Positions 1-45,229 of a DNA stretch of 45,229 bases are shown here, in pieces; the first letter of the stretch is position 1, and each line of letters opens with the position of its first letter. Below the pieces are notes generated by a model that saw nothing but the letters and a program-made list of their open reading frames with translations, was not told the DNA's origin and ran no database searches. Origin of the DNA: Treponema sp. (GTDB lineage Bacteria > Spirochaetota > Spirochaetia > Treponematales > Treponemataceae); NCBI GenBank assembly GCA_024687165.1, contig JAILEY010000068.1, positions 1-45,229 of the forward strand, read 5' to 3'. The position numbers were made by a program, and so were the translations under genes.

Positions 1-95
1 TAATTGAAGAACCTCAAAAAGGATATCTTGGAGTAATAGACGAAAGCGGGGAAGCTTATGTTTATGCTCCAAGTATGTTTGAAAAAGTAGAGTAG
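1..95 (+). CDS. C-terminal end of an unidentified small protein (partial)
   Basis: An open frame enters from the left edge (full codons from position 3) and stops at TAG 93-95, giving about 30 residues that end ESGEAYVYAPSMFEKVE. I do not recognise the family. The frame is protein-like, and a strong hairpin follows directly after the stop, which supports a real gene end. Only the last 30 codons are visible, so nothing can be said about function. Confidence 0.55.
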   Translation, partial: IEEPQKGYLGVIDESGEAYVYAPSMFEKVE

Positions 96-98
96 AAA

Positions 99-135
99 TA
101 TATAAGAAAGCAAGTTGAGCTTGCTTTCTTATATA
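99..135. terminator. Bidirectional hairpin terminator
   Basis: A perfect 16-bp stem (99-114 paired with 120-135) with a 5-nt loop lies between the plus-strand gene ending at 95 and the minus-strand restriction gene ending at 178. The arms are AT-rich at the base and contain AAGCAAG/CTTGCTT. It can serve both converging genes. Confidence 0.75.
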
Positions 136-177
136 AAATTAAACTTTAGAATAAACCCAAGAAACGGTTATATACAC

Positions 178-2994
178 TTAAACTTTCACCAAATTTTCAT
201 ATAATTTGAAAAGCTCGCCTACAATCTCACTTTCTGTCATATTTGCCTTGAAGCCATAAGCTTGCATAACAGCTTTGTCGTTTTCGCGGTGGGCTTTGCG
301 TAAATCAGCAGGCATTGTAATTTCATCATAAAGATCTGCAAGCGATGAATCAGGATATTTTGCACGCGCATCTAAAATTGCCTGAGCAGATTGCTCGATT
401 TTTGCTTTCTGCTCAGCAGTGGGACTGCACCACGGAAAGTTGTTGTAAACTATTGTTGTTGAATAACTGTAATCACTTTTTAAGCGTCCACAAACTGCTC
501 GCATCCAAGCCATGTGAATATTAGATGTAAGAATTCCAAAATAATATAAAGTCGCATTTGGAATAGTAAACAATTTATCTCCAGGAATAATATCATCTGT
601 CAAAAAACCAAATGGAATATATCTTCTTCGTTCTGAAGATACTTTTGCAAATGCGATGTATTGCTTTGCTGGTGGTCTATACTGTCCGAAGCGAGTTGGT
701 GTATCAGCTGATTGTCGTGTTTGTGTATTCTTGCTTGATTCACGAAAGGCTTTTACTTTCTGTACTCGTTCATAAATGCCTTTGTGGTCTTTCAATTCTT
801 TAGGTGATATATCTGGAATCCAAAGGCAATATCGCTTAATATTATTGATAAATTCTTTGCCCATCATAAACTGCTTGAAATACAATTCTGTATTCGGGTC
901 TCTTTTAATGAAATCATTCTTTTCTTCTTCTGTAAACAAATAATAGCCATCATCAGTAGCCTGGCTTCCACGCACAATGGCGGGAACATTACACAGTGGC
1001 TTTGAAACTTCTTCTATAAAGATAGTTGGAGCATCAAGTAGATAATGATTTATGTTATTCGCTAGAAATTTATTTCCAGATTCATCAAAGATTACTTTCT
1101 GTTTTTGTACAGAATTTTTATCAGAAAAGCCAACAATGACACAATGTACATGAGCTTTTAAACTTGATTCACTATCCCATTGAAAAGTTCTGTATGCAAA
1201 ATCAATAGCGATATTCTTTGTAAATACTTTTTTCCAAAGTGATGTTGCCTGTTCACCTTGTGTAATACTATTTGTTGAAACAAATGCACATTTTATTTGT
1301 GTATTCTGTATAAGATTTGTAGCTTTTACATACCAACATGAAACAAAATCAAGTTTACCTCTATCATCATTATCCCAAATCAAATCCATATCAGCTCTCT
1401 GTAAATCAGAAAGATAATTTGTTCCCACAAACGGCGGATTTCCCATGATGTAGTCGTACTCATGCTTTGTTCCATCGGTCTCTGTAGTAAATCCACTGAA
1501 AAGTCCACCTTTTGGAAGTGCATTTTCTTCAAGCGATTTAAGAGTGCTCCAGTCCATGCGGAGCGCGTTGCCTTCCACTATAAAAGCGTTTGTAGTAAGC
1601 GGCAAAAAATCTATGTTCTGGCTTATAATTTCTTCTGTTTCAGCTATCATCTGGCTTTCTGCAATCCAGAGGGCAGTCTTTGCAACTGTAACAGCAAAAT
1701 CGTTAATTTCGATGCCGTAAAACTGATTAATATGAACTTTGATAAACTCGTCAAAACCAAGAAGTTTATCTCCGCTAAACAAAATAGAAAGGACTTTATT
1801 TTCAAGACGACGAAGCGAAATATAGGTCTCCGTAAGGAAGTTACCTGAACCGCAAGCCGGATCAAGAAATTTAAGCGAACCGAGCTTTGCCTGAAAATCG
1901 TGCAGCTTTTCGGTCTTTTGCTTTGCCGTTTTGGTTGCGCAGATTGATTCAAATTCAGCGTTCAGGTCATCCATAAAAAGCGGGTCAATTACTTTATGAA
2001 TGTTCTGAATGCTCGTGTAGTGCATTCCGCCTTTGCGCCGTGTTTCTGGGTTCAATGTACTTTCAAAAACCGCGCCAAAAATTGTCGGGCTTATGTCGCT
2101 CCAGTTGAACGGCGCGCAATGGTTCACTATTACATCAACTATTTCTTGCGTGAAATTCGGAATTTCAATTTGCTCATCGCGGAACAAGCCGCCGTTCACA
2201 TATGGAAATGGCTTCAATTTAAGGTCATATTTGTCACGCTCTTTTGAATCCAATGCTTTAAACAGCTTGATAATTCCGTCACGCAAATTTTCAATTGCAA
2301 ATGATTTTATGTAATCTTCAAAAGCTGTTTTGCTGTCAAAAAGTCCTGCATCTTCTGCATAAAGGCAGAAAACAATTCTGACACAAAGAATGTTCAATGA
2401 ACGAAGGCTTTTCTCATCTGGGTCGATGTATTCTTTGATTAGCGCGTCATACAATTTACCGACAAGCTCACCGGCTTTTAAACTAAGTTCTTCTTCTCGG
2501 CGTATGTTCTCGTTTTTCAGGTCAACAAGAAACTGCAAACGGTAGAACTCTTTGGGCAAATCACAAAGCTTTACTGTTTCAAATTCTTTTTCGGGTTCAA
2601 TTCTTTCCATATCGTAGATACGGAACTCTGTGAAATTTGAAACGACAATCCAACGGCACTTTTCAGAATAAGGCAAATTGTCGTTGTAACGTTTCGCCTG
2701 TCCAAAAGGTGTCAGTTCTTCTTTATCGCTTTGTCTTTCAGCTTTATCAAGGTCAATCTTTGTACCCTTTTGCTCTATGGCAACTCTTGTATCTGAAATA
2801 TAGCCGTCTATAAACTTTGTGCCGTTTATTTTTACTCGCTTTTCAAAATCTATAACTTTCTCTGGCGATGAAACGCCGTAAACATCTCTCAAAAGCGAAG
2901 TCCAGAATTGCTGAGTGTGCTGTTTTTCATCACCTTTATCTTTCCAAAATTCCACAAATTCTTTTGCTGCCGAAATCTGTTCTGTCTGTGTCAT
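178..2994 (-). CDS. MmeI-like type IIL/IIG restriction enzyme and adenine methyltransferase
   Basis: This is a single polypeptide (938 aa, MmeI size) that should both cut DNA and methylate adenine at its own site. The N-terminal nuclease domain carries the D...ExK metal motif (Asp63, then EQK at 74-76 in VAIEQKG). A helical linker runs to about residue 320. The methyltransferase domain has SAM motif I (FLDPACGSGNF, 376-386) and catalytic motif IV (NPPF, 519-522), which marks an N6-adenine class enzyme. The target-recognition region follows (about 620-850, with the typical stretch YIAFAKVSSERRRYIPFGFL), then a C-terminal helical domain. No separate restriction, modification or specificity gene is nearby, as expected for this class, which protects its host by one-strand modification. 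The start has no Shine-Dalgarno; a TACAAT hexamer lies 7 nt upstream. Recognition sequence cannot be read from sequence alone. Confidence 0.9.
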   Translation of the reverse strand: MTQTEQISAAKEFVEFWKDKGDEKQHTQQFWTSLLRDVYGVSSPEKVIDFEKRVKINGTKFIDGYISDTRVAIEQKGTKIDLDKAERQSDKEELTPFGQAKRYNDNLPYSEKCRWIVVSNFTEFRIYDMERIEPEKEFETVKLCDLPKEFYRLQFLVDLKNENIRREEELSLKAGELVGKLYDALIKEYIDPDEKSLRSLNILCVRIVFCLYAEDAGLFDSKTAFEDYIKSFAIENLRDGIIKLFKALDSKERDKYDLKLKPFPYVNGGLFRDEQIEIPNFTQEIVDVIVNHCAPFNWSDISPTIFGAVFESTLNPETRRKGGMHYTSIQNIHKVIDPLFMDDLNAEFESICATKTAKQKTEKLHDFQAKLGSLKFLDPACGSGNFLTETYISLRRLENKVLSILFSGDKLLGFDEFIKVHINQFYGIEINDFAVTVAKTALWIAESQMIAETEEIISQNIDFLPLTTNAFIVEGNALRMDWSTLKSLEENALPKGGLFSGFTTETDGTKHEYDYIMGNPPFVGTNYLSDLQRADMDLIWDNDDRGKLDFVSCWYVKATNLIQNTQIKCAFVSTNSITQGEQATSLWKKVFTKNIAIDFAYRTFQWDSESSLKAHVHCVIVGFSDKNSVQKQKVIFDESGNKFLANNINHYLLDAPTIFIEEVSKPLCNVPAIVRGSQATDDGYYLFTEEEKNDFIKRDPNTELYFKQFMMGKEFINNIKRYCLWIPDISPKELKDHKGIYERVQKVKAFRESSKNTQTRQSADTPTRFGQYRPPAKQYIAFAKVSSERRRYIPFGFLTDDIIPGDKLFTIPNATLYYFGILTSNIHMAWMRAVCGRLKSDYSYSTTIVYNNFPWCSPTAEQKAKIEQSAQAILDARAKYPDSSLADLYDEITMPADLRKAHRENDKAVMQAYGFKANMTESEIVGELFKLYENLVKV

Positions 2995-3001
2995 ATGAAA
3001 T

Positions 3002-3030
3002 ATTGTAGCATATTTGAGTGAATCTTTACA
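3002..3030 (-). promoter_or_regulatory. Putative leaderless promoter of the MmeI-like gene
   Basis: On the minus strand, TACAAT (3002-3007) lies 7 nt before the ATG. A weak -35 candidate, TGTAAA (3025-3030), is 17 bp further upstream. No Shine-Dalgarno is present, so the transcript probably starts at or within a few bases of the ATG. Confidence 0.5.
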
Positions 3031-3060
3031 CAGTTCAATTCCACAACAAGACCCATATTA

Positions 3061-3120
3061 AACTGTTGTAAATTTTGCAACAGTTCAGTATTCAATACCA
3101 GATGTTGCAGAATTTACAAC
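3061..3120. repeat. Inverted repeats between restriction gene and tandem array
   Basis: AACTGTTG (3061-3068) pairs with CAACAGTT (3078-3085). In addition, the 17-mer at 3065-3081 is the near-perfect inverse of 3104-3120 (one mismatch). The second copy runs directly into the first unit of the 23-bp array. This block separates the promoter of the restriction gene from the array and could form a cruciform or be an operator. Confidence 0.6.
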
Positions 3121-3367
3121 AACTGAATAAGCTAGCTAATTACAACTAAATAAGCCAGCTTATTACAACTAAATAAGCTAGCTAATTACAACTGAATAAG
3201 CTAGCTAATTACAACTAAATAAGCTAGCTAATTACAACTGAATAAGCCAGCTAATCACAACTGAATAAGCCAGCTAATTACAACTAAATAAGCCAGCTAA
3301 TTACAACTGAATAAGCCAGCTAATCACAACTGAATAAGCCAGCTAATCACAACTAAATAAGCTAGGC
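3121..3367. repeat. 23-bp tandem repeat array, about 10.7 copies
   Basis: Ten full units and one partial unit of 23 bp follow one another with no spacer. The unit is AACTRAATAAGCYAGC followed by TAATYAC, varying mainly at three positions (A/G, T/C, T/C); unit 2 also has TTATTAC at its end. Unit starts are 3121, 3144, 3167, 3190, 3213, 3236, 3259, 3282, 3305, 3328 and 3351. Several units carry the palindrome GCTAGC and the others GCCAGC. The unit length is not a multiple of three and stops occur in every frame, so it is not coding. With 23 bp, each unit is close to two helical turns. It is not a CRISPR array because there are no unique spacers. Confidence 0.92.
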
Positions 3368-3446
3368 AAATTTTATAAAAAAAAATTGTATCCCTTCGCC
3401 GTAAGTTATGTTTTATTATTAAAACCAGTTCAAAGGAGAGAATTGA

Positions 3447-3586
3447 ATGGGAATGAAAAAAAATGCCCTAAGGTAGACATTGACGTATCTGCTTTAGGGC
3501 TTAAAGAACCGACACCTGTAAAGGTATCATTCTCAAGTAGCTTTCTGAATCATACTTTTTCTCAGGTGTTCTCGTCAAGCGGATGA
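3447..3586 (+). pseudogene. Small gene frameshifted in an A8 tract
   Basis: A strong Shine-Dalgarno (AAAGGAGAG, 3432-3440) precedes ATG 3447, but the frame ends after nine codons (MGMKKNALR). The run of eight A at 3456-3463 is the cause. With one more A the frame would read MGMKKKCPKVDIDVSALGLK and continue to a stop at 3584-3586, about 46 residues. The downstream reading is protein-like (VDIDVSALGLKEPTPVKVSF). An in-frame TTG at 3443 exists but is only 4 nt from the Shine-Dalgarno. A GCCCTAA...TTAGGGC inverted repeat spans the start of the coding region. The gene is either broken or switched by slippage in the A tract. I do not recognise the family. Confidence 0.5.
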
Positions 3587-3648
3587 AGCCAGTTCAAAAC
3601 AGGTTTCTAAATCATGCTTATTCCAAAATATAAAGAGGACAAAATATT

Positions 3649-3932
3649 ATGAGTAATACAACAGTAATTAATTATGAAGATTCAGACGGAAAGGGAACTG
3701 TAACTCTTGTTGCAAATCCATTTGAAAACGGTGCAAAATTCTACGCAAAGTTTGACCGCACAACCGTAAATATTGACCATCTTATTGCACGAATCCAGAA
3801 GAAAGAAGTTGGTACAAATGCAATAACGAAACGCCATACTGCATAGTATTAAAAACAAACAGTTCCGGTACCGCAACTAAAAAGTCATATTCCGTATCTT
3901 CAAGTCAGGTGGTTAAAGTTAAAACTGCATAA
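3649..3932 (+). pseudogene. Decayed HU-like small DNA-binding protein gene
   Basis: ATG 3649 follows a plausible Shine-Dalgarno (AAGAGGA, 3632-3638) and reads 65 codons to TAG 3844-3846. The first part (NYEDSDGKGTVTLVANPF ... LIARIQKKEVGTNAITK) resembles the start of HU-fold proteins found in several copies in anaerobes; this is recall, not a search. From about 3822 a second frame reads protein-like sequence (KTNSSGTATKKSYSVSSSQV) to TAA 3930-3932. The simplest reading is that a longer gene lost its middle and the two ends now lie in different frames. The frameshift and the second frame are visible directly; the family is a guess. Confidence 0.5.
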
Positions 3933-3934
3933 GT

Positions 3935-3974
3935 AAAAAAAAGGAGGTGTCTGATATTCTCAGGCATCTCCTTT
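3935..3974 (-). terminator. Terminator of the small membrane protein gene
   Basis: Arms 3940-3954 and 3960-3974 (AAGGAGGTGTCTGA against TCAGGCATCTCCTT, with two G-U pairs) enclose a 5-nt loop. On the minus strand the stem is followed by eight T. It lies 25 nt after the stop at 3999 and could also stop plus-strand readthrough. Confidence 0.75.
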
Positions 3975-3998
3975 CTAATCAACAGGTCAAATTATCAA

Positions 3999-4220
3999 TC
4001 AGATATTTAAGATTCTGCAGATTCTTTTTTGTGTAAGCATGCACAAAAGGTCCAGTACCCAGATAATCCATCCGCCGAAAATACGAATGATTCCTGCAAT
4101 AAGTTTTCCTTCTGAAAATCTTGTAAGAACTCCAAGAAGCCATGCTGTAAACGGAATAATTGCCAGAATCAAACTGACTAAATAATCCATTCCAAAATAA
4201 TCTTTTCCTTTTCTTGCCAT
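3999..4220 (-). CDS. Small membrane protein with two hydrophobic segments
   Basis: The protein has 73 residues when read from the ATG at 4220, which has AAGGAG 6-7 nt upstream; an upstream in-frame start at 4244 has no comparable site. The start is basic (MARKGKDYFGMDYLVSL). Two membrane-spanning stretches follow, LILAIIPFTAWLLGVL and GIIRIFGGWIIWVLDLL, joined by a short loop. The tail is basic and short (QKRICRILNI). It is monocistronic with its own terminator. I do not recognise a characterised family, and no catalytic motif is visible; a small structural or regulatory membrane peptide is all that can be inferred. Confidence 0.7.
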   Translation of the reverse strand: MARKGKDYFGMDYLVSLILAIIPFTAWLLGVLTRFSEGKLIAGIIRIFGGWIIWVLDLLCMLTQKRICRILNI

Positions 4221-4254
4221 ATTTTTCTCCTTTTTATAGCTCAACTAAATAGTT

Positions 4255-4288
4255 AATAAAACTGGCTCCAAGTCGTGCCAATTTTATT
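4255..4288. mobile_element. 34-bp remnant of the MITE-like element (copy C)
   Basis: AATAAAACTGGC (4255-4266) and GCCAATTTTATT (4277-4288) form a terminal inverted repeat with one G-T mismatch around a 10-nt centre. The left part matches the start of copy A at 15351, and only the ends of the element remain. It lies 39 bp after the hisF stop, where its hairpin could act as a transcription terminator. Confidence 0.6.
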
Positions 4289-4327
4289 TTATCTTTAATA
4301 ATTCAAAATTCAGCGTATAATAAAGAA

Positions 4328-5092
4328 CTACATTCTTACAGGAACAGACAATTGATCAAGTTCCTTTTTTATTGAGCCGACTGTATAATCTCCGGAGTGA
4401 ACCATGCTTGCAATAAGTGCCGCATCAGCTTTTCCTTCTTTAAGTACGTCTGCAAGATGCTGTACTGTTCCACCGCCACCAGAAGCAATAACAGGAACAT
4501 CAACTGCTTCACTGATCATTCGTGTAAGGTTCAATTCATATCCGTTTCTTGTTCCGTCTGCATCAATAGAATTAAGAACGATTTCTCCGGCTCCAAGTTC
4601 AACAGCTTTAAGCGCCCATTCACGTGCATCAAGTTCTGTTGCAACTCGTCCGCCGTTTATAAACACACGGTAACCGCTCGGCATTTTTTCATCACGCGCT
4701 GCATCCATTCCAAGGACGATACACTGATTTCCAAAAACTCTTGCACCCTGCTTAATCAGATCAGGATTTTTTACAGCCTGTGAATTCAAACTGATTTTTT
4801 CTGCTCCGGCAAGAATTGTTGAGCGGATGTCTTCAAGTGTTCCAATTCCACCGCCAACGCAGAACGGAATAAAAACCTGTGAAGCAACTCTCGCAATCAA
4901 ATCAAGAATCGGGCCGCGTCCACGTGCACTTGCCATGATATCATAAAAAACAAGTTCATCAACACCCTGTCTGTAATACTCTGCAGCCATTTCAACAGGA
5001 TCACCTATATCAATATTATTTTGAAATTTTACACCTTTTGTTGTTCGTCCATCTTTTACATCAAGGCAGACAATAATTCTTTTTTTTAACAT
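4328..5092 (-). CDS. hisF: Imidazole glycerol phosphate synthase, cyclase subunit
   Basis: HisF uses ammonia from HisH to convert PRFAR into imidazole glycerol phosphate and AICAR in histidine biosynthesis. The 254-residue protein is a full-length (beta/alpha)8 barrel. The two catalytic aspartates are Asp11 (RIIVCLDVKDG) and Asp130 (VLGMDAAR). Phosphate-binding loops are VGGGIGTLED and ASGGGGTVQH. It starts 8 nt after the hisH stop, so the two subunits are probably made from one transcript. No other histidine gene is in the window. A MITE remnant downstream may terminate the transcript. Confidence 0.96.
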   Translation of the reverse strand: MLKKRIIVCLDVKDGRTTKGVKFQNNIDIGDPVEMAAEYYRQGVDELVFYDIMASARGRGPILDLIARVASQVFIPFCVGGGIGTLEDIRSTILAGAEKISLNSQAVKNPDLIKQGARVFGNQCIVLGMDAARDEKMPSGYRVFINGGRVATELDAREWALKAVELGAGEIVLNSIDADGTRNGYELNLTRMISEAVDVPVIASGGGGTVQHLADVLKEGKADAALIASMVHSGDYTVGSIKKELDQLSVPVRM

Positions 5093-5100
5093 TCTATTTC

Positions 5101-5742
5101 CTATAGTTTTACAAAGTTCTCCAGAATTTTTAATCCTGCAGCACCTGATTTTTCCGGATGGAACTGGAATACCGTAATATTATCTTTTTCAATAATAGCA
5201 GGAACCATCATTCCGTAATTTGTGTATCCTTTGATTACAGTCGGATCAGAAGGCTGAATTACATATGAATGAACGAAATAAAAATCGCTGCCTTCTTTTA
5301 CGCCTTCAAGAAGCTTTGAAGAACCGTTGCAGAACTCAACTTCATTCCATCCCATATGAGGAACCTTAGGGAAAACGCTCATGTGTTCTTCTCCACCGAT
5401 GCGCTCTTCCCACAAGTTACTAAAATGCCTGATTTTCCCCGGGATCAAACCAAGACATTCAACATCTCCTTCTTCGGAAAAGTCAAAAACAATCTGGCTT
5501 CCAAGACAAATTCCCATAAGTGGTTTTCCGCTTGCTGCAAACTCTTTAAGAAAAACATCAAAGCCTGTCTGCTTCAACTGCTCCATTGCATAAGCTGCAT
5601 CTCCAACTCCAGGAAAAATAATCTTATCAGCGTCCTTCAAATCTGCCGGATTTTTTGAGAGAACATAATCCGCACCAATCGATTTAAGAGCATGTTCTAC
5701 ACTTGTAATATTTCCAGCATTGTAATCTACTATTCCTATCAT
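5101..5742 (-). CDS. hisH: Imidazole glycerol phosphate synthase, glutaminase subunit
   Basis: HisH hydrolyses glutamine and channels the ammonia to HisF. At 213 residues it is a complete class I glutamine amidotransferase with the triad Cys79 (GICLGSQ), His195 and Glu197 (FQFHPEKSG). The oxyanion-loop region PGVGDA is present. It is the first gene of a two-gene operon with hisF. There is no Shine-Dalgarno; instead TATAAT lies 7 nt before the ATG with TTGAGC 17 bp further up, so the mRNA is probably leaderless. Confidence 0.96.
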   Translation of the reverse strand: MIGIVDYNAGNITSVEHALKSIGADYVLSKNPADLKDADKIIFPGVGDAAYAMEQLKQTGFDVFLKEFAASGKPLMGICLGSQIVFDFSEEGDVECLGLIPGKIRHFSNLWEERIGGEEHMSVFPKVPHMGWNEVEFCNGSSKLLEGVKEGSDFYFVHSYVIQPSDPTVIKGYTNYGMMVPAIIEKDNITVFQFHPEKSGAAGLKILENFVKL

Positions 5743-5749
5743 ATTTTCA

Positions 5750-5778
5750 ATTATAAATATTTATTTTCTCTTGCTCAA
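5750..5778 (-). promoter_or_regulatory. Promoter of hisHF, probably leaderless
   Basis: Minus strand: TTGAGC (5773-5778), 17 bp, TATAAT (5750-5755), 7 nt, ATG (5742). The expected transcription start falls at the start codon. The divergent gene at 5809 would use the same -35 region on the other strand. Confidence 0.7.
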
Positions 5779-5808
5779 GTTAAACTGTTTCTTTCCGATA
5801 ATCAGAAT

Positions 5809-6039
5809 ATGAGTTTTTCTAATATTGTAAATCTTTGCATTGATGTTATATGCAATTGGAAAGTAATCGTTGCCACTATTCTCATGATCATTTTTATTGA
5901 GGCAGGAAATTACGTAATTACATATAGAAAAAAGCCTAAGGTTACAAAAGTAAAAGAAACAAAAGCGGCCCCTGCTCCAGCTCCTGCTGAAAAAGAGAAA
6001 AAAGAAGAACCTGCCGCAGAAGAAGCAGCTGCTGAATAA
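5809..6039 (+). CDS. Small protein: one membrane helix and a charged Ala/Pro/Glu tail
   Basis: From ATG 5809 the product has 76 residues. After a short start there is one hydrophobic segment (VIVATILMIIFIEAGNYVI), then a basic stretch (RKKPKVTKVKETK), then a low-complexity tail of Ala-Pro repeats and Glu/Lys (APAPAPAEKEKKEEPAAEE). The frame is open further upstream, but that part would overlap hisH and its promoter. GATAAT (5797-5802) lies 6 nt before this ATG and there is no Shine-Dalgarno, which fits the leaderless pattern. The family is not recognised; a membrane-anchored scaffold or linker is possible. Divergent from hisH. Confidence 0.6.
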   Translation: MSFSNIVNLCIDVICNWKVIVATILMIIFIEAGNYVITYRKKPKVTKVKETKAAPAPAPAEKEKKEEPAAEEAAAE

Positions 6040-6070
6040 ATCTGTCTGTCTATATAAACTCTCTGTAAAA

Positions 6071-6099
6071 TTGAATTTTTTTCTGATTCTCACTATAAT
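6071..6099 (+). promoter_or_regulatory. Promoter of the aconitase-family gene
   Basis: TTGAAT (6071-6076), 17 bp, TATAAT (6094-6099). The start codon at 6134 lies about 28 nt after the expected transcription start and is preceded by AAGGAAG, so this is a conventional leadered transcript. Confidence 0.75.
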
Positions 6100-6133
6100 C
6101 TAACAAATCAACACACATTATAAGGAAGAAACT

Positions 6134-8359
6134 ATGGTTAAACTTTGGGAATCAGGAGCATTCTTACAGGATGGTAAACTTTCTGCAACTTCTAATATTT
6201 CAAAAGAAGAAGCTTCAAAGAATACAATGGCTTATTCAATCCTTCAGAAGCACAATACTTCAGGAGATGAAAAAAAACTCAAAATCAAATTTGATAAAAT
6301 TACATCACACGACATTACATACGTTGGAATCATTCAGACTGCACGCGCATCTGGTCTTGAAAAATTTCCGATTCCATACGTTCTTACAAACTGCCACAAC
6401 TCTCTTTGTGCTGTAGGCGGAACAATCAATGATGATGACCACATGTTCGGTTTGACATGTGCACAGAAATACGGCGGAATTTATGTTCCTCCACATCAGG
6501 CTGTTATCCATCAGTATGCACGCGAAATGATGGCTTCATGCGGTGCAATGATTCTTGGTTCAGACAGCCACACACGCTACGGTGCTCTTGGAACAATGGC
6601 AATCGGTGAAGGCGGCGGAGAACTTGCAAAGCAGCTTCTTGGAAAAACATACGACGTTACTCTTCCAGGTGTTGTTGCTGTTTATCTTACAGGCTCACCT
6701 GCTCCTGGAGTTGGACCACAGGATGTTGCAATCGCTCTTATCGGTGCTACATTTGCAAACGGTTATGTTAAAAACAAGGTAATGGAATTTGTTGGTCCAG
6801 GTGTAGACAACCTCAGTGCAGACTTCCGCATTGGAATTGATGTAATGACAACTGAAACAACTTGTCTTTCTTCAATCTGGAAGACTGATGAAAAGATCCG
6901 CGAATTCTACGCAATCCACGGCCGCGAAAATGAATACAAAAAAATCGAACCAAACGGTGTTGCATATTATGACGGTGTAATCGAAGTTGATCTTGGAAAA
7001 ATCCAACCGATGATCGCACTTCCGTTCCATCCAAGCAACGCATACACAATCGATTTTGTAAATCAGAATCTTGGTGATGTTCTTCGCGAAACAGAAAAGA
7101 GGGCAAAAGTTTCTTTCGGTGATAAGGTTGAATTTAATCTCACAAATAAAATCATCAACGGAAAGCTCTATGTTGATCAGGGTGTAATTGCAGGCTGTGC
7201 AGGCGGTGGATATGAGAACATTGTTGCAGCCGCTGACATTCTTAAAGGTAAAAATACAGGCAACGACAAATTCTATCTTTCAGTTTATCCGGCATCAACT
7301 CCAATCTACATGGAACTTATGAAGAACGGTGCTGCAGTTGAACTGATGAAGGCAGGTGCTATTGTTAAGACTGCATTCTGCGGACCATGTTTCGGCGCAG
7401 GTGATACTCCGGCAAATGGTGCACTTTCAATCCGTCACTCAACAAGAAACTTCCCTAACCGTGAAGGTTCAAAAATTCAAAACGGTCAGCTTTCTTCTGT
7501 TGCACTTATGGACGCTCGCTCAATTGCAGCAACAGCAGCAAACAAAGGATTCCTTACAGCTGCTACAGATTTTGACAAGGATTATTCAAACAAGAAATAT
7601 TTCTTTGACAAGACAATTTATGAAACACGCATTTACGACAGCAAGGGAGTTGCTCATCCTGAACAGGAAATTCAGTTTGGTCCAAACATCAAGGACTGGC
7701 CTCAGATGGAAGCACTCGGCGACAATCTTCTTGTAAAAGTTGTTTCTGAAATTCATGATCCTGTTACTACAACAGACGAACTTATTCCTTCTGGTGAAAC
7801 TTCATCATTCCGCTCTAACCCGCTCGGTCTTGCAGAATTTACTCTCAGCCGCAAAGATCCTGCTTACGTTGGACGCGCAAAATCAGTTCGTGATAAAACA
7901 GATGAAATCAAAGCTGAAATTGCAAATGCATGCAAAGCATTCAACATTAAAGAAAGCGATGTGCAGGTTGGATCTACAATCTATGCTGTAAAACCAGGTG
8001 ACGGTTCTGCCCGCGAACAGGCTGCATCATGCCAGAGAGTTCTTGGAGCTTCTGCAAACATTGCATGTGAATATGCAACAAAACGCTACCGCTCCAACCT
8101 TATGAACTGGGGTATGCTTCCATTCCTTTACAAAGCAGGAGATCAGGGGGCAACAGAAAAGCTTCCATTCGCAAACGGTGACTGGGTATACATTCCGAAT
8201 GTAAAAAAGCAGGTTGCAGAAAAAGCTGAATCTTACAAGGCTTATGCTGTAAATGCAAACGGAAAAGTTACAGAGTTTGAACTTACAACAGGCGACATGA
8301 CAGATGATGAGCGCAAAATCATTCTCGCAGGTTGTTTGATTAACTTCTACCGCGAATAG
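6134..8359 (+). CDS. Aconitase-family hydratase, YbhJ-like
   Basis: The 741-residue protein has the aconitase fold and size of the E. coli YbhJ group, a poorly characterised branch, rather than of AcnA or AcnB. Landmarks are [20 protein letters not shown] (142-161) and three cysteines placed as cluster ligands: Cys355 (GCAGGGYEN, where classical aconitase has GSCTN) and Cys416/Cys419 ([10 protein letters not shown]). A swivel domain follows from about residue 540 ([16 protein letters not shown]). It is probably a cytoplasmic Fe-S lyase acting on a hydroxy-acid. Whether it is a citrate/isocitrate aconitase is uncertain, because the changed GCAGG motif alters an active-site loop and no other TCA gene is nearby. 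Shine-Dalgarno AAGGAAG. It is monocistronic, with promoter and terminator. Confidence 0.85.
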
Positions 8360-8380
8360 ATTTTTTTATAAACTGAAAGG

Positions 8381-8457
8381 ACCGTCTGGAAGCTTAAGTG
8401 AATTGAGGCAGTTTTTAAAATTGTCTGTTTCACTTTACATTCAGACGGTTTTTTTTT
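8381..8457 (+). terminator. Terminator of the aconitase-family gene
   Basis: Outer arms ACCGTCTG (8381-8388) and CAGACGGT (8442-8449) and inner arms AAGTGAA (8396-8402) and TTCACTT (8429-8435) form a long nested hairpin. Nine T (8449-8457) follow. Confidence 0.85.
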
Positions 8458-8480
8458 ATTCTTTTGAAACCTTCTCATTT

Positions 8481-8509
8481 TTGAAAATAAAATGACAATG
8501 CATTAAACT
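8481..8509 (+). promoter_or_regulatory. Promoter of the beta-glucosidase gene
   Basis: TTGAAA (8481-8486), 17 bp, TAAACT (8504-8509), then a short leader with GGAG (8520-8523) before ATG 8531. Confidence 0.65.
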
Positions 8510-8530
8510 GATTTTTAACGGAGAAAACAA

Positions 8531-11302
8531 ATGACTTTTGAAGAAAAGATTCTTACACTTGCACAGGAAGGCATAGTACTTTTAAAAAATATTGATCAGA
8601 CACTTCCACTTAAAACAAAAGATTCTGTTTCAGTTTTTGGAAGAATGCAGCAGGACTATCAGAAGTGCGGCATGGGCTCCGGGGGATCTGTTCACGCGCC
8701 TTATTCAACAAACATAATTGATTCACTTATTGAACTTAAAAAATTAAACAAAGGTCCTGAAATCAGCATGAAGCTTGTGGAAGAATATAAAGCTTTCTGC
8801 AAAGAAAATATTTATGATACTGGCAAAGGGCTTTGGGCTGCAGAACCATGGTGCCAGAAAGAGCTTCCTGTAACAGAAGAACTTGCAAAGCGTGAAGCAG
8901 AAATTTCTTCAAAAGCAATTTATGTAATCGGAAGAAATGCAGGTGAAGACAAAGACCTTAAGAAAATCAAAGGCTCATGGTTTCTTCAGAACGAAGAATA
9001 CAATTCGATAAAAAATCTCTGTAAATATTTTGAAAGCGTAATCATCGTTTACAACACATGCGGAATAATAGACACTTCATGGATAAACGATGAATGCTTC
9101 AACGGAAAAATTAAAGCTGTTCTTTATGCATGGCAGGGCGGACAGGAAGGCGGTAAAGCTTGTGCAAACATTCTCTGCGGAGCTGCTGTTCCAAGTGCAA
9201 AACTTACGGACACAATTGCATATTCAATTGATGACTACCCTTCTTCTGCAAAATTTGGTGATACTAAAAAAAGCATTTACACAGAAGATATCTATGTAGG
9301 CTACAGATATTTTTCAACTTTTGCAAAAGATAAAATCTTGTATCCATTTGGCTTCGGTCTTTCATACACAACATTCAGCGTTGAATTTTCAAAAGCAAAA
9401 ATTGCAGAAAACAAAATCAATCTCAAAGCAACAGTTCGCAACACAGGTTCTGTAAACGGAAAAGAAGTTGTGCAGATTTATTTTAAGGCTCCACAGGGAA
9501 AACTTGGAAAACCAGAAATCCAGCTTGCTTCCTTTGCAAAAACAAAAGAGCTTGCACCGGATGAGCAGCAGGAGCTTGAGCTTTCTTTTGACATAAACTC
9601 AATGGCTTCTTACGATGACAGCGGAATCACGGGAAACAAAAACTGCTTTGTTCTTGAAGCAGGTGAATATTTTGTAAAAGGCGGAACAGACAGTCTTAAC
9701 CTTAAAGAAATTGAATTTGATAATTCAAAAGCATTGTTGATTGAAAAAAATATTGTCGTTGAAAAAACAAATTCTGCATGTGCACCTGTAAAAAGATTCA
9801 AGCGTCTTACAGCAGGCGGAAAATACGAAAATGTTCCGAGAAGAAAATATAATCTCAAAAAAAGAATCAGAGAAAATCTTCCGAAAGAAATTCCATTTAC
9901 GGGAAACACAGGAATTAAATTCAATGATGTAAAAGCTTCACCATCTCTGCTTGATAAATTTATCGCACAGCTTACAGAAGAAGAACTTGCAACTCTTGTA
10001 CGTGGCGAAGGAATGATGAGTCAAAAAGCAACTCCAGGGATTGCATCAGTTTTCGGCGGGACAAGTGAAGCACTTCATGAATATGGAATTCCAGTTGCAG
10101 GTTGTGCAGACGGACCATCAGGAGCAAGACTCGATACTGGAAAAGAAGCATCACTTTTACCTACTGGAACTGTAATTGCCTGCTCATGGAATGTTGAACT
10201 TGCAGAAGAAGTTTTTGAAGGAGAAGGAGAGCAGCTTGCTGAATATAAAATTGACTGTCTGCTTGGACCTGGAATTAACATTCACAGAAATCCTCTTAAC
10301 GGAAGAAACTTTGAATATTTTTCAGAGGACCCGCTTTTGACAGGAAAATTTGCAGCTGCTGTTACATGTGGACTTGCATCAAAAGGTGTATTCGCAACAG
10401 TCAAGCATTTTGCAGCAAATAATCAGGAAACTTCAAGACACCGCGTTGAATCAATTCTTTCAGAAAGAGCCTTGAGGGAAATTTATCTGAAACCTTTTGA
10501 AATGGCAGTTAAAGAAGGAAAGTGCAAATCGATAATGACAACTTACAATCCGCTGAACAATTACTGGAATGCTTCAAACTACGATCTTGTCAGCACAATT
10601 CTTTTTGGCGAATGGAAATTTGACGGAATCGTAATGACAGACTGGTGGGCAGACATGAATGATGTTATCAAAGGCGGAAAATTAACAGGCAAAGGCGACT
10701 TATGCTCAATGGTAAAATCCCGCAATGACATTTACATGGTTGTAGGAAACGATACTGCATCAAAAGACGGAAACGGTGACAATTTAAAATCATCATTAAA
10801 AAAAGGAAAGCTTTCTGTTGCAGAACTTCAGCTGTGTGCAAAAGATATAATCGGCTTTCTCACAAAGACTCTTGTTGCAAAGAGACCGTTAAGAGCTTTG
10901 AACGAATATAAATCTTTCGCTCCAAAATTCAAGACACTGGCTGAAAATATGACAGCTGAAGAAACTGAATACAAAATCCTCAGAAACGGCGAAAGTAAAA
11001 CATTGATAAAAATCGAAGAAGAAAAACTGTACAATGTTCTTGGAAGCTTCAGAAAACCAAATGACGGTTTGATGTCACAGTCGATTACAAATATCTTAAT
11101 CAACGGAGAGCCTGCTGTTTCTTTTGAAAGTAAAAACACAGAAGGTAAAAGCGTTCACACAAATGCAGGCCAGATTATGCTTTCACCGGGATACTACGAA
11201 ATTTCCGTTGAGCACACGAAACCTGGAATCGAACTTGAATACATCGGTTTGTCAGGCTGGATTTCAATTTCAACCGGAGCCGCCCGCCTTCTTGAGAAAT
11301 AA
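8531..11302 (+). CDS. GH3 beta-glucosidase with permuted domain order
   Basis: This glycoside hydrolase family 3 enzyme probably releases glucose from cello-oligosaccharides taken into the cell; no signal peptide is present. The domains are in the reverse of the usual order: the alpha/beta sandwich first (about 1-270, beginning ILTLAQEGIVLLKN and ending YPFGFGLSYTTF), then a fibronectin-III-like domain (about 285-390), then the TIM-barrel domain (about 470-800). The barrel nucleophile is Asp704 in IVMTDWW. The probable acid/base is Glu139 in GRNAGEDKD (inferred from the family). This order is known from Ruminococcus albus and Butyrivibrio beta-glucosidases. A C-terminal stretch of about 100 residues looks like a small beta domain. 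It stands alone, with promoter, GGAG site and a downstream hairpin. Confidence 0.9.
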   Translation: MTFEEKILTLAQEGIVLLKNIDQTLPLKTKDSVSVFGRMQQDYQKCGMGSGGSVHAPYSTNIIDSLIELKKLNKGPEISMKLVEEYKAFCKENIYDTGKGLWAAEPWCQKELPVTEELAKREAEISSKAIYVIGRNAGEDKDLKKIKGSWFLQNEEYNSIKNLCKYFESVIIVYNTCGIIDTSWINDECFNGKIKAVLYAWQGGQEGGKACANILCGAAVPSAKLTDTIAYSIDDYPSSAKFGDTKKSIYTEDIYVGYRYFSTFAKDKILYPFGFGLSYTTFSVEFSKAKIAENKINLKATVRNTGSVNGKEVVQIYFKAPQGKLGKPEIQLASFAKTKELAPDEQQELELSFDINSMASYDDSGITGNKNCFVLEAGEYFVKGGTDSLNLKEIEFDNSKALLIEKNIVVEKTNSACAPVKRFKRLTAGGKYENVPRRKYNLKKRIRENLPKEIPFTGNTGIKFNDVKASPSLLDKFIAQLTEEELATLVRGEGMMSQKATPGIASVFGGTSEALHEYGIPVAGCADGPSGARLDTGKEASLLPTGTVIACSWNVELAEEVFEGEGEQLAEYKIDCLLGPGINIHRNPLNGRNFEYFSEDPLLTGKFAAAVTCGLASKGVFATVKHFAANNQETSRHRVESILSERALREIYLKPFEMAVKEGKCKSIMTTYNPLNNYWNASNYDLVSTILFGEWKFDGIVMTDWWADMNDVIKGGKLTGKGDLCSMVKSRNDIYMVVGNDTASKDGNGDNLKSSLKKGKLSVAELQLCAKDIIGFLTKTLVAKRPLRALNEYKSFAPKFKTLAENMTAEETEYKILRNGESKTLIKIEEEKLYNVLGSFRKPNDGLMSQSITNILINGEPAVSFESKNTEGKSVHTNAGQIMLSPGYYEISVEHTKPGIELEYIGLSGWISISTGAARLLEK

Positions 11303-11351
11303 ATTGTGGATAAATCCATTTATAAGAAAATTACTTAAATGAAAATTTAAT

Positions 11352-11447
11352 ATGTGAAGGCGAGAAGAAAAGCAGAACGACTGTGAAGCGCTTGCAAGTC
11401 CCTTGCACCGTGCGAAACAGTCGTGTTTTTTCTGGTAGCCTTCACAT
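11352..11447 (+). terminator. Long nested hairpin after the beta-glucosidase gene
   Basis: Four sets of arms nest inside one another: 11352-11361/11438-11447 (ATGTGAAGGC), 11366-11371/11428-11433, 11377-11384/11417-11424 (ACGACTGT) and 11394-11398/11402-11406 (GCAAG). Six T (11426-11431) follow the inner hairpin, so that part can work as an intrinsic terminator. The outer arms extend beyond what a terminator needs, so a stable small RNA is an alternative. Confidence 0.6.
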
Positions 11448-11472
11448 TTTAGATTAAGCTTTTTATGTAAAA

Positions 11473-11501
11473 TTGCATTTTTCTATTTTTCAAAGTATAA
11501 T
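11473..11501 (+). promoter_or_regulatory. Promoter of the GerMN gene, near-leaderless
   Basis: TTGCAT (11473-11478), 17 bp, TATAAT (11496-11501), then 9 nt to ATG 11511. No Shine-Dalgarno is present. The expected leader is 0-3 nt. Confidence 0.6.
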
Positions 11502-11510
11502 AATTTAACT

Positions 11511-12398
11511 ATGGCAGAACGTGATAAGAAAAAAAAGTCAAACAAAAGAGAGACAGGAATCGGGCTTGCACTGTGGATTCTTGCAGCATTAATTCTCCTT
11601 GTTGCATTCCTTATGCTCAAACCAAGAATTGACTCAAACCTCAAGCAGACAGATGCATTTAATAAACTCGGACTTGAAGAGCCTGAATCGGTAAAAAATG
11701 CAAAAGTTCCTGAGACCGGGAAAAATGATGTTAATCCTATGGAAACAGTTGAAATCGATCTCAACGATAATTCATCTTCAAAAAGCACATCTACAGTTAC
11801 TGCCAAAAATGAAACTGCAAAAAATCAGCAGAATGCTCAAAAAGAAATAGAAGCTGCAGCAAACAATTCAGAGTCAAAAGTTAAAACAGAAGCTAAAAAT
11901 GAAACAACAGCTTCAAATACAAAAAAAGAAACTTCTGTAAAAAAAGATGTAAAAGTTACTTCAGATCCAGTAAAGACAATGGAACTTAAACTTTTCTTCA
12001 TGTATATAAACTCAGAAGGTAAGCAGATTAGAACTGAAGTTGTCCGCACGATGAAAAAATCTGAAAGCCCTTTGATGGATGCAATAAACGCTCTTATCGC
12101 AGGACCATCTGCAGAAGAAGAAAAGAAATACAGCTGCATAACGATGATCCCGAGAAACACAAAGCTCATCGGTGCATCTGTTAGAAACGGTGTCGCAACT
12201 TTAAATTTCAATGATGAGTTTGAATACAATCAGTATGGAACAGAAGGCTTACGAAATCAGGTGATTCAGATTGTTTACACAGCAACAGCATTCCGCACAG
12301 TAGAAAGCGTGCAGATTCTTGTTGCCGGTGAAAAGAGAGAATTTCTTGGAAGCGAAGGCGTCTGGATTGGCTCACCTCTCAACAGAAACTCATTCTAA
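11511..12398 (+). CDS. Membrane-anchored GerMN-domain protein
   Basis: The protein (295 aa) has a short Lys-rich cytoplasmic start, one membrane helix (ALWILAALILLVAFLML, about 20-36), a long polar linker rich in Asn, Ser, Lys and Glu (about 40-155), and a C-terminal GerMN domain (about 158-290). The GerMN domain is recognisable from MDAINALIAGPSAEE, IPRNTKLIGASVRNGVATL and RNQVIQIVYTATAF. GerMN domains occur in spore germination lipoproteins and in many non-spore-forming envelope proteins, where the role is unknown. Here it would face the periplasm on a flexible stalk. It converges with the minus-strand gene ending at 12405, only 6 bp away. Confidence 0.8.
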   Translation: MAERDKKKKSNKRETGIGLALWILAALILLVAFLMLKPRIDSNLKQTDAFNKLGLEEPESVKNAKVPETGKNDVNPMETVEIDLNDNSSSKSTSTVTAKNETAKNQQNAQKEIEAAANNSESKVKTEAKNETTASNTKKETSVKKDVKVTSDPVKTMELKLFFMYINSEGKQIRTEVVRTMKKSESPLMDAINALIAGPSAEEEKKYSCITMIPRNTKLIGASVRNGVATLNFNDEFEYNQYGTEGLRNQVIQIVYTATAFRTVESVQILVAGEKREFLGSEGVWIGSPLNRNSF

Positions 12399-12404
12399 AA
12401 TCAG

Positions 12405-13478
12405 TTATTTTTCCAGCTTGTAATTTAAGAGAATTGAATCAAAGTATTTTTTGTTTTTCTGATAAACGCTGTCAAAAATTGTAAGGCTCAAAAGACTTAC
12501 TTTTCCTTTTCCGGAAAAAATCAAAATCTTGTAATCTCTTGTTACGTTTTCTGTTTCCGGCTGAAAGTAAACATTCATAACCGTTACTTTGTTATCTTTT
12601 TCTACAATTGATTTAAAGTTCCACAAGGCATAAGACATTGTTGTTCCCTGAATCAATTTGCGGATAAAAATTTCTTTGTTGATTTCTGTTTTATTTTCAG
12701 GAAATTCAAATTCAGTTACTGTAAGAACAGCATCGTCTCCTAGCAGCCAGAGATTTTCCATGGACTGTTTCCATTCTTCATCAAGAGCAAGTTTCTGTCC
12801 TTCAAAAGTATATTCTATTTTTTTAGCCTTTCCGTATTTTTTAGGATTCTTCTTTTTATCTTTTGGAAGACCTTCAACTCCAGAATAATTTGCAAAACTT
12901 GTATCATCAGAAGATGTTAAAAGTCCGATTGTTTCAACTGAAAAAAGCGGAGTATTATCAATTGCAGAAATCGATTCAATATTAAAAATCGGAACATAGC
13001 GGTTGAACTTGATTTTTACATCTCCGCCAAACTGATTAAAATCCTGAGTCTGAACGACATTTTCTTTTGAAATATCTGCAAGAAGCTTCTGTCTGCGCGA
13101 AACAAATTCATAAAAAATATCGTGAAGATAATTTACAATTTCTGCGTCTTCTTCTTTAATGACACCAGTAATTTTTTCACCGGTAAATTCAAGCTGCGGA
13201 TTGTTTGGATTTACAGAAAAATAAAGAACAATATTTTTTTCAAGAAGAGATTTTTTTGTATCCTCCGGAGCAAAATATCGTACTGCATATGTTGATTCGT
13301 CATAAAATAAAAAACCAATATATGAAGTACGATTAAAACTCTTGTCTTTATAATAAACGTATTCCCCCGAAGAATCAGGAATATAAGATTTTACACCAGG
13401 TAAAGAAAAAACAGAGGATACACATAATGCTGTAATAAATAAAGATAAAATAATTTTCTTTAATTTAGATTCATTCAT
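12405..13478 (-). CDS. Exported protein of unknown function
   Basis: The product has 357 residues with a signal peptide (KLKKIILSLFITALCVSSVF, likely cut after VFS before LPG), so it should be periplasmic or outer-membrane associated. The rest has no cysteine-type lipobox and no recognised catalytic motif. Alternating short hydrophobic stretches and many aromatic residues suggest a beta-rich fold. An AGGGGGT site precedes the ATG. It lies 24 nt after proS in the same direction, so it is probably the second gene of that transcript, although a functional link to ProS is not evident. I do not recognise the family. Confidence 0.7.
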   Translation of the reverse strand: MNESKLKKIILSLFITALCVSSVFSLPGVKSYIPDSSGEYVYYKDKSFNRTSYIGFLFYDESTYAVRYFAPEDTKKSLLEKNIVLYFSVNPNNPQLEFTGEKITGVIKEEDAEIVNYLHDIFYEFVSRRQKLLADISKENVVQTQDFNQFGGDVKIKFNRYVPIFNIESISAIDNTPLFSVETIGLLTSSDDTSFANYSGVEGLPKDKKKNPKKYGKAKKIEYTFEGQKLALDEEWKQSMENLWLLGDDAVLTVTEFEFPENKTEINKEIFIRKLIQGTTMSYALWNFKSIVEKDNKVTVMNVYFQPETENVTRDYKILIFSGKGKVSLLSLTIFDSVYQKNKKYFDSILLNYKLEK

Positions 13479-13502
13479 TTAACATACCCCCTGTTAAGTC
13501 TG

Positions 13503-15293
13503 TTACATATTAAGATTTTCAAATTCAGTCTTTACAATATCTGAGATTTTTTTAGCAGCATCTTCAAGTGGAACAAGTGAAGCGTCTGCCTGGTTACGCA
13601 TCTTAATTTCTACGTTAGGAAGATTCTTGTCTCCAACTGTAACACGTACCGGGAAACCGATAAGATCTGCATCAGCAAATTTTACACCCGGACGTTCATC
13701 ACGGTCATCAAGGAGAACTTCAACTCCTGCATCCATAAGAGCTTCATAAAGCTTGTCTGCAGCATCCTTCATTGCATCCTTGTATTTAATCGGAACAATT
13801 ACAACCTGATATGGAGCTGTACTCATCGGCCACATAATTCCGTTATCATCATGGAAACATTCAATTATTGAAGCAAGAACACGGTCAACTCCAATTCCAT
13901 AACAACCCATTGTAGGAACTGCAGCTTTTCCGTTTTTATCAAGATAAGTTACGTTCATGCTTTCTGTATATTTTTTTCCGAGCTTGAAAATATGTCCAAG
14001 TTCATTTCCTTTTGATGTATGAAATTTTCCGCCGCACAAAGGACATGTATCACCTTCTTTAACTGTACGAACATCAGCATTAAGGTAAGCTGTATAATCG
14101 CGTCCCGGTTCAACATGCTTAATATGGAAGCCTTCTTTTCCTGCACCAGCAAATGCATCATGCATATCATTAACGCTCAAGTCCTGAATAATCGGGCACT
14201 TAACATTTACAGGACCAACAAATCCATGTGGAGCACCTGCAATCACTCTGATTTCTTCATCATCAGCAAGCACAACTTCAGAAGCTTTAAGAAGACCTGC
14301 AAGCTTTGCTTCATTAACTTCAAGATCTCCGCGGATTAAAACACATGCATACGAAACAGGATAGAAAGAGAATTTATCTTCTGTTACGCGCTTAAGGTTT
14401 TCGCAGTGAGGAGCTTTAGAAAGATCAAGGGAAGAATTGATTACACGGTAAACAAGAGCCTTGATAAAATTCTTGCTTGATGTGTTGAAGAATTTTTCCA
14501 TGTCTTCAATTGAGAAAACATTTGGTGTTGCAACTTCTTCAATTGCAGCATCAGTCTTTGCCATTTGAGGAGTATCTTCTTTACATGCAGCCTTTTCAAC
14601 ATTTGCAGCATATCCGCAGTCACAGAGAATAAGAGTATCATCACCGATTGGAGACTCAACCATAAATTCTTCAGAGCCTGAACCACCCATTGCACCAGTG
14701 TCTGCTTTTACAGGAATAATCTTAAGACCAAGTCTCTTGAAAATTCTGTGATAAGCTTTTGCATAATCCTGATATGTTTCATCTAGAGATTCATCATCTG
14801 TGTGAAGAGAATAAGCGTCTGCCATGTTAAATTCACGACCGCGCATTACTCCATAACGAGGGCGAATTTCATCACGATATTTTGTATTAATCTGATATGC
14901 GTTGATTGGAAGCTGCTTGTATGAAGTAAGTCCCTGACGCATGATTGCTGTATATGCTTCTTCCGCAGTTGGAGAAACAACCATGTCCTGTTCACCGCGG
15001 TTTTTTGCCTTGAGCATCTGAGGGCCCATTGTATCCCAGCGACCGCTTTCCTTCCAGATTTCACCAGGAACAATTACAGTCGGTTTAAATTCACATGCAC
15101 CTATTCTGTTCCATTCTTCTTTGATTATAGCCTCAAGCTTACGATAAGCCCTGAGTCCGAGCGGCATATATGTATAAAGACCGTTACCAAGTTTACGAAT
15201 AAGATCAGCTCTCATCATAAGCTGATGACTTGAAATCTGAGCCTCTGCAGGGGCTTCACGCAATGTTCTTAAAGGAAGTTTTGAAGTTTTCAT
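13503..15293 (-). CDS. proS: Prolyl-tRNA synthetase, bacterial type
   Basis: ProS charges tRNA-Pro with proline. The 596-residue protein is a class II synthetase with motif 2 (RPRYGVMRGREFNMADAYS), an insertion (editing) domain between motifs 2 and 3 (about 225-405), motif 3 (GCYGIGVDRVLASIIE) and an anticodon-binding domain (about 500-590, APYQVVIVPIKYKD). The length and the presence of the editing domain match the bacterial form. There is no Shine-Dalgarno: TATTAT ends 8 nt before the ATG with TTGAAA 17 bp upstream, so the message is probably leaderless. Confidence 0.96.
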   Translation of the reverse strand: MKTSKLPLRTLREAPAEAQISSHQLMMRADLIRKLGNGLYTYMPLGLRAYRKLEAIIKEEWNRIGACEFKPTVIVPGEIWKESGRWDTMGPQMLKAKNRGEQDMVVSPTAEEAYTAIMRQGLTSYKQLPINAYQINTKYRDEIRPRYGVMRGREFNMADAYSLHTDDESLDETYQDYAKAYHRIFKRLGLKIIPVKADTGAMGGSGSEEFMVESPIGDDTLILCDCGYAANVEKAACKEDTPQMAKTDAAIEEVATPNVFSIEDMEKFFNTSSKNFIKALVYRVINSSLDLSKAPHCENLKRVTEDKFSFYPVSYACVLIRGDLEVNEAKLAGLLKASEVVLADDEEIRVIAGAPHGFVGPVNVKCPIIQDLSVNDMHDAFAGAGKEGFHIKHVEPGRDYTAYLNADVRTVKEGDTCPLCGGKFHTSKGNELGHIFKLGKKYTESMNVTYLDKNGKAAVPTMGCYGIGVDRVLASIIECFHDDNGIMWPMSTAPYQVVIVPIKYKDAMKDAADKLYEALMDAGVEVLLDDRDERPGVKFADADLIGFPVRVTVGDKNLPNVEIKMRNQADASLVPLEDAAKKISDIVKTEFENLNM

Positions 15294-15301
15294 AATGACA
15301 T

Positions 15302-15330
15302 ATAATAGATGAATAGTGATTTTTTTTCAA
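15302..15330 (-). promoter_or_regulatory. Promoter of proS, probably leaderless
   Basis: Minus strand: TTGAAA (15325-15330), 17 bp, TATTAT (15302-15307), 8 nt, ATG (15293). It lies immediately downstream (in the direction of transcription) of MITE copy A. Confidence 0.75.
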
Positions 15331-15350
15331 TTATCAGTATGTCACATAAA

Positions 15351-15443
15351 AATAAAATTGGCTTCCAGTCGCGTCATACAGTACAAAACCGATGCTGTAC
15401 AACATCTATATACTGCTCAACACTCCTTCGAGCCAATTTTATT
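15351..15443. mobile_element. 93-bp MITE-like palindromic element (copy A)
   Basis: Perfect 13-bp terminal inverted repeats, AATAAAATTGGCT (15351-15363) and its complement (15431-15443), bound a non-coding element. Its reverse complement matches copy B at 33286-33445 along its whole length, except that 67 bp are missing between two CAGTA direct repeats. It sits between the end of rnfB and the proS promoter and may terminate the rnf transcript. Confidence 0.85.
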
Positions 15444-15469
15444 ATATCTATAAAAAATCAAAATTTAAG

Positions 15470-16282
15470 CTATTTTACAATATCCTGCAAAAGCTTGAGT
15501 ACTTTATCAGGACATGCAGAAATACAAGTTCCACATGAATCACACTTGCTGTAATCAATCTGCGGGATTCCACTTGAAACATCAATTGCCTGCTGAGGAC
15601 ATTTTTTTGCACAGATACCGCACTTAAAACATCCTGCAGCACAATCTTTTTTAATCTGAGGTTTATTTTCGTTGTGGCATGCACACAAAGCAACCGCACC
15701 CTTAACCTCAACGTTCTGCAGCTTAAACAGATGCTTTGGACACGCTTTAACACATTTTCCGCATCCAACGCATTTTTTATAATCTACAACCGGAAGTCCA
15801 TCCGCAGACATTTTAAGTGCACCAAACTGACATTGAGCAACACAGTCTCCAAGACCGATACAACCGAATGCACAGGCTTTAATTCCACCGACAGCAGACT
15901 GAACGGCAGTACAAGTCTGCACTCCTTCATAAATGCCTTTATCTTTTGCACATTCTTTTGAGCCCTGACACATAAGCACAACAGCTTTCTTTTCTGCACT
16001 GCCAGCATCGGCACCAAGAACTTTTGCAATTGCAGCGGCAACTGAAGGTCCGCCAGCAACACATCCGGTAACAGGAGCTTCACCTGCAACAACAGCAGCA
16101 GCAAAGGCATCACAGCCCGCATAACCACAGCCACCGCAGTTTCCGCCGGAAAGAACTTCCCTTATGGCAGAAATCTTTGGATCAACTTCAACGGCAAAAA
16201 TTTTCTTGAAAAGCCCGAGTAAAAGACCGAGTAAAAATCCGACTGCAACAGAGAGAATAATTGTATAAATAATTGTTGTCAT
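15470..16282 (-). CDS. rnfB: Rnf complex subunit B, polyferredoxin
   Basis: RnfB passes electrons from ferredoxin into the Rnf complex. The protein (270 aa) starts with a membrane anchor (IIYTIILSVAVGFLLGLLLG), then a [4Fe-4S] domain (GGNCGGCGYAGCDAFA, about 47-62), then further CxxCxxC-type clusters: KKCVGCGKCVKACP, CFKCGICAKKCP and KCDSCGTCISACP. It is the last gene of the rnf operon and lies 13 nt after rnfA. A MITE copy follows the stop. Confidence 0.95.
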   Translation of the reverse strand: MTTIIYTIILSVAVGFLLGLLLGLFKKIFAVEVDPKISAIREVLSGGNCGGCGYAGCDAFAAAVVAGEAPVTGCVAGGPSVAAAIAKVLGADAGSAEKKAVVLMCQGSKECAKDKGIYEGVQTCTAVQSAVGGIKACAFGCIGLGDCVAQCQFGALKMSADGLPVVDYKKCVGCGKCVKACPKHLFKLQNVEVKGAVALCACHNENKPQIKKDCAAGCFKCGICAKKCPQQAIDVSSGIPQIDYSKCDSCGTCISACPDKVLKLLQDIVK

Positions 16283-16295
16283 AAAACCGCTCCTC

Positions 16296-16871
16296 CTAAA
16301 TCAATCCCTTAAATCCAAGGAATGCAAGAGAAAGAAGTCCCGCAGCAACATAAAGAATCGGTGTTCCTTCAAAGCTCTTTGGAACTTTTGCAATCTTCAG
16401 TCTGCTTCTGACGCCGCTCATAATCACCATGCTCAAAATAAATCCTGCTGCAGTACCAAGTGCATAAACAAGACTCTGAACATAATTATAATTTTTTCCG
16501 ATACAGTTGATTGTTACACCAAGAACTGCACAGTTAGTTGTGATGAGCGCAAGATAAACACCCATTGAGCTGTAAAGTCCAGGTGCAGATTTTTTCAGAT
16601 AAAATTCAACGAGCTGAACGAGAGATGCAATAACAAGAATAAAAATCAATGTCTGCAAAAACTCAAGTCCACAAGGAACCATTACAAATTTATACAAAGG
16701 CCATGTAACAACAGTTGCAAGAATGATTACAAATGTAGTTGCAAGTCCCATGCCGGTTGCTTTTCCAGTTTCACTCGTCATTCCGATAAACGGACAGATT
16801 GCAAGATACTGAATGAAAACAACATTATCAACGATTGCGGATTTAATAAAAATTTTAAGCAAATCTGTCAT
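16296..16871 (-). CDS. rnfA: Rnf complex subunit A, membrane protein
   Basis: RnfA is an integral membrane subunit, homologous to RnfE and NqrE, that helps carry electrons through the membrane and couple them to ion movement. The protein has 191 residues and about six hydrophobic helices. The conserved element around ITTNCAVLGVT contains the cysteine that in the family binds a membrane iron-sulfur centre, and the start IKSAIVDNVVFIQYLAICPF is typical. It directly abuts rnfE (stop and start adjacent). Confidence 0.94.
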   Translation of the reverse strand: MTDLLKIFIKSAIVDNVVFIQYLAICPFIGMTSETGKATGMGLATTFVIILATVVTWPLYKFVMVPCGLEFLQTLIFILVIASLVQLVEFYLKKSAPGLYSSMGVYLALITTNCAVLGVTINCIGKNYNYVQSLVYALGTAAGFILSMVIMSGVRSRLKIAKVPKSFEGTPILYVAAGLLSLAFLGFKGLI

Positions 16872-17507
16872 TTATTTTTCCTCCACACCGTTTGATTTTT
16901 CAGCGGCTTTATTTTTGAAAAACTGAACAAAAGCACCAAGAAGACCGAACACAAGAAATCCTCCAGGAGCACTGTTCAAAAGCCCGATTCTGTATTCTTC
17001 AGGAATCAGAACTTTCTGCATGTCAGTTCCAGTAAGAATTGTTCCGTTTCCAAGAAGCTCACGAAAAAGAGAAATCAGTACAAGCACGATTGTATATCCT
17101 ATAGCCATACCGATTGCATCAAGAATTGAATTTCCAACATTATTTTTTGAAGCAAAAGATTCTACGCGTCCCATGATAATACAGTTAACTACAATGAGCG
17201 GAAGAAAAACTCCGAGTGCATCAAAAAGAGAGGGAAGAAATGCATTCAATACCAGCTGAACGATTGTTGTAAATGCTGCAATTACGATGATAAAAATCGG
17301 AAGTCGGATTGATGACGGAATTGTTTTTCTTAAAACACTGATTACAATTTCACTCATCAAAAGAACGAACATCATGCTCATTCCCATTCCGAAGCCGTTG
17401 AAAATGCTTGTTGTTACGCCGAGGGATGAGCACAATCCAATATTCAGAACCAAAAGCGGATTTTCCCTGATAATTCCGCCGGTCAAAATCTGCATCTGTC
17501 TGTTCAT
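16872..17507 (-). CDS. rnfE: Rnf complex subunit E, membrane protein
   Basis: RnfE pairs with RnfA in the membrane core. It has 211 residues, about six helices, the family start IIRENPLLVLNIGLCSSLGV and the cysteine element LIVVNCIIMGRVESFA. The C-terminal tail is charged and cytoplasmic (KNKAAEKSNGVEEK). The rnfG stop and rnfE start share one base (TGATG), indicating coupled translation. Confidence 0.94.
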   Translation of the reverse strand: MNRQMQILTGGIIRENPLLVLNIGLCSSLGVTTSIFNGFGMGMSMMFVLLMSEIVISVLRKTIPSSIRLPIFIIVIAAFTTIVQLVLNAFLPSLFDALGVFLPLIVVNCIIMGRVESFASKNNVGNSILDAIGMAIGYTIVLVLISLFRELLGNGTILTGTDMQKVLIPEEYRIGLLNSAPGGFLVFGLLGAFVQFFKNKAAEKSNGVEEK

Positions 17508-18100
17508 CAGTTTGCTCCTCCAAAATATTTAAGCATACTGCCTGTTGCCTGAGTCAGGAGATTTCCTGTTCCGCGGCTTGTAATTGTTGAACCTGTAATG
17601 GCATCAAAAGTCTGCCCCGGAATAAAGCCGTCTTTAGCATTTTTACCTTCAAACTGTCCGCAGAAAGTTTTTCCGTTTGGAAGCTTGAATGAAGGATCTT
17701 TTGCCTTAATACCAAATCCAGGAGAATCTGAAAGCTCAAGAAACTGAACTCCTGTAACTGTTCCGTCTTTGAGCATGCCGACCATCAGCGTACCTCTGTC
17801 ATAAGTCGGACCGTTTACCTGAACAACAGCACCGATTTCCTTACCGTCTTTCTTTGCAACATAAAATGACTGAATCGAAATTGTACTGTCTGTGCTTGCT
17901 TCAAATTCTTTTACTGCCTCAAATGAGGTTGCTTCAGACATTACAACTTTCATTGCAGCATTTGCTTTTTCAATTTTATTTTTTTCAATTACTGATGATG
18001 TAAAATTGTTAACAAGCGCAAGAATGGTGCAGCTTACCGCAGCAAAAAGTGCAAGAATGATTCCGAGCTTTACTGTTTCAATAGAATATTTACTGCTCAT
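17507..18100 (-). CDS. rnfG: Rnf complex subunit G, covalent FMN subunit
   Basis: RnfG carries FMN attached to a threonine. The protein (197 aa) has one N-terminal membrane helix (LGIILALFAAVSCTILALV) and an FMN-binding domain outside. The attachment motif is DAITGSTITSRG near residue 165, with the Thr of GSTIT as the expected flavin-bound residue. It overlaps rnfD by 11 bp at its start and rnfE by 1 bp at its end. Confidence 0.95.
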   Translation of the reverse strand: MSSKYSIETVKLGIILALFAAVSCTILALVNNFTSSVIEKNKIEKANAAMKVVMSEATSFEAVKEFEASTDSTISIQSFYVAKKDGKEIGAVVQVNGPTYDRGTLMVGMLKDGTVTGVQFLELSDSPGFGIKAKDPSFKLPNGKTFCGQFEGKNAKDGFIPGQTFDAITGSTITSRGTGNLLTQATGSMLKYFGGAN

Positions 18101-19121
18101 TTTTTACCTCCCTTGCATTTGCCACATCAAAATCCTGAATAATCTTTTTTGCAACAGGACGACGATTACCTTTTTTTCCGTAACCGTACATTCTTCCTGT
18201 AATATTATTGAGGAATGGAGTAAGGGTATTCATAATCAAAATACTGAACATTACGCCTTCAGGATAACCGCCGAAATTTCTGATGAGGAATGTAATAAGT
18301 CCACAGCCCGCACCAAAAATCAGTCTTCCGCCCTTTGTTAAAGGAGCAGTTGCATAATCAGTTACCATGAACACGGCACCGAACATAAGACCGCCTGTTA
18401 AAAGTGCAAGAAGAACATCTTTTCCGGCAGCAAATGTACAAAGTGCAACAGAAGCAACCATTGCAACAGGAGCCCTCCAGTCAATCACACGGATAAAAAG
18501 AAGGAACACAAAAGAAATAAGAATCAGCAGAACAGAAGTTTCACCGATACATCCCGCTCTGTTTCCATAGAAAAGCTGAAGGTATGCATCCTTTGAAACT
18601 TCAAAAGAGCCGCTTTTAATTTGAGAGAGGACTGTAGCCTGACTTACCGCATCAAGATTTGTTGCATGACTTACTGCATCAATTCCGCTTGAAGGGAAAA
18701 TCCATTTTGATCCCATTGCAGCCGGGAAACTCAGGAACATAAAAGCACGACCTGTCAGCGCAGGATTAAAAACATTGCTTCCAATTCCGCCGAAAAGTCC
18801 TTTTGCAATTACAACTGCAACAAGATCCCCTGTTAAAATCATCCATAAAGGAACGCTCGGACTGATTACAAGAGCAAGCATGATTCCTGAAACGACTGCA
18901 CTTAAATTTTTTACAGTTATTTTCTGCCCTGAAATTTTCTGGAACAATGCTTCAAAAATTACACAGCCCGCAACCGAAGTTAAAATTGCAGCAAGAGCCG
19001 GAGCTCCAAACAAAAGCACACCGTTAATGCATTCAGGAAGAAGCGCAATGATTACGGCAAACATTATTTTCTGAGTTGAAAGACCTTCTGAAAAATGAGG
19101 ACTTGAAGAAAGATGAATCAT
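18090..19121 (-). CDS. rnfD: Rnf complex subunit D, membrane FMN subunit
   Basis: RnfD is a multi-helix subunit with covalently bound FMN and is a likely ion path. The protein has 343 residues and 8-9 hydrophobic segments. The flavin attachment region is seen in SHATNLDAVSQATVLSQIK, where the Ser-x-Ala-Thr type motif holds the modified Thr. GGIGSNVFNPALTGRAFMFL is the conserved loop. It overlaps rnfC by 4 bp (ATGA). Confidence 0.93.
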   Translation of the reverse strand: MIHLSSSPHFSEGLSTQKIMFAVIIALLPECINGVLLFGAPALAAILTSVAGCVIFEALFQKISGQKITVKNLSAVVSGIMLALVISPSVPLWMILTGDLVAVVIAKGLFGGIGSNVFNPALTGRAFMFLSFPAAMGSKWIFPSSGIDAVSHATNLDAVSQATVLSQIKSGSFEVSKDAYLQLFYGNRAGCIGETSVLLILISFVFLLFIRVIDWRAPVAMVASVALCTFAAGKDVLLALLTGGLMFGAVFMVTDYATAPLTKGGRLIFGAGCGLITFLIRNFGGYPEGVMFSILIMNTLTPFLNNITGRMYGYGKKGNRRPVAKKIIQDFDVANAREVKNEQ

Positions 19122-20479
19122 TTTTTGTCACCTCCGCATGAATTCTGTTTTGCACGTTCTGCAGCCATCTGTGCGCGGACAATTCCTTTACCCATTCTGA
19201 TTCTCTGGACAAGGCGGATATTTGCAGGACAAACATAAGAACAGCATCCGCATTCAATACAATCCATAAGTCCAAATTTCTTTGCTTTTGTCGTGTTATC
19301 AGCTTCAAGCTCACGAATCATAAGAACCGGAGAAAGATGCATAGGACACGCATCAATACAGGCACCGCAGCTTATACACTGATCTTCATCAACAAGATAA
19401 GTTTCTTTTTCAGTCAGGAAAGTTACGCCGCTTGTTCCTTTTGCAACAGGAAATTCTACAGAAGGCATTGCAAATCCCATCATAGGACCGCCTGAAATGA
19501 TTTTTGCAGCTGCATTTTCTTTAAGAGTAAAAACAGAAGGTATGAGGTCGCTTACAAGAGTTCCAACAGGCACTTTTATGTTACACGGCTTTTCAACCGC
19601 ACCACCGCTGATTGTAAGCACACGGTCAACAACAGGCATACCTAATCTGAAGGCATCACTAACGGCACACAAAGTTCCTACGTTACTGATTATTGCTCCT
19701 GCATCAGCCGGAAGTTTTCCACTCGGAATTTCTACACCGAGACATGCGGAAACAATGAACTTTTCAGATCCCTGCGGATACTTTGTTTTTACAAGCATGA
19801 CTTCAATATCATCCGCATAACCTTTTTCAATTATTTCTTTTTCAAGAATTGGTTTTATGTAAGCCTTATTATCTTCAAGGGCAATGATTCCAGCCGCACC
19901 CGTAAGATTCAAAACGATTGCAAGACCATCTATAAGTCGCCCCGGAGTTTCCTGCATAGTACGTTCATCGCATGTAAGATACGGTTCACATTCAGCAGCA
20001 TTTACAAGAACATATTCAATTTCTTTATCTTCAGGCGGATTGAATTTAACATGTGCCGGGAAACTTGCGCCACCCTGACCTACAATTCCTGCCTCACGAA
20101 TACGCTCAAGAACTTTTTCACGGTCAGATTTAAACGGATCAAGAGGCTCCATAAATTCCGTTCTGCCAGATTCATCTGCTTCAATTACAATGCAGGGAAC
20201 ATTCATATTTCCCGTAACAAGGCAATTCTGAATTTTTTTGACTTTACCAGCTATAGATGCATGCACTGGTGCAGACATAAATTTATCACTAGCAGCAATT
20301 TTCTGTCCGCGTGCAACAAGATCTCCGACTTTGACAAGAGGTTCATTAGGGGCCCCCCCCATCGTTACAGGAATAGTCACCGTTTTTGATTCAGGAAAAA
20401 CAGAAACAATAGCACAGCCGTTGCTCAGCTCCTTCATCTCTTCCGGATGGATTCCACCTTTAAATGTATGTGTGTTCAT
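19118..20479 (-). CDS. rnfC: Rnf complex subunit C, NADH-side flavoprotein
   Basis: RnfC exchanges electrons with NAD(H). From the ATG at 20479 it has 453 residues: a biotinyl/barrel-like start (HTFKGGIHPEE), the NADH/FMN Rossmann region with GQGGASFPAHVK and LVNAAECEPYLTCDE, then two [4Fe-4S] motifs, QCISCGACIDACP and DCIECGCCSYVCP. The frame stays open to 20530, but TATAAT lies 7 nt before 20479 and only this start gives the family N-terminus. Codons 40-43 contain a run of eight G on the coding strand, which is odd in this AT-rich gene. First gene of rnfCDGEAB. Confidence 0.95.
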   Translation of the reverse strand: MNTHTFKGGIHPEEMKELSNGCAIVSVFPESKTVTIPVTMGGAPNEPLVKVGDLVARGQKIAASDKFMSAPVHASIAGKVKKIQNCLVTGNMNVPCIVIEADESGRTEFMEPLDPFKSDREKVLERIREAGIVGQGGASFPAHVKFNPPEDKEIEYVLVNAAECEPYLTCDERTMQETPGRLIDGLAIVLNLTGAAGIIALEDNKAYIKPILEKEIIEKGYADDIEVMLVKTKYPQGSEKFIVSACLGVEIPSGKLPADAGAIISNVGTLCAVSDAFRLGMPVVDRVLTISGGAVEKPCNIKVPVGTLVSDLIPSVFTLKENAAAKIISGGPMMGFAMPSVEFPVAKGTSGVTFLTEKETYLVDEDQCISCGACIDACPMHLSPVLMIRELEADNTTKAKKFGLMDCIECGCCSYVCPANIRLVQRIRMGKGIVRAQMAAERAKQNSCGGDKK

Positions 20480-20486
20480 AAGGAAG

Positions 20487-20515
20487 ATTATAATATAATA
20501 TACGTTTTTTTTCAT
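20487..20515 (-). promoter_or_regulatory. Promoter of the rnf operon, probably leaderless
   Basis: Minus strand: ATGAAA (20510-20515), 17 bp, TATAAT (20487-20492), 7 nt, ATG (20479). No Shine-Dalgarno is present. Confidence 0.6.
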
Positions 20516-20530
20516 ATAGAATTCAGTCAT

Positions 20531-20700
20531 AAGGGGATTAAAAATTACGACTGAAAGAAGAAAAGCAAAATAAAAATGTTATTGATAAAGAAGATACAGA
20601 AAACAATGGAAGCGGGGACCCATAAATCAGAGTTTAAATTTAGAGTTCCAAAATGACATTATTGAAAAAATTGTAAAAAAAGAGAGGCAAATATAGCTTA
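20531..20700 (+). other. Intergenic stretch with possible gene relic
   Basis: Between rnfC and the pfl promoters, the plus strand holds protein-like fragments in different frames, for example HKSEFKFRVPK followed after a frame change by NDIIEKIVKKERQI. This could be the worn remnant of a small DNA-binding or antitoxin-type gene, but the fragments are short and may be chance. No other structure is evident. Confidence 0.2.
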
Positions 20701-20707
20701 CTCAATA

Positions 20708-20771
20708 TTGAAAGTATATGATGTTTGAAGTATACTGTTGCTTGAAAAAAACTCGTTTAAACCCTTATAAA
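20708..20771 (+). promoter_or_regulatory. Two tandem promoters of pflB
   Basis: P1 is TTGAAA (20708-20713), 17 bp, TATACT (20731-20736). P2 is TTGAAA (20742-20747), 18 bp, TATAAA (20766-20771). Both leave a leader that contains a strong GGAGG (20800-20804) before ATG 20813. Two promoters and a strong site fit the high expression expected for pyruvate formate-lyase. Confidence 0.65.
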
Positions 20772-20812
20772 TATAGAGCAAAAACAGTTTTAATTTTTTG
20801 GAGGTATATACC

Positions 20813-23152
20813 ATGGAAATGAAACCAGAATGGGAAGGATTCAATCCAAAAGGTGCATGGACATCAGAAGTAAATGTTCGTGACTTTATCCAGGCTAACT
20901 ATACACCATACGATGGTGATGCATCATTCTTAGTTGGACCTACAGCTGCAACAAACAAATTGTTTGATGAACTTCAGAAGCTTCAGAAGGCAGAACATGA
21001 CAAGGTTTCTGTTGGTCTTGACGGAAAAGAAAGAACTGGTGTTCTTGAACTTGAAACAGAAAAGGTTACAAGCCTTACAGCTTATGATGCTGCTTACATC
21101 TGTCCAGAAGGAAAAGAACTTGAACAGGTTGTTGGTCTCCAGACAGATAAGCCTTTGAAACGTGCATTCATGCCTTATGGTGGAATTAAAATGGCTGTTC
21201 AGTCATGTGAAATGTACGGATACAAAGTAAATCCAGAACTCAAGCGCGTATTCACAGAATACCACAAGACACACAGTGACGCAGTATTTGATATATATGC
21301 TCCAGAACACAGAGCAGTACGTTCAGCACACATTTTGACAGGTTTGCCTGATACATACGGACGTGGACGTATCGTTGGTGACTACCGCCGTGTTGCTTTG
21401 TACGGTATCGATCAGTTGATCGCTTACAAGCAGGAAGATTTCAACAACATTGGTGACGGAACAATGTCAGAAGAAGTTATCCGTCTCCGCGAAGAAGTTG
21501 CAGAACAGATCAAAGCCCTCAAGGGTATGAAAGAAATGGCTGCAAAATACGGATTCGATATTTCTAAGCCAGCTAAAACAGCAAAAGAAGCATTCCAGTG
21601 GCTCTACTTCGGTTACCTTGCTGCAATCAAAACACAGAACGGTGCAGCTATGTCTGTAGGTCGTATCTCTACATTCCTCGACATCTACATCGAACGTGAT
21701 CTTAAAAACGGTACTCTCACAGAAGAAAAGGCACAGGAACTTGTTGACCACATGGTTATGAAGTTCCGTATGGTTCGCTTTGCACGTATCGAAGCTTACA
21801 ACCAGCTCTTCTCTGGTGACCCGATCTGGGCTACACTCGAAGTTGGTGGACTTGGACAGGACGGACGTTCAATGGTTACAAAGAACGACTACCGCTTCCT
21901 CCACACATTGGAAAACATGGGTCCTTCTCCAGAGCCAAACATGACAGTTCTCTATTCAAAGAGACTCAACGACAACTTCCGCAAGTACTGTGCAAAGATT
22001 TCTATCGACACATCTTCAATCCAGTACGAAAACGACGATACAATGCGCCCAGTTTGGGGTGATGATTACTCAATCTGCTGTTGTGTTTCTGCAACTCAGA
22101 CTGGTAAGGAAATGCAGTTCTTCGGTGCACGTGCAAACCTCGCTAAGGCTCTTCTTTACGCATTCAACGGTGGTAAAGACGAACACCTCAAGAAAGGTAT
22201 CCAGATTGGACCTAACTACGAACCAATCAGCTTCGACACAATCGATGCTTCTAACTATGACATCGTTGTTCAGAAGTACCTCAAGATGCTCGAATGGCTC
22301 GCTGGTGTATATGTAAATGTATTGAACGGAATTCACTACATGCACGATAAGTACTACTACGAAGCAGCTGAACTTGCTTTGGAAGATACAAACGTACATC
22401 GTACATTCGCTACTGGTATTGCAGGTTTCTCTCACGTTGTTGACTCACTCTCAGCTATGAAATATGCAAAAGTTCACGTTGAACGCGAACAGTATCAGGT
22501 AAAAGACAAGGCTGGAAACGTAGTTGATACAGTAACTCTCGTAAAAGACTTCAAGGTAGAAGGTGACTTCCCACGCTACGGTCAGGATGATGATCGCGCT
22601 GACGAAATCGCTGTATGGTTGCTCAAGACATTCATGAACATGATCAAGAAGCACCCAACATACCGCAATGCTGAACCAACAACATCTATCCTTACAATTA
22701 CTTCTAACGTTGTATACGGTAAGGCTACAGGTGCTCTTCCTAACGGACGTCCAGCAGGTGCTCCATTCTCTCCTGGTGCTTCTCCATCTTACGGTGCAGA
22801 AACAAAGGGTCTCATCAAGTCTTTGAACTCTGTTGCTAAACTCCCATATCACTACGCACTTGATGGTATCTCTAATACGCAGACAATCAACCCGACTGCT
22901 CTCGGTCACGAAAAGAACGAACAGATCGGAAACCTTGTAAACGTTCTCGACGGATACTTCTCACAGGGATCACACCACTTGAACGTAAACGTATTCGGTG
23001 TTGAAAAGCTCAAGGATTGTCAGGCACATCCAGAAAAGCCAGAATATGCAAACTTCACAGTTCGCGTTTCAGGTTACGCTGTACGCTTCATCAACCTTAC
23101 AAAGGAACAGCAGGACGACGTTATTGCTCGTACTTGCCACGCTGCCCTCTAG
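20813..23152 (+). CDS. pflB: Pyruvate formate-lyase
   Basis: PflB splits pyruvate with CoA into acetyl-CoA and formate through a glycyl radical. From ATG 20813 the product has 779 residues. The catalytic cysteine region is [19 protein letters not shown], and the radical glycine is in [10 protein letters not shown], 25 residues from the end (Gly754). The frame extends to a TTG at 20798, but that codon lies just before the GGAGG site, which instead fits the ATG 8 nt downstream. Codon use is richer in C-ending codons (TTC, AAC, CTC, CGT) than in neighbouring genes, a usual sign of very high expression. Followed by its own terminator and then the activase gene. Confidence 0.97.
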
Positions 23153-23188
23153 CTTATAATGATGCATAATAAAGTTACTTTGTAACGT

Positions 23189-23224
23189 AAAGTCCGTTGC
23201 CGTTTTGGTGACGGACTTTTTTTT
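23189..23224 (+). terminator. Terminator of pflB
   Basis: AAAGTCCGT (23189-23197) pairs with ACGGACTTT (23211-23219), followed by T to 23224. A smaller hairpin, GTTAC/GTAAC (23174-23186), precedes it. This separates pflB from pflA, which has its own TATAAT at 23238-23243. Confidence 0.85.
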
Positions 23225-23270
23225 ATTTTTATGATAGTATAATCTTAATTTGATTTTTACAGAGGCGATT

Positions 23271-24017
23271 ATGGAAGGCTACATTCATCAGATAGAAAGT
23301 TTCGGCTGTGCAGACGGACCTGGTTCAAGATTCATTATTTTCTTTTCGGGCTGTCCTTTACGCTGCTTATATTGTCATAATCCTGATACCTGGAATATGA
23401 CAGATGGAACAAAATATACTGCAGCACAATTACTGGACGAAGCTGAAAGCTGCAGAGGCTACTGGGGAAGTAAAGGCGGAATTACAGTCAGCGGCGGAGA
23501 ACCATTGTTCCAGATTGATTTTTTAATCGAGCTTTTTACAGAAGCAAAAAAACGAAACATCAACACCTGCATCGACACTTCCGGGGCACCATTTAAAAAA
23601 GAAGGTGAATGGTTTGAAAAATTTAAGAAGCTCATGGAAGTCACTGACATACTGCTTATGGACATTAAGCATATTGATGAAGAAGAACATATAAAACTTA
23701 CAGGCAAAAGCGGTAAAAATATCCGTGAAATGTTTGCATACCTTGATGAAATCAAAAAGCCTATCTGGATTCGTCACGTACTTGTTCCGGGCATCACAGA
23801 CATTGATGAATATCTTATTAAAACTAGGGATTTTATCCGCACACTTTCAAATGTTCAGCGGGTAGAAATTCTTCCTTACCACGGGCTTGGTGCAATGAAA
23901 TATAAAGACTTGGGCCTGGATTATAAATTGAAAGATCTTGAAAGTCCAAGCGCAGAAAGAGTAGCACACGCAAAAGAAATTCTTGAATGCGAAAAATACA
24001 ACGCATGGCAAAAATAA
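23271..24017 (+). CDS. pflA: Pyruvate formate-lyase activating enzyme
   Basis: This radical-SAM enzyme puts the glycyl radical on PflB. The cluster motif CxxxCxxC is in SGCPLRCLYCHNPDTW, with the SAM-binding GGE element in ITVSGGEPLF. The product has 248 residues from ATG 23271, which follows AGAGGCG; an upstream in-frame start at 23250 would lie before that site. The gene sits directly after pflB but behind a terminator and a TATAAT (23238-23243), so it may be expressed separately at a lower level, as suits an activase. Confidence 0.95.
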   Translation: MEGYIHQIESFGCADGPGSRFIIFFSGCPLRCLYCHNPDTWNMTDGTKYTAAQLLDEAESCRGYWGSKGGITVSGGEPLFQIDFLIELFTEAKKRNINTCIDTSGAPFKKEGEWFEKFKKLMEVTDILLMDIKHIDEEEHIKLTGKSGKNIREMFAYLDEIKKPIWIRHVLVPGITDIDEYLIKTRDFIRTLSNVQRVEILPYHGLGAMKYKDLGLDYKLKDLESPSAERVAHAKEILECEKYNAWQK

Positions 24018-24067
24018 AAAATGCACCTTCTGAAATCAAACTTTATCAGTTCAGTTTCAGGGGTGCA
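24016..24067 (-). terminator. Terminator facing the ACT gene, possibly bidirectional
   Basis: Arms 24022-24035 and 24055-24067 (TGCACC...CTGAAA against TTTCAG...GGTGCA) form a hairpin between the convergent pflA and ACT genes. On the minus strand it is followed by a T run. Confidence 0.7.
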
Positions 24068-24103
24068 CTTCAAAATATTCAGTATTTAATTTTATTCTGA
24101 CTT

Positions 24104-24373
24104 TTAGATTCTGTGCATTGCAGAAAAAACTTTTTCATTCATAAGATTGATTTCAACACCAAGATTTTCAGCTTCTGCAGTAAGATCTTTTCTTGCAGTA
24201 TCAATATCGATATCAGCCTTATCAAATTCAACCATCATCATCATTACAAAATTACCACTCAAAATTGTCTGTGTAATATCCGCAATGTTGATTGAATGCT
24301 GTGCAAGGTATGCAGAAACTTTTGCAATGATACCAACTTTATCGCCACCAACGACTGTAATAATTCCTTTCAT
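24104..24373 (-). CDS. ACT-domain protein of the UPF0237 family
   Basis: The protein has 89 residues and is a single ACT domain of the glycine-cleavage-repressor-like group: MKGIITVVGGDKVGIIAKV, then NIADITQTILSGNFVMMMMV. Stand-alone ACT proteins of this type probably sense an amino acid or another small ligand; the ligand here is unknown. A GAGG site lies 7 nt before the ATG. It lies 51 nt after the SpoU methyltransferase gene, in the same direction. Confidence 0.85.
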   Translation of the reverse strand: MKGIITVVGGDKVGIIAKVSAYLAQHSINIADITQTILSGNFVMMMMVEFDKADIDIDTARKDLTAEAENLGVEINLMNEKVFSAMHRI

Positions 24374-24424
24374 AAATAAACCTCAATTAAAAGATACTTT
24401 GTAATTTTAATGAAAATCAAAAAA

Positions 24425-25198
24425 TTACTCAACGCTCAATTCGTACATAATTACTGAAGCAGCCTGAGCAACATTCAGACTGTCAACTTTACTTGAAGCA
24501 CCTTTTGTCATTCCGCAAAAAGGTATGATTATAAGATGATCACAGTTTTCTTTTACCGCCTCACTGATACCATGCTCTTCATTTCCAAGTACAATAAGGG
24601 CAGGTTTTGTTCCGCACAATAATTTAAGATCGCGTGAAGTTTTTTTAGCTTCAAGACTTGTACCAAAGCGAACCATTTTATCTTTCATGTCTTTTAAAAG
24701 CGCTTCAATCGATTTTACAGAATAAATATTTACAAATTCCATTCCGCCTTCTGCAACACGATAACTGCTTGTTGTAACGGAAGACTGGCTTTCATCAAGA
24801 GGAATTACAATATTTTTGATTCCAAAAAATGCAGCACTACGAACAATTGCACCTAAATTATTTGCATTACCGACACGATCAAGAATAATTGCACTTTCTT
24901 TTCGTTCAATCCATCCGGTAGTAATGTCTGTGTTCAACGGAAGAATAAGAGGCGGAGTAATCATCGCTACAACTCCCTGGTGATGAACACTTCCACTCAA
25001 TTTTTCAAGCTCAACTTCATTCTTCACCTGATTGTAAGGTTTCTTGGCAGCAGCAAGTTTTTTACAGAGGCCACCAAACGAGGGAGCTCTTTCTTCAGAA
25101 AAATATAAGCGCTGAATGGAATTAAAATTATTTTTTTCAAGGAGTTTTACAGCCGCGAATCCACAGACTGCAAGTTCATTATTTCTCTTGTTCTTCAT
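24425..25198 (-). CDS. SpoU/TrmH-family RNA 2'-O-methyltransferase
   Basis: From ATG 25198 the product has 257 residues. An N-terminal substrate-binding domain (NELAVCGFAAVKLLE, SVHHQGVVAMI) is followed by the knotted methyltransferase domain with motif 1 LDRVGNANNLGAIVRSAAFF, motif 2 LIVLGNEEHGIS and motif 3 SKVDSLNVAQAASVIMYEL. It should methylate a ribose in rRNA or tRNA; the target cannot be told. The frame is open to 25234, but a promoter TTGAAA-17-TATAAT lies with its -10 box 7 nt before 25198, so the upstream codons would not be transcribed. It starts right after the AraC-type gene. Confidence 0.88.
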   Translation of the reverse strand: MKNKRNNELAVCGFAAVKLLEKNNFNSIQRLYFSEERAPSFGGLCKKLAAAKKPYNQVKNEVELEKLSGSVHHQGVVAMITPPLILPLNTDITTGWIERKESAIILDRVGNANNLGAIVRSAAFFGIKNIVIPLDESQSSVTTSSYRVAEGGMEFVNIYSVKSIEALLKDMKDKMVRFGTSLEAKKTSRDLKLLCGTKPALIVLGNEEHGISEAVKENCDHLIIIPFCGMTKGASSKVDSLNVAQAASVIMYELSVE

Positions 25199-25205
25199 GT
25201 TCTGC

Positions 25206-25234
25206 ATTATAAATAGAATACGAAGAAATTTCAA
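25206..25234 (-). promoter_or_regulatory. Leaderless promoter of the SpoU methyltransferase gene
   Basis: Minus strand: TTGAAA (25229-25234), 17 bp, TATAAT (25206-25211), 7 nt, ATG (25198). The -35 box ends 2 bp short of the stop of the preceding gene. This is the cleanest example of the leaderless pattern in the window and it fixes the start codon. Confidence 0.75.
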
Positions 25235-25236
25235 TT

Positions 25237-25926
25237 TTACTTTCTGACTTCACCTGGCGCCATTGAGAAAAATTTTCTGTAAACATTTATAAAATATGCG
25301 CAGTCAGAAAATCCGCATTCTTTTGCAACATCTTTTATCTGAAGCCCAGTATATGTCAAAAGGTTGTGTGCAGAATTTAAGCGAATAATATTAAGATATT
25401 CCCATAAGCCGACTCCCATTTCCTTTTTAAAAATTCTTGATAGATAGTCAGGGGAAACACTGGAATGTTCTGCAAGATTTTCTCTTGTAATTTTTTTAGA
25501 TAAATTTTTATTGATATAAAGAATCGTGTATTTTACGATTGAAGAAGTTTTTGCCGACAAAAGTTTTTTCTTTCTATTCATCAAAAGCATGATGTGTTCA
25601 AAAAAAACATCAGACAATGAAACACAGTCATTGCAGACAATTACATTCATAAAACTGGTGATTGATGAAAAATTGTTCTGATCCTTAAAAGACTCACATG
25701 AAATCAAAACAGGAACTTTTCTAAGCTTATCGATTTTTCTTACGGCAAGAATATCCGCTTCAGAAATATCGTCAAAGACTACAAGATCCGGAATAAAACG
25801 GGCTGAAATCATCGGAAGAAAGCTTACTGAAGAAACTACCTCTGTCTCGTTTTCCTTTGAGAAAAATTTAAGCAGAGGATTTTTTGTTCCGATAAAAATT
25901 ATTTTTTTGGGTTTAAAGTTTTGCAT
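25237..25926 (-). CDS. AraC-type regulator with receiver-like N-terminal domain
   Basis: From ATG 25926 the product has 229 residues. The first 120 look like a response-regulator receiver fold with worn motifs: KKIIFIGTK (strand 1), PDLVVFDDIS (position of the phosphorylated Asp) and VPVLISC. The last 100 residues form a two-helix-turn-helix AraC domain (ITRENLAEHSSVSPDYLSRI and IKDVAKECGFSDCAYFINVY). The start overlaps parB by 14 bp, so it is probably translated as the third gene of parA-parB. No sensor kinase gene is nearby and the usual MPxMDG loop is missing, so phosphorylation is doubtful. A TTG at 25935 is a less likely start. Confidence 0.8.
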   Translation of the reverse strand: MQNFKPKKIIFIGTKNPLLKFFSKENETEVVSSVSFLPMISARFIPDLVVFDDISEADILAVRKIDKLRKVPVLISCESFKDQNNFSSITSFMNVIVCNDCVSLSDVFFEHIMLLMNRKKKLLSAKTSSIVKYTILYINKNLSKKITRENLAEHSSVSPDYLSRIFKKEMGVGLWEYLNIIRLNSAHNLLTYTGLQIKDVAKECGFSDCAYFINVYRKFFSMAPGEVRK

Positions 25927-26902
25927 CCGGAGCAATCAGAGAGAAAATTCTGTCCAGATCATCGCCAGAAAAATAATTGATTGTAATAGATCCTTTTTTG
26001 AAATCTCCCTTAATCTGAACTTTTGTTCCAAGAGCTTCAATGACAGCCTGTTCCATTGCTATAAGATTTGGATCGCGGTTGTCCTTTTTTGTTTCTCCGC
26101 CTTTTGCAAGATGACCTGCAAATCCATCATTATCTTTCATTTCCTTTACAATTGCTTCTGTCTGACGAACGCTCAATCCCTGACCGACAATTTTTCCAAA
26201 AACAATTCTCATGTCAGTATCATTGTCCAGACTCAAAAGAGCACGGGCATGACCTGAAGAAATTGTATCTTTAATCAGTGCACTCTGAATGTCTTCAGGA
26301 AGTTTTAAAAGACGAAGACAGTTTGCAACAGTAGATCTGTTTTTTCCAACCTTATCTGCAACCTGATCCTGTGTAAGATTTGAAAGTTCCATCAGCTTGT
26401 AATAAGCCTGTGCTTCTTCAACAGGATTTAAATCTGTACGCTGAATATTTTCTATGAGAGCAACTTCAAGCTTTCTTTCATCTGAATACTTTCTAAGCTG
26501 AACCGGAATTTTTTCAAGACCAGCTGCACGACTTGCACGAGTTCTTCGTTCACCGGCAATAATATAAAAAGTTCCGTCTTCTGCATCTTCAATAATTACA
26601 GGAGAAAGCACGCCTTCTTTTCTAACGCTTTCTGTAAGCTCAGCAAGTTCTGCTTCATCAAAATACTGGCGTGGCTGACGTGGATTCGGTTTAAGAAGTT
26701 TCGGATCAACCCAGAGAGTTCCGTTTTCGTCAGCTGTAATTCCCGCAGGAAGATTTACACTTGATTTTACATTCTGCTGTTTAAGCTGAACGCCTGTTGA
26801 AGCCGCAAATCCACCTGCTGTATGAGTCTGAATAGAATTAAGCGACTGTGATGATTTTTTAAAAAGTGCATCAGCACCACTTCCAAGTCCACCTTTAGCC
26901 AC
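25913..26902 (-). CDS. parB: Chromosome partitioning protein ParB
   Basis: ParB binds parS sites, uses CTP to slide and spread on DNA, and acts with ParA in chromosome segregation. The protein (329 aa) has the family core: NPRQPRQYFDEAELAELTES, the CTP-binding FYIIAGERRTRASRAAG, then a helix-turn-helix (NLTQDQVADKVGKNRSTVAN) and a C-terminal dimer domain. The N-terminal 50 residues form a Gly/Ser-rich ParA-contact tail. It overlaps parA by 8 bp. I found no clear parS palindrome in the window. Confidence 0.94.
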   Translation of the reverse strand: MAKGGLGSGADALFKKSSQSLNSIQTHTAGGFAASTGVQLKQQNVKSSVNLPAGITADENGTLWVDPKLLKPNPRQPRQYFDEAELAELTESVRKEGVLSPVIIEDAEDGTFYIIAGERRTRASRAAGLEKIPVQLRKYSDERKLEVALIENIQRTDLNPVEEAQAYYKLMELSNLTQDQVADKVGKNRSTVANCLRLLKLPEDIQSALIKDTISSGHARALLSLDNDTDMRIVFGKIVGQGLSVRQTEAIVKEMKDNDGFAGHLAKGGETKKDNRDPNLIAMEQAVIEALGTKVQIKGDFKKGSITINYFSGDDLDRIFSLIAPDAKL

Positions 26903-27650
26903 GATTAATCACCTCGTCTGCAAGCTGATGGTAACTCTTTGCTCCTACACAATTCGGATCATAAAGACAAATTGGTTTTCCGTTTGAAGGAGCTTCTGAA
27001 AGTCTTACATTACGCGGAATAATTGTATTGAAAACAACATCTTTAAAATATGATTTAACCTGACGAACAACATCCTGTGCAAGACGTGTTCTTGAATCGT
27101 ACATTGTAAAGAAAAGACCGCCAATCTGAAGATCGGGATTAATTCCCTGCTGAACCTGCTGAACTGTTTCAAGCAAAAGTGTAATTCCTTCAAGAGCAAA
27201 AAATTCACACTGCATTGGAATAAGAACTGCATCTGCTGCAGCAAGTCCGTTCAAAGTAAGAATTCCAAGAGAAGGAGGGCAGTCTATGAGAATATAATCA
27301 TAAACATCTTTTACAGGAGCTAAGGCATTTTTCAAATAGTATTCTCGGTTTTCCTGATCAACAAGTTCGATTGCAGCTCCGGAAAGATCGATTGAAGCAC
27401 TGATTGCATCAAGACCTTTAACTGCCGAATGTTTAATTGCATCGTTAATAGAAGCCTGTCCTGCCATGAGTTCATATACAGTAGGTTTGTCTTTGCTTAC
27501 ACCTACACCGCTACTCATATTTCCCTGGCTGTCAAAATCTACAAGAAGAACTTTTTTACCAGCAAGTGCAATGTAAGCTCCAATATTAATTGCAGATGTC
27601 GTTTTACCGACACCACCCTTCTGATTAACAAATACAAATGTCTTTCCCAT
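26895..27650 (-). CDS. parA: Chromosome partitioning ATPase ParA
   Basis: The protein (251 aa) has the deviant Walker A motif KGGVGKTT (about 11-18), switch regions VDFDSQGN and LIDCPPSLG, and the full MinD/ParA-type ATPase length without an N-terminal helix-turn-helix, i.e. a chromosomal Soj-type ParA. It binds DNA as an ATP dimer and is released by ParB. TATAAT lies 9 nt before the ATG with TTGTTA 17 bp further up, and there is no Shine-Dalgarno. Confidence 0.95.
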   Translation of the reverse strand: MGKTFVFVNQKGGVGKTTSAINIGAYIALAGKKVLLVDFDSQGNMSSGVGVSKDKPTVYELMAGQASINDAIKHSAVKGLDAISASIDLSGAAIELVDQENREYYLKNALAPVKDVYDYILIDCPPSLGILTLNGLAAADAVLIPMQCEFFALEGITLLLETVQQVQQGINPDLQIGGLFFTMYDSRTRLAQDVVRQVKSYFKDVVFNTIIPRNVRLSEAPSNGKPICLYDPNCVGAKSYHQLADEVINRG

Positions 27651-27659
27651 AATGCATTC

Positions 27660-27695
27660 ATTATAATTGAAAAAAAATAATTTAACAATTAGTAT
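27660..27695. promoter_or_regulatory. Overlapping face-to-face promoters of parA and the divergent methyltransferase gene
   Basis: Minus strand (parA): TTGTTA (27683-27688), 17 bp, TATAAT (27660-27665), 9 nt to ATG. Plus strand: TTGAAA (27667-27672), 17 bp, TAGTAT (27690-27695), 6 nt to ATG 27702. The two promoters occupy the same 36 bp, so polymerase on one should block the other. Both are leaderless. Confidence 0.7.
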
Positions 27696-27701
27696 ATTCT
27701 C

Positions 27702-28868
27702 ATGCTGATATCTGCAACTTTATCAAAACCTACAAAAATCGTAGAAGAAAAACTCGGACGCAACTTTCAAAAAATCAGGATAGCAAGAAATCCATCCGTA
27801 AAAATATCCGCATCATACGAAATGGAAATGTTCACAGACAAACAGGCCTTTCACAAAACACTGACGGAAAAAGAAGCCGTTGAATTTATTGAACAGAACT
27901 CAGGATCTTGTTTTAAAAATGTGACAGAACGAACTGACAGAGAAGAAATTACAATTCTTACAAATAAACACGGTGAAACAAAAACTTTAAGAAAGCCGCT
28001 GAAAAATATTCAGCCTGTTCAAAACAAAACGTTCAACAGAAAAAAGAATTACATAATCCCGGAAGACACTCCAGTTCCATTTTTAACCGAGCTTGGAGTA
28101 ATGACAAAAGATGGAAAAGTTATCTCACAAAAATACGACAAGTTCCGCCAGATAAACAGATTTCTTGAATTCATCGATGATATTATTGATGACGTTATAA
28201 GATTAAACCAGAAGGATTTCACAGAAGACGAACCGCTTCGTGTTATTGATTTTGGCTCAGGGAAATCATATCTGACATTTGCAACATATTATTTTCTAAA
28301 TGATATTAAAAAAATTCCATGCAGAATTACCGGGCTTGATTTAAAGGAAGATGTAATAAAAGAATGTTCTGCTCTTTCAAAAAAACTAAACTGCTTAAAT
28401 CTTGATTTTAAAATCGGGAATATTGAAGATTTTGATGAAGATAGAAATCCGGACATAATCATTACGCTTCATGCATGCAACACGGCAACAGATTACGCAC
28501 TGAATTATGCAGTCACAAAAAATGCAAAAGCAATTCTTTCAGTTCCATGCTGCCAGCACGAAATAAACACACAACTCGAAAAATCTTCTGCTATAAAAAA
28601 CAGTTCATTTTCTCTTCTTGCAAAATACGGTCTGATCCGCGAAAGATTTTCAGCACTCGTTACAGATGCTTTACGTGCAGAACTACTTGAACAGCAGAAT
28701 TACAACGTTCAGATTCTGGAATTCATCGACATGAGCCACACGCCAAAAAACATTCTGATTCGTGCCGTAAAAAAACAAGGCCACCAGACAAAATCCGGCG
28801 ACCTTAAAATTCTTGATGAACTGAAGATTACTCAGACACTCAACAATCTTCTAAGCAGAAAGAACTAA
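27702..28868 (+). CDS. SAM-dependent methyltransferase, Methyltransf_32/PCCQ type
   Basis: The product has 388 residues. After about 170 residues of N-terminal region comes a Rossmann methyltransferase core with motif I LRVIDFGSGKSYLTFATYY, then TGLDLKEDV (motif II) and DIIITLHACNTATDYAL. The hallmark ILSVPCCQHE follows. This arrangement is that of a conserved bacterial family related to eukaryotic GSTCD and to some RNA methylases; the substrate is unknown, RNA being a reasonable guess. It diverges from parA and overlaps by 4 bp the end of the converging HAD gene. No Shine-Dalgarno; promoter directly before the ATG. Confidence 0.82.
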   Translation: MLISATLSKPTKIVEEKLGRNFQKIRIARNPSVKISASYEMEMFTDKQAFHKTLTEKEAVEFIEQNSGSCFKNVTERTDREEITILTNKHGETKTLRKPLKNIQPVQNKTFNRKKNYIIPEDTPVPFLTELGVMTKDGKVISQKYDKFRQINRFLEFIDDIIDDVIRLNQKDFTEDEPLRVIDFGSGKSYLTFATYYFLNDIKKIPCRITGLDLKEDVIKECSALSKKLNCLNLDFKIGNIEDFDEDRNPDIIITLHACNTATDYALNYAVTKNAKAILSVPCCQHEINTQLEKSSAIKNSSFSLLAKYGLIRERFSALVTDALRAELLEQQNYNVQILEFIDMSHTPKNILIRAVKKQGHQTKSGDLKILDELKITQTLNNLLSRKN

Positions 28869-29689
28869 AGAATATATTTCTCAATAAAATCTGCAACTCC
28901 ATCATGATTGTTATCAAGATCGGTTACAAAATCAGCACACTCTTTTAAAAGCGGATTTGCATTCTGCATTGCAACACCGTATTTACAAAGGCGGATCATA
29001 TTCTCATCATTCATGCCGTCTCCAAAAGCCATTACAGCATCCCGGTCAACACCAAGATAATCAGCAAGCCAGTTCATTGAAATACCTTTACCGCAGTCTG
29101 GACGCATAATCTCAAGAAAATAAGGCTTACTTGTAAAGGCACTGATAGTCTCTCCAAGTTCAGCTTTTATTTTTTTCTGAAGTTCAAGAAGCTTTTCAGG
29201 CTCACCCGGAACAAGCATTTTTGGGAAAGATCCTTCAGCAAGAAATTTTTTGTAGTCAGGAATAACTTCACCTTTTATTCCACAGAGGATCGGATCCTTC
29301 ATAGTCCATTCAGTTGCTTCTGCAAAATATACAACATCAGGTGCGTATACTTCACTTCTCAAGCCAGCCTCTTCTGCAAGAGCATCAACCTTTAAAAGAA
29401 TTTCTGAATCAACATTCTGTGAATACACTTTTTCTTTTTTCTGAACATCATAAATACTGCAGCCGTTAATTGCCGCAATATATTTTCCATATTCAGAATC
29501 TTTAAGACCAAGCATTTCTACAATCGGGAAAATTCCACCTTCTGGACGTCCTGAACAAAGAACAATATAAATTCCTTTTTCAACACATTTCTTTAAAACA
29601 CTGATAGTCTTTTCGCTGACAGTTCTTTCTGAAGTCAGCAATGTATCGTCAAGATCAAAGGCTATTAATTTTGCATTTAATTTTTCCAT
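28865..29689 (-). CDS. Cof-type HAD phosphatase
   Basis: The protein (274 aa) is a haloacid-dehalogenase-superfamily phosphatase with the cap arrangement of the Cof/YidA group. Motif I is AFDLDDTLL with nucleophile Asp12 and Asp14. Motif II is near LCSGRPEGG. Motifs III/IV are the lysine before GISMNWLADYLG and AFGDGMNDENM. It probably dephosphorylates sugar phosphates or related metabolites. The ATG shares one base with the stop of the preceding GH3-family gene, so the two are translationally coupled. Confidence 0.9.
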   Translation of the reverse strand: MEKLNAKLIAFDLDDTLLTSERTVSEKTISVLKKCVEKGIYIVLCSGRPEGGIFPIVEMLGLKDSEYGKYIAAINGCSIYDVQKKEKVYSQNVDSEILLKVDALAEEAGLRSEVYAPDVVYFAEATEWTMKDPILCGIKGEVIPDYKKFLAEGSFPKMLVPGEPEKLLELQKKIKAELGETISAFTSKPYFLEIMRPDCGKGISMNWLADYLGVDRDAVMAFGDGMNDENMIRLCKYGVAMQNANPLLKECADFVTDLDNNHDGVADFIEKYIL

Positions 29690-31401
29690 TATATTTTTTC
29701 CACTTTTTTTATCAGATTATGAGTTTTTTCATTCTGCATAAGAATATTAAACTTAAACTGACCATCTCTTCCAAGGCCGGCATCAAGAGAAAACTCTTTA
29801 AAAAGCTGAAGAGAATTTTCTTTTAACAAATGAGGGATAATTCGTCCAATTCTTTTAGAATCTCTCTTTGCGTCATACTCACAATTTTCTACACGAAGAT
29901 TTTTATCAAGCAGTTCTGCGAATTCTTCAAGTTCATTCTGTGACAGTTCATTATTTTCGTATTCAACATAAAAATGATAAACAGAATTCTGAACGTCGGC
30001 AAAACAAATATAAAACTTTGTTTCACGGTTAAGTGCATCCTGAGTTTTTTGAACTGCATCAATCAGTTGGGTCTCATGAAGCTTTTCCCCTGTCATAGAA
30101 ATTATTCCATTAATTTTCTGAATAAACTGCACTGTTGGAATTGTATTATACATTCCGGTTACTTCAAGAAGATCATTCATGCGGTAACGGTAAAGACCCG
30201 CAAAAGTTGTAACATAAATACTATAGCGTTTACCAACTTCAAGTTCTGAAGTCTGCAAAAATTTTGGATTGGGACTTTCAATTTCAGACTCTTCAACAAA
30301 TTCAAAAAAATGCATATGCGGAAAAAGAACTGTATCATCTTTTCCATTCATTACAAGACCGGCTCGACATTCAGAAGAAAAATAACTGAATTCCTGATAG
30401 AGCATTTCATCAGGAAATGAGCCGGCAAATTTATTCATGTAAACTTTTGTATTTCCACATTTCCATGTTGTAAGCGCAGTCATATTCGGCCAGTAATTTT
30501 TTGGAATTAAATCAACACCGTTTTTTTTAAGCTGTCTCAATTGTTCAGCTCTTTTTGGATTTGGTTTTAATGTTGATTCAAGTTCCATGCGGATTGAAGG
30601 TTCAATTTCAAGAGATTTATCCAAAGTTCCTTTTTCAATATCTTCAACATATCTGTCAAAATTCTGCTGGATATTTTTTTGCATCTCAAGAATTGAAGAA
30701 GGATTCGGTGTAATTATAAGCGTTACATTCTGTTCAAGTGCAATTCTGATTATTGAATAATAGCGTGCATCATAATTTTCAATATCAAATGTGCAATGAG
30801 GTGCAGAATGAAGTTTTGAAATAAACTCCGGACAATCACGACGAGTTACACCACTTACAGATCCACACAAAGTTCCATCAGGAGCCTCCGTCTCAATAGC
30901 TTTACCAACGATTGAAACAGCACGTCCTTCAAAAACCTTTGGTCTGTGCATCATAAATGTATAAAGCCAAAGCTTTGTCATCTTGCTGTATACATTTGAA
31001 TAATAAGCGTCTGTAATTGCAATCCACTTTGGTTTATTTGTGGTACCGCTTGTAGTTGCATACATTTTCGGTTTTCCGGGGAAAAGAATATTTTCCTCAC
31101 CGTTTTTATGACGCTCAATGAACGGTCGAAAATCTTCATATTCTGCAGGCGGAACATTTTTCTTCCATAAAGAATACAACTCTTCATCTGTAGAAGCTGA
31201 TAAAATTTCTTCAAAATTATGAGACTTTCCCCATTCAGTATTTTTTGCATACTCAAGAATTTTTCGCAAAGTTGCTGACTGAGTTTTTTTACAGTCTTTT
31301 GCAGCTTTTCTTAATTTTTTCAGTTGCGCACGTCCGGCAAATCCAAGACAAAAATTTATCAGCCAGGCTCCACGTGTTTTATCGAGTTTCATTTCGGACA
31401 T
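29689..31401 (-). CDS. GH3 (auxin-responsive) family acyl-adenylating enzyme
   Basis: The 570-residue protein belongs to the GH3 family, whose plant members (JAR1 and relatives) adenylate a carboxylic acid and join it to an amino acid. The ATP loop is MYATTSGTTNKPKWI; other family features are FAGLYRYRMNDLLEVTGM and ISMTGEKLHETQL. Bacterial members exist, but their substrates are mostly unknown. It lies 22 nt after ettA and is coupled to the HAD gene by one shared base. A hydrolase paired with an adenylating enzyme suggests a small metabolic step, but no substrate can be named. Confidence 0.85.
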   Translation of the reverse strand: MSEMKLDKTRGAWLINFCLGFAGRAQLKKLRKAAKDCKKTQSATLRKILEYAKNTEWGKSHNFEEILSASTDEELYSLWKKNVPPAEYEDFRPFIERHKNGEENILFPGKPKMYATTSGTTNKPKWIAITDAYYSNVYSKMTKLWLYTFMMHRPKVFEGRAVSIVGKAIETEAPDGTLCGSVSGVTRRDCPEFISKLHSAPHCTFDIENYDARYYSIIRIALEQNVTLIITPNPSSILEMQKNIQQNFDRYVEDIEKGTLDKSLEIEPSIRMELESTLKPNPKRAEQLRQLKKNGVDLIPKNYWPNMTALTTWKCGNTKVYMNKFAGSFPDEMLYQEFSYFSSECRAGLVMNGKDDTVLFPHMHFFEFVEESEIESPNPKFLQTSELEVGKRYSIYVTTFAGLYRYRMNDLLEVTGMYNTIPTVQFIQKINGIISMTGEKLHETQLIDAVQKTQDALNRETKFYICFADVQNSVYHFYVEYENNELSQNELEEFAELLDKNLRVENCEYDAKRDSKRIGRIIPHLLKENSLQLFKEFSLDAGLGRDGQFKFNILMQNEKTHNLIKKVEKI

Positions 31402-31423
31402 TTTTCCCCAGATTAAAGTAAAA

Positions 31424-33184
31424 TTATCTTGTCAGCTTTCTGTAAATTGTTTTGTGAGGAACATCAGAATCTTCACCAAGTTCCTTTTTCTTCCACTCAA
31501 CATATTCAGACCAGTTACCTTCAAACCAACGCACTTGTGAATTATTTTCATATGCAAGAATGTGAGTACAGATACGATCAAGGAAATAACGGTCATGACT
31601 GATTACCATAACACAACCTGCAAATCCCTGAATTGCTTCTTCAAGAGAACGAGTTGTTGTAATATCAAGATCGTTTGTAGGTTCGTCAAGGAGCAGAACA
31701 TTTCCAGCTTCCTTAAACATCATTCCCATATTTAATCTGTTTTTTTCACCACCAGAGAGAACAGAGATTTTTTTATTCTGATCTGCACTTGAGAAATTGA
31801 ACCATGAACAGTAAGCATGGGAATTAATTTCTCTAAGTGCACCGTTTACAGGCTTTCCTTTTTCATCAACTGCACCAAGCTTAATCAAATCACTTCCGCC
31901 GGAAAGCATTTCATAAACAGTTTTATTATCATCAAGCTTACTTCGCATCTGATCTACATAAACAAGCTTTACAGTTTCACCGATTTTAATAGAACCACTG
32001 TCTGCAAATTCTTCACAATCAACCGGTTCTCCATTTTTTGTTTTTGCAGCTGCAGAAGCAATCATTTTGAACAATGTAGTTTTACCTGCACCATTTGGTC
32101 CGACAATACCAACAACAGCTCCAGCCGGAATTGCAAAATCAAGATTTTCAAAAAGAAGTTTATCACCGTAAGATTTTGTAAGTCCCTTTGCTTCAATTAC
32201 GAGACTTCCAAGACGTGGACCTGCAGGGATTGAAATCTGACTGTCCTTAAGCTGAACGCGACGGCTTTCTTCTGCAAGAAGCTGTTCATATTTTGTAATA
32301 TGTTCCTTGTGTTTTGCCTGACGTCCCTTTGCACCTGCATGAATCCATTCCAATTCTTCCTGCATTTCCTTGCGACGGTTTGAAGCCTGTTTTTCTTCAA
32401 GGGCCATACGCTTTTCTTTTGCTTCAAGCCACTGAGTATAATTTCCTTTGAAAGGGAATCCTTCACCGCGATCCATTTCAAGGATCCAGTCAGCAACATT
32501 ATCAAGGAAGTAGCGGTCATGTGTAATTGCAATAATCGTTCCTTTATAATCCCTAAGATGACGTTCAAGCCATGCGATTGTTTCTGCATCAAGATGGTTT
32601 GTAGGTTCATCAAGAAGAAGAATATCCGGCTGCTGCAAAAGCAAACGACATAAAGCAACACGACGGCGTTCACCACCGGAAAGCACATCAACAACCTGAT
32701 CTGCAGAAGGACATCTTAAAGCATCCATTGCAAGCTCAAGATTTGCATCAAGATTCCATGCATCAGCTGCATCAAGTTTTTCCTGAAGCTCAGCCTGACG
32801 TGCACAAAGCTTATCAAAATCTGCATCTGGATCACCAAATGCTTCATTAACTTTATCAAATTCTTCAAGAAGATCTGTAATTGGTTTTACGCCTTCCTTA
32901 ACAATTTCAATGACAGTTTTTCCTGCTTCAAGCACAGGCTCCTGCTCAAGATATCCCATTGTAAATCCAGGGAGAAGCTGAGTCTCACCTGTAAAATCAG
33001 AATCTCGTCCTGCAAGGATTTTAAACAAAGAAGATTTACCGGCACCGTTTTCACCAATAACACCGATTTTTGCACCGTAATAATACGAAATGCTGATATC
33101 CTTCAAAACAACTTTTGTTCCGTATGCTCTCGAAACACGATCCATTGTGTAAATAATTTTCTTATCGTCTACTGTCTTAGCCAT
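31424..33184 (-). CDS. ettA: Energy-dependent translational throttle protein EttA
   Basis: EttA is an ABC-F ATPase that binds the ribosomal E site and gates the first peptide bond according to ATP/ADP level. The protein (586 aa) has two ABC domains with Walker A GENGAGKSSLF and GPNGAGKTTLF, signature VLSGGERRRVAL and VLSGGEKNRLNM, and Walker B LLLDEPTNHLD and LLLDEPTNDLD. Between them lies the charged linker with EWIHAGAKGRQAKHK that marks EttA, and there is no membrane domain. TAAAAT lies 6 nt before the ATG with TTGAAA 17 bp further up. Confidence 0.94.
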   Translation of the reverse strand: MAKTVDDKKIIYTMDRVSRAYGTKVVLKDISISYYYGAKIGVIGENGAGKSSLFKILAGRDSDFTGETQLLPGFTMGYLEQEPVLEAGKTVIEIVKEGVKPITDLLEEFDKVNEAFGDPDADFDKLCARQAELQEKLDAADAWNLDANLELAMDALRCPSADQVVDVLSGGERRRVALCRLLLQQPDILLLDEPTNHLDAETIAWLERHLRDYKGTIIAITHDRYFLDNVADWILEMDRGEGFPFKGNYTQWLEAKEKRMALEEKQASNRRKEMQEELEWIHAGAKGRQAKHKEHITKYEQLLAEESRRVQLKDSQISIPAGPRLGSLVIEAKGLTKSYGDKLLFENLDFAIPAGAVVGIVGPNGAGKTTLFKMIASAAAKTKNGEPVDCEEFADSGSIKIGETVKLVYVDQMRSKLDDNKTVYEMLSGGSDLIKLGAVDEKGKPVNGALREINSHAYCSWFNFSSADQNKKISVLSGGEKNRLNMGMMFKEAGNVLLLDEPTNDLDITTTRSLEEAIQGFAGCVMVISHDRYFLDRICTHILAYENNSQVRWFEGNWSEYVEWKKKELGEDSDVPHKTIYRKLTR

Positions 33185-33190
33185 GTGGAT

Positions 33191-33219
33191 ATTTTAATTT
33201 ATAAGAAAAATATTTTCAA
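33191..33219 (-). promoter_or_regulatory. Leaderless promoter of ettA
   Basis: Minus strand: TTGAAA (33214-33219), 17 bp, TAAAAT (33191-33196), 6 nt, ATG (33184). No Shine-Dalgarno is present. Confidence 0.7.
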
Positions 33220-33283
33220 CGCAGTTATTAAAGTACTTATCAAAGTATTTTTTTAACAGCCCTAATTTCGAATTATTATAGAT

Positions 33284-33447
33284 ATAATAAAATTGGCGCG
33301 AAGGAGTGTTGAGCAGTACGAAAATATTCTGTTTATTGCAGTCGCGATAGCGACATAATTTATAGTTACTTTGCAACAAACAGTATATAGATGCTGTACA
33401 GCATCGGTTTTGGACTGCTCAACGCGACTGGAAGCCAATTTTATTAT
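33284..33447. mobile_element. Full-length MITE-like palindromic element (copy B)
   Basis: Terminal inverted repeats of 14 bp (33284-33297 and 33434-33447, ATAATAAAATTGGC) are followed inward by GTTGAGCAGT (33309-33318 region) mirrored by ACTGCTCAAC (33414-33423 region). Inside are a hairpin at 33329-33383 (CTGTTT/AAACAG with GTCGCGATAGCGAC at its centre) and a perfect 16-bp palindrome, GATGCTGTACAGCATC (33390-33405). It has no coding potential. Copy A (15351-15443) is this element minus 67 bp. It lies in the 371-bp gap between the aldolase terminator and the ettA promoter. Confidence 0.88.
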
Positions 33448-33473
33448 TTTTTAGAGAAACACGAATTTTGGGC

Positions 33474-33524
33474 AAAAAAAATCCAGTCATAATTTCACGG
33501 AGTCCGCGGATTTACAACTGGATT
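33474..33524 (-). terminator. Terminator of the aldolase gene
   Basis: AATCCAGT (33480-33487) pairs with ACTGGATT (33517-33524). On the minus strand the stem is followed by a run of T. It lies about 30 nt after the stop at 33556. Confidence 0.75.
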
Positions 33525-33555
33525 ATTTATAAAATGGTGATGTTAAATCAACAAA

Positions 33556-34425
33556 TTAGTTAGCCTTACCTGCTGAACCGAAAGCCTTGCAGAGGTCGAT
33601 TACTTTTGCAGTGATTGCATCAAAACCTGGCTTAAGGAGCTTACGTGGATCGTATCCCTTTCCTTTCTGATCTTCACCAGCTTCAATGTACTTGCGTGTT
33701 GCAGCTGCAAATTCAAGCTGAAGTTCTGTGTTGATGTTTACCTTTGAGACACCAAGTGTAACTGCCTTGTGAACCTGATCAAAAGGAATACCAGAACCAC
33801 CGTGAAGAACAAGTGGCTTACCTGCTACTGCTGTATTGATTTTGTCGAGCTGATCAAAGTTAAGACCCTTCCAGTTTGCTGGATATTTTCCGTGGATATT
33901 TCCGATACCTGCTGCGAGGAAGTCAACACCGAGGTCTGCAATGTTCTTACATTCTTCTGGATTTGCAAGTTCACCTTCAGAAGCAACACCGTCTTCTTCT
34001 CCACCGATTCCACCAACTTCACATTCAACTGACATTCCCTTTGCGTGTGCAAGAGAAATGATTTCCTTTGACTTTTCTACGTTTTCTGCAAAATCAAAAT
34101 GTGAACCGTCGAACATTACTGATGTGTAACCAGCTTCGATTACTTTCTTTGCACCTTCGTATGTACCGTGGTCAAGGTGAATAGCAACTGGAACAGTGAT
34201 TCCCATAGATTCATAAAGGTCCTTGATCATATCAACAACCATCTTGTATCCGCCCATGTACTTTGCAGCACCTTCACTTGTCTGAATGATAGCAGGTGAT
34301 TTTGCTTCCTGGATACCAGCGAGAATAGATTTTGTCCATTCGAGATTGTTTGTGTTGAATGCAGGAATTGCATAATGTCCTTCCTTAGCCTTTTTAACCA
34401 TTTCAACTGCTGAAACTATTGCCAT
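33556..34425 (-). CDS. fba: Fructose-bisphosphate aldolase, class II
   Basis: This enzyme splits fructose-1,6-bisphosphate into two triose phosphates (glycolysis and gluconeogenesis). The protein has 289 residues. The catalytic Asp85 and metal-ligand His86 are in AIHLDHGTYE; further metal-binding histidines are in GNIHGKYP and LVLHGGSG. Phosphate-binding residues are in NINTELQLEF. A strong GGAGG lies just before the ATG. Codons are of the highly expressed type. Tagatose-bisphosphate aldolase is a close relative and cannot be excluded by sequence alone. Confidence 0.93.
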   Translation of the reverse strand: MAIVSAVEMVKKAKEGHYAIPAFNTNNLEWTKSILAGIQEAKSPAIIQTSEGAAKYMGGYKMVVDMIKDLYESMGITVPVAIHLDHGTYEGAKKVIEAGYTSVMFDGSHFDFAENVEKSKEIISLAHAKGMSVECEVGGIGGEEDGVASEGELANPEECKNIADLGVDFLAAGIGNIHGKYPANWKGLNFDQLDKINTAVAGKPLVLHGGSGIPFDQVHKAVTLGVSKVNINTELQLEFAAATRKYIEAGEDQKGKGYDPRKLLKPGFDAITAKVIDLCKAFGSAGKAN

Positions 34426-34449
34426 TTTAAACCTCCAAAAGTATATATC

Positions 34450-34480
34450 TAATCGTGCATCTCATGACCATACACGATTA
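34450..34480. promoter_or_regulatory. Inverted repeat before the aldolase gene
   Basis: TAATCGTG (34450-34457) and CACGATTA (34473-34480) form perfect 8-bp arms 15 bp apart, 25 bp upstream of the aldolase ATG. It could be an operator for a dimeric regulator or a hairpin in the leader. No strong -35 box is evident here. Confidence 0.45.
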
Positions 34481-34547
34481 ATGAAAAGTCCTGGCATGAC
34501 CTATCAATACGTAAGAATATAGCATAATTAACTGACATTGAAAATAT

Positions 34548-35567
34548 CTATCGCTGAATTCTTCCGGATGCATCTCCGTGAGCAAGACGTTCAACTTCTT
34601 CCACAGTGACCATATTGAAATCACCTTCAATTGAATGTTTAAGACATGAAGCGGCGCTTGCAAATTCAACAACTCGCGGACTTGTTTCTTTATTCAGAAT
34701 TGAATAGATTAGTCCGGCACAAAAACTGTCACCGCCACCAAGTCTGTCTACAATAAACATTTCATGCTCGCGGCTGAAGTAAAAATCAGATCCGTCAAAA
34801 TACAGGGCAGACCACTTGTTTATATTCGCATTTATTGAAGTTCGAAGTGTGATTGCAACTTTTTTAAAGCCATATTTTTCAACCATCTGTCTGGCAACTG
34901 ATTTATAGCCTTCCTTATTAAGTTTTCCATTTTCTGTATCAGTGTCAGCGGCTTCAATTCCAAACACATCTTTTGCATCATCTTCATTTGCAATACAAAT
35001 ATCAACGTATGAAGCAATTTTTTCCATTGTTTTTTTTGCTTCTTCCTTTGACCAGAGCTTGCTTCTATAATTTAAATCAAGGCTGACTGTAAGACCTTTT
35101 TCTTTTGCAGCTTTACACGACTGGATGCAGATTTCAGGAAGATTGCCGCCAAGTGCCGGAGTAACACCCGTAATATGATACCAGGATGCACCTTCAAAAA
35201 TTTTATCCCAGTTAAAATCTTCAGGAAGGCTTTCAGCAATTGCAGATCCTGCTCTGTCATAAATACATTTTGAAGGACGCTGACTTGCACCACGCTCGTT
35301 AAAATAAATTCCAACTCTTTTTCCGCCGCGTACAATTTGTGAAGTATCAACTCCAAAGCGTCTCAAAGAATTAACAGCACTCTGCCCGATTTCATGCGAT
35401 GGAAGTTTTGTAACATAAGTTGAATCAATTCCAAAATTTGCAAGTGAAATTGCAACGTTTGCTTCAGCCCCGCCGAATGTAGATGTCATACGATCCACCT
35501 GAACAAATCTGTAATATCCCTCAGGTTCAAGACGAAGCATGAGTTCACCAAATGTAACAACCTTCAT
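34548..35567 (-). CDS. kdgK: PfkB-family sugar kinase, probably 2-keto-3-deoxygluconate kinase
   Basis: The protein has 339 residues. The N-terminal sugar-binding signature is GGAEANVAISLANFG, and the C-terminal signature is DRLGGGDSFCAGLIYS with the catalytic Asp of GGGD. Overall character (start VVTFGELMLRLEPEG, then GIYFNERGASQRPSKCIYDR) is that of KdgK, which phosphorylates KDG from pectin and uronic-acid breakdown. The preceding gene in the same transcript is pectinesterase-like (18-bp gap), which agrees with that role. The site AAGGGCG precedes the ATG. Fructokinase or another PfkB kinase is the alternative. Confidence 0.8.
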   Translation of the reverse strand: MKVVTFGELMLRLEPEGYYRFVQVDRMTSTFGGAEANVAISLANFGIDSTYVTKLPSHEIGQSAVNSLRRFGVDTSQIVRGGKRVGIYFNERGASQRPSKCIYDRAGSAIAESLPEDFNWDKIFEGASWYHITGVTPALGGNLPEICIQSCKAAKEKGLTVSLDLNYRSKLWSKEEAKKTMEKIASYVDICIANEDDAKDVFGIEAADTDTENGKLNKEGYKSVARQMVEKYGFKKVAITLRTSINANINKWSALYFDGSDFYFSREHEMFIVDRLGGGDSFCAGLIYSILNKETSPRVVEFASAASCLKHSIEGDFNMVTVEEVERLAHGDASGRIQR

Positions 35568-35585
35568 AAATTACGCCCTTAAAAT

Positions 35586-36590
35586 TTAATTGTAAAATGG
35601 AGTATCTTTAAGCATCAGATAGCGGCTTGCATAACCGGCAAAATAATCATCCTCAGTGAGAGTATAAGATTTTACATTTCTGCGTGAAGTATCTGCCTCT
35701 TCTACACTGCCGTTTTTAAGAACTGTCTTTGAATTGTATTCTCTCAAGCCAGCTTTAGAATTTCCGCGTGGATAAACTTCAAGGTTCATATCATCATCCC
35801 ACAGAAGTTCCGGGCTGTAAAAATCACTGATCATACAGTCAACAAGAGCAATACTATCCCAGCCTTTTTCTGATTTAGCGTTTCCTTTTCCGTCAGTTCT
35901 GTAAGCATAAACAGAAGCCTTCTTTCTTTTATCCGCAGTAAATCTACATCTGAAAAACAAGAAACCCGGTTTATCTGCAAGAGCCTGACTATTAACTGCA
36001 TAAGCATCAAAATCACCACGGTTATCTTCACGGGCAAAAATCTCGCAGTTTTCAAAATATGCTGTATCAGCCTCACCGTAAATAAAATTAACATCACCGC
36101 TGATCTGAGAATTCAAAAAGAAAGTAAAGCCTTTCACATAAAGAGTGTTCTGTCTGCTTATAATTTTCATTCCGTCGCAAAATAAAGTACCATTCGTATT
36201 ATTCCAGACAAGAGCTTCTGCAGAATCCATTGGAGAAATTGATTCCTGAAGTGATTTTACGTGCGTGTTTTCAATTGTAAAATTTTTGAGAGTAACATTT
36301 GTAACATTCGGACCAAATACAAAAATTCCTCTGTTAATCAAGCCTGAATTATAAGATTCACAATTGTCCGCCATAAGAATACATTCAGAATTTTTAATTC
36401 CATGAACAGCTTCAACAATAAGCGGATTCGGAAGATTGTATTTTACAGTTTCTCTGTAAGTTCCTGATTCAAGAACAAGTCTGATTGGAGTATCACGCTT
36501 AATTTCTCCACCCTGAGTCATTTCTTTAATTTTTTTAATTGCACCATTGATTGCTGATGGTGTCTTTGCACTAATGTTTAATTCAAGCAT
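35586..36590 (-). CDS. Pectinesterase-like (CE8 fold) protein lacking both catalytic Asp residues
   Basis: The product (334 aa) has the right-handed beta-helix features of CE8 pectin methylesterases: GTYRE near the start, the QDT-type motif as RQNTLYV (Gln147-Asn148-Thr149) and the GxVDFIFG-type motif as SGDVNFIYGEA (Asn168). In active enzymes the two positions are the acid/base and nucleophile aspartates; here both are Asn (codons AAC and AAT). No signal peptide is present, so the protein should be cytoplasmic. It may bind oligogalacturonate, have another chemistry, or be inactive. It is the first gene before the KDG kinase. TATAAT lies 6 nt before the ATG. Confidence 0.8.
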   Translation of the reverse strand: MLELNISAKTPSAINGAIKKIKEMTQGGEIKRDTPIRLVLESGTYRETVKYNLPNPLIVEAVHGIKNSECILMADNCESYNSGLINRGIFVFGPNVTNVTLKNFTIENTHVKSLQESISPMDSAEALVWNNTNGTLFCDGMKIISRQNTLYVKGFTFFLNSQISGDVNFIYGEADTAYFENCEIFAREDNRGDFDAYAVNSQALADKPGFLFFRCRFTADKRKKASVYAYRTDGKGNAKSEKGWDSIALVDCMISDFYSPELLWDDDMNLEVYPRGNSKAGLREYNSKTVLKNGSVEEADTSRRNVKSYTLTEDDYFAGYASRYLMLKDTPFYN

Positions 36591-36596
36591 GGATAG

Positions 36597-36624
36597 ATTA
36601 TAGCATAAAAATCGATGTATTCAA
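36597..36624 (-). promoter_or_regulatory. Leaderless promoter of the pectinesterase-like gene
   Basis: Minus strand: TTGAAT (36619-36624), 16 bp, TATAAT (36597-36602), 6 nt, ATG (36590). The divergent ATP-grasp gene starts only 68 bp away, with TATATT (36648-36653) 5 nt before its ATG. Confidence 0.65.
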
Positions 36625-36658
36625 AACACAAAATTCGATATACTTTCTATATTTAGAA

Positions 36659-37807
36659 ATGGGAAAAATCTATTTAGCAGGTGCAGAAGCGGTATTTGCG
36701 CACGATGAAATAAAAAAAGCATTTAACTCTCTTGATATGGAAATTGATTTTGCAGAAGCTGTTTACATGAAAAAATATTTTCCGGAACTTAAAAATTCTG
36801 ATTTTAAATTTTTCACCAGCGCAGATGAAATGGAAGCAGAAGCAAAAATTATTCCATTAAGTGAATTCTGGATTTCTGAATGCATAAAAAACAAAGAACG
36901 CTCTTTTATTTGTGACACCGCATTAAAAGCCTCACGATCAAAAAAGTTTTTATATGAAGTTCTTAAAACAGCAGAAAATAAAGTTCCAATGATTTTTGAA
37001 ACAAAAGAAGATGCTGAAAAATTTATTTTAAACGGCGGAGAAATAATCGTAAAACCGGACGGGCTTTTTTCAGGTTACGGAATAAAAACTGTTACAAAAG
37101 AAAATTTCCTCGATTTTGAAAAATTCATTTTTAACGCATCAAACATAAAAAACAGGGCAATCAAACTTTTTGAAATTAAAAATTCATCCGCACTTGTCTG
37201 TGAAAAAATTAAAGGCACGGAATACAGCGCTGACTGTTTCTTCATAAATCAAAAGGTAAACATAGTTAGAATATGCAAAAAAGAAATCGTAAACATCCAC
37301 GGAACGCCCTGCACTGCAACTTGTGCACTCATAAATTCAACGGAAGAAATTTCAAATGCCCTCAGCAGATGGTGTAATGCACTTTTTAAAAAAGAAAATA
37401 TTTCCTTTGCACAGTTTGATTTTATAATTGATGCATCAGGAAATATTTTTCCTATAGATTTTGCACCAAGAGTCGGCGGCGGAATGAAAGAGCTTCTTGA
37501 AAATTATGAAATCAATCTTTACGCCAATGCAGTTCTTGGAAAAGAATATCCTGTAAAAGAAAGCAGCACCTTTTTAACTCAGTTTAATTATCTTCCTGTA
37601 AAAAGCGGAATTATAAACACTGATGATTTTAATCTGCTTAAAGGAAAAACTTATATTTTTAAGCACAAGGGTGATTTTGTCCCGGAATGTCCGACAAGCG
37701 TTGCAAGCAGAGTAGCAGTCGTTGTTGCAGAACATTCCGCAGTCATTGAGCAACAGACAATTGATTCACTTTTAATTAAGGAAGATAAAATTGATTTCTG
37801 GAAATAA
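36659..37807 (+). CDS. ATP-grasp ligase of unknown substrate
   Basis: The protein has 382 residues. The N-terminal 90 are a pre-ATP-grasp-like domain (MGKIYLAGAEAVFAHDEIKK). The ATP-grasp core has the nucleotide-binding GGEIIVKPDGLFSGYGI with Lys in VKPD, LVCEKIKGTEYSADCFF, and the metal-binding IDASGNIFPIDFAPRVGGG. The C-terminal part (about 290-380) is beta-rich. The layout resembles carboxylate-amine ligases and carbamoyl-phosphate-synthase-like proteins, but no specific family is recognised. It stands alone between divergent and convergent neighbours (3 bp from holA). Confidence 0.75.
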   Translation: MGKIYLAGAEAVFAHDEIKKAFNSLDMEIDFAEAVYMKKYFPELKNSDFKFFTSADEMEAEAKIIPLSEFWISECIKNKERSFICDTALKASRSKKFLYEVLKTAENKVPMIFETKEDAEKFILNGGEIIVKPDGLFSGYGIKTVTKENFLDFEKFIFNASNIKNRAIKLFEIKNSSALVCEKIKGTEYSADCFFINQKVNIVRICKKEIVNIHGTPCTATCALINSTEEISNALSRWCNALFKKENISFAQFDFIIDASGNIFPIDFAPRVGGGMKELLENYEINLYANAVLGKEYPVKESSTFLTQFNYLPVKSGIINTDDFNLLKGKTYIFKHKGDFVPECPTSVASRVAVVVAEHSAVIEQQTIDSLLIKEDKIDFWK

Positions 37808-37810
37808 AAA

Positions 37811-38824
37811 TTATTCATACTCATTCATGAACAGACCGTTCTTCATGATTACAGAATACAAAAAGAGCTGCATGTATGTGTCTTCAAAGGCAGTTCCTGT
37901 TTCGCGGATTTTAATATCTGTGTTTGCAAGGAGCGCCAGAATTGAAGAGGTTGCACCTGTTGTCCAGACTTTTGATGCCGCAAGATATTTTTCCTGCTGT
38001 TTTTTACTTCCAAAGCCTGCGCTCTTCAACTGAACGTCTGTAGGCTTTACACCGCCTGCATACAACTCATGAAAATTTTTAAGCTGTCTGAAGCAGTATG
38101 TAAGACCTGCAATCAGAGCTACAGCAGAAGAACTTTTCTGACTGGAAATTTTCTGAAGGATTTCAAGAGAAGATTCAAAGCGCTGACTCTGACTTCTTCC
38201 GCTTTCTGCCATTGCATCAAAAAGAGTAAAAGCATTCTCTTCCCTGTTATGCGAAAGAATTTTATCGACATCAGATTCAGAAATTACATGACCTTTTTCA
38301 AAGCAGAAGAAAAATCTGGAACACTCATTTTTTAAAGCTTCCGTATTATTTTCTACCATATCAAGAATCTGAACAACGGCTTCATCAGTAACAGAAAATC
38401 CGTTTTTCTTAAAAAAAGATTTTACCCAGTCCTCTTTTCTATTTTCAAACATCTCCCAGAAAATCTTCTTTTTACTTGAAGGAATTGCATTTTCAATTTT
38501 CTTGGAGATACTGTTTTCTTCGGACAAAAGCACAAGAGTATTAGGACTATCGCTTCCACTTTTAATCCATGAAACAAGAGAACTTATTTCCGCTTCCGTC
38601 TTAATATTTTCAGCATTCCGTAAAGTGATAAAAAGAGCCGGAGAAAAAAGACTTGCATTCTGCATCTGCGCAACAACGTCTTCAATTCTTACGTCCGCAG
38701 TGTAATACTTATATTCTTCTATATCACCGTACTTTTTCTTTGCTGCGGCTTTAATATTTGAGACAGCTTCATTTTTTTCACCGATTTCCGGACCTGTAAA
38801 AAGATAGACTTCTGTTTCTGCCAT
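37811..38824 (-). CDS. holA: DNA polymerase III delta subunit
   Basis: HolA opens the sliding clamp within the clamp-loader complex. The protein (337 aa, normal length) starts VYLFTGPEIGEKNEAV, where the ATP site is worn, as is usual for delta. It then has the characteristic VVAQMQNASLFSPALFITLR and a helical C-terminal collar domain (ENAFTLFDAMAESG ... GLTYCFRQLKN). Similarity is of the low level normal for HolA, so the call rests on the overall pattern. It begins 3 nt after the LexA-like gene and has no Shine-Dalgarno, so translation is probably coupled. Confidence 0.85.
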   Translation of the reverse strand: MAETEVYLFTGPEIGEKNEAVSNIKAAAKKKYGDIEEYKYYTADVRIEDVVAQMQNASLFSPALFITLRNAENIKTEAEISSLVSWIKSGSDSPNTLVLLSEENSISKKIENAIPSSKKKIFWEMFENRKEDWVKSFFKKNGFSVTDEAVVQILDMVENNTEALKNECSRFFFCFEKGHVISESDVDKILSHNREENAFTLFDAMAESGRSQSQRFESSLEILQKISSQKSSSAVALIAGLTYCFRQLKNFHELYAGGVKPTDVQLKSAGFGSKKQQEKYLAASKVWTTGATSSILALLANTDIKIRETGTAFEDTYMQLFLYSVIMKNGLFMNEYE

Positions 38825-38827
38825 TTT

Positions 38828-39376
38828 TTAATATGCGCGAACAAGGCCCTTCATTATCCCGGCAGATTTTTCACCTGCAGAATAATTTTTTACAACAAGA
38901 ACATTACCGTTTACAACTGCAGAAATCTGACCTTCTGCAACAGAATCTGTAAACTCAAAAATTACAAAATCACCCTCAAGAATTCCGCTGTCTTTTAATG
39001 CAGCATCAGTTTTAACGGCAAAAAAAGATTTTCCCTGACAAACTACCGGCTCTGAAAGAATCAGATATGAGGAAGCATTTTCTTCACAGATCAAAGGTTT
39101 ATTTTCATCAAACTTGCTGATTACAGGAACTCTCATGGAAAAAGTTTTTGCAGATGATGAACCGTCAAACTTTAATACACGGATTGAACGGGATCTCTTC
39201 TGACACTGAGACAAATAACCTTTTTTCTGACATGCTGCAATATGATCCTGAACTGCACGAAGACTTATACTGAAATTTTCGCCAATCTCACGAACTGTTG
39301 GAGGAAATCCATTTTCATCAGTATATCTGGTAATAAAATCCAGAACCTCACGCTGACGATCTGTTAAAGCTTTCAT
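38828..39376 (-). CDS. LexA-like repressor without a working protease domain
   Basis: Residues 1-68 form a normal LexA DNA-binding domain (LTDRQREVLDFITRYTDENG, FPPTVREIGENFSISLRAVQ, RSRSIRVL). The C-terminal domain aligns with LexA but lacks what autocleavage needs. The Ala-Gly cleavage site is Glu91-Asn92 (KFDENKP where E. coli has RVAAGEP). The catalytic Ser is Ala126 (KTDAALKD against SGMSMKD). Lys163 (LVVKNY) remains. The last strands, including the PENPEY-type segment, are missing (182 aa against about 200). It should bind DNA but not be inactivated by RecA-stimulated self-cleavage. AGAGGAG before the ATG overlaps the ptsH stop. Neighbours are ptsH and holA. Confidence 0.85.
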   Translation of the reverse strand: MKALTDRQREVLDFITRYTDENGFPPTVREIGENFSISLRAVQDHIAACQKKGYLSQCQKRSRSIRVLKFDGSSSAKTFSMRVPVISKFDENKPLICEENASSYLILSEPVVCQGKSFFAVKTDAALKDSGILEGDFVIFEFTDSVAEGQISAVVNGNVLVVKNYSAGEKSAGIMKGLVRAY

Positions 39377-39379
39377 GAA

Positions 39380-39646
39380 TTACTCCTCTTCGAATTTAGA
39401 TTCAAACAGATTGTAAATTGCTTCTGCAGCTTCTGTTTCATCAGCTCCTTCTACTTTAAGAGTAATAACTGTATTGTATCCTGCAGCCATTGTAATTACA
39501 CCCATGATTGATTTTGCATTTACTGTTGCAGATTCACGTTCAAGAATGATTTCTGAAGAATACTTGTTTGCAGTCTGCGCAATGAGTGCTGCCGGGCGGG
39601 CATGAATACCAGCTCTGTTTCTAACTGTTACTAATTTTTCTACCAT
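39380..39646 (-). CDS. ptsH: Phosphocarrier protein HPr
   Basis: The protein has 88 residues with the active-site His15 (RAGIHARPAA) and regulatory Ser46 (NAKSIMGVI), the residue that HPr kinase phosphorylates. No enzyme I or sugar permease gene is in the window. In treponemes HPr is often thought to be mainly regulatory, which fits its place 22 nt after hprK. AAGGAA precedes the ATG. Confidence 0.96.
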   Translation of the reverse strand: MVEKLVTVRNRAGIHARPAALIAQTANKYSSEIILERESATVNAKSIMGVITMAAGYNTVITLKVEGADETEAAEAIYNLFESKFEEE

Positions 39647-39668
39647 GATTTTTTCCTTCCTGTATATT

Positions 39669-40658
39669 TTAAATTATATCTTCTGTTCCAAAGTATGCAC
39701 GCTGAGCAACACCGCTTTCAATCCATCTGAGAATATTCTGATTGAACTCTTTTGCAGAATAATATCCCATGGACTTAAGGCGCTCGTTCATAGCAGCAGC
39801 TTCAATAATAATCGGCAGGTTTCTTCCCGGACGAACTGGAATTTCTATAAGCGGAATTTTTACTCCAAGAAGATCCGTAGTCTGACCTTCAGTTCCAATT
39901 CTGTCGTAAACCTTATTCTGATCCCAGGCCGCAAGCTTTACAACCATCTGAACTTCCTTCTGTTCACGAATGGCACCAACTCCATAAAGCTGTGAAATAT
40001 TGATAATACCCAATCCGCGGATTTCCATGTGATGCGAAATAAATTTATTTGCTCCCTGACCAAGAATTGAGTTTCCGTTTACACAGCGGATTTCTACAAT
40101 ATCATCTGCAACAAGACGATGACCGCGTTCAATAAGTTCAAGAGCCGTTTCACTTTTACCAACGCCGGAATCCCCGGTCAAAAGAATTCCAACACCGTAT
40201 ACTTCTACAAATACACCATGAAGAGTTTTCTTTGGTGCAAACAAATCAGAAAAGACTCGCAAAAGACGCTGAGTAAATTCAGTGGTAACAAGATCTGTAG
40301 TCAAAACAGGACAACCTGCAGCTTCCGCAAGAGTCATAAAAATTTCAGAAGGCTGAATCCCGTTTGAAAAAACAGCACACGGAATGTCATACGAAAAAAA
40401 AGTTTTAATCAGATCATAAAGGCCTTCATCTTCAATCTTCTTTAAAAATGCAGATTCACCGCGCCCAAAAAGTTGAACACGTTCACTTGCAAAAGATTCA
40501 TAAAATCCGGAAAGAGCAAGACCTGGTCTGTTAATATCAGTAACAGTAAGCTCATGGGACAAACCGCTTCTTCCTGCGATACAACGCATATTTAGAGAGT
40601 TATGGCCCTGAAGATCAAGATCAAGAAGATCCAGTACTGTAATTTTTTTCTCAGACAT
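39669..40658 (-). CDS. hprK: HPr kinase/phosphorylase
   Basis: HprK phosphorylates or dephosphorylates Ser46 of HPr in response to ATP, pyrophosphate and glycolytic intermediates. From ATG 40658 it has 329 residues. The N-terminal domain (about 1-130) is followed by the kinase domain with Walker A GDSGVGKSETALELIERGH and the family signature MEIRGLGIINISQLYGVGAI. An in-frame start at 40673 is possible, but TATACT lies 6 nt before 40658 and the protein aligns from MSEKKITVLDLL. First gene of hprK-ptsH-lexA-like-holA. Confidence 0.95.
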   Translation of the reverse strand: MSEKKITVLDLLDLDLQGHNSLNMRCIAGRSGLSHELTVTDINRPGLALSGFYESFASERVQLFGRGESAFLKKIEDEGLYDLIKTFFSYDIPCAVFSNGIQPSEIFMTLAEAAGCPVLTTDLVTTEFTQRLLRVFSDLFAPKKTLHGVFVEVYGVGILLTGDSGVGKSETALELIERGHRLVADDIVEIRCVNGNSILGQGANKFISHHMEIRGLGIINISQLYGVGAIREQKEVQMVVKLAAWDQNKVYDRIGTEGQTTDLLGVKIPLIEIPVRPGRNLPIIIEAAAMNERLKSMGYYSAKEFNQNILRWIESGVAQRAYFGTEDII

Positions 40659-40664
40659 ATGAAT

Positions 40665-40693
40665 AGTATACATTATTTAATGTTCCTGTACAA
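40665..40693 (-). promoter_or_regulatory. Putative leaderless promoter of the hprK operon
   Basis: Minus strand: TATACT (40665-40670) ends 6 nt before the ATG at 40658. The -35 candidate TTGTAC (40688-40693) at 17 bp is weak. Confidence 0.5.
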
Positions 40694-40831
40694 TTACGGA
40701 ATATTCAAAATCTCTAATTTAGACGCAAATATCAGCATTTTTTTATAAATAACATACCTTATAAATTCTTGAGCAAAAGTTTAGAATTTACAAAAGTTTT
40801 TTCCACAATTAAAATTCTAACAGAGGGGAAA

Positions 40832-40999
40832 ATGGAGAGAACTTTTTCAGATTTTAAGGTTTCACTATTGTCAGAACTGATGAAGCTTGATCTGTTTAAC
40901 ACAAATGCTGAAAGTGAAAAACAAAAAATGCATCAAAAGCAGCAGATTTTTCATCCTGGAGGAAGTGAAAATGAAAAAACAAAAAAAAGAATGGTTTGA
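40832..40999 (+). CDS. Possible 55-residue protein upstream of a methyltransferase
   Basis: ATG 40832 is 3 nt behind a strong AGAGGGG site and opens a frame of 55 codons (MERTFSDFKVSLLSELMKLD ..., ending TKKRMV). It overlaps the start of the following methyltransferase gene by 29 bp in another frame. The product is helical and charged, with no recognised family. It may be a real small protein or a leader ORF whose translation opens the next gene. Confidence 0.4.
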   Translation: MERTFSDFKVSLLSELMKLDLFNTNAESEKQKMHQKQQIFHPGGSENEKTKKRMV

Positions 41000-41732
41000 A
41001 AATCAGGATTTCTGGCTTAACTACGGACCAATAATGTTTGATGAACAGCAGTGGGCTCAGGCACAAGGGATTGCAGAAAGATGCTGTGAAATTGCAAATT
41101 TAAAAAAAGGAGATAAAGTTCTTGATGTCTGTTGTGCAGTCGGAAGAATCAGCGTTGAGCTTGCACTTTGCGGAATGGATGTTACAGGAGTTGATATAAC
41201 CCAGCCGTTTCTGGATGCAGCAAAAGAAAGCGCAGAAGATGAAGGCGTTAAACTTACGCTCATAAATCAGGATATGAGGAAATTCAAAACTTCAAAAAAA
41301 TTTGACTGTGCTGTAAACATTTACAATTCATTCGGATATTGCGATTCAATAGAAGACGATATAAAAATTTTAAAACAGGTTTACAAATCATTAAAAAAAG
41401 GCGGAACATTTATTCTTGAATGCATCAGCCGCGAAACAGCCGTAAAATATTTTACAGAAGGCGAATGGTTCGACAGGGCAGGAAAAACTGTACTGACAGA
41501 ATTCAAAGTTCACGGAGCATGGGAAGGTCTTGTTTCAAAGTGGATTTTAATAGATAAAAAAGACGGAAGCAGAATGGAACATACTTTTGTGCAGAGACTT
41601 TATTCAGCCGCAGAACTTCGCGACATATTGATAAAAAAATGCGGATTCAGTTCTGCAGCAGTTTACGGCGGATTCAATCTGGAACCTTACGATCAGAACG
41701 CAAGCACAATGTGCATCGTCTGCAAAAAGTGA
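40971..41732 (+). CDS. Class I SAM-dependent methyltransferase
   Basis: From ATG 40971, preceded by GGAGG, the protein has 253 residues. Motif I is DKVLDVCCAVGRISVELALC, with ITQPFLDAAK after it, then INQDMRKF and FDCAVNIYNSFGYCDSIED (motif IV region). The start EWFENQDFWLNYGPIMFDE is typical of a group of small-molecule methyltransferases. The substrate is unknown. It converges with the acyl-CoA synthetase gene 16 bp away. Confidence 0.82.
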   Translation: MKKQKKEWFENQDFWLNYGPIMFDEQQWAQAQGIAERCCEIANLKKGDKVLDVCCAVGRISVELALCGMDVTGVDITQPFLDAAKESAEDEGVKLTLINQDMRKFKTSKKFDCAVNIYNSFGYCDSIEDDIKILKQVYKSLKKGGTFILECISRETAVKYFTEGEWFDRAGKTVLTEFKVHGAWEGLVSKWILIDKKDGSRMEHTFVQRLYSAAELRDILIKKCGFSSAAVYGGFNLEPYDQNASTMCIVCKK

Positions 41733-41748
41733 ATTGATTTTTGAAAAT

Positions 41749-43488
41749 TTACTTTTTGTAAACTCTTTTAACCTTCTGCGTCGTTGTCATTTCAAGAGGC
41801 TTTTCCAGCAGGATGATTTTGCTGATTCGTGCATAAGGCTGTTCAGTTTTATTTACCTCTGCAACAATTTTACTTACTGAATCATACACAAGTTTATCAA
41901 AAGGTGAAACTTCGCGTTTTATTCCAAGCCTCTGGAAGAGATCATCTGCAACATAAATCAGTGCTTCAATCTGCTCACTCTTTGTTTCTTTATCAGCGAT
42001 ATAACCCTGCACTGTAATCTGCGCAATGTCAGTGTAAAGCTGGAATGCATTTTCAATTTCTTCCGGATAAACATTTTTACCACCTTCAGTAACAATCATG
42101 TTTTTTGCACGCCCCGAAAGCATAAGAAAACCTTCACTGTCAAGTTTTCCAAGGTCACCGGTTTTAAAGAAACCATCTTCAGTGAACACAGCTTTTGTTT
42201 CTTCTTCCATATTAAAGTATCCCTTGAATACCATCGGACCTTTTACAGCAACCTCACCAACTTCGTCTTCACCAGGCTCTAGAATTTTCATTTCAGCATA
42301 CGGGAAGAAATACTGACCTACACTTTCAATTTTAAAATTGTCCACAGGATTCAGCGCAATGATTGGAGAAGTTTCTGTAAGCCCATATCCCTGAACAAAA
42401 TCAATTCCCATTTCGTTGTAAACTTTAAAAACACTTGCAGCCAAAGGTCCGCCGCCACAAATTGCAACACGAAGATTATTTATATTTGCCTGTTTTAAAA
42501 CTGCACCAAAAAGAACACGCCCCGGATTAAGCCCCGTCATTTTCTTGATACAATATGAAAGCCCCATCATAAAGTGCATCAATCCGTTTACAAAAAATCC
42601 TTTTGCTTTTATTCCTTTTAAAATTCCTGCAAGCAGCTTATTGAAAAGCAGAGGCACCCCAAGAAGCATTGTAATTTTTCCTTCACGAAGCTCCTTCATC
42701 AACCTTGAGACAGCCATACTTTTGCCAAACACAAGTTCCGCTCCAACAGAAATTGTTTCAATAAAAACAGCGAGCATTGTGTACGCATGATGAATCGGAA
42801 GAAGAGCATAAAAAACATCCGACTGAAGAACGAGCATTCTTGTCTGCGCAATAAAACAGTCGCTTACAAGATTTTTATGTGTGAGCATTGCGCCCTTTGG
42901 ATTTCCTGTAGTTCCGCTTGTAAAGAGAATTGCCGCAACATCATCTTCCTGAGCAATGTGAGTATTAATAGAAGAAAAATCATCTTTTAAATTGTACGCA
43001 TATTTTTCACTGAACTTCGGACTGAGGGAATAAACTTCAAACTTAAATTTTCCTTCATTAAAATGCGAATACTTTTCTTCATCAACAAAAAACATTTTTG
43101 GAGAAGCAGTATTCAATAGATTTTCCAGAGAGCTTTCAGGAAGAGCATAATCAAGAGGACAAACAGTTGCACCACAAGTTAAAGCAGCAAGATATACAGT
43201 TGCCCACTCAGGAGAATTTTTTCCGCTGACTGCAATTCTGTCTCCGCGATCGATTCCATTTTTTTTCATCCAGGCAGAAAGGCTTTTAATATTCTGTTCA
43301 ACCTGTTTATAATTCAGAGTCTGCTTTGCACCACCAGGTCCTTCAAAATCCGTAAAACACGAAGCTTCAGGAAATCGTTTTGCATTAATGAAAAACAGTT
43401 CCGGCAAAGTCGGCCATTCACCGCAAAAATCAGTACCGCGAAATTCATCAAGCCATTTCCATGGATTTTTAAGTGCATGCTGTGCCAT
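41749..43488 (-). CDS. AMP-forming acyl-CoA synthetase
   Basis: The protein has 579 residues and is of the long-chain-fatty-acid CoA ligase type. It adenylates a fatty acid and transfers it to CoA. The ATP loop is ILFTSGTTGNPKGAMLTH, followed by VQGYGLTETSPIIALNPV and FFKTGDLGKLDSEGF; the C-terminal Lys motif lies near TTTQKVKRVYKK. Treponemes often rely on host or medium fatty acids, so this enzyme may activate exogenous ones. AGGGAG precedes the ATG. It lies alone between convergent and same-strand neighbours. Confidence 0.9.
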   Translation of the reverse strand: MAQHALKNPWKWLDEFRGTDFCGEWPTLPELFFINAKRFPEASCFTDFEGPGGAKQTLNYKQVEQNIKSLSAWMKKNGIDRGDRIAVSGKNSPEWATVYLAALTCGATVCPLDYALPESSLENLLNTASPKMFFVDEEKYSHFNEGKFKFEVYSLSPKFSEKYAYNLKDDFSSINTHIAQEDDVAAILFTSGTTGNPKGAMLTHKNLVSDCFIAQTRMLVLQSDVFYALLPIHHAYTMLAVFIETISVGAELVFGKSMAVSRLMKELREGKITMLLGVPLLFNKLLAGILKGIKAKGFFVNGLMHFMMGLSYCIKKMTGLNPGRVLFGAVLKQANINNLRVAICGGGPLAASVFKVYNEMGIDFVQGYGLTETSPIIALNPVDNFKIESVGQYFFPYAEMKILEPGEDEVGEVAVKGPMVFKGYFNMEEETKAVFTEDGFFKTGDLGKLDSEGFLMLSGRAKNMIVTEGGKNVYPEEIENAFQLYTDIAQITVQGYIADKETKSEQIEALIYVADDLFQRLGIKREVSPFDKLVYDSVSKIVAEVNKTEQPYARISKIILLEKPLEMTTTQKVKRVYKK

Positions 43489-43588
43489 ATTTTTTCTCCC
43501 TGAAATAAAATAGTTATAAGAAAATTATCGCACACATTCTGCAAAAAAGAAAATTTTATATTTTAATTTCGACAGACTTTGAGAGTAT

Positions 43589-43632
43589 AAAAAAAAGCTG
43601 TCCATGTTGAAAATTACCAACATTAAGACAGC
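43589..43632 (-). terminator. Terminator of the beta-barrel protein gene
   Basis: GCTGTC (43597-43602) pairs with GACAGC (43627-43632), and inside it ATGTTG (43604-43609) pairs with CAACAT (43618-43623). On the minus strand a T run follows (43596-43589). It begins 8 nt after the stop. Confidence 0.85.
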
Positions 43633-43640
43633 CATTTTAT

Positions 43641-44288
43641 TTAGCGCATTGAAAAGCCAACTAAGAAACGATATGCAAATCCACTTCCTGTTGGACCATC
43701 ATATGTATATGTTGTTGTCGTTGTAGTAGTCATTTCATAACTCTGCATGTAATATCCGGCAATAAGAACATCTAGATCTAAGCCAAGGTTTAAACCGAAA
43801 TGTTCATTAAACCAGTGACGATATGCAACATCTAAAGAAAATGCAAAATCAAATCCGATAGTTTTTCCTGATGTAACACCACTTCCAGTATAGAATCCCT
43901 GAATTAAATCAATTTGAGCACCTGGAGTCAGATAAATGTAATTATTCTCATCCATGCAAAGTCTGAATACAGGTCCAAGTGAAAGATATTCACCAAGATT
44001 AAACCAATCAGAATCATTCACATCATCAAATTCCTGATCCGCAGAAAGCCACATTCCGAATTTCAAATCAAAGCCTACATTAAATTTTGATTCAGCAGAA
44101 TCTTTAAACCATTGATTTGAACATGCAAGACCAAATGGAGAAAATCCATAAGTAAGTTTTGCATCAAAATCGCCCTTTACATCAACAGAATATCCGCCGA
44201 TAGCATAATTCAAGGTTGTTTGACGTTCAGCAAATACTGCAGCTGACAACAGTAAACTAAAAACAACAAAAATAATTTTCTTCTTCAT
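43641..44288 (-). CDS. Predicted outer-membrane beta-barrel protein
   Basis: From ATG 44288, which follows a strong AAGGAGGA, the product has 215 residues; an upstream in-frame start at 44339 would put a polar tail before the signal peptide. The signal peptide is KKKIIFVVFSLLLSAAVFA, probably cut before ERQTT. The mature part alternates polar and aromatic residues in short strands (YAIGGYSVDVKGDF, LSLGPVFRLCMD, FGLNLGLDLDVLIAGYY) and ends in a strand (YRFLVGFSMR), as in small outer-membrane barrels. A run of seven threonines (EMTTTTTTTYTYD) lies in a probable loop. A TTGAAT-18-TATTAG promoter candidate lies at 44345-44374. Confidence 0.72.
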   Translation of the reverse strand: MKKKIIFVVFSLLLSAAVFAERQTTLNYAIGGYSVDVKGDFDAKLTYGFSPFGLACSNQWFKDSAESKFNVGFDLKFGMWLSADQEFDDVNDSDWFNLGEYLSLGPVFRLCMDENNYIYLTPGAQIDLIQGFYTGSGVTSGKTIGFDFAFSLDVAYRHWFNEHFGLNLGLDLDVLIAGYYMQSYEMTTTTTTTYTYDGPTGSGFAYRFLVGFSMR

Positions 44289-44485
44289 AAAATCCTCCTT
44301 CGATTTTATTTTAGATTTTCCTCCATCCCTTGTACCCAAAAACTCTAATACAGAAAATCAAAATAACTATTCAATGTAAAAAAATTACAGAAGATTCTTA
44401 GAAAACTAAGCAAACAGTATTATAATTTCTGATATAAACATTTTTTTTCAGCGCCATTAACGCGAAGTTTACAAGGAGACTTATT

Positions 44486-44755
44486 ATGAAAAAACTTATT
44501 ACATTATTATCAGTTTTATTGATTAATGCAGGAACTTGTTTCGCTCTCGATCTTAAAGAAGTATTAAAAGCAAATAAAGGGCATGAAATTGCGATTGACC
44601 AGAAAAGCGCAGAAGGCAGAGGCGTATCATTCGGAGTAATTGTTGATGTTACAGATGAGTATGTAATCACCCAGATGGGAAAATATACTTTATACACTCG
44701 CATTGATGATATTGTCTGCATTTCAATTACAAATGACGTTACTCAGAAAAAATAA
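44486..44755 (+). CDS. Small exported protein
   Basis: The product has 89 residues. The signal peptide KKLITLLSVLLINAGTCFA is probably cut before LDLKEV. The mature part (about 68 residues) is a compact beta-rich unit: HEIAIDQKSAEGRGVSFGVI, then VTDEYVITQMGKYTLYTRID. AAGGAGA precedes the ATG, and TATAAT at 44421-44426 is a possible -10 box. It lies 19 nt before the lipoprotein gene, so the two probably form one transcript. The family is not recognised. Confidence 0.7.
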   Translation: MKKLITLLSVLLINAGTCFALDLKEVLKANKGHEIAIDQKSAEGRGVSFGVIVDVTDEYVITQMGKYTLYTRIDDIVCISITNDVTQKK

Positions 44756-44774
44756 GATTTTATAAGAGGTCAGT

Positions 44775-45062
44775 ATGATCGTATTGATTATTGTAGTCTT
44801 ACTTTTATTGTCAGCCTGCAGAGACTGGTCAGAAGCTGAGGACTGGGAAAGGTCTGAATACAATGCTGAACTAAGACATCAGGAGCTTCTTGAAGAATAC
44901 AGAAGATCCAGAAGAACTGACAAGCCAACAATTACAAAAGCCACAAGAAAAAGAACCGCAAGAGACAAACACGGAAACATCCTTTCTGAAGAAATTGTAA
45001 TTGAAGAAAGAGATTCAGATGAAATCGATTTAGACGAATATGATTTTGATGATGACGAGTAA
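44775..45062 (+). CDS. Small acidic lipoprotein
   Basis: The product has 95 residues. A short hydrophobic start ends in the lipobox LLSAC with Cys15 as the lipid-bearing residue. The mature part is very charged: Glu/Arg-rich up to about residue 65 and ending in an acidic tail (DEIDLDEYDFDDDE). It probably forms an extended or helical chain on the periplasmic face of a membrane. AAGAGGT precedes the ATG. An insertion element begins 21 bp after the stop. Confidence 0.7.
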   Translation: MIVLIIVVLLLLSACRDWSEAEDWERSEYNAELRHQELLEEYRRSRRTDKPTITKATRKRTARDKHGNILSEEIVIEERDSDEIDLDEYDFDDDE

Positions 45063-45083
45063 TTTTGAATGAAAAATTAAAGC

Positions 45084-45229
45084 TGTCCAAAATGAAGTGT
45101 ACCCCAATTATTGGACACTTTAACTGACGGAGCGAAAGGACTTGGTTCTGTATTCAACAGGGCTAAGTCCTTTTAGTTTTAACTTGATCCGTCTGTTATT
45201 ATAATATTCAATGTAATCAATTAAATCCT
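45084..45229. mobile_element. End of an IS3-family insertion sequence (partial)
   Basis: The element begins with TGTCCAAAATGAAGTGTACC at 45084 (TG end, as in IS3-family terminal repeats). A related stretch with TTGGACACTT (45111-45120) lies directly before the transposase stop. The rest runs off the right edge. Confidence 0.8.
45120..45229 (-). CDS. IS3-family transposase OrfB, C-terminal end (partial)
   Basis: The last 36 codons are visible on the minus strand, including [20 protein letters not shown] followed by EYRTKS. This is the typical end of the IS3/IS150-type OrfB integrase domain, in which the YNNxRxxxxLxGLSPxEYR stretch follows the third catalytic acidic residue. The stop is at 45120-45122. 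The catalytic DDE residues lie outside the window. Confidence 0.88.

Follow-up and report, generated by a model that had tools for sequence, protein, structure and literature searches.

The lexA gene of the window (the whole analysed stretch of 45,229 nucleotides from Treponema sp., contig JAILEY010000068.1 of assembly GCA_024687165.1) encodes a LexA orthologue that has probably been turned into a repressor blind to DNA damage, a natural equivalent of the Ind- mutants (probability of about 0.7). Its winged helix would still bind the old operators, and its C-terminal half would still fold and probably dimerise the protein. As cleavable bond and nucleophile are both missing, RecA filaments could not trigger self-cutting. 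Repression would then not be released by DNA damage, and its level would be set by the amount of protein or by another control. At least four further lineages of the genus would have undergone this conversion independently, and still others have dropped the gene. Because conversion and gene loss are both repeated, selection on induction through LexA seems to be weak or variable in this genus.

The SOS switch tends to be regarded as either conserved or just absent. In this genus, lexA occurs in three states within one operon slot: (i) cleavable, (ii) non-cleavable but selected and (iii) deleted. What is new is that self-cleavage was lost repeatedly and independently in a single genus while selection on DNA binding continued. 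We consider it fairly likely that LexA has become damage-blind several times independently in this single genus of host-associated treponemes, its DNA binding remaining under selection, and that it lives on as a repressor with a housekeeping role or under a different control while full deletion goes on in parallel. It is now possible to ask why a repressor that DNA damage cannot release is kept, and how this affects mutation rates and stress responses in such gut spirochaetes. These data also caution against inferring an SOS response from a LexA annotation.

The gene and the parts that matter for its function are located as follows in the window.

38828..39376, minus strand: lexA orthologue, peptidase-dead, 182 aa (open reading frame; Pfam and TIGR00498 scores)
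39173..39376, minus strand: winged-helix DNA-binding half, residues 1-68 (78-88% identity to intact sister-clade copies; superposes on 1lea)
39101..39106, minus strand: Glu91-Asn92, where intact copies have the Ala-Gly cleavage bond (alignment of 177 orthologues)
38999..39001, minus strand: Ala126, replacing the catalytic Ser (alignment; the single Ser-to-Ala copy among 177)
38888..38890, minus strand: Lys163, the retained catalytic Lys (alignment)
38882..38887, minus strand: junction of an in-frame deletion of about 20 residues after Lys163 (about residues 164-165; alignment with orthologues)
38831..38866, minus strand: last C-terminal strand, kept, residues 171-182 (alignment; predicted strand 171-179)

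The reading frame runs on the minus strand from an ATG at 39376 to a stop at 38828. The LexA DNA-binding domain (LexA_DNA_bind, PF01726) scores 67.8 bits against a cut-off of 23.7, which bears out the earlier note's description of this half as standard. The Peptidase_S24 match (PF00717, 19.9 bits) lies under its curated cut-off of 23.3, and the whole-protein equivalog model TIGR00498 is narrowly missed (108.4 bits against 110.95). Orthology is established by position and phylogeny, the gene occupying the same operon slot as the intact LexA of the genus and matching the orthologues over its whole length; since this match has an E-value of about 1e-59, the alignment is not due to chance. The substitutions at the bond and at the Ser, as well as the conservation of the Lys, fall where they had been placed from the sequence of the window alone, and no other Ser stands in register with the catalytic one. 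The C-terminal strands had been thought to be missing. Instead, the alignment reveals the internal deletion, which accounts for the length of 182 aa against about 201-211 aa in relatives, and the final strand is present (GIMKGLVRAY, aligned with GIMVGLVRTY in orthologues). Bond and Ser are thus both lost beside an intact DNA-binding domain, as in the non-cleavable LexA of the Synechocystis type. Since the bond and the nucleophile are gone together, we infer that the protein is not cleaved.

A LexA-type DNA-binding domain occurs once in the whole assembly (2.38 Mb, 97% complete), in the window copy. The only other S24-type match is partial (46 positions) and lies in a frame of 179 aa that does not resemble LexA-type repressors and possibly encodes a signal peptidase. 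Therefore, the second, intact LexA that the earlier note proposed to search for is not present in this assembly, and no such copy stands in for the altered one.

An AlphaFold2 model built from 44 orthologues has a mean pLDDT of 89, and the strand at 171-179 is confidently modelled. Its DNA-binding half superposes on the DNA-binding domain of E. coli LexA (1lea) with an rmsd of 1.4 over 71 residues, and its C-terminal half has the LexA fold (Z of 11.9 and rmsd of 2.3 over 98 residues against 8b0v). Full-length fits to solved LexA structures give a large rmsd, most likely from a differing hinge between the halves. The solved S119A and G85D structures of LexA are among the top fold matches of the model.

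A LexA match was found in 177 of the 200 genomes of the genus that were surveyed. The copies nearest to that of the window are labelled as Treponema or as another spirochaete, any stated source being a gut or faecal sample, and the eight closest (G021, G179, G222, G137, G031, G027, G151 and G153; up to 58% identity) all carry the Ala-Gly bond, the Ser and the Lys. The loss is therefore confined to the window lineage and is not the clade trait that had been envisaged; even so, losses of this kind arose at least five times within the genus. We consequently dropped both the idea of a clade trait and that of a change unique to the window genome. Site, Ser and Lys are all intact in 150 of the 177 orthologues, and at least one of them is lost in the alignment of the other 27. 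Among these degenerate copies, the Ala-Gly bond is lost in 18 and kept in nine, the Lys is lost in 24 (23 to Arg and one to Ala) and the Ser in four (Ala in the window, Thr in three). The nine copies that keep Ala-Gly have Arg in place of Lys, one of them with Thr in place of Ser as well; such a Lys-to-Arg form may retain slow cleavage. All 20 outgroup genomes examined, from other families of the order, have an intact LexA with holA at the same locus, hence the loss is derived.

To count the events, we used a phylogeny built from the adjacent HprK, HPr and HolA of 96 genomes, taken from the same loci; this presupposes joint inheritance of the operon genes. A tree of LexA only, in which most degenerate copies grouped together, was set aside as it probably reflects long-branch attraction. 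On the tree of neighbouring genes, seven changes are needed (the window; G090; G001 with G174; a clade of 18 members; G194; G013; G125 with G202), and at least five of them are forced by well supported branches. Parts of the LexA self-cleavage machinery have thus, as read from these alignments and this tree, been lost at least five times independently in one genus. This recurrence also bears on the quality of the data. The species is known from a single assembly, so that a sequencing or assembly error could be suspected. However, none of the changes disrupts the frame, start and end of the gene agree with those of relatives and holA starts 3 bases past the stop; several separate residues and a deletion would all have to be wrong, and like changes are found in 26 other genomes. 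An error is thus extremely improbable.

The two halves of the protein have had different fates. Among representatives, the mean identity of intact and degenerate copies is 0.67 and 0.65, respectively, for residues 1-36, and 0.83 and 0.84 for the recognition helix. Corresponding values are 0.87 and 0.19 for the cleavage loop, 0.83 and 0.32 for the Ser region, 0.85 and 0.32 for the Lys region, about 0.8 and 0.38 for the remaining core and 0.78 and 0.40 for the last strand. The ratio of C-terminal to N-terminal nonsynonymous rates is 0.69 in 53 disjoint intact pairs and has a median of 3.4 (range 1.9-16) in eight disjoint degenerate pairs (Mann-Whitney p about 1e-8, a value that overstates independence since six of the eight pairs come from one clade). 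The median N-terminal dN/dS is not raised in degenerate pairs (0.038 versus 0.094 in intact ones), whereas the C-terminal dN/dS goes from 0.06 to 0.22, still well under 1. For the window lineage, which is one draft assembly and the single genome of its species, the halves were compared against the sister clade. Identity to the sisters is 39-43% for the C-terminal half (80-90% among sisters) and 78-88% for the N-terminal half (85-97% among sisters); the rate ratio of 2.5-3.6 is moderately above the sister clade's own 0.85-2.2. Judging from these rates, DNA binding has been maintained by selection and so, less strictly, has a folded C-terminal half, whereas the peptidase has not. This conservation is also what points to DNA binding by the window protein.

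Such a gene could simply be in decay, control by LexA no longer mattering and the copy, devoid of present function, heading to deletion. The relaxed C-terminal half would fit this, as would the clean loss of lexA between ptsH and holA in other members of the genus. When 11 genomes without a LexA match were checked, holA was recovered in eight, and in all eight hprK, ptsH and holA are adjacent without lexA. Genomes lacking lexA are scattered over several places of the tree, some beside degenerate and some beside intact copies; for instance, G019 and G127 adjoin the lexA-keeping relatives G132 and G008. RecA was found in all 30 genomes tested, all of which carry lexA, and it is present in the window genome. 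Against decay, the DNA-binding half of degenerate pairs is under strong purifying selection at a synonymous divergence of about 1, its recognition helix equals that of intact copies in conservation, all 27 degenerate frames are open and no internal stop occurs in those lexA copies of the genus that were listed as matches. We therefore regard decay without function as unlikely, and the proposal of the earlier note that a change of function, not random decay, is at work agrees with these rates.

A change of function could also mean that the dead peptidase half has become the sensor of another signal (ligand, phosphorylation or redox) and that the protein governs a new regulon, as proposed for Synechocystis, where phosphorylation-linked control of LexA has been suggested (PMC7567884). 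Selection on the DNA-binding half and the remaining constraint on the C-terminal half (dN/dS of about 0.1-0.3) are compatible with this. However, the degenerate C-terminal halves share no new motif by eye and have a mutual identity of about 0.3-0.4, so that a scaffold fits better than a common new sensor. A re-purposed regulator thus seems rather doubtful, and the data neither demonstrate nor require the other inducing signal that had been thought necessary.

The LexA of Synechocystis sp. PCC 6803 is the closest precedent for a damage-blind repressor: it lacks the Ala-Gly bond and the Ser of the dyad, keeps the LexA architecture and still represses without cleavage (PMC7567884). It belongs to another phylum and therefore represents an independent event. 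Its regulon has been studied, whereas here at least five losses and several gene deletions are found in one genus, and the window protein also has the internal deletion of 20 residues. The same positions as in the treponeme copies are affected in the LexA(Ind-) laboratory mutants of E. coli (S119A, K156A/K156R and G85D), and the K156R form has been called uncleavable (PMC5760743). These mutants are engineered and induction-defective, whereas the treponeme forms are natural and long-lived. LexA1 and LexA2 of Leptospira, a distantly related spirochaete whose SOS box is known, are also spirochaete LexA proteins, and LexA2 is described with both Ser and Lys kept (PMC3789691). In the openly licensed literature, we found no paper treating LexA in Treponema and no report of repeated loss of LexA self-cleavage within one genus; such a report may exist elsewhere. 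Searches of phage and defence libraries returned only weak, distant LexA or HTH matches.

The gene lies in the order hprK-ptsH-lexA-holA, as the earlier note had read it, 3 bases away from both ptsH and holA, with the following neighbours.

37811..38824, minus strand: holA, DNA polymerase III delta subunit (TIGR01128, 162 bits)
39380..39646, minus strand: ptsH, HPr (PTS-HPr, 99 bits)
39669..40673, minus strand: hprK, HPr kinase/phosphorylase (TIGR00679, 362 bits)

This location between ptsH and holA had raised the idea that LexA ties carbon state (HPr/HprK) to replication or repair. However, relatives with a cleavable LexA have the same order, and hprK, ptsH and holA stay together where lexA is gone. 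Furthermore, the linkage of holA to an intact lexA is order-wide, and in several families no hprK-ptsH was found beside it. Since cleavable LexA occupies the same slot, the operon position has no special meaning for the non-cleavable form, and a carbon link through the window protein is very improbable. In the window (40670-40690, minus strand) as upstream of hprK in relatives, the hprK start lies about 7-12 bases after a conserved extended -10-like element (TGTATACTA / TGTGTATAGTA), which suggests a putatively leaderless hprK transcript across the genus.

The operator shared by recA and related genes that the earlier note proposed to look for did not emerge: no LexA-box candidate was found upstream of recA (about 28 genomes), DinB, UmuC-like polymerases or hprK when these regions were compared and their dyads counted against shuffles, the output consisting only of A/T-rich or clade-local repeats. 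Inspection by eye revealed no feature of the hprK promoter that varies with the state of LexA. DinB provided no operator because in most genomes at least one other gene separates it from a promoter.

Several observations were made along these loci. Hairpin-like inverted repeats are present in the recA leader of L093 (G137), L096 (G027) and L102 (G031), for instance GAGCC...GGGCACGGTGTGCCC...GGCTC in G137. UmuC-like polymerase genes in L143 and L144 (G015 and G060) lie directly downstream of another coding sequence, whose end in G060 resembles by eye the C-terminus of an S24-type repressor; the two genes of G060 are possibly an HdiR-like pair. In about 11 relatives, DinB (Pol IV) continues in frame and without a stop into a part of about 1600 residues, in these run-on frames:

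L329:551-6529: DinB run-on frame (G004)
L331:1598-7516, minus strand: DinB run-on frame (G018)
L106, L108, L117, L119, L121, L122, L126, L131 and L132: further DinB run-on frames

Two of these extensions were read and have a signal-peptide-like start and an outer-membrane beta-barrel-like end; no Pfam match beyond the polymerase domains was found in the extension. Such a frame may be a fusion or may hold two genes in one frame without a stop. The DinB of the window genome is plain, with 394 aa.
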